Virus record (IMG/VR): IMGVR_UViG_3300014720_000094
Coordinates: 1 to 34,654 of that record
Source of the DNA: a virus
DNA: 34,654 bases
Reading direction: 5' to 3' (one strand)
Shown here in pieces: positions 1-34,654 of the stretch. Positions within the stretch are counted from its first letter, which is position 1. Each line of letters opens with the position of its first letter. The translations under genes and the position numbers were made by a program. The notes beneath the pieces were generated by a model that did no database searches, had not been told where the DNA came from, and saw nothing but the letters and a program-made list of their open reading frames with translations.

Positions 1-1
1 A

Positions 2-868
2 GTTGATAGCACAGTAGGCCGTAGCTATGATCTTATAATATTTGACGAAGCTGCCCTGTCGGAGCATGGTGAGCGTGCTTTTAACGTTGCACTGCGCCCT
101 ACACTAGACAAGCCTGGTGCAAAGGCCATATTTATATCGACGCCACGTGGGCGTCAAAACTGGTTTAGTCAGTTTTATCAGCGTGGCTTTGACCCGCAGT
201 TTCCAGAGTGGATCAGCATACAGGCGGATTATACTGAGAATACTCGCATGAGTGCACAAGATGTGGCAGAAGCTAGGCGTTCAATGCCCAAATCGGAGTT
301 TGAGCAAGAGTACATGGCCAGCTTTACCAGCTACTTGGGTCAGATCTATGAAGGTTTCTTAGCTGAGTATATCTTAGACGAACTACCACCTACAGTACGT
401 GGTGAAGCTTTTGCCGGCTGTGATCCAGGTTATCGTGACGCCACAGCATTTGTTGTGGTAGTTTATGATCCCGCAACAGAGTACTACTGGGTTGTGCATG
501 ACTACTGTGAAGCAGAGCGCAGCACTGCACAGCATAGTGAACATTTTCACAGGATAATTGACAGGCACAGTCCAGAGGTAATTTTTATAGACAGTGCTGC
601 TGCACAATTTTCCAGTGATCTTGCCTATACCTATGACATTTCAACTACCAAAGCTAAAAAAGACGTACTACCTGGTATTGCCTATCTACAAACAATTATA
701 CAGCAAGGTAGGCTGCGTGTACTCAAAAACTGCGAACATACATTAGCTATGTTAGATCAGTATCGCTGGGACGATCGTGAAGGCTTAGTGCGTGAGCGAC
801 CCAAGCATGACAGGCATAGTCACATAGCAGATGCATTACGGTATGCTATATACAGCTATGTGGTATAA
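2..868 (+). CDS. terL: Terminase large subunit, C-terminal part (5' end outside window)
   Basis: This is the ATPase/nuclease motor that packages DNA into the prohead through the portal. The reading frame is open from the left edge, so 288 residues are visible and the Walker A region lies upstream. A Walker B-like LIIFDEAAL lies near residues 11-19 and a coupling-motif-like STPRG near residue 48. The C-terminal RNase H-like nuclease domain shows its expected acidic residues: Asp in CDPGYRDATAF, Asp in VIFIDSAA, and the late Asp in HSHIADALRYAIY. The ATG at 248 is internal and is not the start. A promoter and an HNH gene follow, the usual packaging neighbourhood. The family call is firm. The packaging type (cos or pac) cannot be judged from this fragment. 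Confidence 0.93.
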   Translation, partial: VDSTVGRSYDLIIFDEAALSEHGERAFNVALRPTLDKPGAKAIFISTPRGRQNWFSQFYQRGFDPQFPEWISIQADYTENTRMSAQDVAEARRSMPKSEFEQEYMASFTSYLGQIYEGFLAEYILDELPPTVRGEAFAGCDPGYRDATAFVVVVYDPATEYYWVVHDYCEAERSTAQHSEHFHRIIDRHSPEVIFIDSAAAQFSSDLAYTYDISTTKAKKDVLPGIAYLQTIIQQGRLRVLKNCEHTLAMLDQYRWDDREGLVRERPKHDRHSHIADALRYAIYSYVV

Positions 869-878
869 AAAAGTGGTA

Positions 879-908
879 TTGACTTTTATTGTGCTTTTGG
901 TATACAAT
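879..908 (+). promoter_or_regulatory. Candidate sigma70-type promoter upstream of the HNH-portal-capsid genes
   Basis: TTGACT (879-884) is followed after 18 bases by TACAAT (903-908). An alternative -10, TATACA at 901-906, has a TGG extension at 898-900 and a 16-base spacer. It lies in the 68-base gap after terL. It aligns well with the promoter at 30092-30120: both read ATTGACTTT, then CTTTT, then TA(T/C)AATAG. It is weaker than the other two promoters in the window. Confidence 0.5.
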
Positions 909-936
909 AGCTAAAATGTGGGAATAGTAAAATTTT

Positions 937-1401
937 ATGGCCATAAATACTAATAAAAGAATCGCCGTTAAGTGGATTAGAGACAAGGCTAAAAGCGCCT
1001 ACGAGAAACAATCACATTGCTATATATGTAACAGTACTAGTGAACTAGAATTACATCATTTACACAGCATTACCCATCTCTTAGAAGTGTGGGCAAAACA
1101 GCGTGGTTATGATGTTAGTACTGATGAGGGCATACTTAGTGTTCGTGACGAGTTTATTAGTGATCACCGTGAGCAGATATATGATTTAGTTTATACCCTG
1201 TGTAATCGACATCATGTACAACTGCACGGAATTTATGGTAAAAGTCCTTTACCTAGTTCGGTCGCTAAGCAACAGCACTGGATACAAGTACAGCAGGAAA
1301 AGCATAAGAGTGGTTTGAGCGGTTATCGTGGTAGCACGCCTCAGTTTGGTTCGTTTAGCGAATTTACAGGAGGCAGCGGTGGCACTAGAAAGACTTCGTA
1401 G
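937..1401 (+). CDS. HNH endonuclease-like protein next to terminase
   Basis: The 154-residue protein has a zinc-binding HNH pattern: Cys28-x2-Cys31 (CYIC), His40-His41 in ELHHLHS, then Cys89 with His92-His93 and His97 in LCNRHHVQLHG. The usual central Asn of HNH enzymes is not obvious; Asp83 (YDLVYTLC) sits near that place. HNH proteins beside terminase are common in long-tailed phages, and in some they are needed for terminase cleavage during packaging. This is family knowledge and the same role is inferred here. A homing-type nuclease is the alternative. The start at ATG 937 gives an intact domain; a GGGAATAG stretch upstream is a poor SD. The C-terminus is low-complexity (Gly/Ser/Thr) and overlaps the portal start by 23 bases. 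Confidence 0.75.
   Translation: MAINTNKRIAVKWIRDKAKSAYEKQSHCYICNSTSELELHHLHSITHLLEVWAKQRGYDVSTDEGILSVRDEFISDHREQIYDLVYTLCNRHHVQLHGIYGKSPLPSSVAKQQHWIQVQQEKHKSGLSGYRGSTPQFGSFSEFTGGSGGTRKTS
1368..1381 (+). promoter_or_regulatory. Ribosome binding site and GTG start that fix the portal start
   Basis: AGGAGG (1368-1373) stands five bases before GTG (1379-1381), in the portal frame and inside the end of the HNH gene. The longer in-frame GTG at 1328 has no SD and would only add HNH-overlapping residues, so 1379 is the preferred start. Confidence 0.8.
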
Positions 1402-2569
1402 CTGGATGGTTGAAAAGCTAAATCCAGCTCAATCAAGAATAGCAGCAGATGAAGGCAGCAGTGTAGAAAGTACACAGCGCGTAGTAACTTACAGAAACGC
1501 TTTTCGTAATCTAGATAGCGTAAACCGATCAATCAATATGGTAGTTAGTGCTTGTAGCTCACTAGACTACGATATTAAAGACAAAGTACATGATGGTGTG
1601 GTTAATGGCATACGTCAAAAAACACTAAACACACTACTTAATTTTCGTCCAAACCCCTATCAAAGCGCACAAGATTTTCGCCGTGAGATATTTAAAGACC
1701 TACTCTTAGACGGCAATGCGTTTATCCATTTTGATGGTACGTTTATGTACCACCTGCCTGCAGATAACGTTGAAATATTAACAGACCCTAAAACGTTTAT
1801 TCGTGGCTATAGATACAATGGTGTAAATGGTGTACCATTTCCTGAGCAGGATGTATTTTACTTTAAAGATATTAACAGTAATAGCATCTATCGCGGAGCT
1901 AGCAGACTTGAAGCATGCTTAGATAATATAGATATACTCTACAGCATGCAAGAGTTTCAGCAAAAGTTTTTTGAAAATGGCACTATTTTTGGCTTGGTGC
2001 TTACTAGCGAGAATACCTTAAGCCCACAGGCTAAGGAAAAAACACTAGCTTACTGGCAGCAGCGATACAACGCTAAAAGTGGTGGACGTAGACCAATTAT
2101 TCTTGATAGCGGCTTAAAGCCATATAAACTACAAGATCAAAAATTTAGCGACCTAGACTTTGACGTGGCAATTAAAACGCACACTGAGCGTATAATGACA
2201 ACCATAGGCGTTCCGCCTATATTACTAATGGGAGGTAATAATGCTAACATTGCCCCTAATTTACGCTTATTTTACATGGAAACAGTATTGCCAATCGTTA
2301 AACTCTATGTTTCCAGCTTGGAGCGATATTTTGGATATGACGTGGAAGCGATAACAAGTAGTGTTAACGCGCTACAGCCAGATATTAGTGAAACAGCAAA
2401 ATATCACAGCACACTAGTTAATGGTGGAATTATTACACCAAATGAAGCTAGACAAGAATTACGGTATCCTAAACTTGAGGGTCAGGATACAATAAGAATA
2501 CCTGCTAATATAGCAGGTTCCGCAGCTGATCCATCGCAAGGTGGTAGGCCTAGTACGACGAGGGAGTAA
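1379..2569 (+). CDS. Portal protein, HK97 family
   Basis: This is the dodecameric ring at one capsid vertex that docks the terminase and later the connector and tail. From the GTG at 1379 the product is 396 residues, a normal length for HK97-type portals. Family-like stretches include LLLDGNAFIHFDG, DVFYFKDIN, IMTTIGVPPILLMGG and the typical late GGIITPNEARQELRYP. The tail (DPSQGGRPSTTRE) is polar and probably disordered. It overlaps the HNH gene by 23 bases and ends one base before the capsid ORF ATG, so translation is probably coupled. The order terminase, HNH, portal, protease/capsid is the HK97 head module. Confidence 0.93.
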   Translation: MALERLRSWMVEKLNPAQSRIAADEGSSVESTQRVVTYRNAFRNLDSVNRSINMVVSACSSLDYDIKDKVHDGVVNGIRQKTLNTLLNFRPNPYQSAQDFRREIFKDLLLDGNAFIHFDGTFMYHLPADNVEILTDPKTFIRGYRYNGVNGVPFPEQDVFYFKDINSNSIYRGASRLEACLDNIDILYSMQEFQQKFFENGTIFGLVLTSENTLSPQAKEKTLAYWQQRYNAKSGGRRPIILDSGLKPYKLQDQKFSDLDFDVAIKTHTERIMTTIGVPPILLMGGNNANIAPNLRLFYMETVLPIVKLYVSSLERYFGYDVEAITSSVNALQPDISETAKYHSTLVNGGIITPNEARQELRYPKLEGQDTIRIPANIAGSAADPSQGGRPSTTRE

Positions 2570-2570
2570 T

Positions 2571-4634
2571 ATGACTAAAAAAATCGATAAATTACTCTAT
2601 TTAAGCAGCAAGTTTACCGCTAGTACAGAAACTGACGATAGCATTTATATTGAAGGATATGCTAGCACAGTAGACCGTGATAGACAAGGTGATGTTATTC
2701 CTATGAAGGCATGGAATGAGGGGTTAAGTAATTACCTTAAAAATCCAATTATACTAGCCTATCACAATCATCAAATGCCTATTGGCAAGATGGTAGAGCA
2801 TAAAGTCACTGATCAAGGATTGTGGGTACGTGCCCAGATTCCTCAGGAAGTAGGTGATGTTTACAAGCTGATTAAAAAGGGTATCTTAAGCGCGTTTAGC
2901 GTAGGATTTAGAGTTCGTGATGCTGATTATGACAGCGCCTCAGAATCTTTTCTTATCAAGGAATTGGAGTTACATGAAATTAGTGTAGTTTCAGTACCAG
3001 CTAATCAAAACACACTATTTAGTTTAGCCAAGGCATTTGATAATGCCACAGAGTTTGAATTATATAAACAGCAATTTGCACCAGCGCCAGTGGAATCAGC
3101 TAAACAGCTTGATACACCAAAAGCAGCAAAAAGCACAACAAAAGAGGAATGGGACATGGATCCAAAAGAGTTAGAAAAGTTACTAGCAGATGCTGCTGCT
3201 AAAGCTGCTGAACAAACTGCTAAAGCCGTATTAGAGGCACAAACAAAGGCTGCTGAAGAGGCACAACGTAAGCTGCAAGATGAAGAAGCCCTACAGGCTA
3301 AAATCAAGGCTGCTGTAAGTGCAGTTACTCCACAAGCACCAGCTGTACAAACAATTGATACTGGTGCAGAGCGTCTACTAAGCGACATTGAAAAGCGCCT
3401 AGAAGATCAAGCTACAGAGCACAGAACAGCCCTAGAGGGTCTAGAGAGTGCTATTAAAGAAAAAGCTAAAGAGCTAGAAGCCCTACAAAACAAGAGTGGC
3501 GAACTAGAAGCACTACAGCGTAGTCGTATGCAATTTGCCGAGCCAAAGGAAATTGATATTGCTTATCTTGACAAAGAAAAGGCAGTTCTTGCCAGCAAGA
3601 TCTTACGCAAGCCAATGGAATATACCAAGTTTGGTAAGCAGCTATTAGAAAAAGCAGCTACATTTGGTGCAGCAGCTCGTGGTCCACGCGATAGCGGCGG
3701 TGCTATCAGTGAAATCTGGGAACAAGAAGTTAGCACAACACTAGAAAGCGAAATGCGTCGTCAGCTAGTTGTTGTTGGTTCAATTCGTCAGATTCCTATG
3801 AGCCAACCTGTAATGCGTATTCCAACAAATCCAGATACAGGCGACGATGCTACATGGATCGTTGGTAGTTCAGCAGCTACTCCAAAAACAGAAGCTACTG
3901 TTTATGGTGCAGCAGCCAGCAGCGGTACAGCTCGTACACATACACTAAAAGAAGTTACTCTACAAGCATACAAGCTTGCTACAAAAGAGTATATTGCTTT
4001 TGAAGAAGACGAGGATAGCCTAATTCCAGTTCTACCACTAGTACGTGATGCACTAAGCCGTCGTATGGCTAAGTCACTAGATCTAGCAATGTTAGCTGGT
4101 GCTGGTAGTGTAAACAGTACACCTATTAAAGGTTTACTAGCACATGACGCAGCTGGCGGCACACCAAACGTTACAATTGCATCGTCAGGCGGTGTTTTTA
4201 AGCTAAAAGTTAGTGATATTATGAGTGCTCGTAAAGCAATGGGTGCCTGGGGCCTAAATCCTAGCGAACTAATTGTTTTTGTAACTACACAAGGTTACTA
4301 TGAGCTATTAGAAGACAGCAACTTCCTAACAGTTGACAAAGTTGGTGATCGTGCTACAATTCTAACAGGTCAGATTGGTAGCATTGGTAATACACCAGTT
4401 GTTGTAAGCGCAAGCTTCCCAGCTATTACTGGTGCAACAGGTGATGCAAGTGCTGTAATTTTCAATCCACGTAACTTCCTAGCAGGACAACATCGTGGTA
4501 TGCGTCTTGACAGCGATGATTTCGTAGTTGAGCAGCGTAGTGTACTAGTAGCTAGTATGCGTGTTGGCATGACAATTCTTTCAGAGAATTTTGCCACAGA
4601 CGGATACAGCACAGTAGCAGTTCGTTACGCATAA
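2571..4634 (+). CDS. Prohead protease - delta/scaffold - major capsid protein fusion (HK97 type)
   Basis: One 687-residue ORF carries two normally separate proteins. Residues ~20-155 are an HK97-type prohead protease (family U35): EGYASTVDRDRQGDVIP, His67 in NHQMPIG, Ser110 in ILSAFSVGF, and the closing ELHEISVVSVPANQNT. Residues ~155-195 form a linker. Residues ~196-330 are an Ala/Glu/Lys-rich coiled coil, as expected for a capsid delta/scaffold domain. The rest is an HK97-fold capsid protein (RQIPMSQPVMRIP, LSRRMAKSLDLAMLAGAG, NFLAGQHRGMRL). The start is ATG 2571 after AGGGAG (2561-2566); the in-frame GTG at 2541 lies inside the portal gene and lacks an SD. A second SD/ATG at 3143-3158 could yield the scaffold-capsid part alone (492 residues). 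Leu codons are mainly CTA and Arg codons CGT, unlike the tail-tip genes. Confidence 0.92.
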   Translation: MTKKIDKLLYLSSKFTASTETDDSIYIEGYASTVDRDRQGDVIPMKAWNEGLSNYLKNPIILAYHNHQMPIGKMVEHKVTDQGLWVRAQIPQEVGDVYKLIKKGILSAFSVGFRVRDADYDSASESFLIKELELHEISVVSVPANQNTLFSLAKAFDNATEFELYKQQFAPAPVESAKQLDTPKAAKSTTKEEWDMDPKELEKLLADAAAKAAEQTAKAVLEAQTKAAEEAQRKLQDEEALQAKIKAAVSAVTPQAPAVQTIDTGAERLLSDIEKRLEDQATEHRTALEGLESAIKEKAKELEALQNKSGELEALQRSRMQFAEPKEIDIAYLDKEKAVLASKILRKPMEYTKFGKQLLEKAATFGAAARGPRDSGGAISEIWEQEVSTTLESEMRRQLVVVGSIRQIPMSQPVMRIPTNPDTGDDATWIVGSSAATPKTEATVYGAAASSGTARTHTLKEVTLQAYKLATKEYIAFEEDEDSLIPVLPLVRDALSRRMAKSLDLAMLAGAGSVNSTPIKGLLAHDAAGGTPNVTIASSGGVFKLKVSDIMSARKAMGAWGLNPSELIVFVTTQGYYELLEDSNFLTVDKVGDRATILTGQIGSIGNTPVVVSASFPAITGATGDASAVIFNPRNFLAGQHRGMRLDSDDFVVEQRSVLVASMRVGMTILSENFATDGYSTVAVRYA
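3143..3158 (+). promoter_or_regulatory. Internal SD and ATG inside the protease-capsid ORF (nested capsid start)
   Basis: AGAGGA (3143-3148) lies seven bases before an in-frame ATG (3156-3158), exactly at the junction between the protease linker and the delta domain. The product would begin MDPKELEKLL and be 492 residues, a normal length for an HK97 capsid protein with delta domain. That use of the site is inferred. Confidence 0.6.
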
Positions 4635-4649
4635 TAGTAGTTTATACAG

Positions 4650-4697
4650 GCAGGATTCGCAAGAGTCCTGCTTCCAAAGCCCTGTGGTTTTGGAAGC
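4650..4697 (+). other. Two adjoining hairpins between capsid and connector genes
   Basis: Hairpin 1 pairs GCAGGA (4650-4655) with TCCTGC (4666-4671). Hairpin 2 pairs GCTTCCAAA (4670-4678) with TTTGGAAGC (4689-4697). They share bases 4670-4671, so they compete at the edge. No U-tract follows; instead the connector SD (AAGGAG, 4700-4705) comes at once. They may protect the 3' end of capsid mRNA, weaken read-through, or modulate translation of the next gene. Confidence 0.6.
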
Positions 4698-4712
4698 AGA
4701 AGGAGTTTTTAT

Positions 4713-5282
4713 ATGGCCGATCTAATTACTAGAAATGAATATAAAGATTACATGGGGATTAGTACAAACAACAAAGACAAAGAAATAGACTTGTTAATTC
4801 CTATGGTTAGTCAGCTGGTAAAAACTTATTGCCGCAGAACATTTATAGACCACATCTTCGACCCTAAACTGGAAATATTTGAAGGTGGTTTTAGCGACTT
4901 AATACTAAGTGAAACACCAGTAATAGATGTACTTGATTTTAGCTACAGCACAGACTATGGTCAAACCTATCAATCACTAGCCAAATACGAAGATTGGGTA
5001 CTTGTTGGCAATACAATCAAAGCAATACCAATGGGTACTACTTGGAATAAACTAATCAACGGTTTTCAGGTAGAGTATCAAGGTGGTTATGCGGATGGCA
5101 CACCTGCAGACCTTAAACTGGCAGTGTTAGACTTACTAGAATACTATACCAAAAATAACAGTGCTGTGCATGTAAACCGTGATGTTACACCAAATGTAAC
5201 GCAAATACAGTATATAGCTACCAGCAACTTTCCAGCACATATCAAGCGCGTGCTTGATCAATACGTTGCGGATTATGCATAA
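4713..5282 (+). CDS. Head-tail connector protein (HK97 gp6-like)
   Basis: The 189-residue protein begins LITRNEYKDYMGI and continues with a helical segment (DKEIDLLIPMVSQLVKTYCRRTF). This is typical of the gp6-like/DNA-packaging adaptor family that forms a ring under the portal. Later elements (VEYQGGYADGTPADLKLAVLDLLEYYTKN) match the family helix that follows a GGY-type turn. Its place directly after the capsid gene supports the role. Translation starts at ATG 4713 behind AAGGAG with a seven-base spacer. The stop overlaps the next ATG (TAATG), so the two genes are probably coupled. Confidence 0.82.
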   Translation: MADLITRNEYKDYMGISTNNKDKEIDLLIPMVSQLVKTYCRRTFIDHIFDPKLEIFEGGFSDLILSETPVIDVLDFSYSTDYGQTYQSLAKYEDWVLVGNTIKAIPMGTTWNKLINGFQVEYQGGYADGTPADLKLAVLDLLEYYTKNNSAVHVNRDVTPNVTQIQYIATSNFPAHIKRVLDQYVADYA

Positions 5283-6769
5283 TGGCCAGCACTGATAAAA
5301 CAGTTAGGGAATGGCTAGAAGAAATAACCAGTGAAGTAACTCGTAAACAACTAACTAGCGGAAATACCTTACATTTTGTACCTATTAATATGAAGGCACT
5401 TGAGGTATCATTAGGAGATGCTAAACTAGCATTTACTAAAGCTAACGAAGAAGAATTACAGGCCGCTTTAGCAGAAGCAGAAAAAGGTAAAGAAGATGCT
5501 GGTGCTGGTGCTGGTGCTTTTGCGCAAATGGGCAGTACTTTAAGTGGTATTACTAAGATAACAGACTTAATAAGTTTTGCTGATTTAAGAAATAAACTAG
5601 CAAGTTTTATACAAAGAACACATCCTACTAGTGTTATACAAAGCGGCGGTAAATTTTATAATAGTAAAAACGAAGAATTAACTGGAGCCAATATAATAGC
5701 CAATACTCCAGCTACAGTTTATGAAGGTAGTAAGAGTTCTGAGAACGTAATAGGTGTACTATATCCAAGCTATAGATCTACTCAAGAAAATTTATTTAAA
5801 CAATTTATAAATAAAGAAATATCTAAATTTATAAATACAAATATTTATAAAGATCCTAAATATAAGGGAGCTTTTGATGTAGGGCATATAATTGGAAATT
5901 CTGTTCTTGGAAAAACAGCAGTATCAGAAAGACTAACAAGCGTTATTAATAGAATACAAGGTATATTAGATACTGAAACTCAATGGAGTAGTCAAGTACA
6001 ACAATTAGAACAAATTCAGGGTAAAATTAGAACTATACTAAATGAGTTAAAAGAAAAAAGTACATATGGCCCGAAAATAGAAGCAACTCTTACACAAGAT
6101 ACTAGAAGCGCATTATTAAGCGTAGGTGCTCTAATAGTTATAGTACAAGAACGCAGAGAAAATCAAGTAGAATATGGTAGTTTGATTGAGGGTGCGGCAG
6201 GCAGAAAATTAACAGAATTATTATCTTTATTAGGCTTTTCTGATTCATTGGCTGAAATTGCTGAACAAAGAATTTACGAGAGCCTTAAAGACGGAATTAT
6301 AACTACAAAAGGAAAGCTACGTCAAAAAAAGATTACAACAAATCCTGCTAAAAGAAGCCCTGCAAGTACTACTCAAGCCAGAGTAAAAATGAATACTAGT
6401 ATTAAATCAAAGCCATTGCCAGCACTAAAAGCAGGTTTGAATGATACTACTACTTCATTACAAAATCTACTCAACCAAAAATTAGTAGAAACCGTCAAAC
6501 AAAACATGGGTAGTGGTAACAGACGAGACATACTTAACCTACGTACTGGCAGGTTTGCAGAAAGTGTTCAAGCACAGCGTGTTAGTCAAAGTCGTCGTGG
6601 TATGATAAGCGTATTCTACAGTTACATGCGTAATCCTTATGCAACTTTTAGTAGTGGTGGCCAACAAGAGCGTCCAACCAGTAGAGATCCCAAACTGCTA
6701 ATTTCTCGGTCAATTAGACAAATAGCAGCCGAACTAATGATTACTAATCTAAGAAGTATTAACACATGA
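5282..6769 (+). CDS. Large neck/tail-completion protein with gp10-like C-terminus
   Basis: In HK97-like phages this position is filled by small neck or tail-completion proteins of about 110-150 residues; this product has 495. Residues ~415-495 (LNLRTGRFAESV, SVFYSYMRNPYATF, ISRSIRQIAAELM) resemble the HK97 gp10/tail-completion family. The upstream ~400 residues are not recognised: a helical N-terminus, a short GAGAGAGAF linker near residue 75 encoded by a tandem GGTGCT repeat, then a charged helical region (~170-340) with coiled-coil character and a basic segment near 345-370. The extension may be a neck decoration or a joined extra gene. It is translationally coupled at both ends (TAATG upstream, ATGA downstream). 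The role comes mainly from position and the C-terminal motif. Confidence 0.6.
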   Translation: MASTDKTVREWLEEITSEVTRKQLTSGNTLHFVPINMKALEVSLGDAKLAFTKANEEELQAALAEAEKGKEDAGAGAGAFAQMGSTLSGITKITDLISFADLRNKLASFIQRTHPTSVIQSGGKFYNSKNEELTGANIIANTPATVYEGSKSSENVIGVLYPSYRSTQENLFKQFINKEISKFINTNIYKDPKYKGAFDVGHIIGNSVLGKTAVSERLTSVINRIQGILDTETQWSSQVQQLEQIQGKIRTILNELKEKSTYGPKIEATLTQDTRSALLSVGALIVIVQERRENQVEYGSLIEGAAGRKLTELLSLLGFSDSLAEIAEQRIYESLKDGIITTKGKLRQKKITTNPAKRSPASTTQARVKMNTSIKSKPLPALKAGLNDTTTSLQNLLNQKLVETVKQNMGSGNRRDILNLRTGRFAESVQAQRVSQSRRGMISVFYSYMRNPYATFSSGGQQERPTSRDPKLLISRSIRQIAAELMITNLRSINT

Positions 6770-7209
6770 GCAAGCGAACACAAATATTACAGGCACTTGC
6801 AGAAACTTTTAAAACTATAGATGGTAATACACCTTATACAACTAATCTACAAAACCAAAGTTTTGCTAAACTAAAATTTTGGGACGAGGTAAATGATTTC
6901 CCGGCCGTTTACTTATCGCCTAGTAGTGAAACGCGGGAGTATTTGCCTGGAGATTTTAAGTGGGGTTTTCTAAGAGTTTGCGTAAAAGTATATTGCAAAG
7001 ACGAAGAACTAGCACAGGAGCAATTAGAAGCCTTGCTTAGTGACCTAGAAACGTGCATAGACAGAAATCGTAGACTGGTATACGATACAACGAACAACCA
7101 TGAAACCACAGAAATTTTAATAGACTCAATAACTACAGATGAAGGATTATTAACTCCTTTTGCGGTTGGTGAAATCTATTTACAGGTTCGTTATCAAATT
7201 ATGAATTAA
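6766..7209 (+). CDS. Tail terminator-like protein
   Basis: The 147-residue protein sits between the neck protein and the tail tube protein, where lambda gpU/HK97-type tail terminators lie. These form a ring that stops tail tube growth and joins tail to head. The fold pattern fits: an N-terminal helix (RTQILQALAETFKTI), a beta segment with FPAVYLSPSSETRE, a strand-rich middle (WGFLRVCVKVYCKD), a long acidic helix (EELAQEQLEALLSDLETCID) and closing strands (FAVGEIYLQVRYQI). The start overlaps the preceding stop as ATGA. The assignment is by position and general pattern rather than by a diagnostic motif. Confidence 0.65.
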   Translation: MSKRTQILQALAETFKTIDGNTPYTTNLQNQSFAKLKFWDEVNDFPAVYLSPSSETREYLPGDFKWGFLRVCVKVYCKDEELAQEQLEALLSDLETCIDRNRRLVYDTTNNHETTEILIDSITTDEGLLTPFAVGEIYLQVRYQIMN

Positions 7210-7250
7210 CAATATTTTATAGCCTAACGCAGATAAAAGTCTTGTAAAAG

Positions 7251-7271
7251 CTAGAAAATATTTCTTTCTAG
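7251..7271 (+). other. Small hairpin before the tail tube gene
   Basis: CTAGAAA (7251-7257) pairs with TTTCTAG (7265-7271) just upstream of the SD AAGGA (7274-7278) in the 75-base gap. The stem is short and A+T-rich; it may be chance or a 5' leader structure of the tail tube mRNA. Confidence 0.35.
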
Positions 7272-7284
7272 AAAAGGATAGAGT

Positions 7285-9051
7285 ATGTCAGTTAATTTAT
7301 TACGTAATAGTAAAGTATTCTTTACTACAAATGTTGAACTAGTAGATCCTAACCGTGGCCAGATTAAGCTTGGTAGTCATACACAAAATACAACATTTGA
7401 AATACAAGTTCTAGATGACCTAAGTTTTAACCAAACAACAGCAGTAGAAACAATTGCTGTTAACGAAGCAGGTACAACACCTATTCGTGGACAGCGTCAG
7501 TTTAACACGGCTCTTAATCCAGTAGACTTTAATTTTAGCACTTATCTACGTCCAGCTAAGGTTGGTACAATTGGTGGTGTAGTTACAAAAATTGAGGCAG
7601 CTACTAGTAATGGATATGTTAGTGCCGGTACACCTGCTACAGCTTTTCGTGGTTGGGATACTAGTGTAGATACATGGGATGCTGCAAAACAAGCTACTTA
7701 TAATGCTTTTGATGGTGTTACTGCCGGTCAAGCTATTTCCTTAAACTATGGTCCAAATACTACTGTTGAAGTTGCGCTGCAAGACCCAAACGGCAAACCA
7801 CTAATTTTAGCACCAATATTTGGTACTGCTCCTACAAAACTAGTCGGTAGCCTTACAGTACCTAATGATACCTACAACAGACTAATTGGATTTAGAATTG
7901 TAAATGGTGGCGAAGGATACAGTGATGGTCCACTTGTAGTTGATATTTTTGATCCTGACAGTGGAGCCGAAACACCAGAAACTATTACAATTGCTGTTTC
8001 TACCAATGGGGCAAGTGCTGCTGGTAGTGGTTACAAAACAACTTGCGAAGAAGCACACTTGTGGAACGCAATGTTTAGTCCAGATCAAGCGTATACAAAT
8101 GCTGCAAGCTTTACCAATAAAGTAAACGATACAGACGGTGCATTTAAAGAAGTGGCGGCTTATACAAGTGGACACCCTGCTATAGCACAACTTAATAAAA
8201 GTAACAGTCACCAGCTACAACGTTTTGGCATGATTGTTGTGTTTGATCAAAATACATTCTTGCTAGATGATTGTTCATTAACACAGGCTAGTATTGATTT
8301 TGGTATTGATCAAATTGCTACTATTCAGTGGAGTGGACAAGCCCGAGGAATTCGCAGAATTGTAAGTCCTACTATGAATTTTCCTATTAGTGGTGGACTA
8401 ACAGTTAGCGCCGGTACAGGTAGTTTTACTGCACCACTAGGCGGTGGAACAAGTTTAAGTGGTGATTTTCGTGGTAAAATTACTGATGCACCGTTTATTG
8501 CTAATAAACTAAGTACCGTTACGCTATCAGAAGACATTGGTAGTTTTGGTACAGGTCCTACCTATACATTTGCAGGTAGCGCAACTCCAGGTGCAAAATC
8601 TTATACAATTCCACTAACTGCTGGTAATATTACACTGCAAAATAATATTACATACTTAACACCTGCTTATATGGGTGCGGTTAACCAAGCTGTTACTTAC
8701 TTTACAGGTAGCAGAAATATTAGCGGTAGCTTAACAGCATATTTGCGCAGTGGTAGTGGTAGTGGCACAGCTGCAGCAAATAACTATACAGCTAATCTAT
8801 TTAGTGACTTAGTAGCTAAAGTTAACACAGATAGTGATCCACAATTTGCACTGCAAGTAGAAATTGGCGGTAGAAGTAATGCTACTAAAGTAGAACTAGC
8901 AATGCCAGCTGTTGTACTAACTATTCCAACAGTTAATGCAGAAAGCGTAATTACCAGTGCTATCAACTTTACAGCACAAGGTAGTGATCAAACTAACAAG
9001 CTATTTGACATCTTACAAGATAATGAGATAATGGTCAAATACTTTGTTTAA
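7285..9051 (+). CDS. Major tail (tube) protein, enlarged
   Basis: The 588-residue protein lies between the tail terminator and the chaperones, the standard place for the tail tube subunit. The N-terminus (NLLRNSKVFFTTN, FEIQVLDDLSFNQ, FNFSTYLRP) and later stretches (FGMIVVFDQNTFLLDDCSLTQ, DQIATIQWSGQARGI) fit tube proteins that form stacked hexamers. Typical tube subunits are about half this length. The excess includes a region around residues 90-260 with a NGGEGYSDGPLVVDI motif (7903-7930), a small beta module also present in the fibre gene at 24448. This region probably projects from the tube surface. Codon use (CTA, CGT) follows the capsid gene, as expected for an abundant product. SD AAGGA precedes ATG 7285, and a hairpin follows the stop. 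Confidence 0.8.
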   Translation: MSVNLLRNSKVFFTTNVELVDPNRGQIKLGSHTQNTTFEIQVLDDLSFNQTTAVETIAVNEAGTTPIRGQRQFNTALNPVDFNFSTYLRPAKVGTIGGVVTKIEAATSNGYVSAGTPATAFRGWDTSVDTWDAAKQATYNAFDGVTAGQAISLNYGPNTTVEVALQDPNGKPLILAPIFGTAPTKLVGSLTVPNDTYNRLIGFRIVNGGEGYSDGPLVVDIFDPDSGAETPETITIAVSTNGASAAGSGYKTTCEEAHLWNAMFSPDQAYTNAASFTNKVNDTDGAFKEVAAYTSGHPAIAQLNKSNSHQLQRFGMIVVFDQNTFLLDDCSLTQASIDFGIDQIATIQWSGQARGIRRIVSPTMNFPISGGLTVSAGTGSFTAPLGGGTSLSGDFRGKITDAPFIANKLSTVTLSEDIGSFGTGPTYTFAGSATPGAKSYTIPLTAGNITLQNNITYLTPAYMGAVNQAVTYFTGSRNISGSLTAYLRSGSGSGTAAANNYTANLFSDLVAKVNTDSDPQFALQVEIGGRSNATKVELAMPAVVLTIPTVNAESVITSAINFTAQGSDQTNKLFDILQDNEIMVKYFV

Positions 9052-9061
9052 TTTTAAATCC

Positions 9062-9086
9062 ATACGGCTAGCTGTGCTAGCCGTAT
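9062..9086 (+). terminator. Strong hairpin after the tail tube gene
   Basis: ATACGGCTAGC (9062-9072) and GCTAGCCGTAT (9076-9086) make a perfect 11-bp stem with a TGT loop, followed by TCTT. The U-tract is short, so it may act as a partial terminator or 3'-end protector. Either would lower chaperone expression relative to the tube protein. Confidence 0.65.
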
Positions 9087-9105
9087 TCTTACAGACCAGA
9101 TAACA

Positions 9106-9525
9106 ATGTCCGATATTAGTTTAAAAAATTTATTAGTTCCTTCAAAAGCTGTTGAAGTAGAATTTCCTGGTATGCCTGGATTTTTTATTCAGGTAGCATT
9201 TCTAGCCAGAGAAACTCTTATTAATATTCGTAAAAAGGCTACTAAAACGATTTTTAAAAATCGTCAGCCACAAGAAGAATTAAATGATGAGCTATTCTTA
9301 GAACTCTATGTAGAAAATGCCGTTAAGGGCTGGCGAGGGTTAAAGATTAAGTACTTAGAACAACTAGCACCAGTAGATTTAAGTAAGCTTGATCCCGAAG
9401 ACGAGTTAAACTATACTACTGAAAACGCACTTTATTTGATGAAAAATAGTACCGGTTTTGATAGCTTTATTAGCGAGCAGGTAAGCGATCTGGGAAACTT
9501 TTCCAAGAGCAAATCCTCGGAGTAG
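9106..9525 (+). CDS. Tail assembly chaperone, short form (gpG-like)
   Basis: The 139-residue protein lies between tube protein and tape measure, the fixed position of tail assembly chaperones. It begins MSDISLKNLLVPSKAVEVEFP and has FFIQVAFLARETLINIRKKA, consistent with the strand-then-helix start of gpG-like proteins. These coat the tape measure before tube assembly and are not in the finished virion. Near the 3' end lies G GGA AAC (9492-9498), which lets some ribosomes shift to -1 and add the T domain. Unshifted ribosomes stop at TAG 9523-9525. The SD is weak. Confidence 0.85.
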   Translation: MSDISLKNLLVPSKAVEVEFPGMPGFFIQVAFLARETLINIRKKATKTIFKNRQPQEELNDELFLELYVENAVKGWRGLKIKYLEQLAPVDLSKLDPEDELNYTTENALYLMKNSTGFDSFISEQVSDLGNFSKSKSSE

Positions 9526-9884
9526 AGCAGCAGCTTAAAAACTACTTGCAAAATAGGCAGGTAGGTATGAACAAGGACAAGTATTTAGACATGTGCGAAC
9601 AATTAGGTACTATGCCAGTTGATAGCGAAATACCTGTTGAAATAGAAGATTTACCACTACAAGTACAACAGGCACTAAATGTCTATAATATGCTGCAAGA
9701 TCAGTGGGAAGGATTTGCCGGATTATATTTAGGAAAAAGCTTAATAGGCTTACAAGAAGTACTAAAATTTAATCAACTAGAAGAAGATGAATACGGTCTT
9801 ACACTACAACTAATAAAAACTGTAGACGTAATAAGAACTGATATTATTAATACCGAAAGGGACAAAAAGTCTGCAAAAAAGTAA
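9106..9884 (+). CDS. Tail assembly chaperone, frameshifted long form (gpGT-like, 259 aa)
   Basis: A -1 shift at 9492-9498 joins 131 codons of the short form to 128 codons read from base 9498 to the stop at 9882-9884. The junction reads ...LGN then LFQEQILGVEQQLKN. The downstream frame is open well before its nominal TTG at 9546, which has no SD, so it is not a separate gene. The T part is acidic and helical (DKYLDMCEQLGTMP, LPLQVQQALNVYNMLQDQW, LTLQLIKTVDVIRTDI). In lambda the GT form recruits the tape measure through G and the tube protein through T; the same is inferred here. The stop codon lies in the loop of the following terminator hairpin. Confidence 0.85.
9492..9498 (+). promoter_or_regulatory. 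-1 ribosomal frameshift slippery site GGGAAAC
   Basis: The heptamer fits X XXY YYZ in the correct phase (G GGA AAC; tRNAs re-pair on GGG AAA). It is 25 bases before the short-form stop and links precisely to the overlapping -1 frame. Lambda uses GGGAAAG at the same gene position. I see no clear downstream stimulatory hairpin. Confidence 0.88.
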
Positions 9885-9905
9885 AATCTTTTTGCAGACT
9901 TTTTT
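9864..9905 (+). terminator. Intrinsic terminator after the chaperone genes
   Basis: AAAAAGTCTGCAAAAA (9864-9879) pairs with TTTTTGCAGACTTTTT (9889-9904) across a nine-base loop, giving a 16-bp stem ending in a U-run. The A-rich left arm also allows termination of antisense transcripts. The long-form chaperone stop (9882-9884) is in the loop. Confidence 0.88.
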
Positions 9906-9926
9906 ATTACTCAAAAAATTTTTTGA

Positions 9927-9955
9927 TTGACATTTTACTACCTATATGGTATAAT
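9927..9955 (+). promoter_or_regulatory. Consensus sigma70 promoter for the tape measure / tail tip genes
   Basis: TTGACA (9927-9932), a 17-base spacer and TATAAT (9950-9955) are a perfect match, with an extended -10 TGG (9947-9949). Directly upstream is the 16-bp palindrome TCAAAAAATTTTTTGA (9911-9926), whose A/T tracts could act as an UP-like element. Transcription would start near 9962, leaving a leader of about 40 bases before ATG 10002. Confidence 0.88.
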
Positions 9956-10001
9956 TGGTTTAATCTTAGAATAATCGGTCCAGTAAATACTTGGAGCAGA
10001 T

Positions 10002-13000
10002 ATGGCAGGCAGACAAATAGACTTTAATATCAATGCTAGTGATAATGGCACGCTAGACAAATTAACTAGCAAAGCTAAAACAGCTAATCAAGAATTTGAA
10101 AAGCTAAAAAATACTGCTGGCAGCGTAGGTACCGGAACCAAATCCGGAGATCAAGCTATGCGTCGTGCTACAGCAGCTCCAGTAGCTAGTACGGAGCTAG
10201 ATGACTATACTACTGCTGGTGGTGTTGGTCGTCGCCGTGGAGCTAGTGCACGAGATTTTGCTGCTGAAGCACAGGGTCTAGGTGGGTTAGTTAGACTTTA
10301 TGCTGAATATGCTGCTAATATTTATGCTGTAACTGCTGCGTTTGGTGCACTACAAAATGCCATGCAAACTGAAATAATGATTCGTGGTATGCAGCAGCTT
10401 GGTGCAGCCACAGGAAATAGTTTAGTAGGCATGACAAAAGAGTTTGTTGCTGCTACTGACGGCATGGTAAGTTTTAGAGAAGCAGCTGAAGCTGTTACAA
10501 AAGTAACTACTAGTGGCATGGGTAAGCAGCAAGTTATGGATATTGCTACTGTAGCTAAGGGTGCTAGTCAAGCACTTGGCTTAAGTATGACTGATGCTGT
10601 TAGCAGATTGAGCCGTGGTATTACTAAACTAGAACCAGAACTATTAGACGAATTAGGCTTGTTTACCAAACTAGATAAAGCTGTTTCAGACTATGCACGT
10701 AGTGTTGGTAAGAGTGAAGGTCAACTTACAGATTTTGAGCGCCGTCAAGCATTTGCCAATGCAGTTCTTGATGAAGGTAAAAAGAAATTTAGTGAAATTG
10801 CACAAGCTGGCAGTCCATATGATCAATTACTAGCTAACCTTAAAAACGTTGCTACAGATATATTAAGCGTTGTTAATACTGTAATCGGACCAATTGCAAA
10901 AGTGTTGGCAGATAATACCGGGTTGCTAACAGCAGCTATAGGACTATTTGCACTAAAAATTGTTAGTAAAGTTTTTCCGGTATTAGGCGACTATAGAGAT
11001 AAATTAGATAGACTAGCTAAAGAATCTAAGGAAAAAGCAGCACAAATTGCAGAAGCCGCAAAAGAGCGTGAAGTATTTGGTAGAACTGGCTTAGAGGCAA
11101 AAGCAGGTGTACCAGAAGCAAAAGCTGCATTAGATATAGCAAAAGCTAAGGAAGCGTCAGCCAGAGAAGAACTGGGCTTAACAAACAAACAAAATATGTC
11201 TCTGGCAGAAAGAGCTGTAGCTGAACAAAAAATTAATAACATTATCAAACAGCGAATAGCCGCAGAAGCAAATTTAAAGAAAGCAGGCGACCTAGCTGCG
11301 GAGTTAGGTACTAAGCCAAGTACATTTTCACCTACTTCTTATATTCAACAGCAAAATGCTAAAAGAGCTGCTAGTGGAGCAGCCAGAACCGGAATAGTTG
11401 CTGATGTTAGTCGTCAATTTGAAAGTAAAGGTATAAGAGAATCTTTTGCGTCATTAACTGCACAAATAGGTGCAAGTTCAGATGTATTAGGTAAATGGGG
11501 AAAAGTTAGTACTTTTGCCGCCGGTAGCGCAGCTATACTTGGACAAGGTATAAGTTTGATTGGCGGATTCATATTTAATAAATTATTAGGACCACTAAGT
11601 TTAGCAATTAGTGCCTATGAACTACTAAATTCATTGTTTAGCACAAATGCTAAGGAAATGAAGAAGTTAGAAGATGGACTAAGTCAACTTGATGATGCTA
11701 CAAAGACCGCATTAGATACTAATCAAAAGTATAAGGGTAGCATAGGCGTAGATGCAGTTATTGCATATGCTAACAGTATAAAAGGTTTGGACGAAAATAT
11801 ACAAAATTTAGTTAAAAACTTTGACAGCACTAAAAAAGCAGACAGTTGGTTTGATACCTTTAGTAACTTTTTAGCAGATATAATTCCTGGGTGGGATAGC
11901 GTCGAAGAAAAAACCAGTAAGGGTCTTGGAGCCTCACTAGCAGCTGGTATAAACAATATTAAATCTGGACCACTAAAGGCTGAATTAACTAGAAAATATA
12001 GAGAAATACTAAATATTGACGAAAAAACACCTATTACACCAAAGACTATTGAGGCCGCCTTAAATAAGTTAGATGGTTTTGGTGCCGATGCTGCCAAAAA
12101 ATATCAGAAAGCTATAGAAGATCTTGGTGCAGCTAGTGAATCGGCCAATAAAACAATACAGGAACAATCATTATATTTACGCGGACTAGTAGAGTCAGGT
12201 GATTTAGCTACTAAAAGTATACAAACTTTTATGAATAGTTTAAAAGATAGTAGCCCACTATCTCAAATGCTACAAAATAATATAAAATATTTAAGCCAAT
12301 TAAATAAAGCATTAGATGTTAATGATTTAAACGCTCAAGCAGCAGCAATGGATGCAATTTCAAAGGTAGATTTTACTGTATTTGGAGATGCAGCTGTTGA
12401 GATTGCTAGAATGAGTGATGAATTTCAAGCACAGAAAACTAATATAGATGCTGTAAATGCTGCCCTAGAAGAGCAACGAGAAAAATTAAAAGCTTTACAA
12501 TCAGGTCCACAATTAAAATGGTATCAATTTGGCGAAACTAATGCCGGCCGTAAGGAAAGAATGGACGAAGCTGGTAGAGTACAAGAAGTTATTCGTATTC
12601 AAGAACAAGTAATCAAAGATTTTGAAGATAAGTTTGTTGCTATGAGAAATAGAGTTGCCGAAGCTACTAGTCAAGGCGTGCAACAAATGGCTCAAACTGC
12701 TGTTAAAGCTCATATGCTAGAATTAGAGAAAATCAAAATTGATTATCAAAAATCTGTAGTAGGTATGTTACCTGTAAAAACAGAAAGTTCACTAAGATTA
12801 CAGGCGGATCTGGACAAAAAGAGTATTGACATTGAGTCACAATTAATTAAATCTCAAATGAATTTAGCTAATTCTACAGATAAATTACGTTTATCAATAG
12901 AATTGATGCGTGATGATCAAAAAATTCAGGAATTAAGTAACAAAGAGAAAAAAGACGGAAGTTTATCTAGTGCTGATACCTCAATGCTATCAAGACTTGT

Positions 13001-15107
13001 AACTCGTAGAACTAATAGTGAAAAAGCACTTGCAGCACTAGACGGTGGAAAAGTAGAGAGTATACAAGCTCTATTAGCGGATTTTCCAGAATTATTTGAC
13101 GCTATGCAGCGTAGAATGAAACAAGCGCAAATTGAAGCTAAAGCTGCCTCAGATAAATCAAAAGTAGACGTTAAACTATCTGTTGATACTATAAAACTCA
13201 AGGCAGATGAAGCTAGAGCTGAAATAGCTTATGAACTAGAAAAAACTTCTCAGATAATTTCACAGATTGGTAGTGATACTCCTGAAAAGTTACAAGCTCA
13301 AATTGACTTTGCTACTTCTGCACTTGATAAGCAGCTAGCCACAATTAAAACTAAGGCCAAAGAACAACTAGATATAATAGATAAACTACAAAAGGCTGGT
13401 GGAATCGATAAAGACCAAGCTGCTGATCAAAGAGCCAAAGTAAATCTAGAGACTATGAACGCTGAAATGCTTGCCAAATCAAAAACAGAACAAGATAATA
13501 TTAATAGAAGTTCTCAACGTAACGTAATGCTAGTAAAAGAAACCAATGATTTGATGATAAAGCGATTAGAAATACAAAAACAGCTAATTCGCGGAGAATC
13601 GTTAGAAGCCTTTGATCAAATAAATTCTAAGAACGAAGAAATACTACGATTACAGCAACAGAATGAATTAGTAGAAGCTCAAGAAGCAGCTAAAAGGTCT
13701 AGACAAGCTGCAATTAGTTTTGCTGGACAAGCAAAAGGTGGATCAGGATTAGATGGTCCAGAATCTGCATTGTCAGAAAAAACTAAAGGAGAAATAGCTG
13801 CATTAAATGCAGCAGCAGATAGTGACGAGCGTCGCGTTAAAAATTTAATGACAATACAAGGTTTAACTAGAGAGCAGGCAAAAGAAGCAGCAGCTTATGA
13901 ACGTACTACAAGGCAAGTAGCTATAACTGAAGCACAGTTACGTGCAGAAAGTGCTGCTAGACTAAGAATTGAAGAACAAGCTTCCGCTACTAGAGATCAT
14001 CAATTAAGATTAGAAGAAACTAGATTAGGTATACAGGGCCAATTAGGAACACTAGTTGGAGATGATCTTAAAAATGCTCAAATGAACCTAGAATTTCGCA
14101 AAATTGACAATCAACTACTAATTGACCAAAAACGTCTTGTAGAAGAAATAGCCGCAGCAGAAAGAGCTTTAGCGGAACAAAAGCGACAAGCAGGCACATC
14201 TAAAGTTATTGATTATGCTAGTGGTACTGAGTATACTGTTGAAAATGTTACTCCAGGAGTAATACAACAGACAGAGGCACTTGACGCTGCTAAACAGAGA
14301 CTAACAGATGTAGGTACTAATGCAAAGCGAGCCAAAGACGCTATAAAAGCTGCATTTGTTCCGGATCCTATTCAAAGGTTTAGTCAAACGTGGATGGCAC
14401 AAACTGATAAAATGACAGATGCTTTTATGACCTTTGTAGAAACAGGAAAATTTAGTTTTAAAGATTTAATGAAAAGTATATTAACTGACTTCTTAAAGAT
14501 GTTAGTAAAAATGCAAATGGAGGCAATGGCAGCGCAGGCTTTAAGAACCGCACTAGCATTTCTTGGTTTTAGCACCGGTGGCGTTGTTGGCGGAACCTCT
14601 ACAGGAGGCAGTTCATTTAATGCTTATGTAGATGCTGGTGGATTTGCTAAAGGTGGTACTTTTGGGCCCGCTATGGATGCCTATGCTATGGGCGGAACCT
14701 TTGCCAAAGGCGGAACCTTTAGCCTAGAAGGTTATGCCAAAGGTGGTAGTTTTGCTAACAAAGTAGTAGATAGTCCAACAGTATTTAAGTTTGCTCAAGG
14801 TGGTGCACCAAACCGTCTTGGAGTAATGGGCGAGGCAGGACCAGAGGCTATTATGCCATTAAAACGCATGAGCAGCGGAAACTTAGGCGTTGAAAGTGGT
14901 GGCGGTGGTACCGTAGTTGATATTAAAGTTAATAACTATAGTGGAAAAGAGGCCTCTACTACACAAACAACCGATAGTAGAGGAAATCGCAGAATAGAAA
15001 TTACTGTAGGTGATATGGTTAGCGGAGAAATTAGTAGAACTAATAGTGGTGTACAAAACTCAATAGGTAATACATTTGGTATGAAGCCACAATTAATTAA
15101 GAGGTAA
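10002..15107 (+). CDS. Tail tape measure protein
   Basis: This 1701-residue protein sets tail length and occupies the tube lumen. The N-terminus (RQIDFNINASDNGTLDKL) is typical of the family. Two hydrophobic segments, near residues 287-328 (VIGPIAKVLADNTGLLTAAI) and 510-543 (ILGQGISLIGGFIFNKLLGP), may contact or cross the host membrane during ejection. Residues ~600-1440 are long charged helical, coiled-coil-like stretches. The end has the lambda gpH-like glycine-rich signature: repeated FAKGGTF/YAKGGSF units and MGEAGPEAIMPLKR (near residue 1610). At roughly 1.5 angstrom per residue the tail would be about 250 nm (inference). It follows the strongest promoter; GGAG lies five bases before the ATG. 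Confidence 0.95.
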   Translation: MAGRQIDFNINASDNGTLDKLTSKAKTANQEFEKLKNTAGSVGTGTKSGDQAMRRATAAPVASTELDDYTTAGGVGRRRGASARDFAAEAQGLGGLVRLYAEYAANIYAVTAAFGALQNAMQTEIMIRGMQQLGAATGNSLVGMTKEFVAATDGMVSFREAAEAVTKVTTSGMGKQQVMDIATVAKGASQALGLSMTDAVSRLSRGITKLEPELLDELGLFTKLDKAVSDYARSVGKSEGQLTDFERRQAFANAVLDEGKKKFSEIAQAGSPYDQLLANLKNVATDILSVVNTVIGPIAKVLADNTGLLTAAIGLFALKIVSKVFPVLGDYRDKLDRLAKESKEKAAQIAEAAKEREVFGRTGLEAKAGVPEAKAALDIAKAKEASAREELGLTNKQNMSLAERAVAEQKINNIIKQRIAAEANLKKAGDLAAELGTKPSTFSPTSYIQQQNAKRAASGAARTGIVADVSRQFESKGIRESFASLTAQIGASSDVLGKWGKVSTFAAGSAAILGQGISLIGGFIFNKLLGPLSLAISAYELLNSLFSTNAKEMKKLEDGLSQLDDATKTALDTNQKYKGSIGVDAVIAYANSIKGLDENIQNLVKNFDSTKKADSWFDTFSNFLADIIPGWDSVEEKTSKGLGASLAAGINNIKSGPLKAELTRKYREILNIDEKTPITPKTIEAALNKLDGFGADAAKKYQKAIEDLGAASESANKTIQEQSLYLRGLVESGDLATKSIQTFMNSLKDSSPLSQMLQNNIKYLSQLNKALDVNDLNAQAAAMDAISKVDFTVFGDAAVEIARMSDEFQAQKTNIDAVNAALEEQREKLKALQSGPQLKWYQFGETNAGRKERMDEAGRVQEVIRIQEQVIKDFEDKFVAMRNRVAEATSQGVQQMAQTAVKAHMLELEKIKIDYQKSVVGMLPVKTESSLRLQADLDKKSIDIESQLIKSQMNLANSTDKLRLSIELMRDDQKIQELSNKEKKDGSLSSADTSMLSRLVTRRTNSEKALAALDGGKVESIQALLADFPELFDAMQRRMKQAQIEAKAASDKSKVDVKLSVDTIKLKADEARAEIAYELEKTSQIISQIGSDTPEKLQAQIDFATSALDKQLATIKTKAKEQLDIIDKLQKAGGIDKDQAADQRAKVNLETMNAEMLAKSKTEQDNINRSSQRNVMLVKETNDLMIKRLEIQKQLIRGESLEAFDQINSKNEEILRLQQQNELVEAQEAAKRSRQAAISFAGQAKGGSGLDGPESALSEKTKGEIAALNAAADSDERRVKNLMTIQGLTREQAKEAAAYERTTRQVAITEAQLRAESAARLRIEEQASATRDHQLRLEETRLGIQGQLGTLVGDDLKNAQMNLEFRKIDNQLLIDQKRLVEEIAAAERALAEQKRQAGTSKVIDYASGTEYTVENVTPGVIQQTEALDAAKQRLTDVGTNAKRAKDAIKAAFVPDPIQRFSQTWMAQTDKMTDAFMTFVETGKFSFKDLMKSILTDFLKMLVKMQMEAMAAQALRTALAFLGFSTGGVVGGTSTGGSSFNAYVDAGGFAKGGTFGPAMDAYAMGGTFAKGGTFSLEGYAKGGSFANKVVDSPTVFKFAQGGAPNRLGVMGEAGPEAIMPLKRMSSGNLGVESGGGGTVVDIKVNNYSGKEASTTQTTDSRGNRRIEITVGDMVSGEISRTNSGVQNSIGNTFGMKPQLIKR

Positions 15108-15112
15108 TAGCT

Positions 15113-15916
15113 ATGCCTGGAGCATTTTATACTTGGCCAATAGACTTGCCTACTTGGCCACAGGTAGGTTTTCAAGAAGAGATAAGAATGCGAATTTTGA
15201 GAACTCCTATGGATAAAGGTATAGCAAAATTACGAACAAATGGAGTACCAATTACAACCTTCAAAGTCAATTATATAATGGAAGACTATCAAGTTCTAGA
15301 ACTAGAAAACTTTATATATAATGAGATAAAAGGAGTTCTTAGATTTAATTGGAACCATCCCAGAAAATTTATACCTGTTGAAGCAAGAATTATTCCCATT
15401 AATCAAACATCATATATAAGTATTAGTAATAAAATTGATAAGTATTATACTACAACTATAGGACTGCAAATTATGCCAGAAGTAGCAGCCGATGCTAATA
15501 CTAGTGATATATTTGGTGAAACAAGTACTCCACCATATCTTTGGCCAAATACTTTGCCTCAGCTACCTTTACGTGGATATACTGAAACAGGAAATCTGAA
15601 CATAACTACTAGTGAAGATGGTACAAAGCAACGTAGATTAGGAGAATTACCTGGTACTCTTGGATTAAACTATACTTTAACTGGTACTCAAACAGAAACA
15701 CTAATAAATTTTATTACTATTACCCTAAAAGGTACTAGAAGATTTTATTTTCCACATCCAAGAACAGGCAATCAGGAACAAGTAAGAGTTGTAGATAATA
15801 GCGGTATATTATTAACAATTTCTCACATAGGTACTGGTTCTGGAACTACAGATATAGCATATTTAAAAGCAACTAGCTACTATAATGTTGCATTAAATTT
15901 AGAGGTTATACCATGA
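15113..15916 (+). CDS. gpM-like minor tail protein, tandemly duplicated domain
   Basis: The 267-residue protein sits just after the tape measure, where lambda gpM lies. It holds two copies of one domain. Copy 1 (residues ~8-125) has WPIDLPTWPQVGFQEE, RTNGVPITTFKVNYIM, LENFIYNEIKGVLRFNW and HPRKF. Copy 2 (~143-267) has WPNTLPQLPLRGYTE, LGELPGTLGLNYTL, LINFITITLKGTRRFYF and HPRTG. Such proteins adapt the tube end to the tail tip. AGAGG precedes the ATG inside the tape measure gene, and the stop overlaps the next start (ATGA). The gpM family call rests on position and pattern. The duplication is directly visible. Confidence 0.7.
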   Translation: MPGAFYTWPIDLPTWPQVGFQEEIRMRILRTPMDKGIAKLRTNGVPITTFKVNYIMEDYQVLELENFIYNEIKGVLRFNWNHPRKFIPVEARIIPINQTSYISISNKIDKYYTTTIGLQIMPEVAADANTSDIFGETSTPPYLWPNTLPQLPLRGYTETGNLNITTSEDGTKQRRLGELPGTLGLNYTLTGTQTETLINFITITLKGTRRFYFPHPRTGNQEQVRVVDNSGILLTISHIGTGSGTTDIAYLKATSYYNVALNLEVIP

Positions 15917-16479
15917 GTAGATTAAGTACACTTAGTCCACAAGCAATTAAAGCTATGTATTCTCCGGACTCTGACGATACATTAATTGCTTTGATAACTA
16001 TCTATAATCCTGCTAATAATACAGTTCCCGTTGTTAGGCTAGCCGATAATTTTACAACACATTTTACTAGCCCAGTACCAATAGGACTATCAACAGTTGT
16101 TAATAAACAAACAGATGCAGAAGAAATAATATACGGAGTTATAGGTCCTGGTAACGAAAAATTTATATTTTTACCAATGGGTTTGACTTTGCCCGATGAG
16201 ACTGCAGGACAAAGTCCTAAATGTACTATAACTTTGTTTGATGTAGCAGGATATTTAACACCACTAATAAGAGAAATATCCGATCCACCATTAATAAAAA
16301 TACAATTAGTATTAGCCAGTAATCCTATAAATGTAGAAATTACATTTACAGATTTTTATATGACAAACATATCATATACAAGAGAATCTATTCAAGCTGA
16401 ATTAAATATTATAAATTTGGATAGAGAACCTTTTCCTCAACATAAATTTACACCAGCTTATTTTCCAGGACTATTCTAA
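15913..16479 (+). CDS. DUF1833-type tail protein at the gpL position
   Basis: The 188-residue protein starts MSRLSTLSPQAIKAMYSPDS and has LIALITIYNP, VPVVRLADNF and a C-terminal PAYFPGLF, a pattern I associate with DUF1833 proteins found just before NlpC/P60 genes in phage tail clusters. It probably takes the place of lambda gpL, linking the gpM layer to the central J hub. Unlike gpL it lacks a cysteine cluster (a single Cys, in SPKCTITLF), so no iron-sulphur site is expected. AGAGG lies seven bases before the ATG, and the stop overlaps the next start as TAATG. Confidence is moderate for the family and good for tail-tip location. Confidence 0.7.
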   Translation: MSRLSTLSPQAIKAMYSPDSDDTLIALITIYNPANNTVPVVRLADNFTTHFTSPVPIGLSTVVNKQTDAEEIIYGVIGPGNEKFIFLPMGLTLPDETAGQSPKCTITLFDVAGYLTPLIREISDPPLIKIQLVLASNPINVEITFTDFYMTNISYTRESIQAELNIINLDREPFPQHKFTPAYFPGLF

Positions 16480-19400
16480 TGTGGGCAAATAAATATATAG
16501 GTATACCTTATAAAGATGGCGGAAGAAATGTAGACGGCTTGGATTGCTGGGGATTAGTTCGCCTTGTCTATAAAAATGAATATAACATAGATCTACCTAG
16601 TTTTAATGACGAATATGTTGTTAGTGATAAAGAGAGAATAGTAGATTTAATATCTCAATATAAAGAAGGTTGGCAGATCGAAGAATCTCCAAAAGAAGGC
16701 CATGTTGTATTATTAAAAATATTAGGAAATGATAGACACGTTGGTGTATTAGTAAATGACAAACAGTTTTTGCATGTAAGTTCAAAAAATTTATTTACAA
16801 CAATAGAAAATTTAGATAGTATTCGCTGGAAAAATAGAGTAGCTGGCTTTCATAGTTATAAACCAGAAACTCAAATTATTTTAAGTGGTAGACCACATCC
16901 TTTAAAAACTCAAAATTTTTCGTTTCCTGTTTCTCCAGGTACTAAATTAATAGAAACAGTTAAAATAATAGCAGAGAAATATAATGTTTCGCAGGAGCTA
17001 TTAAAACATTTATTAATTATAGTAAACGGAAAAATTATACACAAAAATGACTGGTCTAGTTATAGTATACAAGAAAATGACAGAATAGAGTACAGAGCTA
17101 GGCTCGCCGATGAGGATGTACTAAGAGTAGTGGGCTTTATTGCTCTAATATGGATTGCACCATATGCTGCAGGATTTATTCAAACTGCAATGGCAACAAG
17201 TCTTACTACTGCTTTTGGAATGTTTACTACAGGTCTGATTATGCCAGCCTGGGGAACTCTAGGTATGGTTCTTACAGGTGGAGTAATGCTTGCTGGTAGT
17301 TATTTAATGAATGCTATTGCACCAGTTAGACCACCAGAGGATAATACAAAAGATCCTGGCATGGCACAGGCACAAATGATTGCCACCGGCACTCAAAATC
17401 CCATTCTTAAGTATGAAACTATACCTATAGTCTTAGGAAAAATGAGAATTACTCCTCCACTAGGTGCACAAAATTTTATAACATATCAAAATGAAATAGA
17501 TACATATTTAAGTTTATTTTTATGCTGGGGTTATGGCCCCCTAGTAATGGATACCGCCAGCATGAGAATTGGTAATTTAGGTATAGATAATTATACTATT
17601 GAGGCTATTGAACATCAAAGCATTGAATTTACAGGTGCATTGACGAACCGAGGTACAAATAATCAAGATAATTTTGATTTAATATATGGAAATGATATTG
17701 CTCAAGTATTTGAAAATGTTGAACTAGAAAATGATTTTCATCCGGACATGACAGGTGTTACTCCTGGAGTTTGGCATGAGCTATCAGCTGATATTGCATC
17801 ATTAGATTCTAGTGATGCCCCATACACGTCTATAGAAATTGCTCTGCATTTTCCAGAAGGACTTAGACGAATAAAAACAAAAGATGAAGATGCTGGAACA
17901 GATTATGATATTGGCAGCTATGGCCCTATTATAGAATTTGAAATAAAATATGGTGGGGGCTCTTGGGGGTCATCGTTTACAAAAACATATAACTTACCTA
18001 AGAAAAAAGATGCATTTACAATTACTGAAAATATAAATATTACTGCCACCAGAGATTCAATAGCTATTAGAGCCAGAAGACTTAATGCTGGCCGAGCAGA
18101 ATATCCTACTACTAACGATAGTGTGTATGCCACTCTGGCAGCTAATTCTGGATATTGTGTACAAGATACTTCTACTTATGGTCCTATTACAGATAGCGAT
18201 GGTTATACATATTATGATAATTATATTGTTACAACTACAACAAGTCATACTAGTCAACTCACGTGTCAAGTGCCAGGATCAGGTAGAAGATGGATTTCAA
18301 ATATTAGCAGCGATAATGAAAATGCTAAAAAATGGCGCTATTGTTTTAAAGTTAACTTATTAAGTTTAACCGCTAGACGTCAACAAAAACCATTTATAGC
18401 TCCTATTAATACAGACATATCTAGAACAGCAATTAGATTAAAAAGTAGCAGGGAAATAAATGGAGCTTTAGAAGGAATAAATGCCATAGTACAAACTAAA
18501 GCAAGAATATGGAATGGTACTGATTGGTCACAGAAAGCTGCAACAAGTAATCCAGCAAGTTTATTTATACACGTATTAACTAGTCCAGCTAACCCTAGAA
18601 GAATACCAGACAATCTTGTGGATATAGCTGCTAGAATTAATTTAGCTGAATTGGCTGAGTGGTATACTTATTGTGAATCACACAACCCTAAATTCCGTTT
18701 TAACGCTTTGGTAAATGGTACCTCTAGCGTATTAGATGTATTAAAGGATATTTGTGCCGCAGGTAGAGCAAGTCCAACGCAAATAGATGGTAAATGGACT
18801 GTTGTTATTGATAGAGCAAGAACGAATATTATACAATACTTTGGACCACATAATAGTTGGGGTTTTGAAAGTACTAGAAATTTGAATAAGATACCTGACG
18901 GGCTTAGAATAACATTTAATAACGAAGAGACACAATATCAACAATCAGAACATATTGTATTTAAAAGTCTAAAAAATAGAAATAATTCGGAATTATATGA
19001 AACTATAAGCTTACCTGGAATTACAAATGTTGATCTAGTAGACGACCATGCACGTTGGCATATTGCTCAAGCTGTTTTACGTAGAGAAATATATACTATA
19101 AATACAGATATGGAGTATTTGGTGTGCAATCGTGGAGACAGAGTTACTGTTTCTCACGATGTACCTATGTGGGGTCTTGGCAGCGGAAGAATAAAGAAAG
19201 TTTTATCTAGTACTTTAATCGAAATAGATGATCCAATTTTAATCGATCCAACAATCAATTATATAATAAGAATAAGAAACTCTAGTTCTGCTGTAGTCAC
19301 AGATCCTAATGCAGGACCTGCCGGAGCAGAATCATTAATTCAAAAATCAGGGTTTACGTACAGTGCTGCAAGTAGAGATGCGGCAGGTGTAGTTACGCTC

Positions 19401-22400
19401 ACAATTTCTAGCACCGACCCTAATCCGTTCAGTGTCGATGATCTTATATCTGTTAGTAGTGGTACTTTGGGCGGATCTGGAGAGCGAATATCGGAAGTTG
19501 GTATAGGTTTTATTAAATATAAAACTACTTACACTACAGCTAGTACTGATAATACACCAGGAACTATAAGTTTAGCAAAAGGCTTATTTAGAAAAATAAC
19601 ATTAGTTACGCCTATATCATTTGCTAGGGAAGGAGACTTATTTTTAGTTGGAAATAGCGTACAAAAAACAAATGATTTAATTGTATTAGGAATAGAAACA
19701 ACTAGTAATAAAAATGGTAGGATAATACTTACAGACTATGCACCTAAAATATTTACTGACTATAAGAATGAATCAGAAAGCTTAGCTTTTGAGACTAATA
19801 TTACATTACCACCGGGATTAGCTGGTTTTGAGCTTAAAGATAGACCAGTTGTAACAGATGTTATAAGTGATGATAGAGTATCAATATTATTATCTAACAA
19901 TGTTTGGAAATATAAATTACGTATATCTTATGCCAATTTTATATTAGATACTATTAATTTAAATACAGCAAATACGGGAGCTAGTCCAAGAGTAATTATA
20001 CAATCAGTAGAATGTGAATATTCAATAGCAGGAGGATCAGGAACCTCTAATGAAAGATCTATAATTGTACCATATTCTCAACTATGTGTAGATATTGATG
20101 ATGTGCAAATAGATGAAGAATATAAGGCTAGATTACGCTATATATCAACTACAGGTATAAAAGGACCTTGGACTCCTACAATTACTGCTCTTCAATTTCC
20201 TCAAATGAAGATTGTAGGAAAGGATCGTAATTATGGCGAATTAGATGATTTAGTAGTATATCATCAAGGAAGATATTTAGATATAACACCTGTTGCAATC
20301 CCAACACCAAAAGATTTTAAACATTATGAAATAAGAACTTGGAAAGATAGTACAGCTACTGGAGATTTTTGGAATAAAACGACGTATGTAGGTACTATAA
20401 CCAAAGGCAGCGATATAATTAATTTAACTAGTACAGATCATGATCATAATCTATTAATTCAAAGAATAGGTAAAACACCTCAAAAAATTACTGGAGTAGG
20501 ATCTTTTGGATGGACAGGAACATTAATATCTCCAATTCCTGCTAAAATAGTAGCTGCTACAGCGACTACTCTTACAATGTCAACAGGTAGCGGAGCCAAT
20601 GCTGTAGAAGGAACTATAACTTTTACACTTGATAAAGAAATTTTAGGTTTAGCAACTAGTCAAGGCACTTACAGACAAGATTTATTACAATTTGAGCGTC
20701 CACGATTAAACCAAGCAGGAGTTGTCTACAGAGTAAATAGCAGAGTAGTATCTGCCGCTAATACTTATAGCCAATTTTCTGGTATACGTAATGTAGTAAT
20801 AGGTAATCTACCTCCAGGGCCAAGCATTGTAAAACCAGGAGCAGGATCTTTTACCCTAGAAGTATCTGATCCATCACTTACCACGCAGAGAATACGTACT
20901 GATACTAGCTCTTTGCGTGTATACATGAGTGATGTTAATAATTTTATACCTAATAATGATTACGCGGAAATAGTAGGTAGTATAACTGGTACCACCTTAA
21001 CAGTAACAGCTATAACAAAAGGCAGGTTAGCTCCTGGAGCAGTATTACAAGGTGCCGGAATAGCGCCCGGATATACTGGATACCAAGGAAATATAGTTTT
21101 AAACAATAGCTTTAATGTTAGCACCGGAGCTCTAGTTACAACAACGTCTAGAATTGTATTAATTAAAGGTTTAAATAGTGGGCCCAGAGGTATACTTAAC
21201 TTAAGGCCTGGACAGTATATAAAAATAGATAGTGGAACTGGTAGTTTTGGTTTAATAGACGGGCAACCAGCTTTGGGAGTAATAGATACTGTAGATAGTA
21301 ATGATCAAATTACTGTACGAATACAAACTAATGGGTTGGTTTCACAAACAACTCCTTCTGCCGGATCAGTTAATTTTAGTATCTCTACAGGCATAACAAG
21401 TTTTTCAGATATAGCGGTTAGTATAATAAGCGGACCAGTAATAAAATTTGGCAGTACACCCGCACCTACTCTTCCAGCTACATATACTCTAAGTGTTAAT
21501 CAAGGTACTTCTATACCTGCTGGAACTTTTATAAGGGCTTTTTCTAACAGAGTTTATGACGCAAAAGCACTTTTAGCGTTTATTAATGATGTGTACCCAG
21601 AAAAAATATTTTACTATAGACATGCACTATTAAGTGAATTGGCCCCACAACCAGATCCAGATTATTTAGAAGACTATAATTATAGCGACCAAGGAGAGGT
21701 AACGGTATCCAGTGCAGGAGAAGCAGTAGATAATACTCCTCCTCCTACACCGTCAGGAATTTCAGTTACAGCAGGTATGGCCCGTATTGTAGTAAAATTT
21801 GAAACTAGACCTGCTTATAACCTAAGTGGAAATCCTGCTACCGGACCTAATACTAGCTCTTCTCATAAAGCTACAGTAATGTACATGCTTCCTAGAAGAA
21901 ACAAAACAGACACATTAACTTTTGAAAATGCAGTGGCAGGAACGTATGGCACACCTATAGTACATTATCTAACAAATGAACAAGAATGGGTTACTAGTGT
22001 TCCAGCTGATCCAGGAACAATCTACTATATATGGTTTAAAAATCTTAGTAAAGCCAATGTACAAAGTTTAGCGGCATTAGGGCCTATGATTGTAGAAACT
22101 GGTGTAGACATAGAAAAGATGTTACATGTATTAACTGGTAAAATAGCTGCTGGACAGTTATATAATAGTTTGGGTAGTAGAATAGATGCAGTTGATAGAG
22201 GTGATAAACCTATAGCTACAAAAGTTGAACAATTAGAGGGACAATATACAGTTAAAATAGATAATGGAGGAAATGTTGCTGGTTATGGCTTATCTAGTAC
22301 TGGTAGTGGTTTACATAATGCCGAAAGTCAATTTGGAGTTCGAGCAGACTATTTTTGGGTTGCTCCAGTAAGTCATGTTAGCAGCACAGAACCCCCACTT

Positions 22401-23756
22401 GCTAATAGATATAAAGGTTATGTATGGGTAGATACTAGTACTGCTGGTACGCAAAATGTTGGAGCAATAACTGGAGTAGATTTTTACTATAATACCTATA
22501 AACCGGATATACATAATAGTACAATATTTCCAGATAATAGCACACTACATTATTGGGAACAATATTCTAGTGAAGATTTTTATAGACGTACCGGATTTAT
22601 ATGGAATACTAGCTTGTGGAGTGATGATACTGATTATGCTCCGCTACATATAGTAGAACAAGCTCTTACTGGAAAAATTTATTACTGGAAATTACCACCG
22701 CCTTCATCTAATCCTTTAGAAGAACCTCCAACCATATATGGACGTCCTCCTTTAAGCAATACAACTTATTGGGCAGAACTGGATCCTAATGTAGGTTTAG
22801 TTGGTAAAACACCTGATAATTTAATTTATAAAGACAAGTGGATACCAAGCAGAGCTTATTCAGTTGGAGATGTAGTTAGAATAGGTATAGAATTTTTTCA
22901 ATGTAAAAAAGCATATGTTCCTAAACCATTAAGTAATGTATCAACTTTATCACTACCTGTACCTGCCGATCCAGGAGGGGCAGAAAGTAGCAAACAAGTT
23001 GTAAAAGATGCATTAGAAAATAGTACAGGTGCTAATACCGGGCATAGATTTAGTTGTGATGTTGTTCCTGGTGTAACCACTCTTGCAGCTAATACGACAG
23101 TATATGCAATAAAAAGCAGTACAGGAACATATAACGATTTTATAGGTTATAGCTATAACCCCCTGGGTACTTTTTATTATATTATGGGAACACCAACACC
23201 TAGTGATACAAAATTTTCACTTAGTACTAGATATGGTGGACCAGGTATTACTACTCAAGCTGGTGGAACAACTAAATATTGGGTTAGAAAATTACCTCCT
23301 CCAGACGAAGACGGGGAGCCATTAAATATTCCCGACGAAGATTTGACAGATCCAGCCAGTCAATTTAAGTGGACTACAGATAAAACTAGAGTAGCATTTC
23401 CATTTATCGTAGTTACCGAGCCTTTAGATGAAACAAATAATAATGGCGTTAGACACCCTACAGGGGTATTTATTGATAATGCTTTTATCAGAAATGCTAG
23501 TATTACTAATGCAAAAATTGCGTATGCTGCTATAGATGATGCTAAAATTAGTTTTCTGTCAGCGGATAAAATAACTACTGGTGTGCTAGACGCTGGTAGA
23601 ATAACAGCAGGATCAATTGATGCAAGTAAAATTTCAACAACATCACTATCGGCTTTAAATGCTAATTTAGGTGTAGTAACTGCTGGAATAGCTAGAAGTT
23701 CAGATGGTCAAATGACAATTGATTTTAATTCAAAATATATTAGAATAGAGACATAG
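16479..23756 (+). CDS. Tail-tip fusion: NlpC/P60 peptidase - ubiquitin-like gpI domain - gpJ hub protein
   Basis: This 2425-residue ORF joins three lambda functions (K, I, J). Residues 1-130 are an NlpC/P60 cysteine peptidase: Cys23 (LDCWGLV), His87 (RHVGVLV) and His99 (FLHV). Residues ~135-206 look like a beta-grasp (ubiquitin-like) domain, as in gpI-type tail assembly proteins. Residues ~216-283 are hydrophobic and Gly/Ala-rich. From ~290 follows the trimeric hub/host-specificity protein J with fibronectin-like regions and its usual end (AFIRNASITNAKI...LSADKITTGVLDAGRI). Several small beta modules are inserted: 19338-19570, 20390-20630, 20925-21550 and 23030-23300. A carbohydrate-binding-like segment (WIPSRAYSVGDVVRIG) is near residue 2120. 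Codons favour TTA and AGA. Peptidase action on peptidoglycan or on the fusion itself is inferred. Confidence 0.85.
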   Translation: MWANKYIGIPYKDGGRNVDGLDCWGLVRLVYKNEYNIDLPSFNDEYVVSDKERIVDLISQYKEGWQIEESPKEGHVVLLKILGNDRHVGVLVNDKQFLHVSSKNLFTTIENLDSIRWKNRVAGFHSYKPETQIILSGRPHPLKTQNFSFPVSPGTKLIETVKIIAEKYNVSQELLKHLLIIVNGKIIHKNDWSSYSIQENDRIEYRARLADEDVLRVVGFIALIWIAPYAAGFIQTAMATSLTTAFGMFTTGLIMPAWGTLGMVLTGGVMLAGSYLMNAIAPVRPPEDNTKDPGMAQAQMIATGTQNPILKYETIPIVLGKMRITPPLGAQNFITYQNEIDTYLSLFLCWGYGPLVMDTASMRIGNLGIDNYTIEAIEHQSIEFTGALTNRGTNNQDNFDLIYGNDIAQVFENVELENDFHPDMTGVTPGVWHELSADIASLDSSDAPYTSIEIALHFPEGLRRIKTKDEDAGTDYDIGSYGPIIEFEIKYGGGSWGSSFTKTYNLPKKKDAFTITENINITATRDSIAIRARRLNAGRAEYPTTNDSVYATLAANSGYCVQDTSTYGPITDSDGYTYYDNYIVTTTTSHTSQLTCQVPGSGRRWISNISSDNENAKKWRYCFKVNLLSLTARRQQKPFIAPINTDISRTAIRLKSSREINGALEGINAIVQTKARIWNGTDWSQKAATSNPASLFIHVLTSPANPRRIPDNLVDIAARINLAELAEWYTYCESHNPKFRFNALVNGTSSVLDVLKDICAAGRASPTQIDGKWTVVIDRARTNIIQYFGPHNSWGFESTRNLNKIPDGLRITFNNEETQYQQSEHIVFKSLKNRNNSELYETISLPGITNVDLVDDHARWHIAQAVLRREIYTINTDMEYLVCNRGDRVTVSHDVPMWGLGSGRIKKVLSSTLIEIDDPILIDPTINYIIRIRNSSSAVVTDPNAGPAGAESLIQKSGFTYSAASRDAAGVVTLTISSTDPNPFSVDDLISVSSGTLGGSGERISEVGIGFIKYKTTYTTASTDNTPGTISLAKGLFRKITLVTPISFAREGDLFLVGNSVQKTNDLIVLGIETTSNKNGRIILTDYAPKIFTDYKNESESLAFETNITLPPGLAGFELKDRPVVTDVISDDRVSILLSNNVWKYKLRISYANFILDTINLNTANTGASPRVIIQSVECEYSIAGGSGTSNERSIIVPYSQLCVDIDDVQIDEEYKARLRYISTTGIKGPWTPTITALQFPQMKIVGKDRNYGELDDLVVYHQGRYLDITPVAIPTPKDFKHYEIRTWKDSTATGDFWNKTTYVGTITKGSDIINLTSTDHDHNLLIQRIGKTPQKITGVGSFGWTGTLISPIPAKIVAATATTLTMSTGSGANAVEGTITFTLDKEILGLATSQGTYRQDLLQFERPRLNQAGVVYRVNSRVVSAANTYSQFSGIRNVVIGNLPPGPSIVKPGAGSFTLEVSDPSLTTQRIRTDTSSLRVYMSDVNNFIPNNDYAEIVGSITGTTLTVTAITKGRLAPGAVLQGAGIAPGYTGYQGNIVLNNSFNVSTGALVTTTSRIVLIKGLNSGPRGILNLRPGQYIKIDSGTGSFGLIDGQPALGVIDTVDSNDQITVRIQTNGLVSQTTPSAGSVNFSISTGITSFSDIAVSIISGPVIKFGSTPAPTLPATYTLSVNQGTSIPAGTFIRAFSNRVYDAKALLAFINDVYPEKIFYYRHALLSELAPQPDPDYLEDYNYSDQGEVTVSSAGEAVDNTPPPTPSGISVTAGMARIVVKFETRPAYNLSGNPATGPNTSSSHKATVMYMLPRRNKTDTLTFENAVAGTYGTPIVHYLTNEQEWVTSVPADPGTIYYIWFKNLSKANVQSLAALGPMIVETGVDIEKMLHVLTGKIAAGQLYNSLGSRIDAVDRGDKPIATKVEQLEGQYTVKIDNGGNVAGYGLSSTGSGLHNAESQFGVRADYFWVAPVSHVSSTEPPLANRYKGYVWVDTSTAGTQNVGAITGVDFYYNTYKPDIHNSTIFPDNSTLHYWEQYSSEDFYRRTGFIWNTSLWSDDTDYAPLHIVEQALTGKIYYWKLPPPSSNPLEEPPTIYGRPPLSNTTYWAELDPNVGLVGKTPDNLIYKDKWIPSRAYSVGDVVRIGIEFFQCKKAYVPKPLSNVSTLSLPVPADPGGAESSKQVVKDALENSTGANTGHRFSCDVVPGVTTLAANTTVYAIKSSTGTYNDFIGYSYNPLGTFYYIMGTPTPSDTKFSLSTRYGGPGITTQAGGTTKYWVRKLPPPDEDGEPLNIPDEDLTDPASQFKWTTDKTRVAFPFIVVTEPLDETNNNGVRHPTGVFIDNAFIRNASITNAKIAYAAIDDAKISFLSADKITTGVLDAGRITAGSIDASKISTTSLSALNANLGVVTAGIARSSDGQMTIDFNSKYIRIET

Positions 23757-23759
23757 TAG

Positions 23760-24446
23760 ATGCTAGGCGAAGAAATCCCAACATACATGTACACTAGATT
23801 AAAAGAAAATGGTAAACTATACCTATCTAATAATCAAGGAAAACCACAAACTAATCTAACATTAGTTGAAAACACAACACTTATACTAATACATAAACCA
23901 AACAACGATGCGTATCAATTAACAGAATTAGAAAGACAGGAAATGAATGAATTAAAATTGCCTACACTGTGTGTAGGCAATTTTAAACGATTAAGCCAAA
24001 TATTTATACCTGATAAATATGCCGAAAATCATCCATATTTAAATAGAATTTATATATGTGGAGTATTTGACTCATTTACTCTAATCGCAGATTATTTTAG
24101 ACGAGAGTGGAATGTTTGGATCTCCGATGATTTAGATCACCCTATGTATACTTATTTAGATAGCAATGGTCAAGGAGTAGATGAGCCAGGAATTTCAGTT
24201 GAGTATGGTTCAGGTTTACAAAAGCACGATATTATTACATTTAGTACTCAAGATGAGTTTGCTGGTCAACCAGATCATATAGCTGTATATTTAGGTAATA
24301 ATAAAATCATGCATCAATATTTAGACAGATTTTCATGTATAGAAGAATTATCTGTTTATATGAAAACAAGAATATTTGCAGTATATAGAGTCCCACAAGT
24401 TTTACGATTATTAGAGTCTAATGGTGATCACGTTACAGTAGGTTAG
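23760..24446 (+). CDS. Second NlpC/P60-like tail protein with Ser at the catalytic Cys position
   Basis: The C-terminal half of this 228-residue protein follows the NlpC/P60 layout: YICGVFDSFTLIADYFRREW, then LQKHDIITFS, then PDHIAVYLGNNKIMHQYLD. The motif normally reads Asp-Cys followed by hydrophobic helix residues; here it reads Asp104-Ser105, while His173 and His185 are kept. Cys100 is five residues away and unlikely to substitute. It may be a non-catalytic structural paralogue of the peptidase domain fused to J, or a Ser variant. Residues 1-75 are not recognised. It lies downstream of J rather than before it, unlike lambda K. A 16-bp perfect inverted repeat (23952-23986) lies inside the gene. 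The SD is weak, so coupling to the J stop four bases upstream is likely. Confidence 0.65.
   Translation: MLGEEIPTYMYTRLKENGKLYLSNNQGKPQTNLTLVENTTLILIHKPNNDAYQLTELERQEMNELKLPTLCVGNFKRLSQIFIPDKYAENHPYLNRIYICGVFDSFTLIADYFRREWNVWISDDLDHPMYTYLDSNGQGVDEPGISVEYGSGLQKHDIITFSTQDEFAGQPDHIAVYLGNNKIMHQYLDRFSCIEELSVYMKTRIFAVYRVPQVLRLLESNGDHVTVG
23952..23986 (+). other. Perfect inverted repeat within the second NlpC/P60-like gene
   Basis: TTAAAATTGCCTACAC (23952-23967) and GTGTAGGCAATTTTAA (23971-23986) form an uninterrupted 16-bp stem with a TGT loop. The shape resembles an intrinsic terminator (G+C core, then TTTTAA) but it lies inside coding sequence. It could attenuate transcription between J and the fibre genes or act on the mRNA. 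Confidence 0.6.
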
Positions 24447-24447
24447 T

Positions 24448-27400
24448 ATGACAACATCTGAAAAAACAGTTTTTTACGCCGGAATATTAAACGTAATTCC
24501 TAGTTCACTTGATTTAGGCAGTTATTTAACTTATTCTGGAACACCAGCAGTAGTTAGTGGTTGCATAATTGTCAGAGACCCACTATTAAAAGTTCGTAGT
24601 CCATCTAAAGGCGTACCAGTAAAAATTACAACTACTACTGATAGTTCATATATAGATATTCCTGTAAATTTATATCAAACTTATCAAGGTAATCAGTGGT
24701 TAGGTAGTGTTTATCTAAAAGCTTCTACAAATACTAATATTACTATAATTTTATATATTACTGACTATAATGGTACTATATTAAAAACTGATACAAATAC
24801 TCTATCAGTTACTAAAGATTGGCAAAAGAAAGATTTTAATATTACTAATACTATTGCAGATCCACCACCTCCTAGTATTACTAATTCAGGTAATCCCAAT
24901 CAAGTTCGAGTAAAAATAGAGAATCCATCAGTAGCTAATGTGCAAATATGGCTAGATGATTTAAGATTAAATAAAAGCGAAACAGTTATAAGTATATTTA
25001 AATCTTCTGGAACATTGGACGGAGATCAAACGTTACGTGATCCATATAGTAACTATGATAATGTTTATTTTGATAGTAGGTTTGATTATCTTAACATTCC
25101 AGGAGCTATTAGTTATAGTAGACAAACAATACCTTTAGTTTATCGCCCAAATAAAAGGGTAAAAATGAGAAAAAAACCTGGCAGAACTAAAAAGAAACGC
25201 TGGGTTGATTTACCTATGAGTGGAAGTAAAAAAACTACTATACTAGAACATAATTTAGGTAAAGTACCTGTAGTTATAGCTTACGAACCTAATGGTGCTT
25301 ATTTTGGCGGCACAACCATTTATGATACTGCAGGGATAGGTAGTTTTAGAACACTTTGGATTAGTGCTGATGCATCTAAATTATATCTAAATGAACGTTG
25401 GTATACATATAAATATCCATTAAGTCCAACAAACTTAACATTAGACTGTTATTTATTTAATGAACCAGCTAATGTAGCTAACGCATCAATTACTCCAGAA
25501 ACATTTAATTCAGGCGAGCCGCTAGTTTTATCTACTTGTCATGGCGATATATTTACTAGCAATAATGGTCAAACAGATACATGGAAAGCCAGAAGAGAAG
25601 GTCAAACAGTTGAAGAACAGGTGTTTTCTATAACTATTACTTATTATGTAAATATTATACATGCATTATTTTATTTAAATGGAATATACTATGCATATCA
25701 GCTTGATCAAGATACATACCTTACTAAAGATGGCGTAGATTATGATACACTTAGTTGGCAAGGATGGTCTAGTGGACCAGATCCAGAACAACCAGCTAGA
25801 GGATGGGAAGATTTAGACCCTCTAACTAATATAGCGATAAATCATGCAGTAATGATTCCAGGTAGCACTACAAATGCAATAGGTATTAGCTTAAGTCATA
25901 ACTATCCAAAACAAGTAGAAATTTTTTATTCTCCCACTGATCCGAATGAAGATGCTGATCCAAACAACGACGATCCTGACTATGAACCACCTAGTATAGG
26001 TTTTGGGTGGACTAAACCTCTGCCCTATAAAGTATATATTAGCATTAATAAAGGAAAAGAATGGCTATATAAGGGAACTTTAAGTAGTCCGACTGGGTAT
26101 GGATATGGATCAGGAGGAGCCTCCGTAGCATGTAGTCCTAGTGGAGTAGCAGTTGCAGTAGGTACAATGATTGGCGGGGAACAAATTGAGAAAGTAAATA
26201 TTATTGGTAATTGGCAGAGGTTTGATAATGAGAACTTTACACCAAAAACTGTAACAGTAACATTTAGTGCGCCAGAATTAGCTGGTGGAGTAACCGCTAC
26301 AGGTGAACCTATAATTGATAAATTTCAAAGATTAGTGGGTATTAGTATGACTAATCGAGGTAGTGGTTATGTATATACGCCAACAGTAACTATTACAGAT
26401 ACGGATCAAACACCTGTAACAGGCACCGTAACTGTAACGGCAGCAAATACTAGAACTGTAGCACCAACTTACGACATTGATGGTAATTTAGTAACGCCAG
26501 AACAAAAATTTTGGAAAGTAGGGTCTGCTACAGCAAGCGGTACAAGTTGGCTACATAAGCGGACTACAACGATAACATTTAGTAACGGTGCTACTGCCAA
26601 TTTAACTTTTGTTAATGGTAGTGTTACCGCTATTACAATAACTAATCAAGGTAGTGAGGTAGGCCCTTCTGCCAGCGCACCTACAATTACGGCTACAATT
26701 AGTGATACGGATAATGGTACAGAAATTACTGATTCAGCAGTACCAGTTCTAACCAGTGGCAGAAATAAAAAACCTACAATAGCATACTCAACAGATTCTG
26801 GAATGACTTGGCACGACGCATCATACCCTAGTATAGATTACGGAGGTTTATCTAGCGTTGTTTACGCTACTGCTGGAGGCTTTATAGCAGTTGGATATAA
26901 TAATTTAATATTAAAATCTACTGATGGACAGACCTGGACTAATATATCACCATCAGCTTTTACTAAATCAGTGCATTGGCAAACTATAATATATGCTAAA
27001 AGTAGTTATATAGCTTGTGGTTTTGATAATGCTTCATCTTACATAATAAGATCAACAGATGGTGGTAGTAGCTGGACTCAAGTATTTACTATTGCCGGCA
27101 CATTTATAAGAAGTTTAGCGGAATATACTTATGGTGGAAAAGTTTTAGCAGCAGGAGGAGAAGCAGATACTAGTAATCCTTATTTCTCTGGTCCAAATGT
27201 AGTTTATTCCGGGGAAACTTGTTATTTAACTGTAGTAGGTGCAAGGCCTGGAGAAGTACTTAGTATTACTGGATCAAACAATGCATCTGGACAAACTTAC
27301 TCTCCTACTGTAGGTTCAAATGGGGAGGCATCTTTAGGTAATATAGCCAGCACTTTTAGTTTAGGTACGGATAATGCTACTACAACTTATACATATACTC

Positions 27401-27693
27401 TTACTACAAATGTAGATTTTGTTCCTAAAACAATTACACACACTGTTAGATTTGTAGATCCAGTTAATAACAGTATATATACTGCTCCAAGCTCTAACTC
27501 TAGCGATTATACTAGTACAAGTGGATACTATATTGAAAATACTAATAAAACACACTCATTTCAATCACTTCCTAAAGAATTTAAAGGTAAAACGTTTATA
27601 ACTAGTGATGGAAGCTCCTGGTCTAATATTTCTAACGGTGCTACAAAAGATATCCATCATATTATTTCATCAACAAGTTATGTTCCTTCATAG
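24448..27693 (+). CDS. Tail fibre / receptor-binding protein with Asp-box beta-propeller
   Basis: The 1081-residue protein starts with a jelly-roll-like, Thr-rich region (~1-180), then a strongly basic patch (RVKMRKKPGRTKKKRW, near residues 236-251). Asp-box (BNR) motifs follow: STDSGMTW (26788-26811), STDGQTW, STDGGSSW and a terminal TSDGSSW (27601-27621), with looser copies earlier (SNNGQTDTW, SINKGKEW). Asp-boxes mark beta-propellers of sialidase or Ycf48-like type. No catalytic Arg triad of sialidases can be assigned, so glycan binding is likelier than cleavage. Between ~590 and 760 are NRGSGYVYTPTVTI-type modules, related to one in the tail tube protein, and an Ig-like stretch follows near 910. 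Its place after J suggests a side or tip fibre. It starts one base after the preceding stop. Confidence 0.65.
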   Translation: MTTSEKTVFYAGILNVIPSSLDLGSYLTYSGTPAVVSGCIIVRDPLLKVRSPSKGVPVKITTTTDSSYIDIPVNLYQTYQGNQWLGSVYLKASTNTNITIILYITDYNGTILKTDTNTLSVTKDWQKKDFNITNTIADPPPPSITNSGNPNQVRVKIENPSVANVQIWLDDLRLNKSETVISIFKSSGTLDGDQTLRDPYSNYDNVYFDSRFDYLNIPGAISYSRQTIPLVYRPNKRVKMRKKPGRTKKKRWVDLPMSGSKKTTILEHNLGKVPVVIAYEPNGAYFGGTTIYDTAGIGSFRTLWISADASKLYLNERWYTYKYPLSPTNLTLDCYLFNEPANVANASITPETFNSGEPLVLSTCHGDIFTSNNGQTDTWKARREGQTVEEQVFSITITYYVNIIHALFYLNGIYYAYQLDQDTYLTKDGVDYDTLSWQGWSSGPDPEQPARGWEDLDPLTNIAINHAVMIPGSTTNAIGISLSHNYPKQVEIFYSPTDPNEDADPNNDDPDYEPPSIGFGWTKPLPYKVYISINKGKEWLYKGTLSSPTGYGYGSGGASVACSPSGVAVAVGTMIGGEQIEKVNIIGNWQRFDNENFTPKTVTVTFSAPELAGGVTATGEPIIDKFQRLVGISMTNRGSGYVYTPTVTITDTDQTPVTGTVTVTAANTRTVAPTYDIDGNLVTPEQKFWKVGSATASGTSWLHKRTTTITFSNGATANLTFVNGSVTAITITNQGSEVGPSASAPTITATISDTDNGTEITDSAVPVLTSGRNKKPTIAYSTDSGMTWHDASYPSIDYGGLSSVVYATAGGFIAVGYNNLILKSTDGQTWTNISPSAFTKSVHWQTIIYAKSSYIACGFDNASSYIIRSTDGGSSWTQVFTIAGTFIRSLAEYTYGGKVLAAGGEADTSNPYFSGPNVVYSGETCYLTVVGARPGEVLSITGSNNASGQTYSPTVGSNGEASLGNIASTFSLGTDNATTTYTYTLTTNVDFVPKTITHTVRFVDPVNNSIYTAPSSNSSDYTSTSGYYIENTNKTHSFQSLPKEFKGKTFITSDGSSWSNISNGATKDIHHIISSTSYVPS

Positions 27694-27701
27694 AGAAAAT
27701 T

Positions 27702-27974
27702 ATGTATTTATTAATTACACCAGAAGAAGTAGTAGTTCAAAGAGTTAGTACTGATCCAGAAACTACGTTATTTAATACAAGTAATAAGTACATGTATAAA
27801 GATCTTACAAATACTAGTCCAATAAAAGTAGTTACGGGACCTACATTATTTAATACACCAGGAAGTGGTACACCACAATTAAAATATACTACACCATTAA
27901 AAACAATGGTTGTTTCTGATAATGGTACGCCAAGTGGCAGTACTCCTACTTTTATTCATTTCGATATACAATAA
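27702..27974 (+). CDS. Small hypothetical protein of the fibre region
   Basis: The 90-residue product is not recognised. It is Thr/Pro-rich, without membrane segment or signal peptide, and contains TLFNT twice (TTLFNTSNKY and PTLFNTPGSG), suggesting a short internal duplication. It lies eight bases after the propeller-fibre stop and overlaps the next gene as TAATG, so it is probably made with them as a fibre accessory, linker or chaperone. Only location supports this. Confidence 0.55.
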   Translation: MYLLITPEEVVVQRVSTDPETTLFNTSNKYMYKDLTNTSPIKVVTGPTLFNTPGSGTPQLKYTTPLKTMVVSDNGTPSGSTPTFIHFDIQ

Positions 27975-29812
27975 TGTCACTAGAAATAAAAGATAATAAA
28001 GTTATCATACAGGACCAGTACGGTAATATAAAATTTAGTACAGATAGACGACTAACTAGTATTATATTTAGACAAAGTGGAACTATTACTGTTACTGATT
28101 ATGACTATCAAGCGCCTATAATAATTAAAGAACATCCTGCTATAGTAAGTGATACTGATAAATTTTTCATGTTTATTAGCTATAATATCTGGGGAGGAGA
28201 AATTAATAGTAGAACTGAATCTGTTAATGGTATGGGATCAGTTTTATTAGGTATTTATAAAGATACTGTTGGATATTTTGCTGGATCTATAGTATTAGAT
28301 TTTGTTTCAACAAACGGTATATTGTATGCAGTAATTACTAAAAATGTAAAATCTGGGGCAAAAATAGATTGGTCTAATGTTAACTATGGATCAGCACCAA
28401 ATGTACTCGTTAATTATAGTGTGCAATATTGTAGAATTGCTAGTAATTTAGTTCCTTCACTAGTACCTATAGAACGACTAGACGCAGAAATGTTATTAGT
28501 TGGAGGTGGCGGTGGCGGTGGCGGTGGCAGTGTAGGCATGAGTGCAGGTGGTGGCGGAGCCGGAGAATTTAAGGAATATACTACTAAATTAGAAGTAGAT
28601 AAAAGTTACAATCTATATGTTGGCCTAGGTGGTAACGGAGGTGGAGATTTATTAATAGATGGTTTTGGTCAGCGCGGTGAAACTACAACATTCTACAGAT
28701 ACAATGCTTTAGGCGGAGCAGGAGGAGGAAATGGCAGCTTAGGAGGAAACTTTAGAGGTCATGGTGGTCCAGGTTCCTATGGTAGTGGCAGCGGTGCTAG
28801 TGGTGGTGACCAATATTGGGTAGATAGAGGAGCTACTCTTGATTCCACAGGGGGAACACTTAATTGGCTTACAAGTCTTCTTTATGCAACACCAAGTTTT
28901 AGTGCTACTCCTATATCTGATACAGCTGTTCCTGGAGGACCTTCTGGAGGTCAAGTTAGCGGAGCTATTGAAGATTTTTATACTAATAAAGACGGATCAG
29001 TAACACTAGTTCCAACTGTAACTACATCAAAAACACATAAAGGCGGGCAAGGATATTGGTATAATGGTGGAGGTGGTGGCGGAGCCGGTGCAGCAGGAGT
29101 AGACGCACAAATACCAGGAAATAAGATTCGAGACGATCCAGGTACAAATATAGGTGGAGTGGGAGGAATAGGTTTTGCTAGCGCCATTACTGGAAGTAGT
29201 GAGTTTTACGCCGCAGGCGGCAGTGGAGGAACAATTGGAAATACACAAGCAATATCTGCTAGTGGTATAGGAGGTATAGGTGGATCAAAAATTGTACCAA
29301 CTGGTGGTAATGCGGTAGCAAATACTGGTAGCGGGGGCGGTGGCAAAGGTTTTAGCCCTATAATAAATGATATAATGACAGGATATTCCAAAGGAACTGG
29401 AACAACCTTAATAGGTAATAATACGGTAGGAGGCATTTATATTCCTCTTAGTACAATCAATTCAGTAGTTAATACCGCATTTTTATCTCAATTATCAGTT
29501 GGAGATGTTATACACATAGAAGGTCAAACCAGAACTATTACGGGTGTAACTAATAATTATACCGCAAGCGTGACTCCTGCTTTTGATCCAGCCATTACAA
29601 ATGTTGCTTTGGTAAAAAACTTAAGTAAAAGTAAAGGGCATAAGGGCGGAAACGGCGGAAGTGGTATTATAGTATTAAAAATACCTGATCAATATACCGC
29701 TAGTTTTACCGAAGGGGTAGATTATGAACATATCACCAGTGTTAACGGTTATAATATTTATAAAATAACTGAAACACAAACTCAGTATGAGCGTGTTAAA
29801 ATTTCAAAATAG
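27974..29812 (+). CDS. Glycine-rich tail fibre / adhesin
   Basis: The 612-residue protein has an N-terminal ~175-residue beta-rich domain (MSLEIKDNKVIIQDQYGNIK) followed by a glycine-rich domain. That domain opens AEMLLVGGGGGGGGG, continues with YVGLGGNGGG and GGGGGGAGAAG stretches, and closes with GGNGGSGIIVLKI. This is the pattern of phage glycine-rich tail proteins, in which glycine runs can pack as polyglycine II-type helices in adhesin tips. Two non-glycine segments interrupt it: ~285-350, and 29380-29630 with VGDVIHIEGQTRTITGV, a small beta insert module. Loops between Gly runs would be the variable host-contact sites. It overlaps the previous stop and is followed by AGGA for the next gene. 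The family is clear; the receptor is unknown. Confidence 0.75.
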   Translation: MSLEIKDNKVIIQDQYGNIKFSTDRRLTSIIFRQSGTITVTDYDYQAPIIIKEHPAIVSDTDKFFMFISYNIWGGEINSRTESVNGMGSVLLGIYKDTVGYFAGSIVLDFVSTNGILYAVITKNVKSGAKIDWSNVNYGSAPNVLVNYSVQYCRIASNLVPSLVPIERLDAEMLLVGGGGGGGGGSVGMSAGGGGAGEFKEYTTKLEVDKSYNLYVGLGGNGGGDLLIDGFGQRGETTTFYRYNALGGAGGGNGSLGGNFRGHGGPGSYGSGSGASGGDQYWVDRGATLDSTGGTLNWLTSLLYATPSFSATPISDTAVPGGPSGGQVSGAIEDFYTNKDGSVTLVPTVTTSKTHKGGQGYWYNGGGGGGAGAAGVDAQIPGNKIRDDPGTNIGGVGGIGFASAITGSSEFYAAGGSGGTIGNTQAISASGIGGIGGSKIVPTGGNAVANTGSGGGGKGFSPIINDIMTGYSKGTGTTLIGNNTVGGIYIPLSTINSVVNTAFLSQLSVGDVIHIEGQTRTITGVTNNYTASVTPAFDPAITNVALVKNLSKSKGHKGGNGGSGIIVLKIPDQYTASFTEGVDYEHITSVNGYNIYKITETQTQYERVKISK

Positions 29813-29820
29813 GAAATATA

Positions 29821-30039
29821 ATGGGAATGAAAATTGTGTCGTTTGGTAGCGACAATGTATCAGGAAAAACAGAAGTTACGGTGCAGTTGTTAGAACGTAC
29901 TGGAAATTTAACAAGAGTAAAAGACACATATACTTTACTAGTAGATGGAGTATACCTATCAATTAATCAAGCATTCTTAGAAGTTTTATACGATAAATTG
30001 CGGGAATATGGTATCGAGCCGTTTCCTGAAAGACTATAA
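29821..30039 (+). CDS. Small hypothetical protein ending the first fibre operon
   Basis: The 72-residue product is not recognised: two or three strands (MKIVSFGSDNV, KTEVTVQLLERTG, YTLLVDGVYL) then a helix (INQAFLEVLYDKLREYG) and a short charged tail. It has no membrane segment. AGGA (29811-29814) lies six bases before the ATG, supporting translation. It is the last gene before the 30069 terminator. It may be a fibre assembly factor or small virion protein; the sequence does not decide. Confidence 0.6.
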   Translation: MGMKIVSFGSDNVSGKTEVTVQLLERTGNLTRVKDTYTLLVDGVYLSINQAFLEVLYDKLREYGIEPFPERL

Positions 30040-30068
30040 CATTCATATAAATATGGATTTAAAATTTT

Positions 30069-30110
30069 GATAACCAAAGTCAATTTTTATATTGACTTTG
30101 GTTATCTTTT
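30069..30110 (+). terminator. Intrinsic terminator overlapping the next promoter
   Basis: GATAACCAAAGTCAAT (30069-30084) and ATTGACTTTGGTTATC (30091-30106) form a perfect 16-bp stem with a TTTTAT loop, followed by TTTTCTT. The right arm contains the -35 element of the promoter at 30092-30120. Confidence 0.9.
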
Positions 30111-30120
30111 CTTGTATAAT
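30092..30120 (+). promoter_or_regulatory. Sigma70 promoter for the coiled-coil / collagen-fibre genes
   Basis: TTGACT (30092-30097), a 17-base spacer and TATAAT (30115-30120) match the consensus at 11 of 12 positions. Transcription would begin near 30127, giving a leader of ~43 bases with AGGAGG (30157-30162). The -35 lies in the right arm of the preceding terminator stem. Confidence 0.85.
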
Positions 30121-30169
30121 AGCAATTAAAATACCATAAAATTTATTTTTACAGATAGGAGGAAGTTAG

Positions 30170-30508
30170 ATGGAAGTCGACAAAGAGGGTTTTCTACAAA
30201 CTATCTCACTCCTGTCCCTTGCAGTTATAGGTTTGCTAGTTGGAATTCAAAAGCTAGTTAGAGACTGGAAGACTACAAACGCAGAAACAAATATAATATC
30301 TGTAATGCACACTGAGATTGAACGCATGAGTCTTCAAAATACAACACTAAGTACCGAACTAGGAAAATTGCAAGAAGAAATAATTAGGTTAAACGGTCTA
30401 ATTAGCAAACTTAACATAGAAAATAATAAGTTGCAAGAAGAAATTTCTAGGTTAACACTAGAGTTAGATAGTATAAAAACGTTAACTGATAAAGGGCAAA
30501 AACTATGA
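30170..30508 (+). CDS. Membrane-anchored coiled-coil protein
   Basis: The 112-residue protein has one N-terminal membrane segment (residues ~9-27, LQTISLLSLAVIGLLVGI) followed by basic residues (KLVRDWK) and a leucine/isoleucine heptad coiled coil (~45-105, with LQEEIIRL and LQEEISRL). The layout fits an inner-membrane protein with an oligomerising tail. Candidates are an inner-membrane spanin, a holin or anti-holin type protein, or a superinfection or assembly factor. No outer-membrane spanin partner or endolysin is visible nearby, so lysis is only a possibility. It has the best SD in this part (AGGAGG, seven bases before ATG) and its own promoter, suggesting high expression. The stop overlaps the next start as ATGA. 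Confidence 0.7.
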   Translation: MEVDKEGFLQTISLLSLAVIGLLVGIQKLVRDWKTTNAETNIISVMHTEIERMSLQNTTLSTELGKLQEEIIRLNGLISKLNIENNKLQEEISRLTLELDSIKTLTDKGQKL

Positions 30509-31119
30509 CTCCTGGTAGAGTTAACCTAAGAATATATCAGGGTAGCACATTTAGTCAAATGTTTAGATGGGAGTCTAAATCTATAACTTATGCTACTATT
30601 CAAACAATTCAAAAATCAGCTCCTTGTGTTATACGGCTTAATCCAGGCTATTCACCTCCTCCGCCATCATGGAGAGTTAGAGTAACTGGTGCAAATGGTA
30701 TGAAAGATATAAATCTAGACACATTGCCTGATGAATATTATATAGTTAGTAATACGTACCTCTCAGGATCAACTTGGGACGTTACTATTGACGAGATTAA
30801 TAGTTTAAATTATGGTATGTATACAGGCAATGGAGCATTAAGCTGGTATGAGCCCGTTCCATTAGCTGGATATACTGCTACAATGCAAATAAGAAAAAGT
30901 ATATCAGATACAGCCTATGAGGTAGAATTAACTTCTGGTAGTGGTGAAATTATTTTAAATGATGTAGATAAATATATACAGATAAATATTCCAAAAGCCA
31001 TTACTACAGGTTTAACTTTTAGCTCAGGTGTTTACAGTTTAGAATTAACTGATGGTACTGGAAAAACCATTACTTTTATACAAGGTAATGTTACTCTAAT
31101 TAAAGAGGTTACAAGATGA
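30505..31119 (+). CDS. BppU-like N-terminal domain protein, probable fibre attachment protein
   Basis: The 204-residue protein has the elements I associate with BppU-type N-terminal domains: LRIYQGSTFSQMFRW near the start, LAGYTATMQIRKS in the middle (residues ~122-134), then SGSGEIILNDVDKYIQINIP and a closing GVYSLELTDGTG...GNVTLIKEVTR. Between the first two lies an extra ~75-residue segment (INLDTLPDEYYIVSNT region), resembling the insert modules of other genes here. Proteins of this kind often stand directly upstream of collagen-like fibre genes and are thought to join the fibre to the tail tip. Start and stop overlap both neighbours as ATGA, so it is made stoichiometrically with them. The family call is moderate. 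Confidence 0.6.
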   Translation: MTPGRVNLRIYQGSTFSQMFRWESKSITYATIQTIQKSAPCVIRLNPGYSPPPPSWRVRVTGANGMKDINLDTLPDEYYIVSNTYLSGSTWDVTIDEINSLNYGMYTGNGALSWYEPVPLAGYTATMQIRKSISDTAYEVELTSGSGEIILNDVDKYIQINIPKAITTGLTFSSGVYSLELTDGTGKTITFIQGNVTLIKEVTR

Positions 31120-34100
31120 CAACAACTAGTGAAACAAGTGTAGTTGTTGAACGAGACTCTACGATAGTAATAACCGCTGGTTTAATGGGTGTGCGTGGAC
31201 TGCAAGGTCTACAAGGCATTCAAGGTCTACAAGGTGGTGGTTTTGATCAACTACAGGGTATTCAGGGTATTCAAGGCTATCAAGGTATACAAGGTGATCA
31301 AGGTATACAAGGTGCTATTGGACAAGGTATACAAGGTATCCAAGGCTATTTGGGTATTCAAGGGCCTCCAGGTCCTCAAGGTATAAGTATAAAAATTCTT
31401 GGTAATGTTCCTACCGTATCAGCACTACCAACTGTAGGTAACAATTTTGGTGATGCTTGGATAGCTAATGATGACTTAAAACTATATGTTTGGTCATACG
31501 GAGGCTTATTTAAAGATGCTGGTAGAGTTGTTGGCCCACAGGGTATACAGGGTATACAAGGCATACAGGGTATACAGGGTCCTCAAGGATTACAAGGTAA
31601 TCAAGGTATTCAAGGCATACAAGGTATTCAGGGTATTCAAAGCATACAGGGCATCCAAGGAATTCAAGGAATTCAAGGAATCCAAGGAATTCAAGGTTTA
31701 CAAGGTGCTTGGGGAATAGCCGGCGGATATACTGGTAGATGGAAATTTACTAATTCTATGACTGGTGCAGATCCTGGACCAGGTTATATTAAATTTGTTA
31801 GCAGAAATTGGCCGGATGCAACTAGCGGAATAGTATCTATACTAGTTTCTAGACTAGATTATGATTTAGTAAATAATGCAGAATTTTTTAACTCATTTTT
31901 AAATTTTGGTACTCCTGGAAATATACGTGGTATGCTATCTATAGCTAAATTAGATGCTCCACAAGATAGATGGACAGGTAAACTTAAAAATGTATATACA
32001 TATACTACTGGCAGTAATAATTATGTAGAACTTGAGGTAGAGTTTTTAAATAATAGTGGCGGAGCCCCTAACTTTGATCAAGTTTTAGCAATTACATTTG
32101 CTCCTACAGGTATTCAAGGCGTACAGGGTATTCAAGGTATACAAGGTATTCAAGGTATACATGGCGATAATGGTGGAATACCTTATATTTTTAGTGATGA
32201 TACTACTCCAGTATTACCTTCAGGAACACCTCTTGGTTCTGGCAGAGTAAAGTTTAATGATATTAATAAAACAGCTGTTAGTAAAATATATATTAGTAAA
32301 TATACTTCAGATGCTACTGATGTACAAAGCTATATATTAACTTGGGACAACAGCACATCTGCCGAAAAAGGCGAAATATTAATTAAGAGTAACAATTTAC
32401 AAGATGATACACTATTAGCTTTTACAGTAGTTAATGTAGTAAATTATACTCAACATTTAGAAATAGATGTAACCTATAGAAGTGGCGACTTACCAGACAA
32501 TAATGAACGTTGCGCTATAGAGTTTTATAGAGCAGGCGATCGTGGTAGTCAAGGCGTACAAGGCATACAAGGTATTTACGGCTATCAAGGAACACAAGGT
32601 ATACAAGGTATTATAGGTATGCCAGGTGGTAGTAGTAAGCCATATCTGTGGAGTTCAAATACTGTAAATATTAATCCAGGTACTGGCATAGTTAGATTAA
32701 GTCGTGCATGGACAGATGTTACAGCAAGCGTTGCTCAAATATATATTAATTTTACAGACGCAACTTCAAACTCTAGCTACTCTTGGTTAAAACACTTAGA
32801 TAAATTTGGTTCACCAGGCGTTTATTTTGGTACTGTAACCTTAATGGACGAAGGTTATCCCGACAGACGTTGGTATGGTAAACTAATAAAAGTAGACGAA
32901 GATAGCACTGGCTATTTCAAGCTAGATGTTTTATTTATGGAAACTGATGGTCCAGCACCAACAGATAGTAGTAAGGTTATAGTTGCATTTAATCCTGCAG
33001 GTATACAAGGTATACAAGGTATACAAGGTATACAAGGCGAACAAGGTATACAAGGTATACAGGGCATACAAGGTATACAGGGCATTCAAGGTATTCAAGG
33101 TATTCAAGGTATTCAAGGAATACAGGGCATACAAGGCATACAAGGAATACAGGGTATTCAAGGTATTCAAGGTATACAGGGCATACAAGGTAGAAGATTT
33201 ACTCCAAAAGGCGTATGGAGTTCTACAGAAACTTATCAATATTTTGATATTGTTCACTATCGCGGTAGCAACTGGCTCGTAAAAGACAATTTTCAGACAG
33301 AAACTCTAAGTGCAGTAAGTATTGATCCTACAGGTGTTATTAATTGTGCACCAGTTAGTTTAGGCAATGGCATTAGAGTTGGCGATAGAGTATACGTATC
33401 TGGAACTAACGGCGGTACAGCAGCAATAACTGGCTATGATCCACTAGGAACTTACTATTACGTTATTGATGTACCAAATGCTGCTTCTCAATTTAAATTA
33501 AGTACAACTATAGGTGGAGCAGCTATAGGTTTTAACACTGGTACTGTTACCGGACCAATGACATTTACTCTTACTTCAGGAATTATACCTGCTGAAGGAG
33601 ATAATTGGACACTGTTAGTTTCTCAAGGCGTGCAGGGTACGCAAGGTATACAAGGTATTCAAAGCGTACAAGGTATACAAGGTCGTCAAGGTATTCAAGG
33701 TGCTGTTGGTATGGCATTTAGAATTGCTCAAGTGTTTGCTAATAGAGCTGCCTTAATGAACCATGAAAATATTGGTGCTCCTTCTATTGTACCCGGTGAA
33801 TTTGCTATAATAAATAGCTTAGATAAAACTGACATAGACGACTCTAAACTGTTCTTGTGGACAGGACCCAAAACCGGAGGAGTTGGCGGATATGTAGAAG
33901 TAGGCGATCTTAGCGGTGCACCGGGTATTATAGGTCCAGCAGGTCCAGCAGGTGTTAGTGGTGGACCAGGTGTACAAGGCCCACGCGGTTTTGGCTATGA
34001 TCAACTACAGGGTATACAAGGTGTTCAAGGTAGTGGTACTCAAGGTCGTCAAGGCGTACAAGGTATACAAGGTGGCGGTTTTGATCAGCTACAGGGCCCA

Positions 34101-34654
34101 GCAGGTCCTCAAGGTGAAACAGGACTACAGGGACGTCAAGGTATTCAAGGACTACAAGGTACCCAAGGTATTCAAGGTATCATGGGCTATGGCGTTAATA
34201 TTAAAGGTGTTGTTGCTAACACTGGAGCGCTGCCAGGTGGTGCAACTGCTGGAGATTGCTGGATAGTTCAAGCAGATAATCATCTATACATCTGGGACGG
34301 CAGCGTATGGATAGACGCAGGACCTATTAGCATACAAGGTGTACAAGGTGTACAAGGTATGCAAAGCCTGCAAGGTACACAAGGCTTTCAAGGTTTTCAA
34401 GGCATACAAGGCGTACAAGGCATACAAGGTGTTCAAGGCTTGCAAGGTATTGCTGGTTTTGGAGTTATGATCAAGGGTATTGTGCCAACTACATTAGCCC
34501 TAGGCGGTGTAGTACCAAATGTTGGCGATACTTATATAGTTCAATTTGATCAGCACTTATACACTTTTGATGGTTTTACTTGGCTAGACGCTGGTCCACT
34601 TAGTATGCAGGGTATACAAGGTATACAAGGCGTACAGGGTATACAGGGCGTACA
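31116..34654 (+). CDS. Giant collagen-like tail fibre, 3' end outside window
   Basis: The frame is open from ATG 31116 to the right edge (1179 complete codons, no stop). A short N-terminal segment (TTSETSVVVERDSTIVITAG) probably binds the preceding protein. Then at least nine Gly-x-Gln blocks alternate with globular domains: a ~50-residue module three times (31383-31532, 34188-34337, 34461-34610), a ~120-135-residue jelly-roll-like module three times (31707-32108, 32179-32534, 32631-32999), a carbohydrate-binding-like segment with insert (33192-33626) and a further domain at 33711-33914. Such proteins trimerise and carry receptor-binding tips at the C-terminus, which is missing here. Off-frame ORFs on both strands across the repeats are shadows. 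It starts by ATGA overlap. Confidence 0.9.
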   Translation, partial: MTTTSETSVVVERDSTIVITAGLMGVRGLQGLQGIQGLQGGGFDQLQGIQGIQGYQGIQGDQGIQGAIGQGIQGIQGYLGIQGPPGPQGISIKILGNVPTVSALPTVGNNFGDAWIANDDLKLYVWSYGGLFKDAGRVVGPQGIQGIQGIQGIQGPQGLQGNQGIQGIQGIQGIQSIQGIQGIQGIQGIQGIQGLQGAWGIAGGYTGRWKFTNSMTGADPGPGYIKFVSRNWPDATSGIVSILVSRLDYDLVNNAEFFNSFLNFGTPGNIRGMLSIAKLDAPQDRWTGKLKNVYTYTTGSNNYVELEVEFLNNSGGAPNFDQVLAITFAPTGIQGVQGIQGIQGIQGIHGDNGGIPYIFSDDTTPVLPSGTPLGSGRVKFNDINKTAVSKIYISKYTSDATDVQSYILTWDNSTSAEKGEILIKSNNLQDDTLLAFTVVNVVNYTQHLEIDVTYRSGDLPDNNERCAIEFYRAGDRGSQGVQGIQGIYGYQGTQGIQGIIGMPGGSSKPYLWSSNTVNINPGTGIVRLSRAWTDVTASVAQIYINFTDATSNSSYSWLKHLDKFGSPGVYFGTVTLMDEGYPDRRWYGKLIKVDEDSTGYFKLDVLFMETDGPAPTDSSKVIVAFNPAGIQGIQGIQGIQGEQGIQGIQGIQGIQGIQGIQGIQGIQGIQGIQGIQGIQGIQGIQGIQGIQGRRFTPKGVWSSTETYQYFDIVHYRGSNWLVKDNFQTETLSAVSIDPTGVINCAPVSLGNGIRVGDRVYVSGTNGGTAAITGYDPLGTYYYVIDVPNAASQFKLSTTIGGAAIGFNTGTVTGPMTFTLTSGIIPAEGDNWTLLVSQGVQGTQGIQGIQSVQGIQGRQGIQGAVGMAFRIAQVFANRAALMNHENIGAPSIVPGEFAIINSLDKTDIDDSKLFLWTGPKTGGVGGYVEVGDLSGAPGIIGPAGPAGVSGGPGVQGPRGFGYDQLQGIQGVQGSGTQGRQGVQGIQGGGFDQLQGPAGPQGETGLQGRQGIQGLQGTQGIQGIMGYGVNIKGVVANTGALPGGATAGDCWIVQADNHLYIWDGSVWIDAGPISIQGVQGVQGMQSLQGTQGFQGFQGIQGVQGIQGVQGLQGIAGFGVMIKGIVPTTLALGGVVPNVGDTYIVQFDQHLYTFDGFTWLDAGPLSMQGIQGIQGVQGIQGV
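31197..31382 (+). repeat. Collagen-like block 1
   Basis: Gly-x-y triplets, mostly Gly-(Ile/Leu)-Gln, with a GGGFDQLQG interruption and a short GPPGPQG near the end. This is one of the few blocks with proline. Confidence 0.9.
31383..31532 (+). repeat. Fibre short module, copy A
   Basis: It reads IKILGNVPTVSALP, then GDAWIANDDLKLYVW and LFKDAGRV. About 50 residues, recurring as copies B and C and always bounded by collagen-like blocks. Confidence 0.8.
31533..31706 (+). repeat. Collagen-like block 2
   Basis: Nearly pure Gly-Ile-Gln triplets, with one Gly-to-Ser change (GIQSIQG, AGC near 31641). Confidence 0.9.
32109..32178 (+). repeat. Collagen-like block 3
   Basis: About seven Gly-(Ile/Val)-Gln triplets ending in GIHGDNGG before the second jelly-roll-like module. 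Confidence 0.85.
32535..32630 (+). repeat. Collagen-like block 4
   Basis: Mixed Gly-x-y triplets (GDRGSQGVQGIQGIYGYQG and on to GMPGG) between jelly-roll-like modules 2 and 3. Confidence 0.85.
33000..33191 (+). repeat. Collagen-like block 5: 21 uninterrupted Gly-x-Gln triplets
   Basis: Twenty triplets are Gly-Ile-Gln and one is Gly-Glu-Gln; there is no proline. At DNA level it is a 9-bp tandem array (GGTATACAA and close variants), including four identical copies in a row at 33000-33035. Confidence 0.95.
33627..33710 (+). repeat. Collagen-like block 6
   Basis: Gly-x-Gln triplets with a Gly-to-Ser change (GIQSVQG) and a GRQ triplet. Confidence 0.85.
33915..34187 (+). repeat. Collagen-like block 7
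   Basis: The longest block. It opens with imino-rich triplets (GPAGPAG, GVQGPRG) and contains GFGYDQLQG and GGGFDQLQG interruptions like that of block 1. Confidence 0.9.
34188..34337 (+). repeat. Fibre short module, copy B
   Basis: It reads VNIKGVVANTGALP, then GDCWIVQADNHLYIW and WIDAGPISIQ, clearly homologous to copies A and C. Confidence 0.85.
34338..34460 (+). repeat. Collagen-like block 8
   Basis: Gly-x-Gln triplets with a Gly-to-Ser change (GMQSLQG) and Phe at X (GFQGFQG). Confidence 0.88.
34461..34610 (+). repeat. Fibre short module, copy C
   Basis: It reads VMIKGIVPTTLALG, then GDTYIVQFDQHLYTF and WLDAGPLSMQ, closest to copy B. Confidence 0.85.
34611..34654 (+). repeat. Collagen-like block 9, cut by window edge
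   Basis: Gly-(Ile/Val)-Gln triplets continue to the last base, so the fibre extends beyond the window. Confidence 0.88.

Follow-up and report, generated by a model that had tools for sequence, protein, structure and literature searches.

In the window, that is the whole 34,654-nt stretch of viral DNA analysed, a prohead protease and a major capsid protein are encoded in a single uninterrupted frame, which very probably gives rise to two products, a 687-aa protease-linker-delta-capsid chain upon initiation at 2571 and a 492-aa capsid precursor consisting of delta domain and capsid upon initiation at 3156, that would assemble together and share one cleavage. Comparison with relatives brings out the fusion, a conserved candidate internal ribosome-binding site, the homology of the nested start to the start of free-standing capsid genes and its location at a domain boundary; a conserved in-frame internal ribosome-binding site and start at such a boundary are characteristics of genes of the lambda C/Nu3 type.

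The fused ORF extends from an ATG at 2571 to a stop codon at 4632-4634 (Table 1). Its N-terminal part scores 68.9 bits with the Peptidase_S78 profile (HK97-type prohead protease) against a curated cut-off of 21 and thus belongs to this family, with H65 and S110 invariant across 47 diverse fused proteins (alignment A8). For the capsid part, a family profile gives E values of 1e-89 to 1e-103 with solved capsid proteins of T5 and DT57C (5tjt, 8zvi and 8ho3), and DT57C and T5 capsids are equally the best Foldseek matches of the structural model (E 4e-20). This AlphaFold model, built with 47 sequences (mean pLDDT 69) in place of a discarded one with 8 sequences (pLDDT 40), drops below pLDDT 50 at residues 170-197 and shows a helix from residue 199, which places the nested start at the edge between linker and delta domain. 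As residue 11 of the mature T5 chain 5tjt aligns to residue 379 of the fused protein, cleavage between delta domain and capsid, and with it the mature N-terminus, is expected near residue 369. The internal Shine-Dalgarno sequence (SD) is spaced 7 nt from the in-frame ATG at 3156-3158. The earlier note had described protease and capsid in one frame without a stop, AGAGGA and ATG (3143-3158) at the domain junction and a nested product of 492 residues; these coordinates and lengths are exact, both Pfam domains have been found and the linker of the model ends at the nested Met.

Table 1. Features of the fused protease-capsid gene and its surroundings (positions in the window; residues of the 687-aa protein).
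Feature	Position	Residues	Strand	Basis or remark
Fused ORF: prohead protease, linker, delta (scaffold) domain, HK97-fold major capsid protein	2571..4634		+	687 aa
SD of the full-length (protease-capsid) start, GAGGGAG	2560..2566		+	Sequence; -8.0 kcal/mol; conserved
Peptidase_S78 domain	2622..3023	18-151	+	Pfam PF04586, E 7.3e-19
Predicted RNA hairpin, outer stem GC..UUUGC / GCAAA..GC enclosing an AGCU/AGCU hairpin	3071..3134		+	Consensus fold
Disordered linker between protease and capsid parts	3078..3155	170-195	+	AlphaFold
Internal SD, AGAGGA	3143..3148		+	Core kept in 112/112 relatives, in 3 of them 3 nt further upstream
Nested ORF, capsid precursor	3156..4634		+	492 aa; Met invariant 112/112
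Delta (scaffold) domain, two long helices (199-251, 266-318)	3156..3674, 3' limit approximate		+	Model
Mature capsid subunit, T5 type	3675..4631, start approximate		+	Profile, alignment to T5, Foldseek
Phage_capsid domain		385-671	+	Pfam, E 2e-12

Protease and capsid are not separated by a stop or a change of frame in any of the 112 distinct junction-spanning ORFs of the near clade, collected from viral contigs, and the nested start codon, Met196, is invariant. Codon -4 relative to this start is GAG in 62, AAG in 40, AGG in 7 and GAA in 3 of the ORFs, whereby the three GAA cases read AAG GAA GAA, so that the SD has moved 3 nt upstream. Hence codon -4 ends in G in 109 of 112 ORFs, although GAA (70%) and AAA (60%) are preferred elsewhere in the same frames; the encoded residue undergoes nine or more switches between E, K and R on a tree built without the junction, with G retained at the third base in 69 of 71 representatives. 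The Trp codon before the nested start varies (TTG, TTT), as do the Asp-Pro codons after it (ACT CCA, GAT TCT), with SD and ATG constant. On the other hand, the DPKELE stretch following the nested Met is conserved also on the protein level, which counts against the two-product reading. One relative, L309, has a frameshift in the delta-domain region, possibly a sequencing error, with the internal SD and ATG intact.

Five internal Met codons (74, 196, 320, 410 and 415) are conserved; an SD-like motif precedes codon 196 in all 68 representatives and the others in 0-2 of 68, while the real ORF start carries such a motif in 66 of 68. Of these Met codons, 196 has the least structured RNA around it (-8.9 versus -13 to -16 kcal/mol), and synonymous constraint shows two peaks only, one at the ORF start and the other across codons 166-198. 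In synonymous shuffles of single sequences the internal SD is not significant (p about 0.07-0.6), as the Glu/Lys-rich linker readily yields purine runs, and the case consequently rests on conservation across relatives. As the compared sequences are related and counts are not independent trials, the residue switches on the tree and the occurrence in separate lineages carry more weight.

A search with an alignment of T5-like proteases (A6) yielded 80 further loci, to which eight annotated T5-like phage loci were added; in this wider set 55 loci are fused, 25 have separate genes and 8 are too short at the junction. All 55 fused ORFs carry an SD and an ATG or GTG at the junction, while the linker peptides share no common sequence (for example ILKELK/MDQKEL, IKDKNI/MTLEQM and SKGEKT/VDKDE, the slash marking the nested start). 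In two non-redundant sets, SD and start occur at the junction in 49/50 and 40/40 cases, compared with 0-3/50 and 1-7 of 35-40 (0-18%) for equal windows elsewhere in the same ORFs; the single miss, L051, reads AAAAGGG, which is outside the motif list used. The loci with separate genes are mainly those of cultured T5 phages, where the capsid start, preceded by an SD, usually lies 3-21 nt past the protease stop. The nested Met aligns with the start of free-standing T5-like capsid genes that begin 6-21 nt past the protease stop. A tree of the protease domain nests the fused forms within the T5-like radiation and implies two or more changes of state. The earlier note had looked to relatives for separate versus fused genes and for persistence of SD and ATG wherever the fusion is kept: in cultured T5 phages the two genes are indeed separate and the capsid gene begins at the homologous place, and SD and ATG are conserved in every clade tested. 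This comparative evidence lends strong support to its proposal of a protease-capsid chain together with a nested capsid chain, on the model of lambda C/Nu3.

The genomic setting agrees with a T5-type (Demerecviridae-like) head-tail module, as judged from the pb8-homologous capsid and the T5 gene order from portal to tail terminator. Neighbouring genes encode, by PHROG and Pfam assignment, the C-terminal part of a terminase, portal, head completion protein, T5 p143-type tail completion protein, tail terminator and major tail protein. In all cultured T5-like phages examined, protease and capsid genes are separate, whereas a single ORF is found here and in 112 + 55 relatives. Identity to the closest annotated phages, T5-like ones of Vibrio, Aeromonas and Proteus, is 30-36%. 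Between terminase and portal, an HNH-like gene (phrog_3497, 937-1401) overlaps the mechanical start of the portal ORF 1328-2569, the true start of which is probably located later. Further along the window, 16479-23756 codes for a 2425-aa protein with an NlpC/P60 domain (residues 8-123) joined to tail-tip domains, directly followed by a second NlpC/P60 protein (23760-24446), and an ORF of 1179 aa, open at the contig end (31116-34652), has folded segments interspersed with very long collagen-like GIQGIQG repeats and is probably a tail fibre.

As for the proposed mechanism, both products share the assembly surface, so the fusion chain could be built into the shell alongside the short one, its N-terminal delta and protease parts pointing to the interior, a geometry which suggests that the fusion chain delivers the protease into the prohead. 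The protease would subsequently cut the delta/capsid boundary of all chains, releasing protease and scaffold together, as one cut near residue 369 would free the delta domain alone from short chains and protease plus delta domain from long ones. Initiation in vivo, co-assembly, the cleavage site and an excess of the short product are what we infer for this gene. The arrangement probably originated when adjacent protease and capsid genes of T5 type lost the stop that divided them, with the ribosome-binding site of the capsid gene kept.

That the fusion is an artefact of assembly or sequencing, such as a lost stop or a frameshift, is barely conceivable; cultured T5 phages do have separate genes and the L309 contig carries a frameshift farther downstream, but 112 + 55 distinct ORFs, drawn from many metagenomes, all keep the frame open, and the relatives thereby refute this explanation. 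It is also improbable, if less extremely so, that solely the 687-aa fusion is made, with a protease on every subunit and the internal SD and ATG as a gene relic or by-product of linker composition. The strong full-length SD, the annotation of fused genes as single products in other phages (PMC7302621) and the SD-like runs which Glu/Lys-rich linkers give in about half of the synonymous shuffles would fit with this explanation. A relic would decay, yet SD core and start persist down to about 35% identity, through the switches of residue -4, unrelated linkers, the exchange of ATG for GTG and separate lineages, and synonymous constraint is highest exactly at the internal SD and start.

A more serious question concerns how the ratio of the two products would be set. 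With an SD energy of -8.0 versus -6.0 kcal/mol the full-length start is the stronger one, so that the SD alone would not lead one to expect more of the short product, the excess of capsid over fusion chains that the earlier note had proposed; once local RNA structure (-9.7 for the full-length versus -6.2 kcal/mol for the nested start) is allowed for, the balance tips only slightly towards the nested start. A two-tier hairpin ending 8 nt ahead of the internal SD is predicted by RNAalifold and may keep the ribosome-binding site open, slow ribosomes or take part in mRNA processing. It is accordingly possible, though we would sooner bet against it, that the internal start is used mainly by coupled or reinitiating ribosomes, or on a shorter mRNA whose 5' end arises near the hairpin by cleavage or transcription start, such that the hairpin and not the SD alone sets the ratio. 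The hairpin is predicted in both fused sets, its outer stem forms with a mean probability of 0.91, compared with 0.18 for synonymously shuffled sequences (mean z -1.85, 62 sequences), the upstream region exceeds such shuffles in stability (z -1.68, n=73, and -1.30, n=38, in the two sets, with control regions about 0) and the stem sequences, of which GAGAAGGAACCTTCTC is one example, are unrelated between subclades, as seen in the window and in L280-L359 upstream of the nested start. Against this stands that no compensatory changes are found in the hairpin, with 0 pairs changed on both sides, and that at the separate T5-like junctions the signal is mixed (z +0.3 to -2.8), an inconsistency for which the hairpin as an ancestral trait of those junctions was rejected. 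The deeply conserved TCAGCTAAA is part of the predicted hairpin; as a window-wide motif it was dismissed, with 17 matches (at most one mismatch) versus 15.7 expected.

The nested-start design extends beyond T5-like phages. Pseudomonas phage PAJU2, whose protein is annotated as "prohead protease fused capsid protein", has AGGAGG and an ATG at codon 197, and Escherichia phage JLK-2012 has AAGGA and an ATG at codon 193. A genome scan of prophages of the PAJU2/JLK-2012 type found an SD (AAGGA to AAGGAGG) and an ATG or GTG exactly at the capsid start in 23 of 25 fused cases, with separate genes in several relatives from Psychrobacter, Acinetobacter and Snodgrassella. All six Microbacterium EE phages carry GAGAGGA or AGGAGG and an ATG at codon 161-168, while the protease-capsid fusion of Gordonia EricDab is without a clear nested start. 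Protease-capsid fusions have been described for Microbacterium clusters EE/EL (PMC7302621) and Arthrobacter Powelldog (PMC12760985), with no mention of a nested start in the available text of either paper. In the open-access literature searched, no paper was found that describes a nested capsid start in a protease-capsid fusion; nested two-product genes are already known, and their use inside such fusions appears to be undescribed. Cumulatively, we consider it reasonably probable that protease-capsid fusion with a retained capsid ribosome-binding site is a recurrent design of tailed phages, which evolved in at least two lineages that also have separate-gene relatives (T5-like phages and PAJU2/JLK-type prophages), occurs in Microbacterium EE phages as a third lineage and predominates among the uncultured T5-like phages sampled, with the RNA hairpin ahead of the internal ribosome-binding site helping to determine how many capsid chains carry a protease relative to those without one.

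In the study of capsid assembly it has long been asked how phages limit the number of proteases per prohead. If the capsid start is nested within a fused gene, delivery of the enzyme would be tied to the lattice itself and its dosage governed by a single ratio of initiation. For most chains, annotations that derive capsid size and N-terminus from a fused ORF of this kind are probably wrong. Among cultured phages, PAJU2, Trireme and Efeko carry a fused gene, with the internal start at codon 166 in Trireme.

In phage lambda, the protease gene C contains the nested in-frame product Nu3 expressed from an internal start, and the shared C-terminal part brings the protease chain into assembly. The gene in the window resembles C/Nu3 in being a protease gene with a nested in-frame product from an internal start, but in lambda the nested product is the scaffold and capsid protein E is encoded by a separate gene, whereas here it comprises scaffold and major capsid protein. 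Herpesvirus UL26/UL26.5 likewise combines a protease-scaffold chain with a more abundant nested scaffold of the same C-terminus; there, however, the second product arises from its own transcript and the fusion lacks the capsid protein.

A tripartite capsid gene with a ClpP-type protease is present in Salmonella phage Gifsy-2. Pseudomonas phage MD8 gp5 equally unites protease, scaffold and capsid on one gene as here, with a protease of ClpP type and not Peptidase_S78; the available text of the respective paper, which cites lambda C/Nu3, does not mention a nested start (PMC8508860). The T5 head module, with the protease pb11 and the capsid precursor pb8 (PMC5292684), shares protease type, capsid fold, N-terminal scaffold domain, the gene order portal, protease, capsid, head completion, tail completion and tail terminator, and the place of the capsid start, but has a stop and a 17-nt gap between the two genes (T5_ev219), with a 1-nt overlap to 21 nt in other T5-like phages and neither in the clade of the window. 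PAJU2, JLK-2012 and the Microbacterium EE phages likewise possess one protease and capsid ORF with SD and in-frame start at the junction, although their capsid families, as those of the EL phages and Powelldog, differ from that of the window. As far as sequence comparison can tell, the nested-start design is real, conserved and recurrent, a counterpart of lambda C/Nu3 with the capsid protein itself as the nested product.
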